A DNA stretch of 51,433 nucleotides from Eubacteriaceae bacterium. Its GTDB lineage: Bacteria; Bacillota; Clostridia; Lachnospirales; Lachnospiraceae. The position numbers were made by a program, and so were the translations under genes. Location: assembly GCA_910575665.1 (NCBI GenBank), contig CAJTFB010000030.1:1-51433 (forward strand), in the 5' to 3' direction. The notes beneath the pieces are model-generated. The model had not been told where the DNA came from. It searched no databases and was given only the letters and a program-made list of their open reading frames with translations. Shown one piece after another: positions 1-51,433 of the stretch; the stretch's first letter is position 1, and every line of letters starts with the position of its first letter.

Positions 1-34
1 TTAATAATTCTTTTATTTTTCACCGTTTCATGAT

Positions 35-571
35 ATGATAAAAGAAACGGCGGTGATTCCTATGGCAAGACCTAAAACATATCATATTATGCTCAGCGAC
101 AATGAAGTGGCTGCTCTCTATAAAGTTATCAAGGACAAAAAAACCTGTAAAACCGTACTGAAAAGATGCCAGATTTTATTAGAGCTGGATGAGATCCGTG
201 GCAGCGGTCTGACCCACTCCCAGATCGCACATACCTATGCTGTCTGCCCTGCTACAGTCACCAATACTGTCCAGTCTTACGTTAAGAATGGTATTACAGA
301 CATTATCAAATATAATATCAGCCCAAATTCAAGCGCAGCATTACGCAAGGCAGATGGACGGATGGAAGCACATCTGATTCAAATTGCCTGTGGTCCGGCG
401 CCTGAAGGGCACTCAAGATGGACCATCCGGCTTCTGGAAGAGAAAGCCCGTATTGAACTGGAAACACCAGTCAGCAGGGAAACAATCCGGAGGGTATTAA
501 AAAAAATGAACTTAGACCTCACCGCAGTGACTACTGGTGCATCCCGCCAAAAGAAGATGCAGAATTCATAG
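35..571 (+). CDS. IS630-family transposase, N-terminal frame (helix-turn-helix part)
   Basis: This frame encodes the DNA-binding half of an IS630-type transposase. Residues about 25-100 hold tandem helix-turn-helix segments, including the stretch LTHSQIAHTYAVCPATVTNT. They are followed by the conserved linker with HSRWTIRLLEEKA and SRETIRRVLKK. After an A8 run at 499-506 this frame degenerates into about 20 unrelated residues and stops, whereas the -1 frame continues the expected family sequence (YWCIPPKEDAEFIACMED). A single transposase made by -1 frameshifting is therefore likely. A more probable start than the first ATG is ATG 62 (MARPKTYHIML), which matches the usual family N-terminus. 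Confidence 0.85.
   Translation: MIKETAVIPMARPKTYHIMLSDNEVAALYKVIKDKKTCKTVLKRCQILLELDEIRGSGLTHSQIAHTYAVCPATVTNTVQSYVKNGITDIIKYNISPNSSAALRKADGRMEAHLIQIACGPAPEGHSRWTIRLLEEKARIELETPVSRETIRRVLKKMNLDLTAVTTGASRQKKMQNS
499..506 (+). other. Putative -1 ribosomal frameshift site (A8)
   Basis: Eight consecutive A residues lie where the upstream transposase frame (codons at 500, 503) and the downstream frame (codons at 499, 502) overlap. Slipping back one base fuses ...RRVLKK to NELRPHRSDYWCIPPKED, which restores the continuous family sequence. Programmed frameshifting on A-runs is known for several IS families, including IS630 members. A fixed indel that inactivates the gene would look the same. Confidence 0.6.
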
Positions 572-576
572 CATGT

Positions 577-1212
577 ATGGAAGATATCCTTGACACCTAT
601 GAACTTCCATATAACCCTATGCGCCCTGTTGTCTGCATGGATGAAAAACCATACCAGCTTTTGGGAGAGACGAGGGATCCGCTCCCGGTGCGTCCCTGCA
701 ATGACCGGAAAGTGGATTCTGAATATACCCGCAATGGAACATGCAGCATCTTTGCTTTTATAGAACCACTTGCGGGAAAGCATCATGTCAGCGTCCGGGA
801 ACACCGGACGGCTGTTGACTGGGCAGAAGAAATAAAATACCTCGCTGATATCATGTACCCGGATGCAGAAAAGATTGTTCTTGTAATGGACAATCTGAAT
901 ACCCATAAACCGGCATCCTTATATAAGAAGTATCCTGCGGCAGAAGCAAGGCGCATTATAAAACGTCTGGAAATCCATTATACGCCAAAGCATGGAAGCT
1001 GGCTGGACATCGCTGAAATAGAACTTAATGTAATGACACGCCAATGCCTGTCACGGCGGATTGACAATATCAATGCTCTTCGCAGCGAGCTGGCGGCATG
1101 GGAAACCGAGCGTAATACAATGGCGGCAAAGGTAGACTGGCAGTTTAAAACTTCCGATGCACGAATTAAACTGAGGTCGCTGTATCCTAAATTTACAGTT
1201 ACTTCTATGTAA
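577..1212 (+). CDS. IS630-family transposase, DDE catalytic frame
   Basis: This is the catalytic half of the IS630 transposase. The three acidic positions of the DDE site are visible: the Asp in VCMDEKPYQLL, the Asp in VLVMDNLNTH, and the Glu in HGSWLDIAEIELNVM. The order and spacing are those of the DDE_3 superfamily. The open frame extends upstream of the ATG to the A8 run near 499, so the ATG at 577 is probably an internal methionine and the domain is made as a fusion with the preceding frame. The DDE residues look intact, so the element may still be active if frameshifting occurs. Confidence 0.85.
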   Translation: MEDILDTYELPYNPMRPVVCMDEKPYQLLGETRDPLPVRPCNDRKVDSEYTRNGTCSIFAFIEPLAGKHHVSVREHRTAVDWAEEIKYLADIMYPDAEKIVLVMDNLNTHKPASLYKKYPAAEARRIIKRLEIHYTPKHGSWLDIAEIELNVMTRQCLSRRIDNINALRSELAAWETERNTMAAKVDWQFKTSDARIKLRSLYPKFTVTSM

Positions 1213-1243
1213 GCAACCATTATGCTAGATATAAATGTGTCAG

Positions 1244-1751
1244 TACACTAGATGGGATATTAGTTAAACCAATGAATAGTCAGTATCTATTATCAACGCA
1301 AGTGATGGACATTGGTTCTTTGACTAATGTGCTTCTTGGCCTGTCTATTGTTATTTTTTCAGGAATGCAGCTTGAAATCAAAGTATCATTTATCTCAGTA
1401 GTACTATTTGCAGCGTATATTTTACTGGGAGTTTTTATCATGTATGGTATTTTGTTTATTATGGTAAGTTCAGTATTCTGGTTAAGTGAGGCTTCTTGGA
1501 GCATTGGGTTTTTTATGTCTTTTAATTCATTTGGTGATAAACCTGTTAGTTTTTATAAAGGTGTTATCTATAGGTTTTTAATATACATTTTTCCCATAGG
1601 AATTGTAGCTAATGTCCCAGCAAGTGTTATTATGAATCAAGAAACAAATTACATGGAAGTTTGGATGATGATAATTGCTTTTATTTTATACTTGCTTTCA
1701 ATATTTGTGTGGGATAGAGGGCTGAAATTATATGAAGGCGGCAGTATATGA
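1244..1751 (+). pseudogene. ABC-2 type permease (DUF990-like), 5' part removed by the IS
   Basis: About 165 residues of a hydrophobic protein remain, with four to five membrane segments. The order of features is TLDGILVKPMN, then DIGSLTN, then hydrophobic helices, SFNSFGDKPVSFYKGVIYR and an IFPIGIVANVPAS helix. This is the C-terminal half of the ABC-2 permeases that pair with an ATPase in exporters (PF06182-like). The ATG at 1272 is internal: the frame is open back to the IS boundary and matches the family there. The N-terminal helices and any upstream ATPase gene are missing from the window. A peptide could still start at 1272, but it would be half a transporter. Confidence 0.7.
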
Positions 1752-1762
1752 GGAGGTAGTAT

Positions 1763-2629
1763 ATGACAACGTATAATAAAATGGAGGATCTCACATCAAT
1801 TGGAATGGAACCAGTAAAATGTCAATCTGGCAGATGGTATTCTCTTTCACAAAATGATATTGCAGTTTTTGTGGCCGATACTACAGAGATTTTTCGCTCA
1901 TTTATTTCAGAAGGGCAGGTAATTGGATTGTTTTTGGATATGGATAATGCACAATTCATTTCACTTGTCCTTTATCAAGCTTGTATTCTATGTGGAGCAA
2001 ACGTAATTCGATGTGGAATTTCAGATTTTCAGCGGCAATTACCTGTTAAAGAAGAGATATGCCTGGATTGGATAATTAGTTCAGATTTTGTTCTTAAACG
2101 TATAGCAGAATGTATTACATATAAGAGACAAATCGTTATCAAGCGCTCAGAAGCTGGTAGGTTTCCTGTTATAACTGAAAATGAACTATACATTTATGAG
2201 TTATATGATATACCAGGATTTATCGTTTTTTTTAATAAAGATTTTTTTTGTCCCGGGTATGATGTGATTGATTTTGGCGAAGAAACTGTACTGAGAAAAA
2301 AGGGTTGTGTAGAGAGTGAAGAAATAACGGAGATAAGTTTGGGAAAAATGGATAGAGGCCGTAAATTAAAAAAAGAAGAACCAGAAATCGTTATGGATTT
2401 CATAAAGTTATATGTCATGAAACTTGTGAAGGAAGATTTAAATGGAAAAGTAAACGACGATAACAGCATAGAATTGAGTTCAATAGGACAAGTCGAATTA
2501 TTGGTAAAAATCGAAGAGGAGTTTGAAATTTCATTAGAAATTGAGAATATTAGCATAGATAAATTTGAACATGTTGACTTGTTAACCAAACTAATATTTA
2601 ATACAATCATGGTGAATGCAGATGAATAA
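1763..2629 (+). CDS. Acyl-carrier-protein fusion with a degenerate adenylation-like N-terminus
   Basis: The C-terminal ~80 residues form an acyl carrier domain. The motif LSSIGQVELL aligns with the ACP DSLxxVEL signature, placing the phosphopantetheine serine at Ser240, and acidic helices follow (KIEEEFEI). Residues about 30-165 look like the first subdomain of an AMP-forming ligase (LFLDMDNAQFISLVLYQACILCGANVI, then DWIISS), but no Ser/Thr/Gly-rich ATP loop is present, so adenylation by this protein is unlikely. Start ATG 1763 follows GAGGAGG. The stop overlaps the next gene, an adenylating enzyme that is the obvious candidate to load this carrier. The ACP call is fairly secure; the N-terminal reading is tentative. 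Confidence 0.65.
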   Translation: MTTYNKMEDLTSIGMEPVKCQSGRWYSLSQNDIAVFVADTTEIFRSFISEGQVIGLFLDMDNAQFISLVLYQACILCGANVIRCGISDFQRQLPVKEEICLDWIISSDFVLKRIAECITYKRQIVIKRSEAGRFPVITENELYIYELYDIPGFIVFFNKDFFCPGYDVIDFGEETVLRKKGCVESEEITEISLGKMDRGRKLKKEEPEIVMDFIKLYVMKLVKEDLNGKVNDDNSIELSSIGQVELLVKIEEEFEISLEIENISIDKFEHVDLLTKLIFNTIMVNADE

Positions 2630-3920
2630 TAAAATAGAATATGATACAACAGAGAATATAAAATTGTTACAATCCAAACTATTGAGACAGACATTGAGGT
2701 ACGCCAATCGTTTTTCTCCATTTTATCATAATTTATTTAGCAGACATGAAATAAAGGTGAAAGATATCTTGAGCGTAGACTGTCTTGAATTGCTGCCATT
2801 GACAACAAAAGAGGATTTATTAAAATATAATAAAGATTTTTTTTGTTGTCATGATTGCTATGCTGATATTGTATCCACAAGTGGTTCCACGGGAGTGCAG
2901 CCGATCATTCACCCGTTATCTCAATGTGACTTGACGGGGCTAGCATATAATGAGTTTATAAGTTTTATGGAGCCGCCAGTAACTTCTAGTGATTATGTAA
3001 TGCTTGCAGTCGCGCTTGATGGAAGCTTTGTGGCAGGACTGGCTTATTATATGGGAATAAAAAGGCTGGGTGTATCCATTGTCAGAGCCGGGTCAAAAAA
3101 TATACATATACAGTATAAAATATTAAAAAATTTTCCTATAACTACTATTATTGGAGTGCCTTCAAATCTTATAAAATTGAGGGAATACTGTTTAAAGGAA
3201 GGGATGACAAATAGATTAAACAGTATAAATAAGTTAATATTAATTGGTGAAAGTATCAGAAACAAAGATTTTACATTAAATGAATTGGGTAAGAGAATAT
3301 CAGCATGTTATCCAAATGCTAACCTCTTTTCAACATATGCAAATACAGAAACATGTGTTTCGTTTTGCGAATGTAGTGCTGGGAAAGGAGGGCATCTTCA
3401 TCCCGATTTGGCATATATAGAGATCCTGGATAATGAAAATCGAAGAGTTAAAAATGGAGAAATAGGTAGATTGGTCATTACAACATTTGGGAATCAATCA
3501 ATGCCTTTAATAAGATATGATACTGGAGATGTAACATTTATCGCAGATGAGCCTTGTGAGTGTGGACGGACAAGTCGACGTATAGGCCCGATCCTAAGCA
3601 GGAAAAAGAATATTTTTAAAATTGGAGGAGTAACTTTTGGACAAATACAGTTAGAGAATATTCTATTATCTCACAATAGTGTGATAGATTATTGTGTAAA
3701 AATCCAATATGAAAGAGATGGTCTACCAACTGTTTCAGTTTGGGTTTCCTGTAAAGAAGAAAATAATAATGTGGCAAAACAAATTAGACAAAAAATATGG
3801 GAAGAACTAAGAATTATGGTTTGTGTATCATCCTGTTCAACTGAAGAACTAGTTAAAATACAGCAGAGTACCGGCTCAAGAAAATTAGTAAGGTTTATCA
3901 ATCTTTTGAATGAGGTATAA
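2622..3920 (+). CDS. PaaK-type AMP-forming acyl/aryl ligase
   Basis: This is an ANL-superfamily adenylating enzyme resembling phenylacetate-CoA ligase. The ATP loop reads STSGSTG (about residue 87). Later come YANTETCVSFCE, the hinge segment LIRYDTGDV, and the C-x-C pattern ECGRTSRRIGP that is typical of PaaK proteins, followed by KIGGVTFGQIQLE in the mobile C-terminal domain. The length of 432 residues is normal for the family. It overlaps the end of the ACP-fusion gene, so it probably activates a carboxylic acid as acyl-AMP and passes it to Ser240 of that carrier or to CoA; the substrate is unknown. ATG 2622 has GGTG seven bases upstream; ATG 2616 is an in-frame alternative. Confidence 0.75.
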   Translation: MNNKIEYDTTENIKLLQSKLLRQTLRYANRFSPFYHNLFSRHEIKVKDILSVDCLELLPLTTKEDLLKYNKDFFCCHDCYADIVSTSGSTGVQPIIHPLSQCDLTGLAYNEFISFMEPPVTSSDYVMLAVALDGSFVAGLAYYMGIKRLGVSIVRAGSKNIHIQYKILKNFPITTIIGVPSNLIKLREYCLKEGMTNRLNSINKLILIGESIRNKDFTLNELGKRISACYPNANLFSTYANTETCVSFCECSAGKGGHLHPDLAYIEILDNENRRVKNGEIGRLVITTFGNQSMPLIRYDTGDVTFIADEPCECGRTSRRIGPILSRKKNIFKIGGVTFGQIQLENILLSHNSVIDYCVKIQYERDGLPTVSVWVSCKEENNNVAKQIRQKIWEELRIMVCVSSCSTEELVKIQQSTGSRKLVRFINLLNEV

Positions 3921-3922
3921 TT

Positions 3923-4798
3923 TTGAAAAGTTATAATTGTTTTTATTCTGCATTATTTGAAGTGTTAGAAGATTATTTTGGTGAAAAGACGCATTTTTTA
4001 ATAAATAATAGGTGGCAGTTTTTTCTGAGAAAAGATACTGTCTATACGGATGATAAAAGAATGATAGGTGAATGGCCCATGTTGTATGATAGACAACATC
4101 TATATAAACTTTATGAAAAAATGGGAATAAGTATTATATTTACTAATTGTTTTGATAACTCAATTAATACCTTTTTAAAAAATGAGAAGTCATCTGTCAT
4201 GATGTTCGCAAATAAAATGAATATATTGCATAATACGTCATTAAAACTAGAACATAAATGTGTTTCAACAGTTATTGTAAAAAAGAGAATGGATGAATTT
4301 GTTTATTGTCAAACCTTTGATAATGAACTAGAACCTTTAAAAAAAATAGGTGTTGAGGTTTTGTATCAAGCCTGGAAAGCGGCTTCGGACTATGAAAGGC
4401 TGAATCAATGTCATATATGTATTGAATATGTGAAAGGGGATAGAAAATATGATATAGAGGAATTTGCAAGAACTTGTATGAAATCCAGCTTAATACATTA
4501 TTTATCTCTAAATAATGTGGAAAATATTTATCTAGGCAATGCAGCTATGATGATGTTTTTGGAGGAAATAGAAAAATGGAAAAAAGATGATTTTAAAAAA
4601 ATTATTGACTGTTCTATGTATATGGATATACTTATTAAGCAAAGAATTCTTTATATTGAAACGTTAAAAAAGTTGGACATAAAAAATAGAGTAATGATTC
4701 TAGAGAAATTAACTGTACTTATAGAAAAATGGAAGAATGTTAAGATGTTGTTCTATATAATAGGAATGAGAAAACAGGGGGGAGCCATAGCCACTTAG
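3923..4798 (+). CDS. BtrH-like putative acyltransferase, cysteine-hydrolase fold
   Basis: The 291-residue product opens with YNCFYSALFEVLEDYFG, resembling the N-terminus of BtrH-type proteins, where a Cys in this position starts a papain-like core. About 100 residues later comes VMMFANKMNILHN, then LKLEHKCVSTVIV, in the place where the family has its VDxYYLP...H..H.xxV region. BtrH moves an acyl chain from a carrier protein to an amine in butirosin synthesis. An ACP and an adenylating enzyme directly upstream in the same probable operon make an ACP-dependent acyltransferase a reasonable guess. Several consensus residues are changed, so similarity is remote. The start is TTG after GAGGT, two bases past the previous stop. 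Confidence 0.45.
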   Translation: MKSYNCFYSALFEVLEDYFGEKTHFLINNRWQFFLRKDTVYTDDKRMIGEWPMLYDRQHLYKLYEKMGISIIFTNCFDNSINTFLKNEKSSVMMFANKMNILHNTSLKLEHKCVSTVIVKKRMDEFVYCQTFDNELEPLKKIGVEVLYQAWKAASDYERLNQCHICIEYVKGDRKYDIEEFARTCMKSSLIHYLSLNNVENIYLGNAAMMMFLEEIEKWKKDDFKKIIDCSMYMDILIKQRILYIETLKKLDIKNRVMILEKLTVLIEKWKNVKMLFYIIGMRKQGGAIAT

Positions 4799-5037
4799 CT
4801 ACTATCAAAATAAATATAAATCATTTATTAAGTTATGGAGATTTCTGCCATTGCGTATATCTCAATGGTTAGGGGGGGGTGGAAGTGGTTCTGTTAAGAA
4901 TGATTTAGGAGGTATTTGCGTTTACCATATATTGACAACTATGTTTATAGAGTGTATATTTAAAAGTGATAGAGTGTTCAAAGACATAGTTTTAAAAATG
5001 GTAATTTTAATTATTATTATGAAAAAAGGGTAATAAA

Positions 5038-6102
5038 ATGAATCTTATGGAAAAAATGATTTCTTTCCTTCTACCAAATGCAAATCCTTCCATTGTTTAT
5101 CGTATAAAAAAGGAAATTTTGCATGATATTAGTGAGGAAGAAGAAAATAAGTTACAAGAACTTATTTTATCAGAAAAAATAATTCAACTAATCGTTGCAT
5201 GCCAAAAAGAGAATGGTTGGTTAGGAAATGGGTATCATGGTTCAAATAAAAATGCTGGACGTTTTGAAAATCAAGAAACAGGTGTTAAATATCTTGCGGA
5301 AAAAGGTGTACATGGAGAGACAAATGTATTAAAAAAGGCGATGATTGCATTTAAGGAACTGCCTTTCTCAGATCCATGCTACAGTAGAAGTGCAGGTGAA
5401 ACAGGAGATGAATTCAGATATGCAGCTAATGGACATAATCTTTTTCGATGTGCCTGCATAGCACGTGCTGGGTTTGAGGATTTCATTGATATATTTCCAC
5501 AGATCAAATTGTCATTGGAATCATTCAAGCGAGTACTTGAGGTTGATTCTATCCTAGATGTTTCTCGTCTGATAACTAAGAAAAATGAGCGTGTTTTTAA
5601 CGAGTATGAAAAATGGCCTTGTCGATATCACTTAGATATTTTGGCTCATACTAATTCATGGAGGTCAAATGATTCTAGTTCTATGTTAGCTAAGTCGATT
5701 GAAAAAATGATGTGTAATGATCGACCTGAATTGTTTGGTTTGACTGCCTCCACCTGGGTTGGACATATACTTAGAACAGCTGGTTGTTTCCCTTCCCAGG
5801 GATTTAATCTTGTTGATGAGATAAATGGCGAATCACGTTATAATTTAGAATACTTAGTGTGGCTTGCAAAATGTGGAATTATTCCATATAGCCCCAAGCT
5901 ACAGGAGATTGTACAGAAAATAATGGAGAAAGTAAATGGAGACGGAATTTGTGAAATATCAGTAGATAATACCTTTAGAAATTGGGGACCTTATGGAGGC
6001 TTACAATTGGAGGTAGACTGGAAATCAAAAACAAGAAAGAATTGTGACATTACATTCCGTGTTTTGCAGTTATTCTATTATTCAGGACTAATGAGGTTAT
6101 AA
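5038..6102 (+). CDS. Alpha/alpha-toroid (prenyltransferase/terpene-cyclase-like) protein, copy 1
   Basis: This 354-residue soluble protein has no signal peptide. Its layout recalls the squalene-cyclase-like toroids of Firmicutes: an N-terminal NPSIVYRIKKEIL, then QKENGWLGNGYHG, and later helices with HLDILAHTNSWR, DEINGESRYNLEYLVWLAK, NWGPYGGLQLEVDW and DITFRVLQLFYYSG. The canonical cyclase DxDD motif is not seen, so catalysis is uncertain. The gene at 6956 is a diverged paralogue sharing the IxYRIxxEI, GWLGN and SWR blocks. The function is unknown; in this setting it may modify or bind a hydrophobic product of the ACP-dependent pathway. Confidence 0.5.
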   Translation: MNLMEKMISFLLPNANPSIVYRIKKEILHDISEEEENKLQELILSEKIIQLIVACQKENGWLGNGYHGSNKNAGRFENQETGVKYLAEKGVHGETNVLKKAMIAFKELPFSDPCYSRSAGETGDEFRYAANGHNLFRCACIARAGFEDFIDIFPQIKLSLESFKRVLEVDSILDVSRLITKKNERVFNEYEKWPCRYHLDILAHTNSWRSNDSSSMLAKSIEKMMCNDRPELFGLTASTWVGHILRTAGCFPSQGFNLVDEINGESRYNLEYLVWLAKCGIIPYSPKLQEIVQKIMEKVNGDGICEISVDNTFRNWGPYGGLQLEVDWKSKTRKNCDITFRVLQLFYYSGLMRL

Positions 6103-6103
6103 A

Positions 6104-6855
6104 ATGAAAAGTATACTTAAGGAAACAACACCAATAAAGTATAAGATTATAAGATTAGTGAAAAAAATTGGTTAGAGGTTTTACTAATAAGCATTATGGC
6201 GTTGTTAGTTTTCGTTAATTTAGATTGGAGATATTTTGCCTCTGATGAATCTTATAATGTCACAATGGGACAATATATATTAAAGAATCATGGTTTTCCT
6301 AAAATATGGGATGGAAAAAATATAATTACAACAATAAATGGAAACGATTTTAATGATGATTTAATTTGTATTAATCTTAATTATGGTGCTTATTATATAA
6401 CAGCTTTTATGCAACTTATTTTTGGTAAAAATACATATATCATACGTTTACCTTTTGCCTTTATGGGGATCTTTAGTGCAATAATATGGTTCAAATATTT
6501 TAAGATAGTTACCCAAACAGGTATTGCTAAAATTTTTCTTATAATTTATTGTTTATCAATTCCTTTAATAATTTATTTTAGAAATGCAAACTATTTTGCA
6601 CCAAGTCTTTTTTTTATGGGACTCATGTATTTATTTTATAAAAAAGGAGAAAAAGAATTGATATTTTGTCCAGATGAATTAGTAGATTGGGTAATTGTAT
6701 CGAATCCTTTAGTAGAAGAAAAAATAAACATTGTTAATAGAATTTATTTGGATCCTAATAAATATAAGAAAATTGTTTTAAAAACTAATTTATCAAATAT
6801 GGCAAATGATATTTGGTTATACAGTTTCGGACCTTATAAAAAAACGAAACTATAA
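6104..6855 (+). pseudogene. GT39/PMT-type glycosyltransferase remnant, frameshifted and internally deleted
   Basis: Reading from ATG 6104 gives MKSILKETTPIKYKIIRLVK, then an A7 run (6161-6167) and a stop. The neighbouring frame continues NWLEVLLISIMALLVFVNLD, a normal first membrane helix, so a frameshift at the A7 run splits the gene. The downstream frame has the family's acidic first-loop motif (FASDESYN) and several helices. After LMYLFYKKGEKELIF it jumps into what looks like the soluble tail of such an enzyme and ends after about 220 residues instead of the usual 450-600. The central helices are missing. Family: lipid-linked sugar transferases acting at the membrane. Probably non-functional. 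Confidence 0.6.
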
Positions 6856-6891
6856 TAATATATAGGAAATTAGTTTAAGTAATATATTTAG

Positions 6892-6919
6892 TTGACATAT
6901 ATATTTTGTTATGTATAAT
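6892..6919 (+). promoter_or_regulatory. Sigma-A-type promoter
   Basis: TTGACA (6892-6897) and TATAAT (6914-6919) match consensus exactly, separated by 16 bp and lying 36 bases before the start of the second toroid gene. This suggests that gene is transcribed independently of the damaged gene upstream. Confidence 0.7.
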
Positions 6920-6955
6920 ATAATATAAAAACCTATATCAGAAAGAAGCCTAAAA

Positions 6956-8005
6956 ATGAATAATGTTATACAATATTTAATAGACCATGGGGGTTGCAGC
7001 ATTCAATATAGAATAAGGCGTGAAATTTTTAAAGAAATTGCTTCAAGTAAAGACTTATTAAACTTGAAAGAGCAGATTATGGAAAAACCTAAAGTGAAAA
7101 AAATAATTGATCAAAGGCAAAGCGACGGATGGCTGGGTAATGAGTTACATGGAGGACCTGGCAAAGGGTTAGATTCTAGCGTTACTTTTTTGTTGAATTT
7201 TGGAGTGGAAAGGGACAGTTTATTCATGAAGGATGTTATAAAGGCATTACTTCAGGAAAAAAAAGAAACGTCTTACAGAACGACATTTAAGGGCGGCGAG
7301 GCGTTAGATTTGGGGGGACGAGGTGGAAATAAAGCAGTGAAGGCTGGAATATTGGCAGAACTAGGGGAAGAAAATAATTTATTAGTGCAAGATGAAATTA
7401 AAACTAGTCTATATTATTTTAGGGAATCGTTATTATATAATAATATTAATGACTTTTCCATGGTTAATAAAAAAGGAATCCGTTACTATAAGCCGGACGC
7501 TCACTTTCCGGGAAGTAATCATTTATTTTTATTAGCTCAAACTCAGAGTTGGCGTACAACTGATAATATTGAATTGATAAGAAATTCATTAAAACATTGT
7601 ATAAAGATTATGAGGGGAAATTCTCATGATATTATGTTTAATACTAGTTCATATTTTGTTGGTCCATTTAATTTCAACTGGAATTTCTATAATTTTGACA
7701 TAGACGAATTACATCAAGACTCTTATGCTTTAGTTTGGTGGTTGCGTAATTTGTTTAAATTATCAAAAATAGGAATGATTAACCAATTACCAGAACTGAA
7801 AAAAGCATATGATTATCTTTATCAATTAATCAAAAGTCGAGATATATTAGATAAACAAAATGAAGAGAGTCTAAAAAGGTATAAACAGATTTTATCAGTA
7901 GAGAATAATTGGAGGAGGAAGGAAAGTATTATTTGTGATGTTTTGTTTTATAGTATAATAAATTTACATAATGCAGGCTATGAGGTAAAAGAGATATCTT
8001 TTTAA
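6956..8005 (+). CDS. Alpha/alpha-toroid-like protein, copy 2
   Basis: The 349-residue product is a diverged paralogue of the 5038 gene: CSIQYRIRREIFKEI, QRQSDGWLGNELHGGPGKG, then HLFLLAQTQSWRTTDNIEL, NWNFYNFDIDELHQDSYAL and a C-terminal NNWRRKESIICDVLFYSI. Shared blocks keep the same order and spacing, which points to an old duplication or to partner subunits. No signal peptide, membrane segment or known catalytic motif was found. It has its own consensus promoter and a strong terminator 31 bases after the stop, so it forms a single-gene unit. Its function is unknown. Confidence 0.5.
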   Translation: MNNVIQYLIDHGGCSIQYRIRREIFKEIASSKDLLNLKEQIMEKPKVKKIIDQRQSDGWLGNELHGGPGKGLDSSVTFLLNFGVERDSLFMKDVIKALLQEKKETSYRTTFKGGEALDLGGRGGNKAVKAGILAELGEENNLLVQDEIKTSLYYFRESLLYNNINDFSMVNKKGIRYYKPDAHFPGSNHLFLLAQTQSWRTTDNIELIRNSLKHCIKIMRGNSHDIMFNTSSYFVGPFNFNWNFYNFDIDELHQDSYALVWWLRNLFKLSKIGMINQLPELKKAYDYLYQLIKSRDILDKQNEESLKRYKQILSVENNWRRKESIICDVLFYSIINLHNAGYEVKEISF

Positions 8006-8035
8006 AAGCAAAGGCAATGAATAATTGCTAGTCTC

Positions 8036-8067
8036 AAAACTGGTAATAGTAATATTACCAGTTTTTG
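8036..8067 (+). terminator. Rho-independent terminator
   Basis: A 12-bp perfect stem (AAAACTGGTAAT / ATTACCAGTTTT, loop AGTAAT) runs into a T-rich tract. It ends the unit of the second toroid gene. Confidence 0.85.
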
Positions 8068-8096
8068 TTGTTTTTATTTAATGGAGATGGTGTAAC

Positions 8097-8820
8097 ATGA
8101 AGCATAAATGGAATGATATAGTGGTTATAACAGACGTTAAATGGAGAAAAAGCTTATCAGCGATAAGAGCAATTGGAAAAAACAATTATTTTATTATCGC
8201 AATAGGAAATTCTGTATTTGATATGGGATTATGGTCATCCTATGTTGACAAGAGGGTGATTATACCAAATTTAATGAAAAATCAGGAAAAATACAAAAGT
8301 AAGCTGATAACAATCCTTGATCAGTGCTATAAAAGGTGGGGGAAAAAACCAATATTGTTTACGATGGAAGATATAACCTTAAAATTTCTTATAGAACATA
8401 GAAGTATTATAAACAAATGCAAATGCCTAATACCAGATTTAGAGTCATATAATATTGCTAATAATAAATTTGGAGCATTACAAACGGCGAAAGAACTGGG
8501 TATAGACATACCATATACAAAACAATTTGAGAATTTGTCTGACCTATTATTATTTATACAGTCTAATCCAAAAAGAAATTGGGTAGTAAAGCCGGAAGTG
8601 GGAAAAGGTTCATTTGGGGTAACATATGTTACTTCAAAACAAGATTTAGATATTATTAAGAAACATTGGAAGCAATATGGAAAACTTATTGTGCAGGACA
8701 GGATTCCTTTGAAAGGTGAAAGTATATGTGTGGCAATGATTTTTTCCAATAATAATAAGCTCAGTAATTATTTTGTTTATAAAAGATTACATACATATCC
8801 TATTAGAGGTGGGGCTAGCA
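8097..8820 (+). pseudogene. ATP-grasp ligase, C-terminus replaced by IS sequence
   Basis: The N-terminal ~240 residues belong to an ATP-grasp carboxylate-amine ligase. They include a pre-ATP domain (WSSYVDKRVIIPN, PILFTMEDI), then NNKFGALQTAKELGIDIPYT, the glycine loop VVKPEVGKGSFGVTYV and LIVQDRIPLKGESICV. The sequence is family-like through YKRLHTYPIRGG. It then enters IS256-derived sequence, and the frame runs on to 8882 with unrelated residues. The missing third would have carried the metal-binding Glu/Asn residues, so the product should be inactive. Such enzymes join a carboxyl group (via acyl-phosphate) to an amine and would fit a peptide- or amide-making pathway. RBS: GGAGATGG before ATG 8097. 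Confidence 0.7.
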
Positions 8821-8826
8821 CAAGCA

Positions 8827-9666
8827 GAATCGGAGTATCCAACAATAGTCTGGTACAGCACCGTCAGCCGCATTACGGATAAGATTATGCCTGTGGTAAG
8901 AGAATGGCAGGAACGCCCATTAGAAGAAATCTATGCGGTTGTTTTCATGGACGCTATCCACTATCATGTCCGAAGCGAAGGAAGGATTGTGAAACGGGCG
9001 GTTTATATTGCCCTGGGAATTGATATGAATGGACATAAAGATGTTTTGGGTATGTATGTAGGAGAAAATGAAAGTGCCAGGTTCTGGATGTCTATCATGA
9101 ATGGACTTAAGAATCGCGGAGTGGAAGATATCCTGATTGCCTGTGTGGATGGACTGACTGGATTTCCGCAGGCAATCGAAGCTGTTTATCCAGAAACAGA
9201 GATTCAACAGTGCCTCATCCACCAAATCCGAAATACAACCCGTTTTGTATCCTATAAGGATATAAAAAAATTGATGGCAGATCTGAAGCGTGTGTATGCA
9301 GCACCGACCGAAGAGACTGCACTGGACGAACTGGAATCCTTTCGTAATATATGGGATTCCCAATACCCTAAGATCAATAAATCATGGTATGAAAACTGGG
9401 CAACCCTGTCCACGTATTTCAAGTATCCGGAAGCGGTCAGACGTCTGATCTACACGACCAATGCCATTGAGGGGTTCAACCGCCAGCTGAGAAAGGTAAC
9501 GAAATCCAAGACGGTATTTCCGTCCGATGAGAGTCTGTTGAAAATGCTGTATCTGGCAATCATGGACATAACAAAGAAGTGGACAGGCCACCGACAGGAC
9601 TGGGGCCAGATCAATTCGCAACTTGAGATCTATTTTGAAGAACGGTTGGAAAACCGGTTGCTCTAA
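8827..9666 (+). pseudogene. IS256-family transposase, 5'-truncated
   Basis: About 280 C-terminal residues of an IS256/Mutator transposase remain: STVSRITDKIMPVVREWQ, FMDAIHYHVR (catalytic Asp), ACVDGLTGFPQAIEAVYP (second Asp), QQCLIHQIRNT and TTNAIEGFNRQLRKVTK (with the catalytic Glu). The N-terminal DNA-binding part, about 100-130 residues, is missing. Family alignment can be followed back to about 8827 (ESEY... aligned with the usual xELY...). The frame opens further upstream (8773), but those residues derive from the ATP-grasp gene and are not transposase. Without its DNA-binding region the product should be inactive. Confidence 0.8.
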
Positions 9667-9678
9667 GACCAGCTTTTA

Positions 9679-9706
9679 TTGACATGCAAAAAAATCCCTG
9701 TATAAT
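9679..9706 (+). promoter_or_regulatory. Promoter-like sequence after the transposase
   Basis: TTGACA (9679-9684), a 16-bp spacer and TATAAT (9701-9706) form a near-consensus sigma-A promoter in the right end of the IS remnant. It points toward the 3' end of the oppositely oriented xylanase gene. A hairpin starts only a few bases after the expected start site. Confidence 0.5.
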
Positions 9707-9712
9707 ACAGGT

Positions 9713-9748
9713 AAGAGCAGAACCTAGATTTTCGGCTCTGCTCTTTGT
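9713..9748 (+). terminator. Hairpin terminator in the IS right end
   Basis: AAGAGCAG (9713-9720) pairs with CTGCTCTT (9738-9745), followed by a short T run. It may stop read-through out of or into the element. Confidence 0.5.
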
Positions 9749-9831
9749 AACTATCAATGTATCTTATATCAGTTTTTGAGTTTACACAAAACTTGAAAGT
9801 CTTTCATGTTTGTTACACCAAGCCTGGCAGT

Positions 9832-12612
9832 TTACTGACCATTTTTCAGAATGTCATGGACATTTTTAAAGGAATCTTTTACTGCCAGATTTTCATTGAA
9901 TAAACCGCAGTATGGTCCGTTCATTTTAAAACTGTAGTCGTCAGGCTCCAGATCTGGTTCATCGATGATACCCCAGATGGAGATGGCCTTCAATGGTTTT
10001 TCTTCCCCAGAATTTAATTCCAGATATGCCTGGAATAGTTTTTTGTAGTACTCGCCGTGTTTTGCTAGCGTTTCGGCATCATTTTCATAATTTCGGACGG
10101 CAAGCTCTGTTACTTGTACTTCTATGCCCAGTGAAGCAAACTTGAGGATGGCTTCTTTCACTAAATTGATATCATTTTCGTTCATACATCCTGCTTGTTG
10201 TCCAAAACCGCCAATATAACTCTGCATGCCTACACCATCACAAAGTTTCACATATCCACCCTTGCCATCTGACAGGAAAGAATTGACGGAGCTTACCAAG
10301 TTGTAGATCGCATCCCTCTTTGAAGCAAAGAATGTACTATAATCGTTATAATACAACTTGATATCCAGTGTTGGCATGGTCTTCTTTAACTCTTGAAGAA
10401 CTTCGTAAGAATACTGGAAGGATAATTCCACATAATTGCGTCCTACCAATGTGTAAAACGGATTATCTTCATTATTTCGCTTGGTTCTTACATGGCGATC
10501 GTCGCCTTCTTCATATTCTGTGGCGGAATCACCTACTGCCTCGTTGACGACGTCCCAGCAGTAAATCACGCCTGGGTATTTTTCTTCAAAATGTGTCAGT
10601 ACTTGTTCTATGTAGTTCTGTAGTCTCGCCTTTACTACCTCTGTTGTGGCATATGGTTTTGAAGAATCGTATCCTTCACGGAAGAACCAGTCCAGCATAC
10701 CCGCATCCCAGACAAGGGCGTGGCCGCGAACCTTTATATTGTTTGCTTTGGCGAAATCCATAATTTTATCGGCTCCGGTGAAACTCAGAACAGGCATGGA
10801 ATTCTCGTCGGTGTAGGCTTCCTTTGTTTTATTCAGATCCAGCATGGAGTATGCTTTCATCTCATTTGCAGCCGTAATACTGTTGAAGTGATATTTCATT
10901 AAGTCAGCATATTTTTTATCTGCCACTCTTCGGTCGTTCATGACAGTACCCATTTTCAAACCATAGGCGGCGGCCATCTCTGCCAATGAAGTATAGTTAT
11001 TCATGGCATCCGTGGTATCTCTTGTATCCTTTATAAAGGAGATGGAATGAATGGTCAGGTTAATTTCTTCCGGAAGATCCGCAGATCCCCCTGGATTGTA
11101 TTTTACTCCAAAGCCGAGGGTATTGTTTACGGTACTCAGGTCACAGATGTATTCCTTCTGTTCTGTAGTGACACTTGTAAAAGACAGTGTTGTTGAAGAG
11201 TTTGATCCCCAATAATCGGTAGTGTCATGGGTCCTCAGACAGATCGGCGCATCAACATCGGCGGATAGATTGAAAATCACTTTTGTATAATCACTTAAAT
11301 CCACCATGGATTTGGAAGCATCCATATAGAAGCCAATTCCGCCCCCGCCATATTGTTTCTTCAGTGTTACGGTAACACTGCCGTCAGCATTATAGACAGG
11401 CTCACCAGCTGCTCCGGATGCAAGGAAAGTATCTTTAGAAAAAGTCATAGATGCCTCTGGTGCCATTGTTACCAATGGTTTATCCGTCGCTATCGGCGTT
11501 TTCGTTGGCTGTGAGCTGGCTGTCGGTGTAGGTAATGCCGTTGGTTTCGCTTTTGGAACCACAAAAGCCAGTTTTGTCAAAGTGGCAGTAGCTGTCTGCG
11601 TCGTATCTTTGATATTAGTATTTGTCATTATAGAGTACTGGCTTATGGTCTTATTCTTGTATTCATTCGGAATTGTTATGGAATGGGTCCCTGTTGCTTT
11701 GTTATACTGTGTTATACCCGTCAGTTCTTTTCCTTCGGAATCATATAACTTAAAGGATACGGAATCCGGTGTTCCCTTTACGGAGAGTGTGAACTCCACG
11801 CTTTCAATACCGTTTAGGGAAATAGGGGATGCCAGAAGGAAATCTGCCTGGCTGTACTGGGTGGAAGCCTTGAACTCTGTCACGGCTCCTGCTGCACCTA
11901 CCGATGCGCTCACACTGGCAGAAGTTCCCTTTACTTTGGATCCTTCAATCGCATTATCAGGGATCTGGGATGGCGCTAACGGAGTGGCTGTCGGAACAGC
12001 AGTAGGGGAAGTGGTTGGCTTCGCTGTTGGGGTTGTCGTCGGTTTTCCAGTTGGCTCTGCCGTTGGTTCTTCTGAAGAAGCCGCTGGCGGAGTTACCGTC
12101 GGAACTACTGTTGCAGTTGCTGTCGGAATCGCTGTCGACACTCCAGGTGTGCCCCCGGTTGGCGTACTCTGAGGGACGTCTGGGTTATTTGGCGCCTGTG
12201 TAACAGTATCGGCTGATGGCGCCGGCGGAACAGTCATATTAGGTGTTTGTGTCACTTTCTTTGTGGCAGATACGGTTACCTTACAGGTCAACGTACGACG
12301 TGTCTTACCCTTTTTTGTTGTCGCCGTGATCTTCACTGTGCCCTTTTTCTTCGCCGTAATCTTTGCTGCATATTTCCCAGCCTTTTTTACAGTAGCAATT
12401 TTTTTATTTTTACTCTTCCAGGAAATTTTCCAGCCTTTTGCCCGTTTTACCGAGAGTTTCGCTGTTTTTCCTACTTTAATGGAAAGCTTTTTTTTGCTTA
12501 AAGCTGGTTTTTTTGCTTTTGCCTGCACAACTGTGGATACCGGAGACAAAACACTGCTCACCAATAACGCAGCTGTACATACAAGTGATGTGATTTTTAC
12601 GCTTTTTTTCAA
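9832..12612 (-). CDS. Secreted endo-1,4-beta-xylanase, GH10, multidomain
   Basis: This enzyme hydrolyses xylan backbones outside the cell. In order: a signal peptide (about residues 1-32), a very lysine-rich Ig-like module (to about 115), a Pro/Thr linker rich in PTATPT, a beta-sandwich module that may bind carbohydrate, a second linker, another such module (MTFSKDTF... to ...HSISFIKD), and the GH10 barrel. The acid/base Glu691 (DVVNEAV) and nucleophile Glu836 (VTELAV) are present. The start is set at TTG 12612, because GGGAGGT sits seven bases upstream and the ATG 21 bases further up would include that ribosome site. It is monocistronic, with its own divergent promoter. The 3' end abuts the IS256 remnant. 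Confidence 0.9.
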   Translation of the reverse strand: MKKSVKITSLVCTAALLVSSVLSPVSTVVQAKAKKPALSKKKLSIKVGKTAKLSVKRAKGWKISWKSKNKKIATVKKAGKYAAKITAKKKGTVKITATTKKGKTRRTLTCKVTVSATKKVTQTPNMTVPPAPSADTVTQAPNNPDVPQSTPTGGTPGVSTAIPTATATVVPTVTPPAASSEEPTAEPTGKPTTTPTAKPTTSPTAVPTATPLAPSQIPDNAIEGSKVKGTSASVSASVGAAGAVTEFKASTQYSQADFLLASPISLNGIESVEFTLSVKGTPDSVSFKLYDSEGKELTGITQYNKATGTHSITIPNEYKNKTISQYSIMTNTNIKDTTQTATATLTKLAFVVPKAKPTALPTPTASSQPTKTPIATDKPLVTMAPEASMTFSKDTFLASGAAGEPVYNADGSVTVTLKKQYGGGGIGFYMDASKSMVDLSDYTKVIFNLSADVDAPICLRTHDTTDYWGSNSSTTLSFTSVTTEQKEYICDLSTVNNTLGFGVKYNPGGSADLPEEINLTIHSISFIKDTRDTTDAMNNYTSLAEMAAAYGLKMGTVMNDRRVADKKYADLMKYHFNSITAANEMKAYSMLDLNKTKEAYTDENSMPVLSFTGADKIMDFAKANNIKVRGHALVWDAGMLDWFFREGYDSSKPYATTEVVKARLQNYIEQVLTHFEEKYPGVIYCWDVVNEAVGDSATEYEEGDDRHVRTKRNNEDNPFYTLVGRNYVELSFQYSYEVLQELKKTMPTLDIKLYYNDYSTFFASKRDAIYNLVSSVNSFLSDGKGGYVKLCDGVGMQSYIGGFGQQAGCMNENDINLVKEAILKFASLGIEVQVTELAVRNYENDAETLAKHGEYYKKLFQAYLELNSGEEKPLKAISIWGIIDEPDLEPDDYSFKMNGPYCGLFNENLAVKDSFKNVHDILKNGQ

Positions 12613-12643
12613 TGGTATACCTCCCAATAACATTTTTTACTTA

Positions 12644-12672
12644 ATCATACAAACATTTTCTCGTTTTGACAA
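12644..12672 (-). promoter_or_regulatory. Promoter of the xylanase gene
   Basis: On the minus strand, TTGTCA (12672-12667), a 17-bp spacer and TATGAT (12649-12644) lie about 30 bases before the xylanase TTG start. Confidence 0.6.
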
Positions 12673-12728
12673 TAGAGTTTATAAATATTTATGATACATT
12701 TAAGACTTTTTATAAAACCTTTGTTAAG

Positions 12729-12757
12729 TTGAACAGATGATCGTTTTGTGATATGAT
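12729..12757 (+). promoter_or_regulatory. Promoter of the nuclease lipoprotein gene
   Basis: TTGAAC (12729-12734), a 17-bp spacer and TATGAT (12752-12757) lie 27 bases before ATG 12785. A second weak candidate (TTGACA at 12666) lies upstream. Confidence 0.55.
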
Positions 12758-12784
12758 AAGATAGCGAAAAAGGAGATGAAATCA

Positions 12785-13732
12785 ATGAACATTCAAAAAT
12801 TACTTTGGCTGCTTTGTATAATAACTGTTCTTTTGCTGTCAGGATGTTCTGTAAAAGAGGCGATGGAATCGCTATCTGCTGACAGTCAGGGAGAAGGAAA
12901 TGTAACTGGGACAGTGGTGGCAGATCTCGAAGGTGTTCCGGAATTTAAGGGTGAATCCTTTGTGGTGATCAATGATAATATGCCGGAATTTAAAGAATCG
13001 GACTATACCACAGAGTCTTTTGAAAACTATAGTGAGCTGGATTCTTTGGGAAGATGTGGTGTGGCTGTGGCGAATATCGGAAAGGACCTGATGCCTGTAA
13101 AAGAAAGAGAGTCCATCAGTCCGGTGAAGCCATCGGGATGGCAGACCGCAAAGTATGATTGTGTAGAGGGAAAGTATTTGTACAATCGCTGTCACCTGAT
13201 CGGTTATCAGCTTTCCGGGGAGAATGCCAACAAGAAGAATCTTGTGACAGGAACCCGTTATATGAATGTGGAGGGAATGCTTCCCTTTGAAAATGAAGTG
13301 GCGGACTATGTAAAGGAGACCGACAATCATGTTCTTTACCGGGTGACGCCGGTGTATGAGGGCGATAATCTGGTGGCCAGTGGGGTTCAGATGGAAGCGT
13401 GGTCGGTGGAAGATGAAGGGAAGGGCGTTTGTTTTAATGTCTATGCCTACAATAACCAGCCTGGCGTGGAGATCGATTATGCCACGGGAAAGAGCCGTCT
13501 AACGGGGGAGAAGGCCCCGGAAGAAAAGACAGAAGAATCCTCCGATCAAACATCTGGGCGGGCAGCAGGAGAAACAAGACAGTACATATGCAATACCAAT
13601 ACCCGCAAATTTCACAACCCGGATTGTTCCAGTGCAAAGGATACAAAAGGAAAAAACAGGAATGAGACGAAGGAGACAAGAGAGCAGCTAATCCGGCAGG
13701 GATATGAGCCCTGTGGAAGATGTCATCCATAA
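12785..13732 (+). CDS. Lipoprotein DNA/RNA non-specific endonuclease
   Basis: This is a surface-anchored nuclease. The signal peptide ends in a lipobox (LLLSGC). The central domain has the EndA/NucA-like signature CEG..YNRCHLIGYQLSGENANKKNLVTGTRYMN, with the catalytic His in RCHLIG and a downstream Asn. The C-terminal ~50 residues (YICNTNTRKFHNPDC ... YEPCGRCHP) form a small Cys/His metal-binding tail seen on other secreted nucleases. The start is ATG 12785, nine bases after AGGAG; the ATG at 12776 touches that ribosome site. A likely role is scavenging extracellular nucleic acid. The arylsulfotransferase gene follows after 40 bases and may be cotranscribed. Confidence 0.85.
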   Translation: MNIQKLLWLLCIITVLLLSGCSVKEAMESLSADSQGEGNVTGTVVADLEGVPEFKGESFVVINDNMPEFKESDYTTESFENYSELDSLGRCGVAVANIGKDLMPVKERESISPVKPSGWQTAKYDCVEGKYLYNRCHLIGYQLSGENANKKNLVTGTRYMNVEGMLPFENEVADYVKETDNHVLYRVTPVYEGDNLVASGVQMEAWSVEDEGKGVCFNVYAYNNQPGVEIDYATGKSRLTGEKAPEEKTEESSDQTSGRAAGETRQYICNTNTRKFHNPDCSSAKDTKGKNRNETKETREQLIRQGYEPCGRCHP

Positions 13733-13772
13733 AAATTTTGAAAGTACTTTGTGAATATCAGGAGGAAAAAAG

Positions 13773-15728
13773 TTGAGACAGATCAGACTAATTTTGGGGG
13801 CAGTACTGTTGCTGCTGTGCGTGGCTTCCTGCGGAAAAGAGGAAAGTGGGGAAAGGGTTAGCCAGAAAGATACCCAGACCACAAACGTCATAAGTGGAAG
13901 CGCGGTCGATGCCGTAACTTCTGAGACGATCAAGACTAAGAAATATCTCCCAGTGAGCTGCCAGGAAAAGGATGAAATGTATGAAAAGCAGCTGAGATCG
14001 GGAAACTATACATGGGAGAAGCCATTGGTGGTGCAAAATCCCTATGGTAATTCCCCACTGACAGCCTATATACTTTTAAAGACTTCAAAGCCCTGTAAGG
14101 TGAGGGTTACCGTAAAAGGAAAAGAGAAAGATACGGATCTGAATGGAAGTCTCGAAAAAACAAAGGAGCACCGAATCCCGGTGGTTGGGCTGTATCCAGA
14201 CTACAAAAATGAGGTGGAGATAAGCTGTCTGGATGACAAGGATAGGGTGACGGATTCACAGATCATTTCGATCCAGACAGATAAACTTCCGGAAGCGCTG
14301 AAAGACGCAGTGAAGGTTGAAAAATGTTCCAAAAAGACGGCATATGGTCTTACGGTGATTTCCGGCCAGACGACGAAATATCCCTTTGCCTATGACCAGA
14401 AGGGTGAGATCCGCTGGTTTATTATGATGACCACTGGCTCTTATGGTGTCTTTCCCCTCTCGGACCAAAGACTGATTTTTCAGACCAATGAGGCGTTGAC
14501 GCCGACGGAGGAAAAGCCGCATACAACCCAGATGTACGAGATGGATTACCTGGGGCGAGCTTACCGGTTGTATTATGTGAAAAATGGCATTCATCATGAA
14601 GTGATCGAAAAGGAGCCGGGAGGAAATCTATTCCTCCTAAGTAGTTCCATTGACGGGCATACAGAAGATGTGGTTCAGGAAATGGACCGTCAAACCGGGG
14701 AGATCATTCAGTCCCTGGATATGCGGGAGATCTTTGATGATACCTATGAGGACATGGTGGACTGGGTTCATCTGAATACGGTTTCTTATAATAAGGAAGA
14801 TGATACTGTGCTGCTGTCACCGCGAAATATCCATTCGGCAGTGAAGGTGGGCTGGAAAGACAAGAAGATCAAATGGATCCTCACCAATCCGGATATGTTT
14901 GAGGGGACCCAACAAGAGAATATGCTGTTAAAACCTCAAGGGAATATCACCTGGCATTTTCAGCAGCACAGTGTGTATGAGATCCCTTATGACCTGGACG
15001 GCGATCCGGATACCAGACACATCATGCTCTATGACAACCACTGGCAGACCAAACGGAAGGTAGATTTTTTTGACGGCAAAGAGCAATCCTTTGTATCGGT
15101 CTATGTGGTAGATGAAAAGAAGATGACTGTGCGGCAGGACAAACTGTTTCCAGGAGTGCGCTCCATTATCACCTCCAATTGTGCCTATGACAAGAAACAG
15201 GACCGGATGTTTTCCTTTGGAGGATATCTTCATCCCCTGATCAACGGGCAGAAGGGGATGATTTATGAATTCGATTATTCTTCCGGGGAATTGCTCAATC
15301 AGTACTCTACAAAATACTATTTCTATCGTGGATACGGCATTGGGATAAACTGGAAGGATTTGGCGCAGCCGCTGGAGATCGGTGATGGGTATGTGAAGGG
15401 GACGCTACAAGCACCGGTGGAGTCCAAAGAGTCAGAGGTGCCGGAAGAGAAGATGGATGAGAGAAAAGTTGGTTTTATCCTGATGGAATCGGTACTGTAT
15501 ATGAAGACATCGGATCACGCTATTTCCAAAGTAGGGTTTGTGGGGAAGACGCACCATTATCTTATGGATTATACCAGTGCCGGAAAGGGAATGAAATCAA
15601 AGCGGAATCAGAAATATGCCATCGCGATTCCACTGTCTGGGCTGCAACCGGATACATATAAAATTGTCGTTTACAATGATGGAAAATGGTGCGACACGGG
15701 GAAAGAAATTGTGAGGAATCAGGAGTGA
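13773..15728 (+). CDS. Aryl-sulfate sulfotransferase (ASST-type) lipoprotein
   Basis: ASST enzymes move a sulfate group from one phenolic ester to another phenol without PAPS. The 651-residue product has a lipoprotein signal (LLLLCVASC), an N-terminal beta domain (PYGNSPLTAYILLKTS) and then the propeller typical of the family: GQTTKYPFAYDQKGEIRWF, NGIHHEVIEKEPGGNLFLL, DWVHLNTVSY, LLSPRNIHSAVKV and WHFQQHSVYEI, with several conserved histidines. The start is TTG 13773, five bases after GGAGGAAA. It is followed six bases later by a LysR regulator and then a sulfhydrylase, which suggests a link to sulfur scavenging or phenol handling. Family assignment is good; the natural donor is unknown. Confidence 0.8.
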   Translation: MRQIRLILGAVLLLLCVASCGKEESGERVSQKDTQTTNVISGSAVDAVTSETIKTKKYLPVSCQEKDEMYEKQLRSGNYTWEKPLVVQNPYGNSPLTAYILLKTSKPCKVRVTVKGKEKDTDLNGSLEKTKEHRIPVVGLYPDYKNEVEISCLDDKDRVTDSQIISIQTDKLPEALKDAVKVEKCSKKTAYGLTVISGQTTKYPFAYDQKGEIRWFIMMTTGSYGVFPLSDQRLIFQTNEALTPTEEKPHTTQMYEMDYLGRAYRLYYVKNGIHHEVIEKEPGGNLFLLSSSIDGHTEDVVQEMDRQTGEIIQSLDMREIFDDTYEDMVDWVHLNTVSYNKEDDTVLLSPRNIHSAVKVGWKDKKIKWILTNPDMFEGTQQENMLLKPQGNITWHFQQHSVYEIPYDLDGDPDTRHIMLYDNHWQTKRKVDFFDGKEQSFVSVYVVDEKKMTVRQDKLFPGVRSIITSNCAYDKKQDRMFSFGGYLHPLINGQKGMIYEFDYSSGELLNQYSTKYYFYRGYGIGINWKDLAQPLEIGDGYVKGTLQAPVESKESEVPEEKMDERKVGFILMESVLYMKTSDHAISKVGFVGKTHHYLMDYTSAGKGMKSKRNQKYAIAIPLSGLQPDTYKIVVYNDGKWCDTGKEIVRNQE

Positions 15729-15734
15729 TATGAG

Positions 15735-16646
15735 ATGACGTTGACTCAACTGAGGTATGTGATCGAAGTGGCGAATTCCAGTTCTATGAATGAGGCGGCA
15801 AGAAACCTGTTTATTTCCCAGCCCAGTCTGTCGTCTTCTGTGAAGGATCTGGAAGAAGAGGTGGGCTTAGAACTCTTCAAGCGCACCAACCGGGGGATTT
15901 CAATGACTCCGGAAGGAGAGGAATTTATCGGGTATGCCAGGCAGGTGGTGGAGCAGTACCAGCTCATTGAGGCGCGTTTCATCTCCAAGGAACAGATACG
16001 GAAAAAATTTAGTGTATCGATGCAGCACTACTCCTTTGCCGTCAACGCATTTGTGGAGATGGTGAAGCAGTTCGGAATGGATGAATATGAGTTTGCCATA
16101 CATGAGACCAAGACGTATGAAGTGATCGAAGATGTAAGGAATTTTCGGAGTGAGATCGGGATCCTTTACATCAATGATTTTAACCGCAAGGTACTGACGA
16201 AACTGTTTCATGAATCAGGACTGGAATTTCATGAGATCCTGGAGTGTGGAATTTATGTATATATGTGGAAGGGACATCCTTTGGCGGACAGTGAACTGCT
16301 GACACTGGAAGAACTGGCAGATTATCCCTGTCTCTCTTTCGAACAGGGAAACTACAATTCTTTCTATTTTGCGGAGGAAGTACTGAGTACCTATGACTAT
16401 AAGCAGTTTATAAAGGCGAATGACCGCGCTACCATGCACAATCTTATGGTGGGGCTAAATGGATATACATTGTGTTCTGGCATTCTCTGTGAAAAGCTTA
16501 ACGGCTCGGAATTTTGTGCCGTGAAGCTGAAATCAGATGAAAGGATGACTATTGGGTATCTGGTAAGAAAAGGTGTGGCGATCAGTCCGCTGGGGAAAAA
16601 ATATCTGGAAGAGATTGTTAAGTTTGAGGATAAGGGACTGGTATAG
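15735..16646 (+). CDS. LysR-family transcriptional regulator
   Basis: This is a 303-residue LTTR with a standard N-terminal winged helix-turn-helix (LTQLRYVIEVANSSSMNEAA ... SQPSLSSSVKDLEEEVG, then LFKRTNRGISMTPEGE) and a periplasmic-binding-protein-like effector domain. AGGAG lies nine bases before ATG 15735. The gene sits between the arylsulfate sulfotransferase (six bases upstream, same strand) and O-acetylhomoserine sulfhydrylase (about 125 bases downstream). It may therefore act like a CysB/CysL-type sulfur regulator on one or both, but no effector-specific residues could be recognised. Confidence 0.9.
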   Translation: MTLTQLRYVIEVANSSSMNEAARNLFISQPSLSSSVKDLEEEVGLELFKRTNRGISMTPEGEEFIGYARQVVEQYQLIEARFISKEQIRKKFSVSMQHYSFAVNAFVEMVKQFGMDEYEFAIHETKTYEVIEDVRNFRSEIGILYINDFNRKVLTKLFHESGLEFHEILECGIYVYMWKGHPLADSELLTLEELADYPCLSFEQGNYNSFYFAEEVLSTYDYKQFIKANDRATMHNLMVGLNGYTLCSGILCEKLNGSEFCAVKLKSDERMTIGYLVRKGVAISPLGKKYLEEIVKFEDKGLV

Positions 16647-16679
16647 GGAAAGACTATAGCCAGTTCTTTTTATTGTATA

Positions 16680-16709
16680 TTGGACATATAAAAAAAGGCA
16701 TGATATGAT
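16680..16709 (+). promoter_or_regulatory. Candidate promoter of the sulfhydrylase gene
   Basis: TTGGAC (16680-16685), an 18-bp spacer and TATGAT (16704-16709). A weak hairpin with a T run (about 16650-16672) just upstream may end the lysR transcript. The 104-bp gap is too short for an S-box riboswitch. Confidence 0.4.
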
Positions 16710-16771
16710 ATCCCTGTTATCAGATGTAAAAATATTTTGAGCGCGCCTCGGTGCCAGAAGGGAGTTTTAAT

Positions 16772-18079
16772 ATGGGTAAAAAATTAGATAAGGAAAGAAA
16801 TCTTAAATTTGAAACATTGCAGCTGCATGCGGGACAGGAGAGTCCAGACCCGGCTACTGACGCCAGGGCGGTTCCGATCTACGCCACCTCATCTTATGTG
16901 TTCCACGACTGTGAACACGCGGTGGCTCGGTTTAATCTCAGTGATGCGGGAAATATATATGGACGGCTGACAAATCCTACTCAGGAAGTGTTTGAGCAGA
17001 GGATTGCGGCATTGGAGGGCGGCGTGGCGGCTCTGGCAGTGGCGTCCGGCGCGGCGGCGATCTCCTATACGATTCAGAATCTTGCCCAGGCAGGAGACCA
17101 TATTGTAGCCGCAAAAAATATTTATGGAGGGACCTATAACCTGCTGGCCCATACGCTTCCGGATTATGGGATCACCGCTGATTTTGTAAATCCCTTTGAC
17201 GAAGACGAAGTGAGGGGGGCGATCCGGGAAAACACCAAGGCGGTGTATATCGAGACACTGGGCAACCCGAATTCGGATGTGGTGGATATTCAGAAACTGG
17301 CGGGCATAGCCCATGAAAATAAAATACCTCTTGTGATCGACAACACATTTGCCACACCGTATCTGGTGCGTCCCATCGAGCACGGGGCAGATATCGTAGT
17401 GCACTCGGCTACCAAATTTATTGGCGGTCACGGCACTGCCATCGGCGGCGTGATCGTGGACAGCGGCAGATTTGACTGGGAGGCAAGCGGCAAATTTGCA
17501 TCTTTGACAGAGCCGAATCCGAGTTATCATGGTATCAGTTTTACGAAAGCCGTGGGAGCGGCGGCATTTGTTACAAAGATCCGTGCCATTCTGCTGAGAG
17601 ACACCGGAGCCACCCTGTCTCCGTTCCATGCCTTTCTGTTTTTGCAGGGATTGGAAACGCTGTCTCTGAGGGTGGAGCGCCATGTGGAAAATGCCTTGAA
17701 GGTCGTTCAGTATCTGGCGGATCACCCCCAGGTGGAAAAGGTAAATCATCCGTCGGTTTCAGCAGATCCAGAACAGGCAGCTCTTTATAACAAATATTTC
17801 CCCAATGGCGGAGGTTCGATCTTTACTTTTGAGATAAAAGGGGATGCTGGGAAGGCAAAAGAATTTATCGACAATCTGCAATTGTTTTCCCTGCTTGCCA
17901 ATGTGGCGGATGTAAAATCCCTGGTGATCCATCCGGCGTCCACCACCCACTCACAGCTGACAGAGGAAGAGCTGCTGGAGCAGGGAATCAAACCAAATAC
18001 CATCCGTTTGTCCATCGGAACAGAAAATATAGAGGATATCATCGAGGATCTGCAGGAAGCATTTGAGGCGGTAAAATAG
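16772..18079 (+). CDS. metY: O-acetylhomoserine sulfhydrylase (MetY-type)
   Basis: This PLP enzyme of the Cys/Met metabolism family makes homocysteine from O-acetylhomoserine and sulfide in the cytosol. Diagnostic parts are [11 protein letters not shown] at the N-terminus, [56 protein letters not shown], and [11 protein letters not shown], which contains the PLP lysine. The C-terminal [12 protein letters not shown] and [13 protein letters not shown] segments are also typical. The start is ATG 16772, after GGGAG with seven bases of spacing; the GTG at 16751 lies upstream of that ribosome site. The length of 435 residues is normal. The neighbouring LysR gene is a likely regulator. Confidence 0.93.
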
Positions 18080-18092
18080 GCGGAGGAGAGAC

Positions 18093-18779
18093 ATGTCAGA
18101 ACAATTTTCCAGGACCGGGCTTCTTTTAGGGGAGGCTGCGTTACTGAAACTTTCCGAGAGCCGGGTGGCAGTGTTTGGAGTGGGAGGAGTCGGCGGCTAT
18201 GTGGTGGAGGCGCTGGCGAGAAGCGGGGTGGGAGCCCTTGATCTGGTCGATCATGACAGAGTCAGCCTGTCGAATATCAACCGGCAGATTATAGCCTTGC
18301 ATTCTACAGTTGGTGAATACAAGGTAGATGTGATGAAGGACCGTATCGCGGATATCAATCCGGCGTGCCATGTCCTGGCCCGCAGATGTTTCTTTCTGCC
18401 GGAGACCAGGGATGAGTTTGATTTTTCAGATTATGATTATGTGGTGGATGCGGTGGATACGGTGACTGCTAAGATTCAGCTTGTACTGCAGGCGAAGGAG
18501 GCAGGGGTTCCGGTGATCAGCAGCATGGGCGCCGGCAACAAACTGAATCCGGCGGAATTTGAGGTGGCAGACCTTTACCGTACTTCTGTATGCCCTCTGG
18601 CGAGAGTGATGCGGCGGGAGCTGAAAAAGCGGGGAGTGGAGAAGCTGAAGGTGGTTTACTCCAAAGAGGAGCCAAAAGACTGCGGCGGGCAGAGAGTGCC
18701 TGGATCCACGGCATTTGTGCCATCGGTGGCGGGCCTGATCATCGCCTCCGAGGTGGTGAAGGATCTGGTGTACTGCTAA
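18093..18779 (+). CDS. tcdA: tRNA threonylcarbamoyladenosine dehydratase (TcdA family)
   Basis: This E1/ThiF-like enzyme cyclises t6A37 of tRNA to ct6A using ATP. Visible are the nucleotide-binding GVGGVGGYVVEALARSGVG, the following VDHDRVSLSNINRQIIAL (E1-type Arg/Asp residues), DAVDTVTAKIQLV, and a C-terminal YSKEEPKDC...GSTAFVPSVAG segment typical of TcdA/YgdL. The 228-residue length suits the bacterial form lacking the extra C-terminal membrane helix. RBS: GGAGGAG before ATG 18093. It follows metY by 13 bases and is probably cotranscribed. A strong hairpin follows. Confidence 0.9.
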   Translation: MSEQFSRTGLLLGEAALLKLSESRVAVFGVGGVGGYVVEALARSGVGALDLVDHDRVSLSNINRQIIALHSTVGEYKVDVMKDRIADINPACHVLARRCFFLPETRDEFDFSDYDYVVDAVDTVTAKIQLVLQAKEAGVPVISSMGAGNKLNPAEFEVADLYRTSVCPLARVMRRELKKRGVEKLKVVYSKEEPKDCGGQRVPGSTAFVPSVAGLIIASEVVKDLVYC

Positions 18780-18807
18780 GAGACAGCGGTCATCTTTTTT
18801 AATAAAA

Positions 18808-18846
18808 CAGGGAGAGTGTGACTCATTTCGAGTCACACTCTCCCTG
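18808..18846. terminator. Bidirectional terminator, 17-bp stem
   Basis: A perfect 17-bp stem with an ATTTC loop lies between the convergent tcdA gene and the minus-strand surface-protein gene. The T tract is better on the minus-strand side, where CTG is followed by TTTTATT. Confidence 0.85.
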
Positions 18847-18902
18847 GTTTAGAACTCTTATTTTCAACAGCCCATGAACGCCAGAAAATATTTGACTGAA
18901 TA

Positions 18903-21900
18903 TCAAGAGGCTGCTGAAGCTGAAATACATTTCACTTTAAACTCATAAAAGTCATCTTCGGTCACATAAACTTTGATGGTATCAATGTCGCCTGCCTTGG
19001 TGTTTGCAGCAGCTTCAATTGCAAAGCTGCCCGACGTTGTTGGAAATGTCAAAGTGCCATCTATGTTGAAGAGACCCTTGGATGAAATTACTGTAAAGAG
19101 AGGAGTCTTATCATATGTATCACCGTACTGATCCTCTGCGACGAGCTTAAAGGTAGTTGGCCCTGAAATTTCTGCTGTTTTGTTATCAAGGTAATTAACA
19201 ATAGGATTATCCTTATCTTTAATAATCTGATATTCTCCTTGTGGAATAGCAGGTTTATTGCTGACTTTTATGCTCCGCACCTTCGCTGATAGTGTTTTTT
19301 CTCCTGAAACATATGTTAGGGAGACCGTTGCAACATCATCGATTGGGCTCGTTGAACCAGAGGAGGATTTGAAGGTGAAGATGTTTTTATTAGAATCTAC
19401 TGTTGCTTGCACCGTGTTTGGAGCTGTTACCTTCCATATTAAGTTATTGGCAGCGAAGACTGGGTTACTGTCAAAATTTTTCCATGCTACTTTTATGTCT
19501 TCTCCCTGATAGCGTGTATACATTTCGCAGTCAAAAGTTAACTTGGTGCCAGAATCTGTAAGGTTTACATAATGGCTGTCCAGAGAGATTTCCTGACTTG
19601 TAGTTGGTTTGGCAGTCGGTGATATAGGTGTCTTAACGGCCGTATCAGAAATCTCTATCTTCTCGAGAAGGTTATCTGCTGAGTCTACCAGCAGTTTATA
19701 ACTTCCCCCCACGGGTGGCTTATTATCATCATACCCAGGATCAGAGTCATCAGGTCCCAGATAAGCCAGAATTGTATATTCTTTGTTAGTGTTTTGGAGT
19801 TTGGAACTAATTGTTATGTCAATGTTTGCTGGCAGTCTAGTGTTGGGAGATATTGGACTTGGCGTAGAGAAATCAAGATCCGTTGTTTCAATCTTTTGGT
19901 TATTTTTATCCCGCACTTCAAAATATATCTTCTGATCCGATGGTACAGTTTGTACTTCCGCCCCGTACTGGTCAAAAAGTTTTACTGTATTTGAAACTTT
20001 TGCCCCTGGTAGTGCCGCCTGGACATGGCTGCCCAACTCGATTCTGCTGGCTCTTGCTGCTGAATTTACTGGAACCTGGTATGATTTTGCCATAAAGTCA
20101 TCTCTATTGCTCGTAAAGTTTATGTTTAATATTTCGCCCGAACTTGGAGCAGTGGTTGATCCTGTTGTAGCCCAACTCAAACCGATGGCGCCGATTTTGT
20201 CAGTATCCTCAGGCGTAGGTACTATAGGCGATTTTTCACCAACATTTTTGTACCATTCCGCATTAAGTTTAAAGTCGGATGCATTTTTACCATTGACAGT
20301 AATTTTCAAGTTTGCAGCAGAGACATCCCCGCTTGTAAGCACATCATACTTATTTCCGTATTGGTCATATGCCTGCACTGGGATATAAAGAATAGCTGTT
20401 GAATCCAGTATCAGTCCGTCGTCTATCGACATTGTCCCAAAACGGATTTCTTTGATGTGGGCTTTTTCTACAACCGTCACATTTATCTTTGCGTTTACAG
20501 AGGGGTCTGTTGGCAGCGACAGAGTGACTTCTGATGTTCCTTGATTTAGTGTATCAAGCGTGAGCGTACCGGCAGCATCTCCAGTTCCTGTCGTTGCTGA
20601 TCTTATAACAGATGGATCTGAAATTTTGCATTCTGGCTGTGCTGCTATCCGTTTCGTGATGTCTTCGCCATAGCGGTTTCGGATCTGGTAGGTGGTGGTG
20701 GCGGTCTTTTCAGCTGTGACAGCGTTTGCTTCGAAGTCATCAATCTCGATTTTTGAAGCGGAGAGGGACGGTGTGGATGTATAGGTGATCTCTTCTGACT
20801 CGATTCCGTCGCTGCAGACAACAAAACGAATTGGTGCATCACTGCCGTCAGTCGCCGCCGTTATGTTGATATAAATTCCGTCGCTTTCTTGAACAAAGAC
20901 AAGTTCCTTAAGGCGCTCGGCGCCTTCTGTCACCCGGTACTCTAAGTCATCCTCTGTAAGTCCGGTTCCAGCAGGGGTCAGTGTGATTTTTGCTTCGCTC
21001 ATCTTTCCGTTTGTTCCATCACCGGGATCTGCTACAGTGATTTCACGGAGGTTTGTGGACTTGATTGTCACCGTGATGGGGAAGGACTCGGAGTCATCTG
21101 AAGCCAGATACGCGGTAATTGTTGTTGTGCCGCCTTTGAGCGCCCGCACAGTCACTGGCTGGCTGGATGTACTGATTCCATCAGAATCTGATCCATCTGT
21201 ATCGGAGAAGGCGAGTATGCTCCCATCCTCGATCTTATAAGTGACGTCTGACGGATCTGCTTCATATCCAAACTTATCCAGAAGTTTGGAAGAGAGGGTA
21301 AATACATTTTCTTTTTCTGTGCCGCTAAGCTGGAATACTGGTTTGTCGGCGGAGCCGCTAATATTATCCATCGTTTTGCTTGTGGCATTTAGTCCGGCAA
21401 TTTTTACTGCCTTTCCTATGTCCGATGCGTCCACAAGTGTAATTGTCATAGTTTCCTCAATGACTTTTTTATCCGATACAGAATAGGTTAAAGCAATTTT
21501 GATTTTTCTCCCCTCTGTAAAGGCGCTGGCAGAACCAGAAACCCTGACATATCCTTCCTGCTGATTTACCTGAGCCTTAAAAGGCATACCGTTTTCTGTC
21601 TGGGCAGATGCGGTAAATGTGCCTTTTGAAATAACATCCAGGCTGCCGTATTCTTCCCCATACTGGTCGACAACAGAAAAATAAACATTGAAGGAAGATT
21701 GTCCTGCCGGCACCTGCTCTGTCTTGCACAAGAACCCTTTTGGATCACTTGTTTCTCTTTCTACAGATATGCGGCTGTTTTCTTCCATTTTGTTGCCGGC
21801 GGGATCCTCCAGTCCATTGACCGTGAGCTCGTAGATGCCTGCACTCAGTGCATTCCGGCAGGTTATGACCAGGCTTGTTCCATTTGCTGACAGTGTCTGG

Positions 21901-22931
21901 GAGGCACACTCTACTCTTGTGTTATCTTTAGTTTTTACGGTTACAGATGGCGTCCCTGTTACCGGTTCGCTGAAAGCGACAAAAAATGTTCTGCCATCAC
22001 TTAACTCTGCGCTCTCAATAAATGGCTTTTTGGTATCTACCGTGACAGTACATGGCTGTGAAGTTACATGATTCACTGTCGCTGTGATATGGGCGGTGCC
22101 ATCTCCGGCCGCTGTTACGATTCCATCCTTTACGGCAGCAACATTTTCATTATCTGAGGTCCAGGTAATAGTCTGGTTATCCAATGAATTACCGTTCTTG
22201 TCTTTTGCCGTTGCTGTCAGGACAATGGTATTTCTATCCTGTTCCATGCTGAGCAGTGCTTCCGCGGCACTCAAATCGACTTCTGTTACAGTAGAGTCAT
22301 CGGGGATATCTGGTGTAGAAGTCGGTTCCTGTGACTTATCTGGATCTGCTGTCTCGCCGGGCCCCGGAGTTCTGTCTGGATCTGGTGTATCCGCCGGTTC
22401 TGGTGTGTCAGCAGGATCTTCGGTGACCACCGGCTGAGAAGGGGGCGCTGGCATTGTTGTGTAAATAATTAGTGGTGTCTGAGCCGGCTCCGTATTGACT
22501 GGCGGTGTTTTTGCAGGGGCAGCTTCCTTGGAAGTTACCTTGCAGGTGAGTTTTGCCGTCCTTATCGACCATTTTCCCATGGGAACGTATTTGACAGTAG
22601 CCGTGATGGTAGCTGTCCCTTTCTTTTTGGCAGTCAGTCTAACAGAAGTGTCTTTTTTTCTGCTAAGAGCAACCACGCTTTTTTTACTCGTCTTCCACGT
22701 GGTTTTCACAAGGGTTTTTACCTTGTTTTTTTTCAGTTTTAAGGTATAATTTTTGCTGCCTGACTTATTCCAGTACAATGTCTTTTTTTTCACACTAAGT
22801 GTGGGTTTCTTTTTGCCTGCCGCCTCAGAAGAGGGTGCCTGGGCAAGTGAGGACAATGCTAGAGCGGCGGCCATGGCACAGGCTATGCCGCGTCTGAATG
22901 TCCCTGTTGTTTTTTGAATCCGTTTACGCAT
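18903..22931 (-). CDS. Large secreted Ig-like/DQYG-repeat surface protein, probably phase-variable
   Basis: The 1342-residue product has a signal peptide (about 1-38, ending SSEAAG) and a lysine-rich Ig-like module (KKKPTLSVKKK ... LTCKVT). A Pro/Asp-rich linker follows (TPEPADTPDPD), then a Big_2-type domain (VTEVDLSAAEALLS ... CTVTV) and a Big_5-like domain (FFVAFSEPVTG ... GLEDPAGN). After these come about seven beta-sandwich repeats, many opening with a DQYG-like motif (VDQYGEEYG, YDQYGNKYD, FDQYGAEVQ, EDQYGDTYD). No LPxTG, SLH or membrane anchor is seen at the C-terminus. This looks like an adhesin or S-layer-like protein. RBS AAGGAGG precedes ATG. Upstream lies an inverted-repeat-flanked segment and then a tyrosine recombinase, suggesting ON/OFF control by promoter inversion. 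Confidence 0.8.
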   Translation of the reverse strand: MRKRIQKTTGTFRRGIACAMAAALALSSLAQAPSSEAAGKKKPTLSVKKKTLYWNKSGSKNYTLKLKKNKVKTLVKTTWKTSKKSVVALSRKKDTSVRLTAKKKGTATITATVKYVPMGKWSIRTAKLTCKVTSKEAAPAKTPPVNTEPAQTPLIIYTTMPAPPSQPVVTEDPADTPEPADTPDPDRTPGPGETADPDKSQEPTSTPDIPDDSTVTEVDLSAAEALLSMEQDRNTIVLTATAKDKNGNSLDNQTITWTSDNENVAAVKDGIVTAAGDGTAHITATVNHVTSQPCTVTVDTKKPFIESAELSDGRTFFVAFSEPVTGTPSVTVKTKDNTRVECASQTLSANGTSLVITCRNALSAGIYELTVNGLEDPAGNKMEENSRISVERETSDPKGFLCKTEQVPAGQSSFNVYFSVVDQYGEEYGSLDVISKGTFTASAQTENGMPFKAQVNQQEGYVRVSGSASAFTEGRKIKIALTYSVSDKKVIEETMTITLVDASDIGKAVKIAGLNATSKTMDNISGSADKPVFQLSGTEKENVFTLSSKLLDKFGYEADPSDVTYKIEDGSILAFSDTDGSDSDGISTSSQPVTVRALKGGTTTITAYLASDDSESFPITVTIKSTNLREITVADPGDGTNGKMSEAKITLTPAGTGLTEDDLEYRVTEGAERLKELVFVQESDGIYINITAATDGSDAPIRFVVCSDGIESEEITYTSTPSLSASKIEIDDFEANAVTAEKTATTTYQIRNRYGEDITKRIAAQPECKISDPSVIRSATTGTGDAAGTLTLDTLNQGTSEVTLSLPTDPSVNAKINVTVVEKAHIKEIRFGTMSIDDGLILDSTAILYIPVQAYDQYGNKYDVLTSGDVSAANLKITVNGKNASDFKLNAEWYKNVGEKSPIVPTPEDTDKIGAIGLSWATTGSTTAPSSGEILNINFTSNRDDFMAKSYQVPVNSAARASRIELGSHVQAALPGAKVSNTVKLFDQYGAEVQTVPSDQKIYFEVRDKNNQKIETTDLDFSTPSPISPNTRLPANIDITISSKLQNTNKEYTILAYLGPDDSDPGYDDNKPPVGGSYKLLVDSADNLLEKIEISDTAVKTPISPTAKPTTSQEISLDSHYVNLTDSGTKLTFDCEMYTRYQGEDIKVAWKNFDSNPVFAANNLIWKVTAPNTVQATVDSNKNIFTFKSSSGSTSPIDDVATVSLTYVSGEKTLSAKVRSIKVSNKPAIPQGEYQIIKDKDNPIVNYLDNKTAEISGPTTFKLVAEDQYGDTYDKTPLFTVISSKGLFNIDGTLTFPTTSGSFAIEAAANTKAGDIDTIKVYVTEDDFYEFKVKCISASAAS

Positions 22932-22983
22932 CTTTTTCCTCCTTATAATTTTTTACTGAAATAAAATTTATATCAGTTGTGTG

Positions 22984-23182
22984 ACTATTCTACTACATTA
23001 GAAAGAGGATTCATGGGATATATGGCAGCAGGTTTAGAGAATCAAGAATCATATTAGCATCAATAGAGCTAAACTATGTATAAATTAAATTTATAAGTAT
23101 TTAAGTGTATATCTGGTCAATGAAATTTGACGGATATACTCTTTTTTTAGTTGCATTTTTCTTACTAATGTAGTAGAATAGT
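22984..23182. repeat. Invertible promoter element: inverted repeats flanking a ~155-bp segment
   Basis: ACTATTCTACTACATTAG (22984-23001) recurs as its exact reverse complement CTAATGTAGTAGAATAGT (23165-23182). Counting inward, the match extends to 22 bp per arm (22984-23005 and 23161-23182) with one mismatch. The arms enclose AT-rich, non-coding DNA. The left arm ends about 50 bases from the start of the large surface protein, and a tyrosine recombinase gene begins about 60 bases beyond the right arm. Size, arm length, position and neighbours all match recombinase-controlled phase-variable promoters of gut Firmicutes. The arms are too far apart for an intrinsic terminator. Confidence 0.75.
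23090..23120 (-). promoter_or_regulatory. Candidate promoter inside the invertible segment
   Basis: On the minus strand, TTGACC (23120-23115) is followed after 19 bp by TATAAA (23095-23090); TTATAA with 18-bp spacing is also possible. In the present orientation it points at the surface-protein gene; after inversion it would point into the recombinase gene as antisense. The spacing is long, so this is the weakest part of the switch model. Confidence 0.4.
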
Positions 23183-23243
23183 AAACCATTTTGTAAATCC
23201 CTGTAAAATCAAGGTTTTTCTTTCCTGAAAAATTTTTTTGCAA

Positions 23244-24338
23244 TTAAAATGCAACTGTTTTTGTCAAATTCTGTTGTCCCATTCCCAGATTTTCCAACGA
23301 AGAGATTAAAGCCATCTGCTTATTTGGAAATAGATGTGCATAGGTATTTAGAGTTGTTGATACATTTTCATGACCCACCCGTTCTGCAATCACCAGGGCA
23401 TCGAATCCCTGATCAATCAGAAGAGATACATGGGAATGACGGATATCGTGGACACGAATTTTTTTAACGCCTGTCTTTTTGCAGCCACGCCGTATCTCAT
23501 AATTTAAAAAAGCTTTACTGAATGGGAAAAATCTTTCACTCCCCGCATCATAGTCTGGACCGCTCCGATACTCCTGCAGTTCTTTACATAAAAAATCCGG
23601 AATGGGAATCCGTCTTCTGCTTTTTCTGGTCTTCGGTGAGGTAATGATATCCTTTTTCTCAAGACGCTGATAAGATTTACTGATAAAAAGCTCCTTTTTT
23701 TCAAAGTTGATATCCTGTTCAGAAAGCGCCAGCAGTTCTCCCTCTCTTATGCCTGTCCAATAGAGCACGTCAAAACAGATCAGGGAATTTCTTTTGTCCA
23801 TAATTCCTTCCCGAAAAGCTAAGAATTCCTCCAGCGTCCAGAACTGCATTCTTTCTGCCCGGCTTGCGCCAATGCTTCCCGCCTGCTCGCAGGGGTTTGA
23901 TTCCAGATTGTAATATTTGCGGGCAAAATTAATAATGGCGGACAACTGGTTGTTAATGGTCTTTAAATATGTCTTTGAATAACTGTGCTCGGATTCCAAT
24001 AGAGAATTTTGCCATTTCCTGATATCGGCGGCCTGGATTTCATTGACCGGCTTTTTTGCAAAATAAGGAAGTATCTTTGTTTCGCAGATGTTTTTCTTTG
24101 TTAAGATGGAGGAGTACTTAAGGCGCACGGACATTTCTTCTATATAAATGTAGTATAGATTCTCAAATAAGATATCCTGGCTGAATGACTTCCTCTGTAA
24201 AAAGTTTCTTTCAAATGCTTGCGCTTCCTTTTTTGTATCAAAGCCCCTTTTCCATTTTTGTTTTAACACTCCACTCCAGTCTTTGTAATAAAATTTGCAG
24301 TACCATGTTCCATTGTTTTTGTCCTTGTAAGCTGGCAT
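23244..24338 (-). CDS. Tyrosine recombinase, probable DNA invertase of the adjacent switch
   Basis: The 364-residue phage-integrase-type recombinase has an N-terminal Arm-DNA-binding domain (NGTWYCKFYYKDW ... GFDTKKEAQAFE), a core-binding domain (about 60-150) and a complete catalytic domain. Catalytic residues are Arg198 (TGIREGE), a Lys in SPKTRKSRR (about 236), His297 and Arg300 (HDIRHSH), His323 (GHENVSTT) and nucleophile Tyr333 (NTYAH). RBS AAGGAG precedes ATG. No excisionase, phage or conjugation genes are adjacent, which argues against an ordinary prophage. Its position beside the inverted repeats suggests that it inverts the promoter segment. Confidence 0.9.
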   Translation of the reverse strand: MPAYKDKNNGTWYCKFYYKDWSGVLKQKWKRGFDTKKEAQAFERNFLQRKSFSQDILFENLYYIYIEEMSVRLKYSSILTKKNICETKILPYFAKKPVNEIQAADIRKWQNSLLESEHSYSKTYLKTINNQLSAIINFARKYYNLESNPCEQAGSIGASRAERMQFWTLEEFLAFREGIMDKRNSLICFDVLYWTGIREGELLALSEQDINFEKKELFISKSYQRLEKKDIITSPKTRKSRRRIPIPDFLCKELQEYRSGPDYDAGSERFFPFSKAFLNYEIRRGCKKTGVKKIRVHDIRHSHVSLLIDQGFDALVIAERVGHENVSTTLNTYAHLFPNKQMALISSLENLGMGQQNLTKTVAF

Positions 24339-24393
24339 AATTAGATCATCTCCTTTATTTTAATAAGTATCTATTATATTTATGTATCAAAAA

Positions 24394-24407
24394 TTGTGTG
24401 GCTATTC
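24394..24407 (+). repeat. Partial copy of the inversion-site flank
   Basis: TTGTGTGGCTATTC matches TTGTGTGACTATTC at 22977-22990 (13 of 14), which overlaps the outer part of the left inversion arm. The two copies are direct repeats on either side of the recombinase gene. They could be a degenerate recombinase binding site or an old attachment site, or chance. Confidence 0.3.
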
Positions 24408-24519
24408 AATCCCTATAAATCTTTAAAAATACACCAGGGTGTGTTTGATGATTTGAATTTATTAATTTCGGTGCCGCTAAGCTGTTTAGTATGCTACTAT
24501 TTTGCTACGAATTATTTAG

Positions 24520-24654
24520 ATCTATAGATATAAAGAAAGACCATACTATGATGTTGACAAGGAGAGCTGGCTATGGTATTTTGAGGAGAAGAAAGCAGAA
24601 ATGGATAGTGGCGGTAAAGAAATGTTCTATTCATGGTTTTTTGCGAATGGATGA
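24520..24654 (+). pseudogene. 3' remnant of an unidentified gene
   Basis: This is a 44-codon open stretch without a usable upstream start. It follows a TAG at 24517-24519 and ends at TGA 24654. Its composition looks like real protein (DVDKESWLWYFEEKKAEMD, then GGKEMFYSWFFANG). It starts close to where the AT-rich recombinase upstream region ends, so it may be the tail of a gene cut when the recombinase/surface-protein cassette arrived. I do not recognise the family. The rest of 24339-24692 holds only the recombinase's 5' region. Confidence 0.35.
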
Positions 24655-24692
24655 AAATAAGAATTAAAGCTTTTCCGGGAAGGACAGGGACA

Positions 24693-25562
24693 ATGAACCA
24701 GAGAAAACAAGAAGATAACAGGGAAGAAAAATACTGCCGGGATGTGGAGCGGAGCATCATAAAAAAATACCGCAAGGAGATCTGGCGCAAGTTTACGAAA
24801 GCCATCAATGAATATGAACTGATTCAGGATGGAGATAAGATCGCCGTGTGTATCTCCGGTGGGAAAGATTCCATGCTTATGGCGAAGCTGTTTCAGGAAC
24901 TGGAGCGCCATGGGCAGAAGAATTTTGACGTGGTGTTTCTTGTGATGAACCCTGGGTATAATGACATCAATTATGAGACGATACAGAACAATGCCCGCCG
25001 TCTCCGGGTGCCGATTACGGTGTTTGAGACCAGGATCTTCGATGCGGTGGTAGAGGAAGAATCTCCCTGCTACCTCTGTGCCAGAATGCGGCGGGGATAT
25101 CTGTACAGCAAGGCCAAAGAGCTGGGGTGTAACAAGATCGCTTTGGGCCATCATTTTGATGATGTGGTGGAGACGATCCTTATGGGAATGATGTATGGCT
25201 CCCAGATCCAGACGATGATGCCGAAACTCCACAGTACCAATTTTGAGGGTATGGAACTGATCCGTCCCCTTTATCTGATCCGGGAGCAGGATATCATTCA
25301 CTGGATGCACTACAACGAGCTTCATTTTATCCGCTGTGCCTGCCGGTTTACCGAGCAGTGTGCTGCCCAGGAGGAGGAAAAGGAGAAAAGCTCCAAGCGG
25401 GCAGAGATCAAGGAACTGATCCGGCAGCTGGAACAGGTCAATCCCTCAGTGGCAAAGAATATTTTCAGGAGCGTGGAAAATGTTAATCTGGCTACGGTCA
25501 TTGCCTATAAAAAGGATGGCGTGAAACATCATTTTCTGGAAGATTATGATTCGCATCGTTGA
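24693..25562 (+). CDS. TtcA-family tRNA thiolation enzyme (PP-loop ATPase)
   Basis: This PP-loop enzyme adenylates a tRNA cytidine and inserts sulfur. The P-loop motif is VCISGGKDSMLMAKL, followed by a Cys pair in ESPCYLCARMRRGYLY and the helix LGHHFDDVVETILMGMMYG, all characteristic of TtcA/TtuA-type proteins. Cysteines in IRCACRFTEQC could help hold an iron-sulfur cluster. The start is ATG 24693, after AAGGA with about eight bases of spacing; the ATG at 24633 has no ribosome site and adds 20 atypical residues. Whether the target is C32 of tRNA, as in E. coli, cannot be read from the sequence; several Clostridia carry more than one paralogue. Confidence 0.82.
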   Translation: MNQRKQEDNREEKYCRDVERSIIKKYRKEIWRKFTKAINEYELIQDGDKIAVCISGGKDSMLMAKLFQELERHGQKNFDVVFLVMNPGYNDINYETIQNNARRLRVPITVFETRIFDAVVEEESPCYLCARMRRGYLYSKAKELGCNKIALGHHFDDVVETILMGMMYGSQIQTMMPKLHSTNFEGMELIRPLYLIREQDIIHWMHYNELHFIRCACRFTEQCAAQEEEKEKSSKRAEIKELIRQLEQVNPSVAKNIFRSVENVNLATVIAYKKDGVKHHFLEDYDSHR

Positions 25563-25635
25563 ACAAAGCCGGTAGGAACGTTCTATAGGATCATCACATA
25601 TTTTGAGAAAAAGAGAATAAATAGGTGTGATGCAT

Positions 25636-26109
25636 ATGGATTACTCTGGATTTGAGCCTGTGGTGGGCACAATTTTAAACATTAGCAGAGGAGGCGACTG
25701 CTGTAGTCAGATGATATCCCTCCGTACAGGAAATGGAATCGTAAATTTTCACGTGAATGCTGAGACATTGATCATTGATAACAGACAGTTGAGGCGGGGC
25801 ATGCAGGTGGTGGCGTATTATGACCGTTATCTGCCAGTGCCTCTTATTTTTCCGCCTCAGTACCAGGCCCAGCTCATAGCGGTACCAGGGCGGAACGAGC
25901 AGGTGGTGCTGCAGTTTTTTGACCGGAACCTGCTGGCCGGGGACCGTTCTCTTCAACTGAACATCGGAGATAATACGTCAGTCAGGACGGTAAATGGCCA
26001 GAACTTTGGGTGCAACCCCGGCGGACATATGCTTCTTGTGTTCTATTCGGTGACGACGAGAAGCCAGCCGCCCCAGACAACGCCGCGACAGATCGTGGTT
26101 TTGTGCTGA
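25636..26109 (+). CDS. Conserved hypothetical protein, beta-rich, two similar halves
   Basis: I do not recognise this 157-residue protein. It has no signal peptide or membrane segment. The N-terminal part reads GTILNISRGGDCCSQMISL, then VNFHVNAETLIID and RGMQVVAYYDR, resembling an OB-like beta barrel. The second half (LQFFDRNLLAGDRSLQLNIGDNTSV ... MLLVFYSVTTRS) appears to repeat the same strand order. A Cys-Cys pair is present. AGGTG lies eight bases before ATG 25636; ATG 25630 and GTG 25627 are in-frame alternatives. It lies 73 bases after the TtcA-like gene and converges with the AraC gene, which stops one base beyond its own stop. Confidence 0.6.
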   Translation: MDYSGFEPVVGTILNISRGGDCCSQMISLRTGNGIVNFHVNAETLIIDNRQLRRGMQVVAYYDRYLPVPLIFPPQYQAQLIAVPGRNEQVVLQFFDRNLLAGDRSLQLNIGDNTSVRTVNGQNFGCNPGGHMLLVFYSVTTRSQPPQTTPRQIVVLC

Positions 26110-27006
26110 TCAGTTTTCCAGAATCATTTTTCGGTACTGGGTGGGGGAAAGACCAGTTTCTTTCTTAAATACATTGGAAAAATAATAAATATCATCATAG
26201 CCCACACGCAGGGCGATGGTTTTTACCGGGAAATTGCCGGAGGTCAGCAGTATCTTTGCCTGGGAGATCCGTACCATGGTCAGATAGGAAAAAATAGTCT
26301 GTCCCGTCTCTTTTTTGAAGATCCGGTTGATGTAATCAAAATTGCATGTAAACTTTGCTTCGATGAGACGGCTGGAGAATTTTTCCGTATAATTAAAATT
26401 GATCTCTCTCAACAGATCATAGACGATATAGGTAGAGCGTTTGATATTTCTATCTTCATTCGATAAGATCTGCTTTGAATAGATGTGGGAGAGGTGGATC
26501 AGCAGATCCAGCAACAGGCATGAGGTCTGTAGATCAGAATGTTCTTTATAGGCATTAAAATACTGTCTTCCCCGGTTTAACAGGTGAAGGATCGTGTCAT
26601 AAGCTATGTGGGATCTGGCGTGACAGAGCTTGGGAATGATGATGTGGTCCGTAATATTTTTACCCTGCAGGGCTTCCATTTTATTGTGTTTTAACAGCTC
26701 CTGCAGGGGTTGTTCGTCCATTTCTGCGCCAGTCAGCGCGTCGGTCTGAAAGTGGATATAAAAATAGGTACAGTGCTGGCTGATCTTATATCCATTATGT
26801 TCTTTTCCGGGTTCTAACAGAATCCAGTCTCCCTCTCTTAAATGATAGTGAATCTGATCTTCCATCAGATACATGTCCCCTTTTACAATATAAAAAGCGA
26901 TATATTCATCCGGCGTTCTGCGGAAATGGATACATTTATCCACACTGATGGAATTGAGAAGATTAACGCGGGGAAAAACGTAAGGTTTTATCCGGCAGAT
27001 ATACAT
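26110..27006 (-). CDS. AraC-family transcriptional regulator
   Basis: The 298-residue regulator has an N-terminal cupin-like sensing domain (EYIAFYIVKGDMYLMEDQ, YHLREGDWILLEPGKEHNGY) and a C-terminal double helix-turn-helix (FTCNFDYINRIFKKETGQTI, then VRISQAKILL, IALRVGYDDIYYFSNVFKKE and LSPTQYRK). ATG 27006 follows GAGGAGG by about seven bases; the ATG at 27048 lies above that ribosome site. It is divergent from the secreted beta-galactosidase gene, which this type of sugar-responsive regulator would be expected to control. No operator could be assigned. Confidence 0.9.
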   Translation of the reverse strand: MYICRIKPYVFPRVNLLNSISVDKCIHFRRTPDEYIAFYIVKGDMYLMEDQIHYHLREGDWILLEPGKEHNGYKISQHCTYFYIHFQTDALTGAEMDEQPLQELLKHNKMEALQGKNITDHIIIPKLCHARSHIAYDTILHLLNRGRQYFNAYKEHSDLQTSCLLLDLLIHLSHIYSKQILSNEDRNIKRSTYIVYDLLREINFNYTEKFSSRLIEAKFTCNFDYINRIFKKETGQTIFSYLTMVRISQAKILLTSGNFPVKTIALRVGYDDIYYFSNVFKKETGLSPTQYRKMILEN

Positions 27007-27142
27007 GTCAGGATCCTCCTCTCTGGTTTTTCTCAATGGGGCTTCCAAGCCAGCCTGACGCCGCTTGGGACAGCTCAGTCTTAATTATAACACAAGGGAA
27101 AGAAAAAGTCGCTATTTTATAAAAAAACTACTGCATTTGCTA

Positions 27143-32538
<5,396 letters not shown>

Positions 32539-32571
32539 TTGTCCCAGGGTGATAGTAGTATTGTTTTTAGG

Positions 32572-32600
32572 AAGGCGGAGCAGTGGGCTCCGCCTTTTTA
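32572..32600 (+). terminator. Rho-independent terminator
   Basis: A nine-bp stem (AAGGCGGAG / CTCCGCCTT, loop CAGTGGG) followed by TTTTA ends the beta-galactosidase transcript. Confidence 0.9.
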
Positions 32601-32708
32601 GGGTGGTACGTCTGGTGACGTATGTTTCTAATTGGTGAAAGTCCATAATCCGCCCGGCAGTGGGAAAGATATGGCCGAAGGCTGTCCATCGCGAGGTGGA
32701 ATCAGATA
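32601..32708 (+). ncRNA. Probable group II intron domain I fragment
   Basis: Three short blocks, TTTCTAATTGGTGAAAGTCC, CCGAAGGCTGTCCATCGCG and AGGTGGAATC, occur in the order and approximate spacing seen near the 5' end of many bacterial group II introns. Neither the reverse-transcriptase ORF nor domains V/VI are nearby, so this would be a truncated relic. The call rests on remembered sequence similarity, not on a computed model. Confidence 0.45.
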
Positions 32709-32710
32709 AC

Positions 32711-33469
32711 TTATAATTTAAGTAATCTGCAGTAATCCCGTTCTGTCTCAATCACGCATTCGGTAATCAGTTTGGAAAATGGTTCCATGTCATTTAGTCG
32801 TCTGGAAGCAGAAAGGGCATTGATATAGTCATTTCGAAAAATGGGGGGGATGGATACCACGCCATAACCGGCATTGACTAGAATAAGATTCATCAGAAGC
32901 CTGGCAGTCCTGCCATTTCCGTCAATGAAAGGGTGAATATCAACCAGCTGCTTATGTGCCATCGCTGCCAGTTCAATAGGATGTAGAGTGGCCCATGAAG
33001 AATGAATCTGATTTGTCAGATGCTTCATGAGTTGGGGCACTTCGCCTGGAGTAGGAGGAATATACTCCGTTCCGGAAATGTAAACCTGAACAGAACGGTA
33101 TTGGCCGGCTTGATTGGCGTCAACCTTTTGGTAAAAAAGACGGTGCAGTTTCTTAATGGTGTCTTCTGTGATACTCAAGTCCTGCTGCCTTGCCAGCTCT
33201 AACATGAAGTCATAGGCGGAGCCATGACCAACGGCCTCATAGCAATCCTTTAGAGGGCGGCCTCCAACGGTAATGCCGTCTTCCAGGAGTATCTTTGTTT
33301 CAGATATGGTGAGGGTATTCCCCTCTAAAGCGTTACTGCTGTAGGTGAAGCCGATACGGAAATAATCATCTAAGGATTTCAATTCTTCCTTTGCCAGCGG
33401 TCGGGCAGAAGATATTTTTTGTTTATAGGAATCTGCTTTTTGAATCAGTTCTTGTAAATTTGGTGACAT
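32711..33469 (-). CDS. Fic-domain protein (AMP transferase family)
   Basis: Fic enzymes transfer AMP or related groups onto target proteins. The active-site loop is intact (HPFIDGNGRTARLL). An N-terminal SNALEGN segment matches the (S/T)xxxE(G/N) inhibitory helix of self-inhibited class II Fic proteins. The 252-residue product is all-helical with no membrane or secretion signal. The start is the second ATG (33469), eight or nine bases after AAAGGAAA; the ATG at 33487 overlaps that site. No separate antitoxin gene is adjacent. It lies alone, with the intron scrap downstream. The target protein is unknown. Confidence 0.88.
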   Translation of the reverse strand: MSPNLQELIQKADSYKQKISSARPLAKEELKSLDDYFRIGFTYSSNALEGNTLTISETKILLEDGITVGGRPLKDCYEAVGHGSAYDFMLELARQQDLSITEDTIKKLHRLFYQKVDANQAGQYRSVQVYISGTEYIPPTPGEVPQLMKHLTNQIHSSWATLHPIELAAMAHKQLVDIHPFIDGNGRTARLLMNLILVNAGYGVVSIPPIFRNDYINALSASRRLNDMEPFSKLITECVIETERDYCRLLKL

Positions 33470-33487
33470 GGTATCATTTCCTTTCAT

Positions 33488-33828
33488 GGTTAGTCAATTT
33501 TTAATGTACCATCTTTATTAAAGTACATAATTTTTTCTCAATCATTATTAAATCACCTACAATATGAGTATAAAGCATATGGTTGAAAAATGCAAGCATA
33601 AAATTAAAAATGAATACTTGATATTGGGGAGGGTATTCAAAAAGTGATAGAAGAATGTCTTTTGTCAGCGTTCATCTGAAAAGGCTGGTAAAAGCGGTTT
33701 AAACACCCGCTTTACCAGCCTCTTTATGCGATCTCAAAGGAAAATGTGTAAAATCAGCCCCATGAAAATGGAACAACAAACCCAAAGTTTCACATACTAC
33801 ACTGAATCATTAATTTTGCATGGAAATA
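33488..33828. other. Gene-free stretch with a convergent-side terminator
   Basis: No gene was found. TGTAC-N13-GTACA (about 33502-33526), just upstream of the fic gene, could be an operator. AT-rich DNA follows, then a long hairpin at 33681-33720. Confidence 0.4.
33681..33724 (-). terminator. Terminator hairpin downstream of the basic-Ig protein gene
   Basis: AGGCTGGTAAAAGCGG pairs with CCGCTTTACCAGCCT (15 pairs, one bulged A). The minus-strand side runs into CCTTTTC. It lies about 105 bases after the stop of the minus-strand gene at 33829. Confidence 0.6.
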
Positions 33829-34767
33829 TTAATTCGGATTCGGTAAAAATCCCAGCTTTTCCATAGTAAAATTATTTCCAATGGTATCCATAAGTAAAAT
33901 ATTCCATCCGGTATAAGCTACTGCAAAAGACTTATTTGCCAGATTGGAAATCTGCGCTGCCCCAATATTACCCTTTATTACTGTCCATGCAAATTGGGTA
34001 TTCTCGTTGGTAACTGGTACGGAAGCAGTTGCTGTACACCCACCATAAATAACGCTGGATGTAAAGACGATATCATATGTAAGACTGGCATCCGTCAAAT
34101 TATTTTCACTTATTTTCATTTGAAACATTCCAGTGGCGGACGTACTTCCGCTTACATCCTGAAAGCAGCTGAATTTAAAGATCTGTTCTGCGGAATAATA
34201 ATTAATGACATAATTAAAATTATTTAATTCCTTGTCTATTCCTCTGGAACCATCATTAGCAGTATACCCCTGTGTCAAAATATAATTTTTCAATGTATTC
34301 CAATTATCTTTGATGCTTGGCTCAGATGAAGGCGCTGGTGTAGGCACGGCTGGTGTAACGGATGGATTCGTGGAAGGAGTTGGAGACGGTATGGAATCGG
34401 ATGTGTTGTTCCCATTCGTGTTTCGGCTCTTCTTAACTGTCACCTTACATGTTAATTTTACCTTTCCGATTTTAGCCGTAATTCTGGCAGTTCCAGCTTT
34501 TTTTGCTACCAGCCAGCAATCATGTTTTGATTTACTGTCAAAAGATACTACTTTTTTGTTGCTGGTACTCCATCTTACAGACTTTTTCATTGTGTTATTT
34601 TTGATTTTCAGGTACTTATCTTCTCTGACCTTCATCGTAATCCTGGTCTTGCTGAATTTCATCTTCGTTTTCTTTTTTGCTGCCAGATCTTTACATGGCA
34701 GCATGGATAAAATTAATGAAATCAGCAACAGCACAGCAACAGTTTTTCTTTTGTTTAAAATACGCAT
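33829..34767 (-). CDS. Secreted protein with lysine-rich Ig-like module and unknown C-terminal domain
   Basis: The 312-residue product has a signal peptide (LLISLILSMLPCKDLAA) and a basic Ig-like module (KFSKTRITMKV ... VRWSTSNKKVVSF ... LTCKVTVKKS). A short Ser/Pro/Thr linker is followed by a ~150-residue domain that I do not recognise (NTLKNYILTQGYTANDGS ... SFAVAYTGWNILLMD). The same arrangement of signal peptide, basic module and linker is found in the xylanase and large surface protein of this window. It has its own promoter and a downstream hairpin. A cell-surface location is likely; its activity is unknown. Confidence 0.75.
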   Translation of the reverse strand: MRILNKRKTVAVLLLISLILSMLPCKDLAAKKKTKMKFSKTRITMKVREDKYLKIKNNTMKKSVRWSTSNKKVVSFDSKSKHDCWLVAKKAGTARITAKIGKVKLTCKVTVKKSRNTNGNNTSDSIPSPTPSTNPSVTPAVPTPAPSSEPSIKDNWNTLKNYILTQGYTANDGSRGIDKELNNFNYVINYYSAEQIFKFSCFQDVSGSTSATGMFQMKISENNLTDASLTYDIVFTSSVIYGGCTATASVPVTNENTQFAWTVIKGNIGAAQISNLANKSFAVAYTGWNILLMDTIGNNFTMEKLGFLPNPN

Positions 34768-34817
34768 AATATTGTATCTCCTCTCATTTTTGTTTTTGCT
34801 TGTTACAGCGCCTTACA

Positions 34818-34846
34818 ATTTTATCATCGTGATTATTCTTTGTCAA
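34818..34846 (-). promoter_or_regulatory. Promoter of the basic-Ig protein gene
   Basis: On the minus strand, TTGACA (34846-34841), a 17-bp spacer and TAAAAT (34823-34818). It overlaps the end of the FMN-binding lipoprotein gene, so the downstream gene is probably transcribed separately. Confidence 0.6.
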
Positions 34847-35288
34847 GTGACTCCACAAACGCGATCGAAGAGTCTCCCTGCTTCGCTTTATTCACAACTG
34901 CCTCAGAAAGGCGCTTGAAATTGGCGCCGGAACTGGAAGCTCCTGTAAGGGCGTCAATTTCAGGCACATCCTTTTGGTTGTACAGGAATGCTGCATAATA
35001 ACGGGTGTATTCATTGGGGTAGGTGCCTGTAACCGTTTTCATATTATTCATGTATGCATTGTCCCAGCTTTTGATAAATCCACTGGCGTTTTCTGCATTG
35101 TATTCTGCGGTGACGATCACACCATTTTTTACGGTGATCGTTACAAATTCTCTCCATCCATGGGAATACTCTTCCATCTGAGCTGTATAGGTACCATCCT
35201 GCATGCTGGATGAATCCTGCTTTTCACCGCAGCCTGCTAGTAATAAAACAGCAACCACAAGTATGCCAGTTATGATCTTATATTTCAT
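34833..35288 (-). CDS. FMN-binding domain lipoprotein
   Basis: The 151-residue protein has a lipobox (VLLLAGC). Its single FMN-binding domain holds the motif DALTGASSSG, whose Thr/Ser-Gly-Ala-(Ser/Thr) pattern is where ApbE flavin transferases attach FMN covalently. Such proteins are extracytosolic redox carriers, related to the C-terminal part of RnfG/NqrC and to PplA-type electron-transfer lipoproteins. RBS AAGGAGGG precedes ATG. The gene follows the chemoreceptor by 23 bases on the same strand and is probably cotranscribed. No ApbE gene is present in the window. Confidence 0.8.
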   Translation of the reverse strand: MKYKIITGILVVAVLLLAGCGEKQDSSSMQDGTYTAQMEEYSHGWREFVTITVKNGVIVTAEYNAENASGFIKSWDNAYMNNMKTVTGTYPNEYTRYYAAFLYNQKDVPEIDALTGASSSGANFKRLSEAVVNKAKQGDSSIAFVESLDKE

Positions 35289-35311
35289 CTGATTGCCCTC
35301 CTTTTAATTAT

Positions 35312-37279
35312 TTAGTGAAATTTAAACTTTTCCAGCAGTTTTTTCAGATTCGATGCCTCATGTTTGAGTTCCTCACTGGCAGCTGCTGTGTTTTCAGCAC
35401 AGTGGAGGTTTCGCTCCGTGATCTGGGACATATCTTCTATTTTGCCGGTAATATTATAAAGAGAGGCCTCCTGCACATCCATGGTCTCGGACAGACGTCT
35501 TGTGATCTGTGTGACGTCCTCAGAGCTCTTGCTGATTTTTTCCAGGGCCTCGGATGTTCTGGCAGTCAAGTCCACGCCCTCGGCGATTAGGCTGCTGGAT
35601 GTCTCGATCATTGTCACCGTGTTTTTGGCAGCTTCCTCGCTCTGCTCTGCCAGGACCCGGATCTCTTCGGCCACCACGGCAAAACCTTTACCGTGTTCAC
35701 CAGCTCTGCTTGCTTCTACAGCTGCGTTGAGAGACAGAATGTTGGTCTGTTTTGCAATTCCCTCTATTAGCTTGCTGATCTTATTGATATCTTCTGCATT
35801 CTTGCTGATCGCTTCCATCGCAGTTTTGAGTTCATTCATCTTTTCATCGCCATTTTCGATCTCTTCCGCGATTTCCTCTGCACGCTGGCGTGTTTCCCTG
35901 GTATTTTCGGTTACTTCCTTCAGATTCGCCTTGACGGTCTCCACCTCACCGTTCAATCCATCCATAAGCATGGTCTGGCTGGTCACAGTCTGGTGCAGTT
36001 CTTCTGACTGGGTTCCCATGTTCTGGGCAGTTTCCATCAGCTGATAGGCGGTCTGATTAATTTGTTTCATGATCTGATTCAGTGAAACGATGATATGGGT
36101 CAGGGTTTCTTTCACTACCACAAAATCCCCCTTATAATCCCCATCGGCAGACATATTCAAGTTTCCATTGGAGATGTTGTCCAGAACCCTTTTGATCTCG
36201 TTTAGGTAGCCGTTAATGTTCTCGATCGTGGTTTTTAAAGACCTGGAGAGATACTCTGTCTCATCGCCGGAATTCTTCACCTCTACCGGGGAGCTTAAGT
36301 CACCCTCTGAGAGCCCGTTCATCCGGGCGATCGCTCTTTTTAACTTACCGGAGATCACTGTCATGACGAACCAGATAATGATCAATGCGGCGCCCAGCGC
36401 AGAAAAGGTTCCGATCATGGTATTCCGCACTGCCCGATTTGTGGATTCCATGTAATCTGTTTTGGGAACCTGGACAGCGAAAGACCAGCGTGTTCCGCGT
36501 ACCGGGCAAAAAGCTACATAGGCTTCCTGTCCGTTGAAGAGCCCTTCACCAGAACCGGTTTCCCTGGTAATCATGCGGTCAAAGATCTGGTGTGCGGAAT
36601 CCGTCTTGTCAAGTTCATAGACATTTAACTGCTGGCGTACGATCTCTTCTTCAGGATGGCCCACAATCTTTCCTTTCTCATTAATGATCAGCCCCATACC
36701 GGTCTTTCCGATGTGAATGGCATCCAGGACATCGCTCAACACGTCGTACTTATAGATTCCCAACAGATATGATGTGGTGCTGCCGTCTGTCTTGATGGGC
36801 ATTCCCATAGGTATACCGACATAGTCCATGGTAGCCACAGGATCGGAAATGGTCAGATTATCTGTCTCTTTCAATTGGTTGTACCAATCCGTCCCCGAAT
36901 AGCTTTCGTCAATTTTGCCGTCCCGAGCCAGCGCTTTTCCTTCCATATCATAGACGCCGATTCCATAAAACTCATATGTATTACGTGCATTTTTCAGAAC
37001 AGTTGTGATGTCCTCCTGATCTATATTTTTTTCGGTGAGCCTGTTATCCGATGCCAGGTTCATCATTCGGTCGGCCATCAGATGAATGTCCGATGCCACT
37101 GCTTTTGCAGATTGTCCTGCTGTGGGCTGGAGTACATCCAGCAAGATGGATTCTGTCAAATTTCCCATGGAGTACCGAAGGATTCCGGTACATACCAGCA
37201 TAACACCTACTACTACGATGGACGTCATTGTCATAACTTTAACCCGAATGCTTCTTTTGATTTTCTTTTTGTTTTCCAT
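35312..37279 (-). CDS. Methyl-accepting chemotaxis protein, dCache type
   Basis: The 655-residue transmembrane receptor has TM1 ([20 protein letters not shown]) and an extracellular double-Cache domain ([17 protein letters not shown] ... [17 protein letters not shown]). TM2 ([19 protein letters not shown]) and tandem HAMP-like helices follow ([26 protein letters not shown]). The long signalling coiled coil has the standard hairpin tip [31 protein letters not shown], split here as [17 protein letters not shown] and [16 protein letters not shown]. It reports ligands to CheA/CheW. The start is ATG 37279, after AAAGGAGA; the ATG at 37312 lies above that site. Small organic acids or amino acids are usual dCache ligands; here the ligand is unknown. 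Confidence 0.92.
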
Positions 37280-37315
37280 ATTCAATTCTCCTTTCCCCTG
37301 CTGTTTATACATGTA

Positions 37316-38080
37316 TTACAAAAATTCTTTTTTTATTTCTTCATAGATTTCCTGAATCCTGTCGTCATCGATCGCGGTATTCAGGAATATTTCCACTGCG
37401 TATTTTGCCTGGGCGACCAGCATCTCCAGACCGGTGACGCCGATCATGCCAAGCTCTCTTGCCTGGGCGACCAGTTTTGTGGTGAGAGGGTTGTAGACCA
37501 CATCCATCACTGCCTGGCAGTTTGGGAATTGAGCCAGATCTACTGGACTGGAATCTACCTTTGGGTACATGCCGATGGGGCTGGTGTTTATGATCACCTG
37601 GGCATCGGTGTGGCTGGCGAATAATTCATCATAGGTGATGGATTCGCCATCGGATACAACATCTACCACGATCATTTTTTTTGCCTGATGCCTGCGGACC
37701 ACTGCTTTGATCGCCTGGGCAGCGCCGCCATTGCCGAGGACCACTACTTTTTTATCCGTCAGCTTTACACTGTGTCGGTTTACCATATAATCAAAACCGG
37801 AAAAATCCGTATTGTATCCCCGAAGTTTTCCGTCGGTATTTACGATGGTGTTTACTGCACCAATGGCTTTTGCATTGTCATCCATGGAGTCCAGATAGGG
37901 AATGACATCTCTCTTATATGGGATGGTGACATTGATTGCCCGAAAAGGTTTTTCTTCCATAAAAGAAGTAAATTCTTCTTTGGTAAGTGGGTGAAGGTCA
38001 TATGTGTAGTCTGCAAGACTTTCGTGAATAGGTTTGGACAAGCTGTGACCCAGCGGCTGTCCGATCAATCCATAATCCAT
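37316..38080 (-). CDS. aroE: Shikimate dehydrogenase family protein
   Basis: This NADP-dependent enzyme reduces 3-dehydroshikimate to shikimate. The substrate-binding N-terminus is clear (IGQPLGHSLSKPIHESL, with the Ser-x-Ser pair; AINVTIPYKRDVI with the catalytic Lys; GAVNTIVN; GYNTDFSGF with Asn/Asp). The nucleotide-binding motif is VVLGNGGAAQAI. The C-terminal GVTGLEMLVAQAKYAVEIF is typical. At 254 residues it is slightly short, mainly in the Rossmann domain, as in some AroE-like paralogues, so a quinate- or SDH-like variant is possible. RBS AGGATG precedes ATG. It precedes the chemoreceptor by 36 bases. Confidence 0.85.
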   Translation of the reverse strand: MDYGLIGQPLGHSLSKPIHESLADYTYDLHPLTKEEFTSFMEEKPFRAINVTIPYKRDVIPYLDSMDDNAKAIGAVNTIVNTDGKLRGYNTDFSGFDYMVNRHSVKLTDKKVVVLGNGGAAQAIKAVVRRHQAKKMIVVDVVSDGESITYDELFASHTDAQVIINTSPIGMYPKVDSSPVDLAQFPNCQAVMDVVYNPLTTKLVAQARELGMIGVTGLEMLVAQAKYAVEIFLNTAIDDDRIQEIYEEIKKEFL

Positions 38081-38158
38081 TTTATGTACATCCTTTCTGA
38101 ATCAATTTTTGTCTTCACCGTCCTGCCGATGTGGCATGACAGCGAACTCTCTTTCAAT

Positions 38159-38187
38159 ACAGTATCATATTTTTTTTGTCCTTTCAA
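38159..38187 (-). promoter_or_regulatory. Candidate promoter of aroE
   Basis: On the minus strand, TTGAAA (38187-38182), a 17-bp spacer and TACTGT (38164-38159). Confidence 0.35.
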
Positions 38188-38215
38188 GCATATAAAAAAT
38201 TCCGGGACATAAAAT
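38188..38215 (+). promoter_or_regulatory. Candidate sigma-E promoter of the spoIIIA operon
   Basis: GCATATA (38188-38194), a 13-bp spacer and CATAAAAT (38208-38215) resemble the mother-cell sigma-E consensus and lie 33 bases before spoIIIAA. spoIIIA is a sigma-E operon in Bacillus. Confidence 0.45.
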
Positions 38216-38247
38216 AAAACAAACAGGCTGTCAAGGGAGGTACGGCG

Positions 38248-39156
38248 ATGGAACATTCAGAGATCATACAGATTCTGCCAAAACGTTTCCGTGGGTATTT
38301 TGAGCGAGCGGGAATCTGTCTGGACAGGCTGCAGGAGATCCGCCTCCGGATCGGTCAGCCGGTGGAACTGCGGGAAGATAAAAAGCGGATACTGTGCAGG
38401 GAAAAGGTGGACAGGACAGACATAAGGGAGATGTTGGAATACATAAGTGGATACTCTCTATATGCTTTTGAGGAGGAGATATCCCAGGGGTTTATAACGG
38501 TCCCTGGAGGACACCGGGTGGGCGTGGCCGGACAAGTGGTTATGGAACAGGGAAATGTAAAAAATATCCGGAATATTTCCTTTATAAATGTGCGCCTTTC
38601 CCATCAGGTCCAGGGATGCGCGGATGCAGTTTTGAGGTATATCAGAAAAGGAGACAAGATTTATCATACGCTCATCATCTCTCCTCCGGGCTGTGGAAAG
38701 ACAACCCTTCTGCGGGATATCGTGCGGCTGGTGTCCGGGCAGAGCCATGAGCCGGAGGGAAAAAATGTGACGGTGGTGGACGAGCGGAGCGAGATCGGAG
38801 GATGTTTTCGGGGAATGCCCCAGAATGATCTGGGATGCCGCACTGATGTATTGGACGGCTGTCCCAAGTCCGTCGGGATGATGATGGCAGTGCGGTCTCT
38901 GGCGCCGGATGTCATCGTAGTGGATGAGATCGGTGGAAAAAAAGATGTACAGGCACTTCGGTATGTTATGAACTGCGGCTGCGTCCTGATTGCCACGGTG
39001 CACGGCAGGGATTTTCGGGATATATGGGAAAAGCCGGAGATGGGAGATATGCTGCGGGACGGTTTGTTTGAGCGCTGTATCGTCCTGGGAAATACGAAAG
39101 GACCGGGAACGGTTCTGGATGTATGCGATGGACAGGGGGGGAGTTTATATGCTTAA
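38248..39156 (+). CDS. spoIIIAA: Stage III sporulation protein AA
   Basis: This is the ATPase of the SpoIIIA-SpoIIQ channel that links mother cell and forespore during engulfment; it resembles secretion ATPases. The Walker A motif is ISPPGCGKTTLLRD, with a Walker B region around VIVVDEIGGKKDVQAL and the conserved TVVDERSEIGGCF. The length of 302 residues is near the Bacillus protein. GGGAGG precedes ATG 38248. It is the first of eight tightly packed genes, and its end overlaps the start of spoIIIAB by eight bases. Confidence 0.95.
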   Translation: MEHSEIIQILPKRFRGYFERAGICLDRLQEIRLRIGQPVELREDKKRILCREKVDRTDIREMLEYISGYSLYAFEEEISQGFITVPGGHRVGVAGQVVMEQGNVKNIRNISFINVRLSHQVQGCADAVLRYIRKGDKIYHTLIISPPGCGKTTLLRDIVRLVSGQSHEPEGKNVTVVDERSEIGGCFRGMPQNDLGCRTDVLDGCPKSVGMMMAVRSLAPDVIVVDEIGGKKDVQALRYVMNCGCVLIATVHGRDFRDIWEKPEMGDMLRDGLFERCIVLGNTKGPGTVLDVCDGQGGSLYA

Positions 39157-39667
39157 ACTGGCAGGAATGGTTATCATCCTTCTGGGGGCGGCGGCGCTGG
39201 GGATGTACCAGGCAGGTATGTATGTGAACCGATTAAATAATCTATATGAGGTAAAGAAAGCATTTCTTTACATACAGGGAGAGATCCGCTATATGAGTAC
39301 ACCTTTACCGGAGCTTCTGGAAGAGGTGGCAGGCAGGATAAAAGGACCTTTCCGGCGTTTTTTCTCCGGGGTGGCTGATGAGCTGTCAAGGAAAAATGCC
39401 GGGATGGTCCGGGAGATATGGAAAGAGTGCTATCGTAAGGAAATAACCAGGGACGTCTTAGAAAAAGACGCTGAGGAAGAATTTCTGGAAATGGGAGGGC
39501 AGCTGGGAGGGACTGACTCCAGGACACAGGAAAAAGCGATTGATTATTTTCTGGAAAAATGGGAATTTATCATTGAGAAGAGGCAGAAGGAAAAGACAAA
39601 TAAGCTCAGGCTCTATTATGTATGCGGGGTTGCAGGCGGTGTACTGATGGTTATTATACTTGTGTAA
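39149..39667 (+). CDS. spoIIIAB: Stage III sporulation protein AB
   Basis: The 172-residue product has membrane segments at each end (LAGMVIILLGAAALGMYQAG and YYVCGVAGGVLMVIILV) around a helical, charged domain (NRLNNLYEVKKAFLYIQGEI, MSTPLPELLEEVA). This is the usual SpoIIIAB layout, related to type II secretion GspF. The start ATG 39149 overlaps the end of spoIIIAA, so translation is probably coupled. It acts in the forespore/mother-cell channel at the outer forespore membrane. Confidence 0.92.
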   Translation: MLKLAGMVIILLGAAALGMYQAGMYVNRLNNLYEVKKAFLYIQGEIRYMSTPLPELLEEVAGRIKGPFRRFFSGVADELSRKNAGMVREIWKECYRKEITRDVLEKDAEEEFLEMGGQLGGTDSRTQEKAIDYFLEKWEFIIEKRQKEKTNKLRLYYVCGVAGGVLMVIILV

Positions 39668-39697
39668 GGAAAAAAGATTTTCCGGAAAGGATTTGCT

Positions 39698-39892
39698 GTG
39701 GAGATAAGTATCATATTTAAAATAGCACTGGTTGGGATACTTGTGACAATGCTGAACCAGATCTTGAAACAGACGGGAAGGGAAGAACAGGCATTTCTCA
39801 CGAGCCTTGCCGGACTGGTATTGGTATTGTTCTGGGTGATTCCTTATATCGCAGAACTGTTTGAAACGATAGAACGATTATTTGTATTATGA
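39698..39892 (+). CDS. spoIIIAC: Stage III sporulation protein AC
   Basis: The 64-residue protein has two membrane helices (IIFKIALVGILVTMLNQIL and LAGLVLVLFWVIPYIAELF), joined by the conserved QTGREEQAFL loop. Size and loop sequence match SpoIIIAC, a small channel-complex membrane component. The start is GTG 39698, preceded by AAAGGA. Confidence 0.93.
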   Translation: MEISIIFKIALVGILVTMLNQILKQTGREEQAFLTSLAGLVLVLFWVIPYIAELFETIERLFVL

Positions 39893-39904
39893 TGGGAGCA
39901 GACT

Positions 39905-40285
39905 ATGGTTAAAATTGCACTTATTGGCATCGCCGGAATGATACTGGCGGTGGTCGTTGGCGGCATGAGAAGGGATATTGGGATCTGGATCACCATTGTT
40001 TCCGGGATTATCATATTCTTTTTTGGGATCAGCCGGTTTGAGTATGTGGTGGACATGTTTCACAATCTGGCAGACTATATCGGCATCCATGAAACCTACA
40101 TAAAAATAATACTGAAAATGATAGGTATCGCTTATTTGTCCGAATTTACCGCGGCGATCTGCCGGGATGCCGGACAGAATGCCATCGCCGGGCAGGTGGA
40201 TTTTTTTGGGAAGATGAGCATGATCGTGGTGAGCCTTCCGGTGCTGCAGTCACTGCTGGAGACCATCGGGGAGGTGCTGCCTTGA
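39905..40285 (+). CDS. spoIIIAD: Stage III sporulation protein AD
   Basis: The 126-residue protein has several membrane helices, starting MVKIALIGIAGMILAVVVGG and including GIWITIVSGIIIFFFG. It also contains the typical SEFTAAICRDAGQNAIAGQV segment of SpoIIIAD, which is homologous to SpoIIIAC. GGGAG lies before ATG 39905. The stop overlaps the spoIIIAE start (TGATG). Confidence 0.93.
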   Translation: MVKIALIGIAGMILAVVVGGMRRDIGIWITIVSGIIIFFFGISRFEYVVDMFHNLADYIGIHETYIKIILKMIGIAYLSEFTAAICRDAGQNAIAGQVDFFGKMSMIVVSLPVLQSLLETIGEVLP

Positions 40286-41463
40286 TGAGATGGAAAATAT
40301 TCGGCATTTTCCTGTGTCTGCTTGTGGCAGCCGGGATGGGAATTTCATGTTCTGGCAGTCGGGAGGCGAAGGCGGTTTCTGGCGATCCGGCATTATCTTC
40401 TGAAGATATCAGGAACAGGATCTATGACAGTATTCCTCTGCAGGAGGTAGAAGAGGTCCTGCAGGATATGAAGGAGGATGAGGTGGATTTTTCCATTCGG
40501 GAATATGTGGATCGGGTGCTGGCAGGGGAGGGAGAGCTCTCTCTGGCGGGGATGGAAAGCTATGTGAGAAATTACATTGTTCATCAGTTTGAGGCAAACC
40601 GGAAAACCTTTTTGCGTTTGATTCTGTTTGGTATATTGTCCGGCGTCTTCCTGAATTTTTCTTCCACCATGTATGAAAAGCAGATGGGAGAGACCGGATT
40701 TCAGATCATATATTTTCTTGTTGTCACCATTATGGTCACCGGCTTTTTTTCCGTAACCCAGGTGGCGGGGGATGTGCTGGCTGACATCATACAATTTATG
40801 AATGCACTGATCCCGTCATTTTCCGTGGCGCTCACCTGGAGTTCCGGCAGCGCCACCTCCATGGCATTTTATCAGACTGCACTTCTTGCCATCGGTGTGG
40901 CAGAAAGTGTATTGATCCGGGTGTTTGTTCCTATGGTGCAGGTGTATTTTCTGGTCAGTATCATGAACCCGCTGGCAGACTGGCGCTTTACCAAATTTGC
41001 TTCCTTATTAAGAGGGCTTGTAAGGATCGGGACGAAGACGCTTCTGGCGATATTGATCGGCCATCAGGGGATTCAGGGGTTGATCATGCCGGCGCTGGAT
41101 GGTGTAAAAAGAAGTACTGTGTTTCGGACGGCCAGCAGCCTGCCTGGGGTGGGAAACCTGTTTGGCGGTGTGACAGATACCGTGATCGGCACCGGAGTAC
41201 TGATCAAAAGCGCCATCGGTGTGGGGGGATTGATCGCGGTATGTGTAATCTGTATCGCACCGATCCTTAAACTTGGAGTGTTTACCGTGGTTTACCGCGG
41301 GCTTGCCGCCTTTGCCCAGCCGGTGACAGACCGAAGGATCGTCTCGGTATTTCAGAGCACCGCCGACAGCGGCAGACTATTGCTTCATATCGTCTTCATG
41401 ACCGCGGTGATGTTTCTGGTCACTCTGACGATCATTATCGCGGCCACCAACCGCATTCAGTGA
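40285..41463 (+). CDS. spoIIIAE: Stage III sporulation protein AE
   Basis: The 392-residue polytopic protein has an N-terminal signal-like helix (FGIFLCLLVAAGMGISC), an extracytoplasmic helical segment (LSSEDIRNRIYDSIPLQEV) and then eight or so membrane helices. Family blocks include LIPSFSVALTWSSGSATS, MNPLADWRFTKFASLL, GTKTLLAILIGHQGIQG and AIGVGGLIAVCVICIAP. This is the largest membrane subunit of the SpoIIIA complex. The start ATG 40285 overlaps the spoIIIAD stop and follows GGAGG; the TTG at 40282 is less likely. Confidence 0.94.
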   Translation: MRWKIFGIFLCLLVAAGMGISCSGSREAKAVSGDPALSSEDIRNRIYDSIPLQEVEEVLQDMKEDEVDFSIREYVDRVLAGEGELSLAGMESYVRNYIVHQFEANRKTFLRLILFGILSGVFLNFSSTMYEKQMGETGFQIIYFLVVTIMVTGFFSVTQVAGDVLADIIQFMNALIPSFSVALTWSSGSATSMAFYQTALLAIGVAESVLIRVFVPMVQVYFLVSIMNPLADWRFTKFASLLRGLVRIGTKTLLAILIGHQGIQGLIMPALDGVKRSTVFRTASSLPGVGNLFGGVTDTVIGTGVLIKSAIGVGGLIAVCVICIAPILKLGVFTVVYRGLAAFAQPVTDRRIVSVFQSTADSGRLLLHIVFMTAVMFLVTLTIIIAATNRIQ

Positions 41464-41475
41464 AAGGAGAAAGAC

Positions 41476-41802
41476 ATGGATACCATATTAGTGACAGTGA
41501 AACACGTGGCAATTTTTGTTCTGGTGTTTTCCATTATTTCAAATCTGTTTTCCGGATCCAGTTATCATCGGTATTTTCGCTTTGTGGAAGGATTGATGAT
41601 CATCATTCTTGTCATGACGCCGTTGTTTGCCTGGTTTACCAGTGAAAATTTTCTCGATGAGTGTCTGGATGGCCATATTTTTGAACTGGAAAATGGATTT
41701 CAGGAAGACGAGCTCCGTATGATCGGGGAGGAAAGAGAAAATCTGCTAAGGGAAGGATCCCAGGCGGGCGCAGGGGAGGAGGAATACCGTGAGACCAGAT
41801 GA
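41476..41802 (+). CDS. spoIIIAF: Stage III sporulation protein AF, short form
   Basis: At 108 residues this is about half the length of the Bacillus protein. The two membrane helices (VKHVAIFVLVFSIISNLFSG and GLMIIILVMTPLFAWF) are present and the SYHRYFRFVEGL segment between them is typical. Only ~45 charged residues follow, so the ring-building C-terminal domain known in Bacillus SpoIIIAF appears to be absent. RBS AAAGGAGA precedes ATG. The end overlaps the start of spoIIIAG by 14 bases. No frameshift that would extend it was found. Confidence 0.8.
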   Translation: MDTILVTVKHVAIFVLVFSIISNLFSGSSYHRYFRFVEGLMIIILVMTPLFAWFTSENFLDECLDGHIFELENGFQEDELRMIGEERENLLREGSQAGAGEEEYRETR

Positions 41803-42334
41803 GTGGAAAGACCGGCTGGGGGAGTTGGTGCAGAAGGCAGGGATATTTAAGATCATCATTGTGATCCTGTCGGGAATCCTGCTGATCTTCCTTTCCTGGG
41901 GAGGGATGTCGGAAAAAGAGGCGCCGCGGGAGGAAAAGGAAACCGTGGCCGGGACAGGGACGGAACAGGGAAATGACCTGCTGAGTTACCAGGCGCGGAT
42001 GGAGGAACAGGTGGAAGATATCCTGGGCCGGGCAGAGGGCATCGATGATGTGGATGTCATGATCACGCTCCGGGCCTCCAGGGAGAAGGTGACACTGAAG
42101 GATAATAAAAGGGATGCGGATAAAAGTGAGGAGGAGTCGGTTCTGACGGAGGATGAAAATAAAAATACCTCTCCTTATGTCATCCAGGAGGTGGAGCCGG
42201 AGATTGAGGGAATTCTCGTGGTCTGCGCGGGAGGTGACAATCCTTCCATACAGAGAGAAATTATAGCTGGGATTTCTGCATTATTTCCCGTGGAGAGTCA
42301 TAAAATTAAAGTAATGAAAAGTAAGGAAAAGTAA
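41789..42334 (+). CDS. spoIIIAG: Stage III sporulation protein AG
   Basis: The 181-residue protein has one N-terminal membrane helix (IFKIIIVILSGILLIFLSW) and a secretin-like ring-building domain. The pattern is MEEQVEDILGRAEGIDDVDVMITL ... VIQEVEPEIEGILVVC ... PSIQREIIAGISALF ... HKIKVMK. SpoIIIAG forms a large ring in the intermembrane space. The start is GTG 41789 after GGAGGA, inside the end of spoIIIAF. Confidence 0.92.
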   Translation: MRPDEWKDRLGELVQKAGIFKIIIVILSGILLIFLSWGGMSEKEAPREEKETVAGTGTEQGNDLLSYQARMEEQVEDILGRAEGIDDVDVMITLRASREKVTLKDNKRDADKSEEESVLTEDENKNTSPYVIQEVEPEIEGILVVCAGGDNPSIQREIIAGISALFPVESHKIKVMKSKEK

Positions 42335-42346
42335 GGAGGCAAAGTA

Positions 42347-43024
42347 GTGAAGAAACTATTGAGAAAAAATCAGATTATTATAACGGCGCTGGTTGTCATG
42401 GTTGCTCTTGCTGGATATTTAAGTCTTACGGATGAGGAAGATCTTGCTGTGGGCGTACTGAACCAGTCAGAGCAGGCGGCAGGCGGCGAAGGAAAGGATG
42501 CGGCAGAGAACGTGGCGGCGGAAAACGGAACTGGCTCGGCAGTTCAAGATGATACCGTGGCAGATATCTCCGACGAAGATGTGGCTGCGGAGGAGAAAAA
42601 ATCGGATAACGAAGTTTCTTCAAAAGAAAATGCCGGAGAAGCAGTGCTGGTAAGTAATACTGTCACCGGTGATTACTTTGAGGCCGCAAAGCTTTCCAGA
42701 GAACAGACACGGGCCAAGAACAAAGAAACACTCTTAGAGTTGGTAAACAGCAACACTGCCTCGGAAGCACAAAAAGAAAAGGCGATGAATGAGATCGTGG
42801 CGATGACGGCCATCAATGAAAAGGAGACTGCTACAGAGAATCTCCTGGCAGCAAAAGGATTTCAGGATGTGGTGGTGACCATCGTAGATGACAGCGTGGA
42901 TGTAATCGTAAATGCAGAAAGCCTGAAAGAACAGCAGATTGCCCAGATCGAAGACGTGGTAAAACGTAAACTTGAATGCGCATCGGACAAAATTGTTATT
43001 TCTCCTGTTGGCAAAAAAGGATGA
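42347..43024 (+). CDS. spoIIIAH: Stage III sporulation protein AH
   Basis: The 225-residue protein has an N-terminal helix (IIITALVVMVALAGYLSL), a low-complexity acidic linker and a YscJ/FliF-like ring-building domain (YFEAAKLSREQTRAKNKETL, DVVVTIVDDSVDVIV, IAQIEDVVKRKLECASDKIV). In sporulating cells SpoIIIAH binds forespore SpoIIQ across the space. The start is GTG after AGGAGG. It is the last gene of the sporulation operon. Confidence 0.93.
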   Translation: MKKLLRKNQIIITALVVMVALAGYLSLTDEEDLAVGVLNQSEQAAGGEGKDAAENVAAENGTGSAVQDDTVADISDEDVAAEEKKSDNEVSSKENAGEAVLVSNTVTGDYFEAAKLSREQTRAKNKETLLELVNSNTASEAQKEKAMNEIVAMTAINEKETATENLLAAKGFQDVVVTIVDDSVDVIVNAESLKEQQIAQIEDVVKRKLECASDKIVISPVGKKG

Positions 43025-43066
43025 GTGTGATAAAATGAACGTAAAACGATAAATGAGGTGACAAAT

Positions 43067-43435
43067 ATGGCAAAAGATGTATTTGGTACAGAAAGCAGCA
43101 TTGGAGAAGTTCAGATCGCCAGCGAAGTGATTACTGCCATCGCCGGTATTTCTGCTTCTGAAGTGGAAGGAATCGAGTCCATGGTAGGAAGCGGTGTCGG
43201 AGATATCGTAGGAAAGCTTGGCGGAAAGAGCAATTCCAAGGGTGTTAAGGTAAATATCACCGATGATAAAGCAGAATTGGATGTCGCAGTCAATGTGAGA
43301 TTTGGATATAGTATACCGAAAGTATCGGCAAAGGTACAGGAAAAAGTTTCCCAGGCAGTCAGCAGTATGACAGGTCTGGAAGTGACGAGAGTAAATGTAA
43401 GAGTGGCAGGAATTGCGGCAGCAGATCCGGAATGA
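43067..43435 (+). CDS. Asp23/Gls24 family envelope stress protein
   Basis: The 122-residue protein has the family core: IASEVITAIAGISASEVEGI, then VKVNITDDKAELDVAVNVRFG, IPKVSAKVQEKVSQAVSSMT and VTRVNVRVAGI. It is related to YqhY/YloU of Bacillus; a yqhY-like gene beside nusB is common and has been tied to fatty-acid/envelope balance. RBS GAGGTG precedes ATG 43067; the GTG at 43058 lies inside that site. Confidence 0.9.
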   Translation: MAKDVFGTESSIGEVQIASEVITAIAGISASEVEGIESMVGSGVGDIVGKLGGKSNSKGVKVNITDDKAELDVAVNVRFGYSIPKVSAKVQEKVSQAVSSMTGLEVTRVNVRVAGIAAADPE

Positions 43436-43442
43436 GACGTAA

Positions 43443-43467
43443 GGGGCGGTGCATATCATCGCCCTTT
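43443..43467 (+). terminator. Weak hairpin after the Asp23-family gene
   Basis: GGGGCG and CGCCC with an ~11-base loop, followed by TTTG. It may act as an attenuator rather than a full stop. Confidence 0.35.
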
Positions 43468-43547
43468 GTGCCAGTTTGGCTTGACGGCGGGTTGAAATTC
43501 GTGCCGATAAGCCAGGTGAAAAAATAAACGCAGAAATGAGAGAAAAT

Positions 43548-43943
43548 ATGACCAGAAGAGAAGTCAGGGAGCAGCTTTTTGTGCTGCTTTTCCAGAAAGA
43601 GTTTTATGCAGAAAATGAATTTGAAGAGCAGATGGACACCTACTTTGAGACCCATGATTTTGGAGAAGAGCAGGAGGCTGTAAAGGAGCGGCTGGAAAGT
43701 ATTTGTGAAAAGCTGACTGAGATTGATGAGCAGATATCCACCCATTCCAGGGGCTGGAAGCTGGACCGGATCGGCAAGGAAGAGCTTGCGATTCTCCGGC
43801 TGGCGGTCTACGAAGTGATCTTTGACGAAGAGATCCCTGTGGGAGTGGCGATCAACGAGGCGGTAGAGCTTGGGAAAAAATATGGCGCCGAGGGCGGTGC
43901 AGCATTTATCAACGGGATGTTAGGAAATATTGCAGATGAATAG
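43548..43943 (+). CDS. nusB: Transcription antitermination factor NusB
   Basis: NusB binds boxA RNA with NusE/S10 and supports rRNA antitermination. The 131-residue all-helical product opens with the typical MTRREVREQLFVLLFQKEF. It ends with ILRLAVYEVIFDEEIPVGVAINEAVELGKKYG, split as LAVYEVIFDEEIPVGVAINE and AVELGKKYGAEGG, followed by FINGMLGNIADE. ATG 43548 (GAGAG six bases upstream) matches the family start better than ATG 43536. The end overlaps xseA. Confidence 0.95.
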   Translation: MTRREVREQLFVLLFQKEFYAENEFEEQMDTYFETHDFGEEQEAVKERLESICEKLTEIDEQISTHSRGWKLDRIGKEELAILRLAVYEVIFDEEIPVGVAINEAVELGKKYGAEGGAAFINGMLGNIADE

Positions 43944-45156
43944 AGGACAAGTTTATTCGGTATCAGCGATCAATCAGTATATTAAAAATATGTTTTCAAA
44001 GGAATATGCCCTGTCGGTCGTCTTTGTAAAAGGGGAGATCTCAAATTGCAAATACCACAGCTCTGGGCATATTTATTTTACATTAAAAGATTCTGCTTCC
44101 GCTCTGGGCTGCGTCATGTTTGCCGGAGACCGCAGAGGGTTGGATTTTCGGCTGTCTGACGGTCAGGCGGTGATCATAGGCGGGACCATCAGCGTCTATG
44201 AGAGAGATGGAAGATATCAGCTGTATGCCAAGAAAATCACTCTGGCGGGAGAGGGAGCTCTCTATGAAAGATATGAACAGCTGAAAAAGAAATTAGAACA
44301 GAAGGGTTATTTTGATGAAGCCCATAAAAAACCAATTCCTTCCTATGTAAAGAAAGTTGGCATTGTCACAGCGGATACCGGGGCGGCGATCCAGGATATC
44401 CGAAATATCTCAGCCAGAAGAAATCCCTATGTCCAGCTGATCCTGTATCCGGCGAAGGTACAGGGTGATGGAGCCAGTGATACCATTGTAAAAGGAATCC
44501 AGACATTGGATCATGCCAGGGTGGATGTGATTATCGTCGGGCGGGGCGGCGGCTCCATCGAGGACCTGTGGGCGTTCAACGAGGAAAATACCGCCCAGGC
44601 GATCTATGAATGCGCTACGCCTATCATATCCGCAGTGGGACATGAGACGGATACCACCATTGCCGACTATGTGGCAGACCTGCGTGCTCCCACGCCCTCA
44701 GCGGCGGCAGAGCTGGCAGTATATGATGTCAGGCTGGTGCTGGAAACTCTTTCTGGGTGTAAGGACCGGCTGATCCGCGCCATATTTGACCGCATCGACG
44801 ATGCCAGACAGGAACTTGCTTTCCGGGAACGGCAGCTGAAGGTGCTGAATCCGTCCCAGCAGGTGCTGCAGAAACGCCAGTATGTGGCGGATATGGAGGA
44901 CAAGCTCACAGGGCTGATGAACCGGATGCTGGAGGATAAAAGATACCGGCTGCAGCTGCTGGCGGGGAAATTGGACGGTATGTCCCCGCTGAAACGTCTG
45001 GAAAGTGGTTTTGCCTATTTTACCGATCTGGAGGGCAACCGGATTGAGAGCGTAAAGAAATTGGAGCCAGGGAACGAGGTGGATATCACCCTGGCGGACG
45101 GGCGTGTCCGGGCGGAAATAAAAGAAGTGTTTGAAACAGCGGCGTGGCGGGAATAA
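43936..45156 (+). CDS. xseA: Exodeoxyribonuclease VII large subunit
   Basis: The 406-residue product has an N-terminal OB-fold (VYSVSAINQYIKNMF, GEISNCKYHSSGHIYFTLKD) and the XseA catalytic core: KVGIVTADTGAAIQDI, IIVGRGGGSIEDLWAFNEE, SAVGHETDTTIADYVADLRA and PTPSAAAELAV. A helical tail and the GFAYFTDLEGN region follow. With XseB it degrades single-stranded DNA to oligonucleotides. The start is ATG 43936, overlapping the nusB stop and nine bases after AGGAA. Confidence 0.96.
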   Translation: MNRGQVYSVSAINQYIKNMFSKEYALSVVFVKGEISNCKYHSSGHIYFTLKDSASALGCVMFAGDRRGLDFRLSDGQAVIIGGTISVYERDGRYQLYAKKITLAGEGALYERYEQLKKKLEQKGYFDEAHKKPIPSYVKKVGIVTADTGAAIQDIRNISARRNPYVQLILYPAKVQGDGASDTIVKGIQTLDHARVDVIIVGRGGGSIEDLWAFNEENTAQAIYECATPIISAVGHETDTTIADYVADLRAPTPSAAAELAVYDVRLVLETLSGCKDRLIRAIFDRIDDARQELAFRERQLKVLNPSQQVLQKRQYVADMEDKLTGLMNRMLEDKRYRLQLLAGKLDGMSPLKRLESGFAYFTDLEGNRIESVKKLEPGNEVDITLADGRVRAEIKEVFETAAWRE

Positions 45157-45191
45157 ATGTATATAACAGGTGAAGAAAGGCAGGTTTCAGG

Positions 45192-45392
45192 ATGGAACTG
45201 GAAGAGATCATAGAGCGGCTGGAGCAGACCGTGGAACAGATGGAGAGCGAACCATTGTCCCTGGAAGAAGCATATAAGACATTTTCCCAGGGAATGAAGC
45301 TGGTGGTGCAGGGAAATAAAGCCATTGACAAGGTGGAAAAGAAGATTGAGATTCTGATGAAAAAGGATATAGATGGTGAAGAAGATGAATGA
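45192..45392 (+). CDS. xseB: Exodeoxyribonuclease VII small subunit
   Basis: The 66-residue helical protein has the XseB signature: LEEIIERLEQTVEQMES, PLSLEEAYKTFSQGMKL and a second amphipathic helix (KVEKKIEIL). It coats the XseA helical arms. Its end overlaps the start of the polyprenyl synthase gene. Confidence 0.94.
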   Translation: MELEEIIERLEQTVEQMESEPLSLEEAYKTFSQGMKLVVQGNKAIDKVEKKIEILMKKDIDGEEDE

Positions 45393-46275
45393 TTTTGAGC
45401 AAAGCATGGCTGAGAGGGTGCAGAGGGCAGAGCAGATTTTGGACCGTTATCTGCCGGCAGAAGAAGGGTATCAGAAAACCATTTTTGAAGCGGTGAATTA
45501 CAGTGTGAGAGCAGGAGGCAAGAGGCTGCGCCCTATCCTGATGCGGGAAGTCTACGAGATGTGTGGCGGAACCGATTCCCAGGTGATCGAGCCATTTATG
45601 GCGGCATTGGAGATGATCCATACCTACTCGCTGGTGCACGATGATCTTCCGGCGATGGATAATGATGATTACCGCCGGGGCATGCTGACCACCCACAAAA
45701 AATTCGGAGAGGACATGGGGATCCTTGCCGGGGATGCTCTTTTAAATTATGCCTACGAGACTGCTTTTAAAGCATTTGTCAGCGGGAGCACAGACCGGGT
45801 GGCGGAAGCGCTCCGGGTTCTGAGTCGGAAAGCGGGGATGTATGGCATGGTGGGCGGACAGGTTGTGGATGTGGAAGAAAATGGAAAATTTGTGGATGAA
45901 GCTACACTCCTTTTTGTATATGAGACAAAAACCTCTGCCCTGTTAGAGGCGGCCTTTATGATTGGCGGGATTCTGGCGGGAGCTTCTCAGGAACAGATCC
46001 AGAGTCTGGAGCTGTCAGCGAAGAAGCTTGGGATTGCCTTTCAGATTCAGGATGATATTCTGGATGTGGTGGGGGATGAAGAGAAGTTAGGAAAGCCGGT
46101 TCATTCCGATGAGCGCAACGAGAAATCTACTTTTGCAGCCATCCATGGCATTCAAAAATCGTCGGAGAAGGTAAAGGAATACACCGAAGAGGCACTGGAG
46201 ATACTGGCGCCCTTTCCAGGGGATAAAGCTTTTCTGGAGGAATGCATGGGCTGGCTGACAAAACGCGATAAATAA
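45385..46275 (+). CDS. ispA: Farnesyl/geranyl diphosphate synthase
   Basis: This chain-elongating trans-prenyl synthase condenses IPP with allylic diphosphates. The first aspartate-rich motif is VHDDLPAMDNDDYRRG and the second is FQIQDDILDVVGDEEKLGK; GGKRLRPIL (IPP binding) and MGILAGDALLNYA are also present. The length of 296 residues is typical of the FPP type. The start is ATG 45385, overlapping the xseB stop (ATGAATGA); ATG 45373 is an in-frame alternative with AAGGA five bases upstream. It lies directly before dxs, as in many Firmicutes. Confidence 0.93.
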   Translation: MNDFEQSMAERVQRAEQILDRYLPAEEGYQKTIFEAVNYSVRAGGKRLRPILMREVYEMCGGTDSQVIEPFMAALEMIHTYSLVHDDLPAMDNDDYRRGMLTTHKKFGEDMGILAGDALLNYAYETAFKAFVSGSTDRVAEALRVLSRKAGMYGMVGGQVVDVEENGKFVDEATLLFVYETKTSALLEAAFMIGGILAGASQEQIQSLELSAKKLGIAFQIQDDILDVVGDEEKLGKPVHSDERNEKSTFAAIHGIQKSSEKVKEYTEEALEILAPFPGDKAFLEECMGWLTKRDK

Positions 46276-46293
46276 TTTGAAAAGGTGAAAACT

Positions 46294-48228
46294 GTGGGCA
46301 CTTTACTGAAAACGATTGAAAAAGAAAATGATATCAAAAAGATAGCGCCTGAGGATTACCGCAGGCTTGCCAAGGAGATCCGTGTCCGTCTGGTGAAGAG
46401 CATCAGCCGCACCGGGGGACATCTGGCGTCGAACCTGGGAGCGGTGGAACTGACGATGGCGCTTCATCTGTTCCTTGATTTTCCGAAGGACAAACTGATC
46501 TGGGATGTGGGGCACCAGGCCTATGTGCATAAGCTTCTTACGGGAAGGAACAAAATGTTTGGTACCCTGCGGAAGTTGGACGGAATCAGCGGTTTCCCCA
46601 AGGTAAGCGAGAACCCGGCGGATACTTTTAATACCGGACACAGTTCCACCTCACTTTCCCTAGCACTAGGTATGGCAAAGGCGAGAGACATCCAGGGTGG
46701 AGATGAAAAGGTGGTGGCTGTGATCGGAGATGGCGCTTTGTCCGGTGGGATGGCATTGGAGGCGCTGAACAACGCGGAGCCTCTCAAATCCAACCTGATC
46801 ATCGTACTCAATGACAATAAAATGTCTATTTCCAAAAATGTGGGCGGCATGTCAAACTATCTCGGTAAAATGCGTACCAATCAGAAATATAATAACTTGA
46901 AGATAAATATCGAAGAGCGTCTCGACCGGATCCCTAACGTGGGGATTTCTATGGCGGAGACCATAAAGAACGCCAAGAATTCCCTGAAACATCTCCTAGT
47001 GCCTGGGATGCTGTTTGAGGAGATGGGAATCATTTATGTGGGGCCCATTGACGGGCATAATATAAAGGATATGCTGGAAGCATTCCGGGCAGCGGCACGG
47101 ATTAAAAATCGCCCGGTGCTGGTGCATGTGGTGACGAAGAAAGGAAAGGGGTATCTTCCCGCGGAGAACAATCCATCTGCCTTCCACGGAGTGGGGCGTT
47201 TTCTGCCGAAGACGGGAGAGATCGAGGAGACTGGAGGGAGAACCTACACGGATGTATTTGGAGATTGGATGGTAAAAAAGGGAAAGCAATGTCCAGAACT
47301 CGTGTCTGTATGCGCCGCCATGCCCGACGGAACTGGAGTGAAAGAATTCGCATTGAAGTATCCAGGGCGGTTTTTCGATGTGGGAATCGCGGAAGAGCAT
47401 GCGGTGACTTTTGCCGCTGGACTGATGGCAGGCGGAATGCGGCCAGTGGTGTCCATTTATTCCACCTTTTTACAGAGGGCTTATGATCAGTTAATTCATG
47501 ATATCTGTCTGAATGAGTTGCCGGTTATCTTCGCGGTAGATCGCAGCGGAATTGTGGGACGGGACGGCGATACCCATCAGGGTATTTTCGATATCTCCTA
47601 TCTCACCTCGATTCCCAATATGACAGTGCTCTCACCGATGAGTGGTAGAGAGCTGGAGCAGTGCTTGGATTTTGCCTATGACCATAATGGACCGGTAGCA
47701 GTGCGGTATCCGAGAGGGGATATTTATGAAGAAGGCAGAGAAGAAATCATCTGTGAAAAGCACTGGGAACTGGGACGCGCCCGGATCCTGATGGTGCGAG
47801 GAAGATTGCTGGAAGAAAAGGAAGAGGCGGACCCAGGGCAGATCAAAGGGGATGCGGTGCTTTTTGCTGTGGGAAATATGACGAAGACAGCGCTGGATGT
47901 GGGGCGTTTGTTACAGGAAAAGAACATTTATTGTACCGTGATAAATATGAGGTTTGTAAAACCTTTTGACAAGGAATTGCTGCTGGATCTGGTGCGTTCC
48001 CACCAAATGGTGGCAACGCTGGAGGATAATGTAAAAAATGGAGGGTTTGGTCAGCAGGCGGAGGCGCTATTCGTGGACGAAGGATGTGTGCCGGAGATAT
48101 TTCTGAATTGTTCCATTGATGACTGTTTTGTGGAACATGGAGCCCCGGAGGAACTGTATGAAAGACTGGAAATGGATGCGAGGAGTGTCGCAGAAAAGAT
48201 TGAAAGAATGCTTAGAGAACATGTGTAA
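46294..48228 (+). CDS. dxs: 1-deoxy-D-xylulose-5-phosphate synthase
   Basis: This is the first enzyme of the MEP isoprenoid pathway (pyruvate plus glyceraldehyde 3-phosphate), thiamine-diphosphate dependent. Key segments are GHSSTSLSLALGMAKA, the TPP/Mg motif GDGALSGGMALEALNN...LNDN, GIAEEHAVTFAAG with the catalytic Glu (consensus AEQHAVT), DRSGIVGRDGDTHQG, and VRYPRGD. The length of about 644 residues is slightly above the family average owing to a small insert near EEKEEADPGQIKGD. The start is GTG 46294, eight bases after AAAGG; the GTG at 46285 overlaps that ribosome site. Confidence 0.96.
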   Translation: MGTLLKTIEKENDIKKIAPEDYRRLAKEIRVRLVKSISRTGGHLASNLGAVELTMALHLFLDFPKDKLIWDVGHQAYVHKLLTGRNKMFGTLRKLDGISGFPKVSENPADTFNTGHSSTSLSLALGMAKARDIQGGDEKVVAVIGDGALSGGMALEALNNAEPLKSNLIIVLNDNKMSISKNVGGMSNYLGKMRTNQKYNNLKINIEERLDRIPNVGISMAETIKNAKNSLKHLLVPGMLFEEMGIIYVGPIDGHNIKDMLEAFRAAARIKNRPVLVHVVTKKGKGYLPAENNPSAFHGVGRFLPKTGEIEETGGRTYTDVFGDWMVKKGKQCPELVSVCAAMPDGTGVKEFALKYPGRFFDVGIAEEHAVTFAAGLMAGGMRPVVSIYSTFLQRAYDQLIHDICLNELPVIFAVDRSGIVGRDGDTHQGIFDISYLTSIPNMTVLSPMSGRELEQCLDFAYDHNGPVAVRYPRGDIYEEGREEIICEKHWELGRARILMVRGRLLEEKEEADPGQIKGDAVLFAVGNMTKTALDVGRLLQEKNIYCTVINMRFVKPFDKELLLDLVRSHQMVATLEDNVKNGGFGQQAEALFVDEGCVPEIFLNCSIDDCFVEHGAPEELYERLEMDARSVAEKIERMLREHV

Positions 48229-48251
48229 CAATCGCGTGAATGGAGAAAAGG

Positions 48252-49088
48252 ATGAAAGAGAGACTGGATGTACTACTGGTGAACCAAGGTATGGTAGAAT
48301 CTAGAGAAAAGGCAAAGGCAGTGATCATGACAGGAAATGTCTTTGTGAATGACCAGAGAGAGGACAAGGCTGGGCAAAAGTTTCCGGAAGAGGTATGCAT
48401 CGAGATACGGGGGAAAAAGCTAAAGTTTGTCAGTCGGGGCGGCTACAAACTGGACAAGGCAATATCAGTATTTCCGATCGAATTAAAGGATCAGGTCTGT
48501 ATGGATGTGGGAGCTTCTACGGGTGGATTTACAGATTGTATGCTTCAGAATGGGGCGGCTTTTGTCTATGCGGTGGATGTGGGGACCAATCAGTTGGCCT
48601 GGAAGTTGCGTCAGGATGAGCGGGTGAGATCCATGGAAAAGACCAATATCCGTTATGTGACGCCAGAGGACATCGGTGAATTGGTAGATTTTGTATCTAT
48701 TGATGTGGCATTTATTTCTCTTACCAAGGTGCTGGAACCAGTAAAAGCTTTGATGAAGGAAGGGGCATCGATGGTGTGCCTGATCAAGCCGCAGTTTGAG
48801 GCGGGCAGAGAAAAGGTGGGCAAAAAGGGAGTTGTCAGAGATCCCGCTGTGCACCGAGACGTGATCGAGAGCATTATTTCATACGCTGGGAGTCTGGGAT
48901 TTACGATCTGTGGTCTGGATTTTTCCCCGATCCGCGGACCCGAAGGTAATATTGAATATCTTCTATATATAAAGAAGGACAATCAGGAGTTTGGGGGAAT
49001 ATCCCAGGTACAAGAAGAGGAAATCCGACAGATCGTGGAGGATGCCCAGGAACATGCGGTAAAACATGCCGGGGATCTAGATGTTTGA
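48252..49088 (+). CDS. tlyA: TlyA-family rRNA 2'-O-methyltransferase
   Basis: The 278-residue protein has an N-terminal S4 RNA-binding domain (RLDVLLVNQGMVESREKAKA, GGYKLDKAI) and an RrmJ-like Rossmann methyltransferase domain (MDVGASTGGFTDCMLQNGA, SIDVAFISLTKVL, CLIKPQFEAGREKVGKKGVV). TlyA methylates ribosomal cytidines and is often mislabelled haemolysin. The start is ATG 48252, six bases after GGAG; ATG 48240 is in-frame but begins at that site. Confidence 0.93.
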   Translation: MKERLDVLLVNQGMVESREKAKAVIMTGNVFVNDQREDKAGQKFPEEVCIEIRGKKLKFVSRGGYKLDKAISVFPIELKDQVCMDVGASTGGFTDCMLQNGAAFVYAVDVGTNQLAWKLRQDERVRSMEKTNIRYVTPEDIGELVDFVSIDVAFISLTKVLEPVKALMKEGASMVCLIKPQFEAGREKVGKKGVVRDPAVHRDVIESIISYAGSLGFTICGLDFSPIRGPEGNIEYLLYIKKDNQEFGGISQVQEEEIRQIVEDAQEHAVKHAGDLDV

Positions 49089-49101
49089 TGGAGGTGCAAC
49101 A

Positions 49102-49923
49102 GTGAAAAATTTTTGCCTGATCGTGAACGAAGAAAAGGACACCGGGCGGTCCGTGGCAAACGTGATAAAAACATATTTGGAAAAATCCGAATACTATGTT
49201 ACAATATTGAGTCATAAGGATGCATTATGTCTGGACCAAGAGGTGGATATGGCGCTGGTACTGGGAGGAGACGGCACGGTGATCCAGGCGGCAAAAAAAA
49301 TCGCCGGACAGAAAATACCGATCCTGGGAGTGAACCTTGGAACTCTCGGTTTTTTAACTGAGGTGGAGAGGCCGCGGATGTATCAGGCGCTGGATATGGT
49401 GATGTCCGGGCGCTATAGCATCGAAAAGAGAATTATATTAACCGGAATGATCGAGTCGGGAGGGGAAGAGAGCCTGGCGATCAATGAGATCATTGTCGGC
49501 AAAAAGGATATCGGAAGGATGATCACCACCAGTGTATGGGTCAACGACGAACTGATGGATACCTATGTGGCGGATGGGGTTATCGTCGCCACTCCCACCG
49601 GTTCTACTGCCTATAATCTGTCAGCGGGCGGTCCGGTGCTCTCTCCGGATATGGAAGCGCTGGTGATTACGCCGATCTGTCCTCACTCCCTGAACAAACG
49701 AAGTCTTGTCGTGTCCTCGGAGGATACGATACGGATTCAGGTAGAGAGGACGCGGGAATCCTATATGGATGAAGCCTCTGTTCGGTGTGATGGGGAGATC
49801 TTGTGGAATGCTTCCACCGGGGATGTAGTCTATATCCGGAAGGCAGAGCAGATGGTGGACATGGTCTGCCTTGGCGATGTCGGTTTTTATGAAAAAATGC
49901 GAAGTAAGCTTAATCGGAAATAG
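49102..49923 (+). CDS. nadK: NAD kinase
   Basis: This enzyme phosphorylates NAD to NADP. The 273-residue product has the diagnostic LVLGGDGTVIQAAKKIAG, GVNLGTLGFLTEVE, the loop LAINEIIV, and TPTGSTAYNLSAGGPVLSP, followed by ITPICPHSL. The start is GTG 49102, five or so bases after GGAGGTG; the ATG at 49081 overlaps the tlyA end and lies above that site. Confidence 0.96.
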   Translation: MKNFCLIVNEEKDTGRSVANVIKTYLEKSEYYVTILSHKDALCLDQEVDMALVLGGDGTVIQAAKKIAGQKIPILGVNLGTLGFLTEVERPRMYQALDMVMSGRYSIEKRIILTGMIESGGEESLAINEIIVGKKDIGRMITTSVWVNDELMDTYVADGVIVATPTGSTAYNLSAGGPVLSPDMEALVITPICPHSLNKRSLVVSSEDTIRIQVERTRESYMDEASVRCDGEILWNASTGDVVYIRKAEQMVDMVCLGDVGFYEKMRSKLNRK

Positions 49924-49931
49924 GTGTTAAA

Positions 49932-50408
49932 ATGAAGAAACAAAGACAGGAAAAGATCATGGAGATCATTCGTGAAAATGAGGTGGAGACCCAGGAAGAT
50001 CTGGCGCGTCATCTGAATGAAGCGGGATATTCGGTTACCCAGGCGACGGTGTCCAGGGATATCCGGGAGATGTCTCTGATCAAAGTGCCGGGGATCCGGG
50101 TGAAGCAGCGTTATACTGTTTCTACCGAGGGCGGCGGTGGTGGCAGCAGTGGTTTTGGCAGGCAGTATACCGGTGTGCTGCAGGATGGTGTGGTATCCAT
50201 GGAACAGGCGGGAAACCTGCTGGTGGTCAAGACTGTCAGCGGTATGGCGATGGCAGTAGCGGCAGCTATCGATGCTGTAAAGCTGGAAGGCATCGTCGGT
50301 TCTATCGCTGGAGATGATACGATCCTGTGTGCGGTAAAGACAGAAGAACAGGTGGCTTCTGTTATGGAGAGCATGCAGTCGCTGATCCATTCCATGGCGG
50401 ATGGATAA
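49932..50408 (+). CDS. argR: Arginine repressor ArgR
   Basis: The 158-residue regulator has a winged helix N-terminus (KKQRQEKIMEIIRENEVETQ, split from EDLARHLNEAGYSVTQATVS and RDIREMSLIKVP) and a C-terminal hexamerisation/arginine-binding domain with GIVGSIAGDDTILC (consensus GTIAGDDT). The linker is glycine-rich. It controls arginine biosynthesis and catabolism. AGGTG precedes ATG. No ARG-box was searched for systematically. Confidence 0.95.
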   Translation: MKKQRQEKIMEIIRENEVETQEDLARHLNEAGYSVTQATVSRDIREMSLIKVPGIRVKQRYTVSTEGGGGGSSGFGRQYTGVLQDGVVSMEQAGNLLVVKTVSGMAMAVAAAIDAVKLEGIVGSIAGDDTILCAVKTEEQVASVMESMQSLIHSMADG

Positions 50409-50478
50409 ACGAACAATATTTAAATAAAAAAATCAAGCGGTGGTGAGCAGAATTCACCATGCAGAAAAGAGGGAAAAG

Positions 50479-51207
50479 ATGTCAGGACATTCTAAATTTG
50501 CAAATATCAAACATAAAAAAGAAAAAAATGATGCGAAAAAGGGAAAGATATTTACTGTGATCGGTCGTGAGATCGCTGTGGCGGTGAAAGAAGGCGGACC
50601 GGATCCAAATAATAACAGTAAACTCCGCGACGTAATCGCAAAGGCAAAGGCAAATAACATGCCAAATGATACCATCGACCGAGGAATCAAGAAGGCAGCT
50701 GGCAATGTAGATGCGGTAAATTATGTAAATATTACATATGAAGGATATGGTCCCAATGGAACAGCGATCATTGTAGAAGCATTGACGGACAATAAAAACC
50801 GTACCGCATCCAACGTGCGAAATGCTTTTACAAAAGGAAACGGAAACGTGGGTACGACAGGCTGTGTCTCCTATATGTTTGAAACAAAAGGACAGATCAT
50901 CATTGATAAAGAAGAATATGAAACCGATGCCGATGAATTTATGATGCTGGCGCTGGATGCGGGAGCAGAGGATTTTAATGAGGAAGAAGACAGCTACGAG
51001 ATTTTGACTGCACCGGATGATTTCAGTCAGGTGCGTGAAGCGCTGGAAAAAGAAGGAGTGCCAATGGCACAGGCAGAGGTCACGATGCTTCCACAGACCT
51101 ATGTGGAGCTGACGGATGAAGAAGATAAAAAAATGTTTAACCGTATTATGGATCTTCTGGACGAAGATGATGACGTTCAGGCAGTATACCACAACGTGGA
51201 CGAATAA
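50479..51207 (+). CDS. yebC: YebC/PmpR-family protein
   Basis: The 242-residue protein opens with the family hallmark [20 protein letters not shown], then [30 protein letters not shown] and [19 protein letters not shown], and ends in the acidic [21 protein letters not shown]. YebC proteins have been annotated as DNA-binding regulators, and recent work ties them to ribosome function at difficult peptide sequences. The start is ATG 50479 after AGAGGGAA; GTG 50440 adds 13 atypical residues. Confidence 0.95.
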
Positions 51208-51230
51208 ACTGTGAGTGCGGCGGGCAAATT

Positions 51231-51357
51231 ATAATTAAAACACCAGCATGCACCGAAGGTGTTCCATGAGAGCCACCGCACTGTTTGCAAGCAAGCTTGC
51301 ACAGTGCGGTGGCTCTCATGGAAAAGATTGCGAAGCAAATACTGGTGTTTTCATTAT
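51231..51357. repeat. Large hairpin-forming inverted repeat
   Basis: Nested arms: ATAAT/ATTAT and AAAACACCAG/CTGGTGTTTT outside (51231-51246 and 51342-51357), and a perfect 21-bp pair inside (51264-51284 and 51301-51321; the arms begin CCATGAGAGCCACC and end GGTGGCTCTCATGG). The loop TTGCAAGCAAGCTTGC can itself fold. It could be a REP/MITE-like element, a structured RNA or the yebC terminator. Nothing coding is seen between 51208 and the end. Confidence 0.7.
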
Positions 51358-51409
51358 AAAAAAGAACGACATAAGAGCGGTAAACGACATGAGTACACTA
51401 TGGAAGAGC

Positions 51410-51433
51410 GCTGCCGCCGCATGCGGCGGCAGC
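51410..51433. repeat. Perfect GC-rich palindrome at the window edge
   Basis: GCTGCCGCCGCA followed at once by its reverse complement TGCGGCGGCAGC, 12 bp per arm with no spacer. It may continue past the end of the window. Confidence 0.8.

Follow-up and report, generated by a model that had tools for sequence, protein, structure and literature searches.

The locus between a surface-protein gene and a recombinase gene in this 51,433-nucleotide stretch of Eubacteriaceae DNA (the window) is probably, at roughly 80%, a phase-variation switch that works by inversion and changes the level of an S-layer-like protein. We propose that the recombinase would bind both 23-bp arms of an inverted repeat and reversibly invert the DNA that they enclose; a clonal population would then comprise cells with two levels of the protein. 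In the present orientation, the surface gene would be ON, driven either by read-through from a promoter-like site outside the segment or by a promoter within it; in the flipped orientation, it would be turned OFF by a terminator hairpin, as proposed for cwpV in C. difficile. Between the two possible polarities in the window, our analysis leans slightly towards this one. The features are listed in Table 1.

Table 1. Features of the putative switch locus, in window coordinates.
Feature	Position	Strand	Basis or remark
Stretch absent between the same flanking genes in relatives	18770..24661	none	Ends approximate
Giant secreted S-layer-like surface protein, 1342 aa	18903..22931	-	ORF, Pfam, structure model
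Leader with ribosome site AAGGAGG	22932..22983	-	Sequence; between surface-side arm and ATG
Surface-side inverted-repeat arm	22984..23006	+	Repeat search; retained in four relatives
Inner segment, predicted to invert	23007..23159	none	Fast-evolving middle between conserved arms
Terminator-like hairpin, then T run	23103..23148	+	-15.1 kcal/mol; 0/300 shuffles as good
Internal promoter-like pair, site	23104..23133	-	Degenerate in window, CCGTCA-18-TACACT
Promoter-like pair TTGCAT-17-TAGAAT	23151..23179	+	Spans recombinase-side arm
Recombinase-side inverted-repeat arm	23160..23182	-	Repeat search; arm comparison
External promoter-like pair TTTACA-18-TACTAT	23178..23207	-	Sole site of simple scan; reaches into recombinase-side arm
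Tyrosine recombinase, ICE/phage integrase type	23244..24338	-	Domains, catalytic residues, tree, dN/dS

The repeat pairs at 22 of 23 positions, with one mismatch, and encloses 153 nt. Its 18-bp perfect part (22984-23001 and 23165-23182) had been correctly located in an earlier, sequence-only reading of this DNA, and the full repeat extends to 23 bp. The same reading had rightly placed it between the two minus-strand genes: 52 nt separate it from the ATG of the surface gene and 61 nt from the stop of the recombinase gene. Inverted repeats around a short segment before a gene are the arrangement of an inverton. Scoring 20, this is the top inverted repeat of the window (runner-up 15, at inner distances up to 700), compared to a maximum of 14 among 2000 dinucleotide shuffles of 22932-23243. 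A search for further arm copies in the same genome gave no credible candidate: five arm-like sites were found, each with three mismatches, against nine matches of a reversed-pattern control. Since such sites are no commoner than the control, the recombinase seems to be dedicated to the switch. Arms with this spacing occurred in 1 of 397 genomes of the family, the window's own; as that sample held one other genome of the genus, the search says little about the genus. The arm pattern had no match in viral contigs.

Comparison with four relatives of the same genus (L026, L027, L028, and L031), which with the window make five species, shows the order recombinase, repeat, surface gene at all four orthologous loci, with inner lengths of 132 to 156 nt; in L027 and L028, the surface gene is cut off by contig ends. 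Across the five loci, 18 and 19 of the 23 positions of the two arms are invariant, compared to 32 of 103 in the middle of the segment, and 32 of the 52 leader positions are also unchanged. Seven arm positions vary. Five of these (4, 18, 19, 22, and 23) do so without concert. At the other two, the window and its relatives differ, and each time the two arms carry the same substitution, an outcome with a probability of about 0.0007 in a simple model of independent change. Concerted change would arise in a base-paired RNA stem too. Three candidate accessory sites, GCAACTG-like, are present per locus in 5/5 loci. The flipped orientation was absent from all five assemblies, which share a single orientation, an outcome of 1 in 16 were both equally likely. 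Because of this shared orientation, inversion of the segment is a step that we infer; likewise, the recombinase would act on these arms, and inversion would alter transcription.

The recombinase gene is complete, as the sequence-only reading had it. The 364-residue protein contains the Pfam domains Arm-DNA-bind_4, Phage_int_SAM_3, and Phage_integrase, and R198, H297, R300, H323, and Y333, which we take to be the catalytic residues, are the same in all 17 aligned sequences. The arm-binding, SAM-like, and catalytic domains together with these residues identify an ICE/phage integrase, and scores of 53.5 against the XerC model (cut-off 335) and 39.5 against the XerD model (cut-off 330) place it outside the Xer family. 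It matches Int of 6emy, the Tn1549 integrase, in sequence (E = 4.7e-10), and its best relatives in plasmid and phage records are 52% and 54% identical, respectively. Purifying selection on the recombinase is strong (dN/dS of 0.053 to 0.086 in 10/10 pairs), and the surface gene is diverging (0.249 to 0.456 in 6/6 pairs). The five switch recombinases form a single clade (support 100/100).

No such repeat adjoins the five closest paralogs in the same genome (L002-L006; scores of at most 13 compared to 20), and L003 has no adjoining repeat scoring 12 or more. Among relatives of the recombinase with 64 to 65% identity, the switch repeat is absent beside L029 and L030, L062 has no repeat at all, and L061 has an unrelated 21-bp repeat on the opposite side of the gene. 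Repeats scoring at least 13 near relatives L030, L033, L038, and L051 were set aside, their arms all being different. The idea that the arms derive from the attachment site seen in the 64% relatives (the GTGTGGCTACTAC motif of L029/L030) was likewise rejected, as the resemblance is weak and absent in the four switch relatives. In the window, a Pfam scan of 20 other genes, all among the larger ORFs, matched 16 to non-mobile-element families and four to nothing; no transfer, replication, or phage genes appeared among the 20, in keeping with the earlier statement that no other phage genes lie nearby.

The surface protein starts with a signal-peptide-like sequence (by eye), followed by a Lys-rich N-terminal part and Ig-like β domains. 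Pfam gave Big_2 at 25.0 bits, above the cut-off of 22.8, and Big_1 at 28.9 bits, under its cut-off of 34.9; there was no Pfam match to the PF04122 cell-wall-binding motifs at E 0.001. In a structure model, residues 200 to 760 are nearly all β, and their top Foldseek match is the S-layer protein SbsC (E = 5.9e-13, with a TM of only 0.18).

Recombinase, repeat, and surface gene make up one cassette that sits at different chromosomal sites in relatives. In the window, it lies between ThiF and ATP_bind_3 genes; in the 7 relatives examined for this site, these two genes are direct neighbours and the cassette is missing there. In 3/3 relatives with sufficiently long contigs, it lies beside a purA-like gene. 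The purA-like locus of the window's own genome was considered as a clean empty site and rejected because it is occupied by other genes (two-component and ABC transporter-like, named by eye) next to a nuclease-like gene remnant. Recombinase-linked inversion beside the surface gene, the core of the sequence-only reading, is well supported because 4/4 relatives retain the repeat together with the recombinase, two arm positions have changed in concert, the recombinase is under purifying selection, and the three parts form one cassette; the promoter named in that reading fared poorly (see below). The varied sites would also suit a minimal mobile element whose recombinase relocates itself and the surface gene, but direct repeats or clean attachment-site ends were not seen by eye at the borders, and homologous recombination or rearrangement would yield the same pattern, so we give this idea little credence. 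Similarly improbable is the wider scenario in which a mobile-element integrase became an autonomous, relocating switch cassette still able to carry both itself and its passenger to other chromosomal sites, with the segment being rewired from promoter to terminator inversion between sister species.

In the proposed switch, the terminator-like hairpin points away from the surface gene now and would point towards it once the segment flipped; in the present orientation, a weak hairpin only (-5.6 kcal/mol) faces the gene. By prediction, the window thus has a terminator towards the gene in one orientation only, as in CwpV-type switches. The best hairpins of the flipped relatives reach -9.5 (L028), -5.6 (L027), -1.6 (L031), and -0.1 kcal/mol (L026), and a strong terminator is accordingly predicted in the window only, being weak or absent in the four relatives. 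A simple scan found no terminator, leaving this hairpin unreported, and returned one promoter compared to 1.7 expected in shuffles. That site, the external pair, lies upstream of the recombinase-side arm, where a CwpV-type switch would have its promoter, and is unaltered by inversion; it scores 7.1, and a promoter-like pair occupies its position in 5/5 loci, with TATTAT in three. Promoter scores rest on approximate matrices and should be read against the best scores of shuffled sequence (median 7.6, 90% quantile 9.6, 97.5% quantile 11.2): none exceeds the 97.5% quantile, and the external pair falls under the median.

Two alternatives are themselves versions of the switch, and our confidence in them overlaps with that in the switch reading. 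In one, the internal promoter would drive the surface gene now and point away once flipped, the hairpin being incidental. The equivalent site in L026, L027, and L031 reads TTGTCA-18-TATATT/TATACT and scores 10.0 to 10.9, between the two upper quantiles, but the pair is degenerate in the window and off-register in L028, and the TTGACC/TATAAA promoter of the sequence-only reading, with a 19-nt spacer, scores 6.4, again below the shuffle median. We hold this promoter-only version tentatively, as a minority view. The other reverses the polarity: inversion would form a TTGCAT/TTGCGT-17-TAGAAT pair that spans the surface-side arm and reads towards the surface gene, its -10 some 60 nt ahead of the start codon, so that the flipped state would be ON and the hairpin would insulate this promoter. 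The assembled orientation would then be OFF, as was the published genome orientation of cwpV, and the same pair would give antisense RNA to the recombinase end. The pair occurs in all five loci, scoring 8.4 in the window, 9.6 in each of three relatives, and 5.3 in L028, but these values lie inside the shuffle range and its -10 falls within an arm, which is conserved in any case. We consider this polarity, and the OFF state with antisense RNA that follows from it, rather unlikely.

A repeat that does not recombine at all is less probable still. It could form a long leader-RNA hairpin or be an attachment site left over from an integrative element that is now dead. The flipped copy is found in 0/5 assemblies, both concerted changes preserve Watson-Crick pairs, and the segment, together with its arms, folds into a structure much more stable than those of shuffled sequence (z of -7.2); moreover, the relatives at 64% identity sit among genes that look, by eye, like those of mobile elements. 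Against this, purifying selection on the recombinase is strong, the scanned neighbours include no mobile-element families, and the repeat is present in 5/5 members of the recombinase clade. Two inverted sites also lead to inversion rather than excision.

If our reading holds, the locus would be a compact phase switch for an S-layer-like protein in gut Clostridia with its own linked recombinase, one recruited from mobile-element integrases. The varied loci in sister species, and a rapidly evolving inner segment that carries a terminator-like hairpin in one of them but a promoter-like pair in others, would offer a natural series for how switches arise and change mechanism. Literature searches on this locus found no title; a 2019 paper in Science is said to concern invertible promoters. 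The kind of switch is already known from recombinase-linked invertons and CwpV, and this one appears to be a new and self-contained case, its recombinase being integrase-type rather than Xer-type.

Compared by description, the locus resembles recombinase-linked invertons known from gut Clostridia, for example inverton group 139 with invertase group 35, in that a tyrosine-type recombinase/integrase gene accompanies short inverted repeats; of the 33 invertons in that group, 32 come from Clostridia (PMC11892184). Those invertons were identified through reads supporting either orientation, whereas inversion in the window is inferred. The fim system of E. coli (FimB/FimE), also compared by description, likewise pairs linked recombinases with a short segment that inverts ahead of the gene for a surface structure, but the fim promoter lies inside that segment. 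Integrases of the Tn916/Tn1549 kind share the Arm-DNA-bind, SAM-like, and catalytic domains; here, in contrast, the scanned neighbours lack mobile-element families, and the enzyme would have two fixed, inverted sites as its substrate. The cwpV switch of C. difficile has 21-bp repeats, a length of 195 bp, and a distance of 57 bp to the start codon, and its recombinase RecV, of the XerC/XerD family, was identified by testing seven candidates in E. coli. In both systems, imperfect repeats of roughly 20 bp flank a segment of some 150 to 200 bp, placed 52 to 57 bp ahead of the start codon of a giant surface-protein gene, with a terminator hairpin (here predicted) towards the gene in one orientation. 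CwpV carries PF04122 cell-wall motifs, which were not found in the window's surface protein, and unlike the Xer-family RecV, the recombinase here adjoins its putative switch and is an integrase-type enzyme that includes an arm-binding domain.

The inverted repeat that the sequence-only reading had placed between the surface gene and the recombinase gene is present, pairing at 22 of 23 arm positions and scoring 20; when the intergenic region was dinucleotide-shuffled 2000 times, the maximum was 14. No other such repeat in the window scores as high; the second-best (18 nt, with 95 nt between) lies near the window end at 51229-51246 and 51342-51359. Recombinase relatives were found at 28 loci in one scan of genome contigs, and across the 27 searched for the repeat (all but L053), the same repeat lies just downstream of the recombinase at four (L026, L027, L028 and L031; 88-92% identity). 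All four are identical in sequence to loci from genomes of the window's genus (G015, G027, G026 and G036). Besides the window's own genome and those of the four switch relatives, G016 and G028 match the recombinase at E <= 1e-150 (seven of 39 genus genomes in all); in these two it is 64-65% identical and the switch repeat is absent. The five switch recombinases form a single clade in a 31-member tree (support 100/100), and this clade groups with L029, L030 and L062, the 64% set (support 97/94). By eye, the neighborhood of L029 and L030 resembles a mobile element.

Layout of the probable switch locus, from the recombinase gene to the surface-protein gene
Feature	Position	Strand or order
Tyrosine recombinase gene, 364 residues	24338-23244	minus
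Gap from recombinase to first arm, 61 nt		minus-strand order
Inverted-repeat arm, recombinase side	23182-23160	minus-strand order
Inner segment, 153 nt	between arms	
Second arm, surface-gene side	23006-22984	minus-strand order
Stretch with ribosome site, 52 nt	between second arm and surface gene	
Surface-protein gene, 1342 residues	22931-18903	minus

Two of the seven variable arm positions, 2 and 11, set the window apart from the four relatives, and at each of them the two arms of any one genome share their base (chance ~0.0007 if two changes per arm fell at random); positions 4, 18, 19, 22 and 23 vary without such concert. Invariant positions number 18 and 19 of 23 in the arms, against 32 of 103 in the middle of the segment. 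Concerted arm changes would also be expected from a base-paired RNA; position 11 falls mid-arm, where strand exchange requires identity. Values of dN/dS are 0.053-0.086 for the recombinase (10 pairs) and 0.249-0.456 for the surface gene (6 pairs). Given the repeat accompanying the recombinase in four relatives, the concerted positions and the dN/dS of the recombinase, we consider the locus likely to be an inversion switch, with a probability of about 0.8 on sequence evidence. A recombinase-linked switch beside a surface gene, as originally proposed, is thus likely, but the promoter named with it is poor.

The recombinase carries Arm-DNA-bind_4, Phage_int_SAM_3 and Phage_integrase domains above Pfam cut-offs, while its matches to the NCBIfam XerC, XerD and XerA models fall far under theirs; solved relatives by sequence include 3nkh (an integrase) and the Int of 6emy. 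R198, H297, R300, H323 and Y333, which we take to be the catalytic residues, are unchanged in all 17 aligned sequences. All relatives among 601 plasmid and 2335 phage records are below 60% identity. The window's own genome matches the recombinase at 17 more places, and none of the five best paralogs (46-52% identity) has a switch-like repeat alongside. Since the arms occur nowhere else in this genome beyond chance, the enzyme appears to be dedicated to this switch. GCAACT-like sites recur three per locus in similar places around the arms (window 23251-23256, 23149-23154 and 22975-22980; also in all four relatives), possibly as accessory sites for the arm-binding domain.

Segment orientation is identical in all five loci. 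The sequence-only reading held that an internal TTGACC/TATAAA-like promoter points at the surface gene in the present orientation. With approximate matrices, this pair scores 6.4, below the median of shuffle bests (7.6; 90% quantile 9.6, 97.5% quantile 11.2). At the same place, L026, L027 and L031 have TTGTCA-18-TATATT/TATACT, scoring 10.0-10.9, which favors an invertible promoter, but the pair is degenerate in the window and L028, and flipping would bring both a terminator-like hairpin and another promoter-like pair. The latter, TTGCAT/TTGCGT-17-TAGAAT, would point at the surface gene with its -10 ~60 nt before the ATG. The window hairpin with T run (-15.1 kcal/mol, equalled by none of 300 shuffles) would face the surface gene only if flipped; the best hairpin in the present orientation reaches -5.6 kcal/mol, or 0 in a scan with fewer stem lengths. 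Inside the relatives' flipped segments, the best hairpins are -9.5 (L028), -5.6 (L027), -1.6 (L031) and -0.1 (L026). An external pair, TTTACA-18-TACTAT or near it, extends into the recombinase-side arm at all five loci, and inversion would leave it unchanged. A simple scan of the region gave no terminators and no more promoters than shuffles. Because the hairpin is strong in the window and the internal promoter-like pair is found in relatives, the segment may work by terminator here and by promoter there.

The cassette stays together at different chromosomal places. Aligned at the nucleotide level to the loci of its relatives, the window is similar across recombinase, repeat and surface gene, with little beyond. 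Here the cassette has a ThiF-family gene on one side and an ATP_bind_3 gene (presumably TilS-like) on the other. The ATP_bind_3 gene has 34 matches in the genus, and across seven of them, blocks aligning to the two flanking genes lie 51-65 nt apart in five relatives (L093-L097), where the cassette is absent, and 169 and 526 nt apart in L098 and L099. Wherever a relative's contig reaches far enough (three of three: G036, G015 and G026), the cassette adjoins purA-like and nuclease-like genes (named by eye); G016 lacks the cassette there, its purA-like gene adjoining a purB-like one. In the window's own genome (L152, G000:C4:108000-125000, ~5266-10610), the purA-like site holds apparent two-component and ABC transporter genes and a fragment of the nuclease-like neighbor, all named by eye.

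The surface protein has an N terminus resembling a signal peptide by eye, a Big_2 domain (25.0 bits, cut-off 22.8), a below-threshold Big_1 match and no cell-wall anchor by Pfam. A model of residues 200-760, built on a four-sequence alignment, is almost entirely beta (mean pLDDT 65.4, pTM 0.37). Its best solved Foldseek match is the S-layer protein SbsC (E 5.9e-13), followed by animal Ig arrays; TM-scores are low (0.18) because the modeled domain arrangement is unreliable, and "S-layer-like" is a resemblance of the predicted model. Surface-protein relatives (E <= 1e-20) occur in eight of 39 genus genomes, including G021, G035 and G037, which lack a recombinase ortholog. Their loci L087-L090 (32-36% identity) have no adjoining recombinase gene; upstream genes, by eye, are helix-turn-helix-like in two and KsgA-like in two.

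Other repeats and recombinases were seen elsewhere. Upstream of a 65% recombinase relative, L061 (G016:C81) has a perfect 21-bp inverted repeat (1653-1673/1798-1818) whose arms, 124 bp apart, are unrelated to the window's. At L051 (1371-3338, a Roseburia hominis MAG), several related inverted repeats lie on either side of a 38% relative, and at L049 (320-3818) a secreted-looking (by eye) 833-aa gene directly precedes a recombinase of the same family near the contig end. At L091 (G035:C27:39000-46000), a tyrosine recombinase gene of 321 aa, different from the window's, is enclosed by a 35-nt inverted repeat (3585-3619/4870-4904; pairing 33/35, reckoned from score). A surface-protein-like gene lies on each side, the two being divergent, and the arrangement resembles a cassette that inverts itself and could thereby alternate between the two.

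No title dealing with this locus came up in literature searches. According to passages of PMC11892184, gut Clostridia are known to carry invertons with a linked gene for a tyrosine-type recombinase/integrase, and passages of a genome-wide survey (PMC5903667) describe inversions close to surface genes in a number of species. In the passages on cwpV of C. difficile in PMC2784873, imperfect 21-bp repeats surround 195 bp, 57 bp before the start codon; the promoter lies outside the invertible segment, the OFF transcript is proposed to fold into a terminator, and RecV inverts the segment. That geometry is much like that of the window locus, but the recombinase type differs, RecV being of the XerC/XerD family. 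With these systems already known, the window locus is a new case of a known kind of switch.
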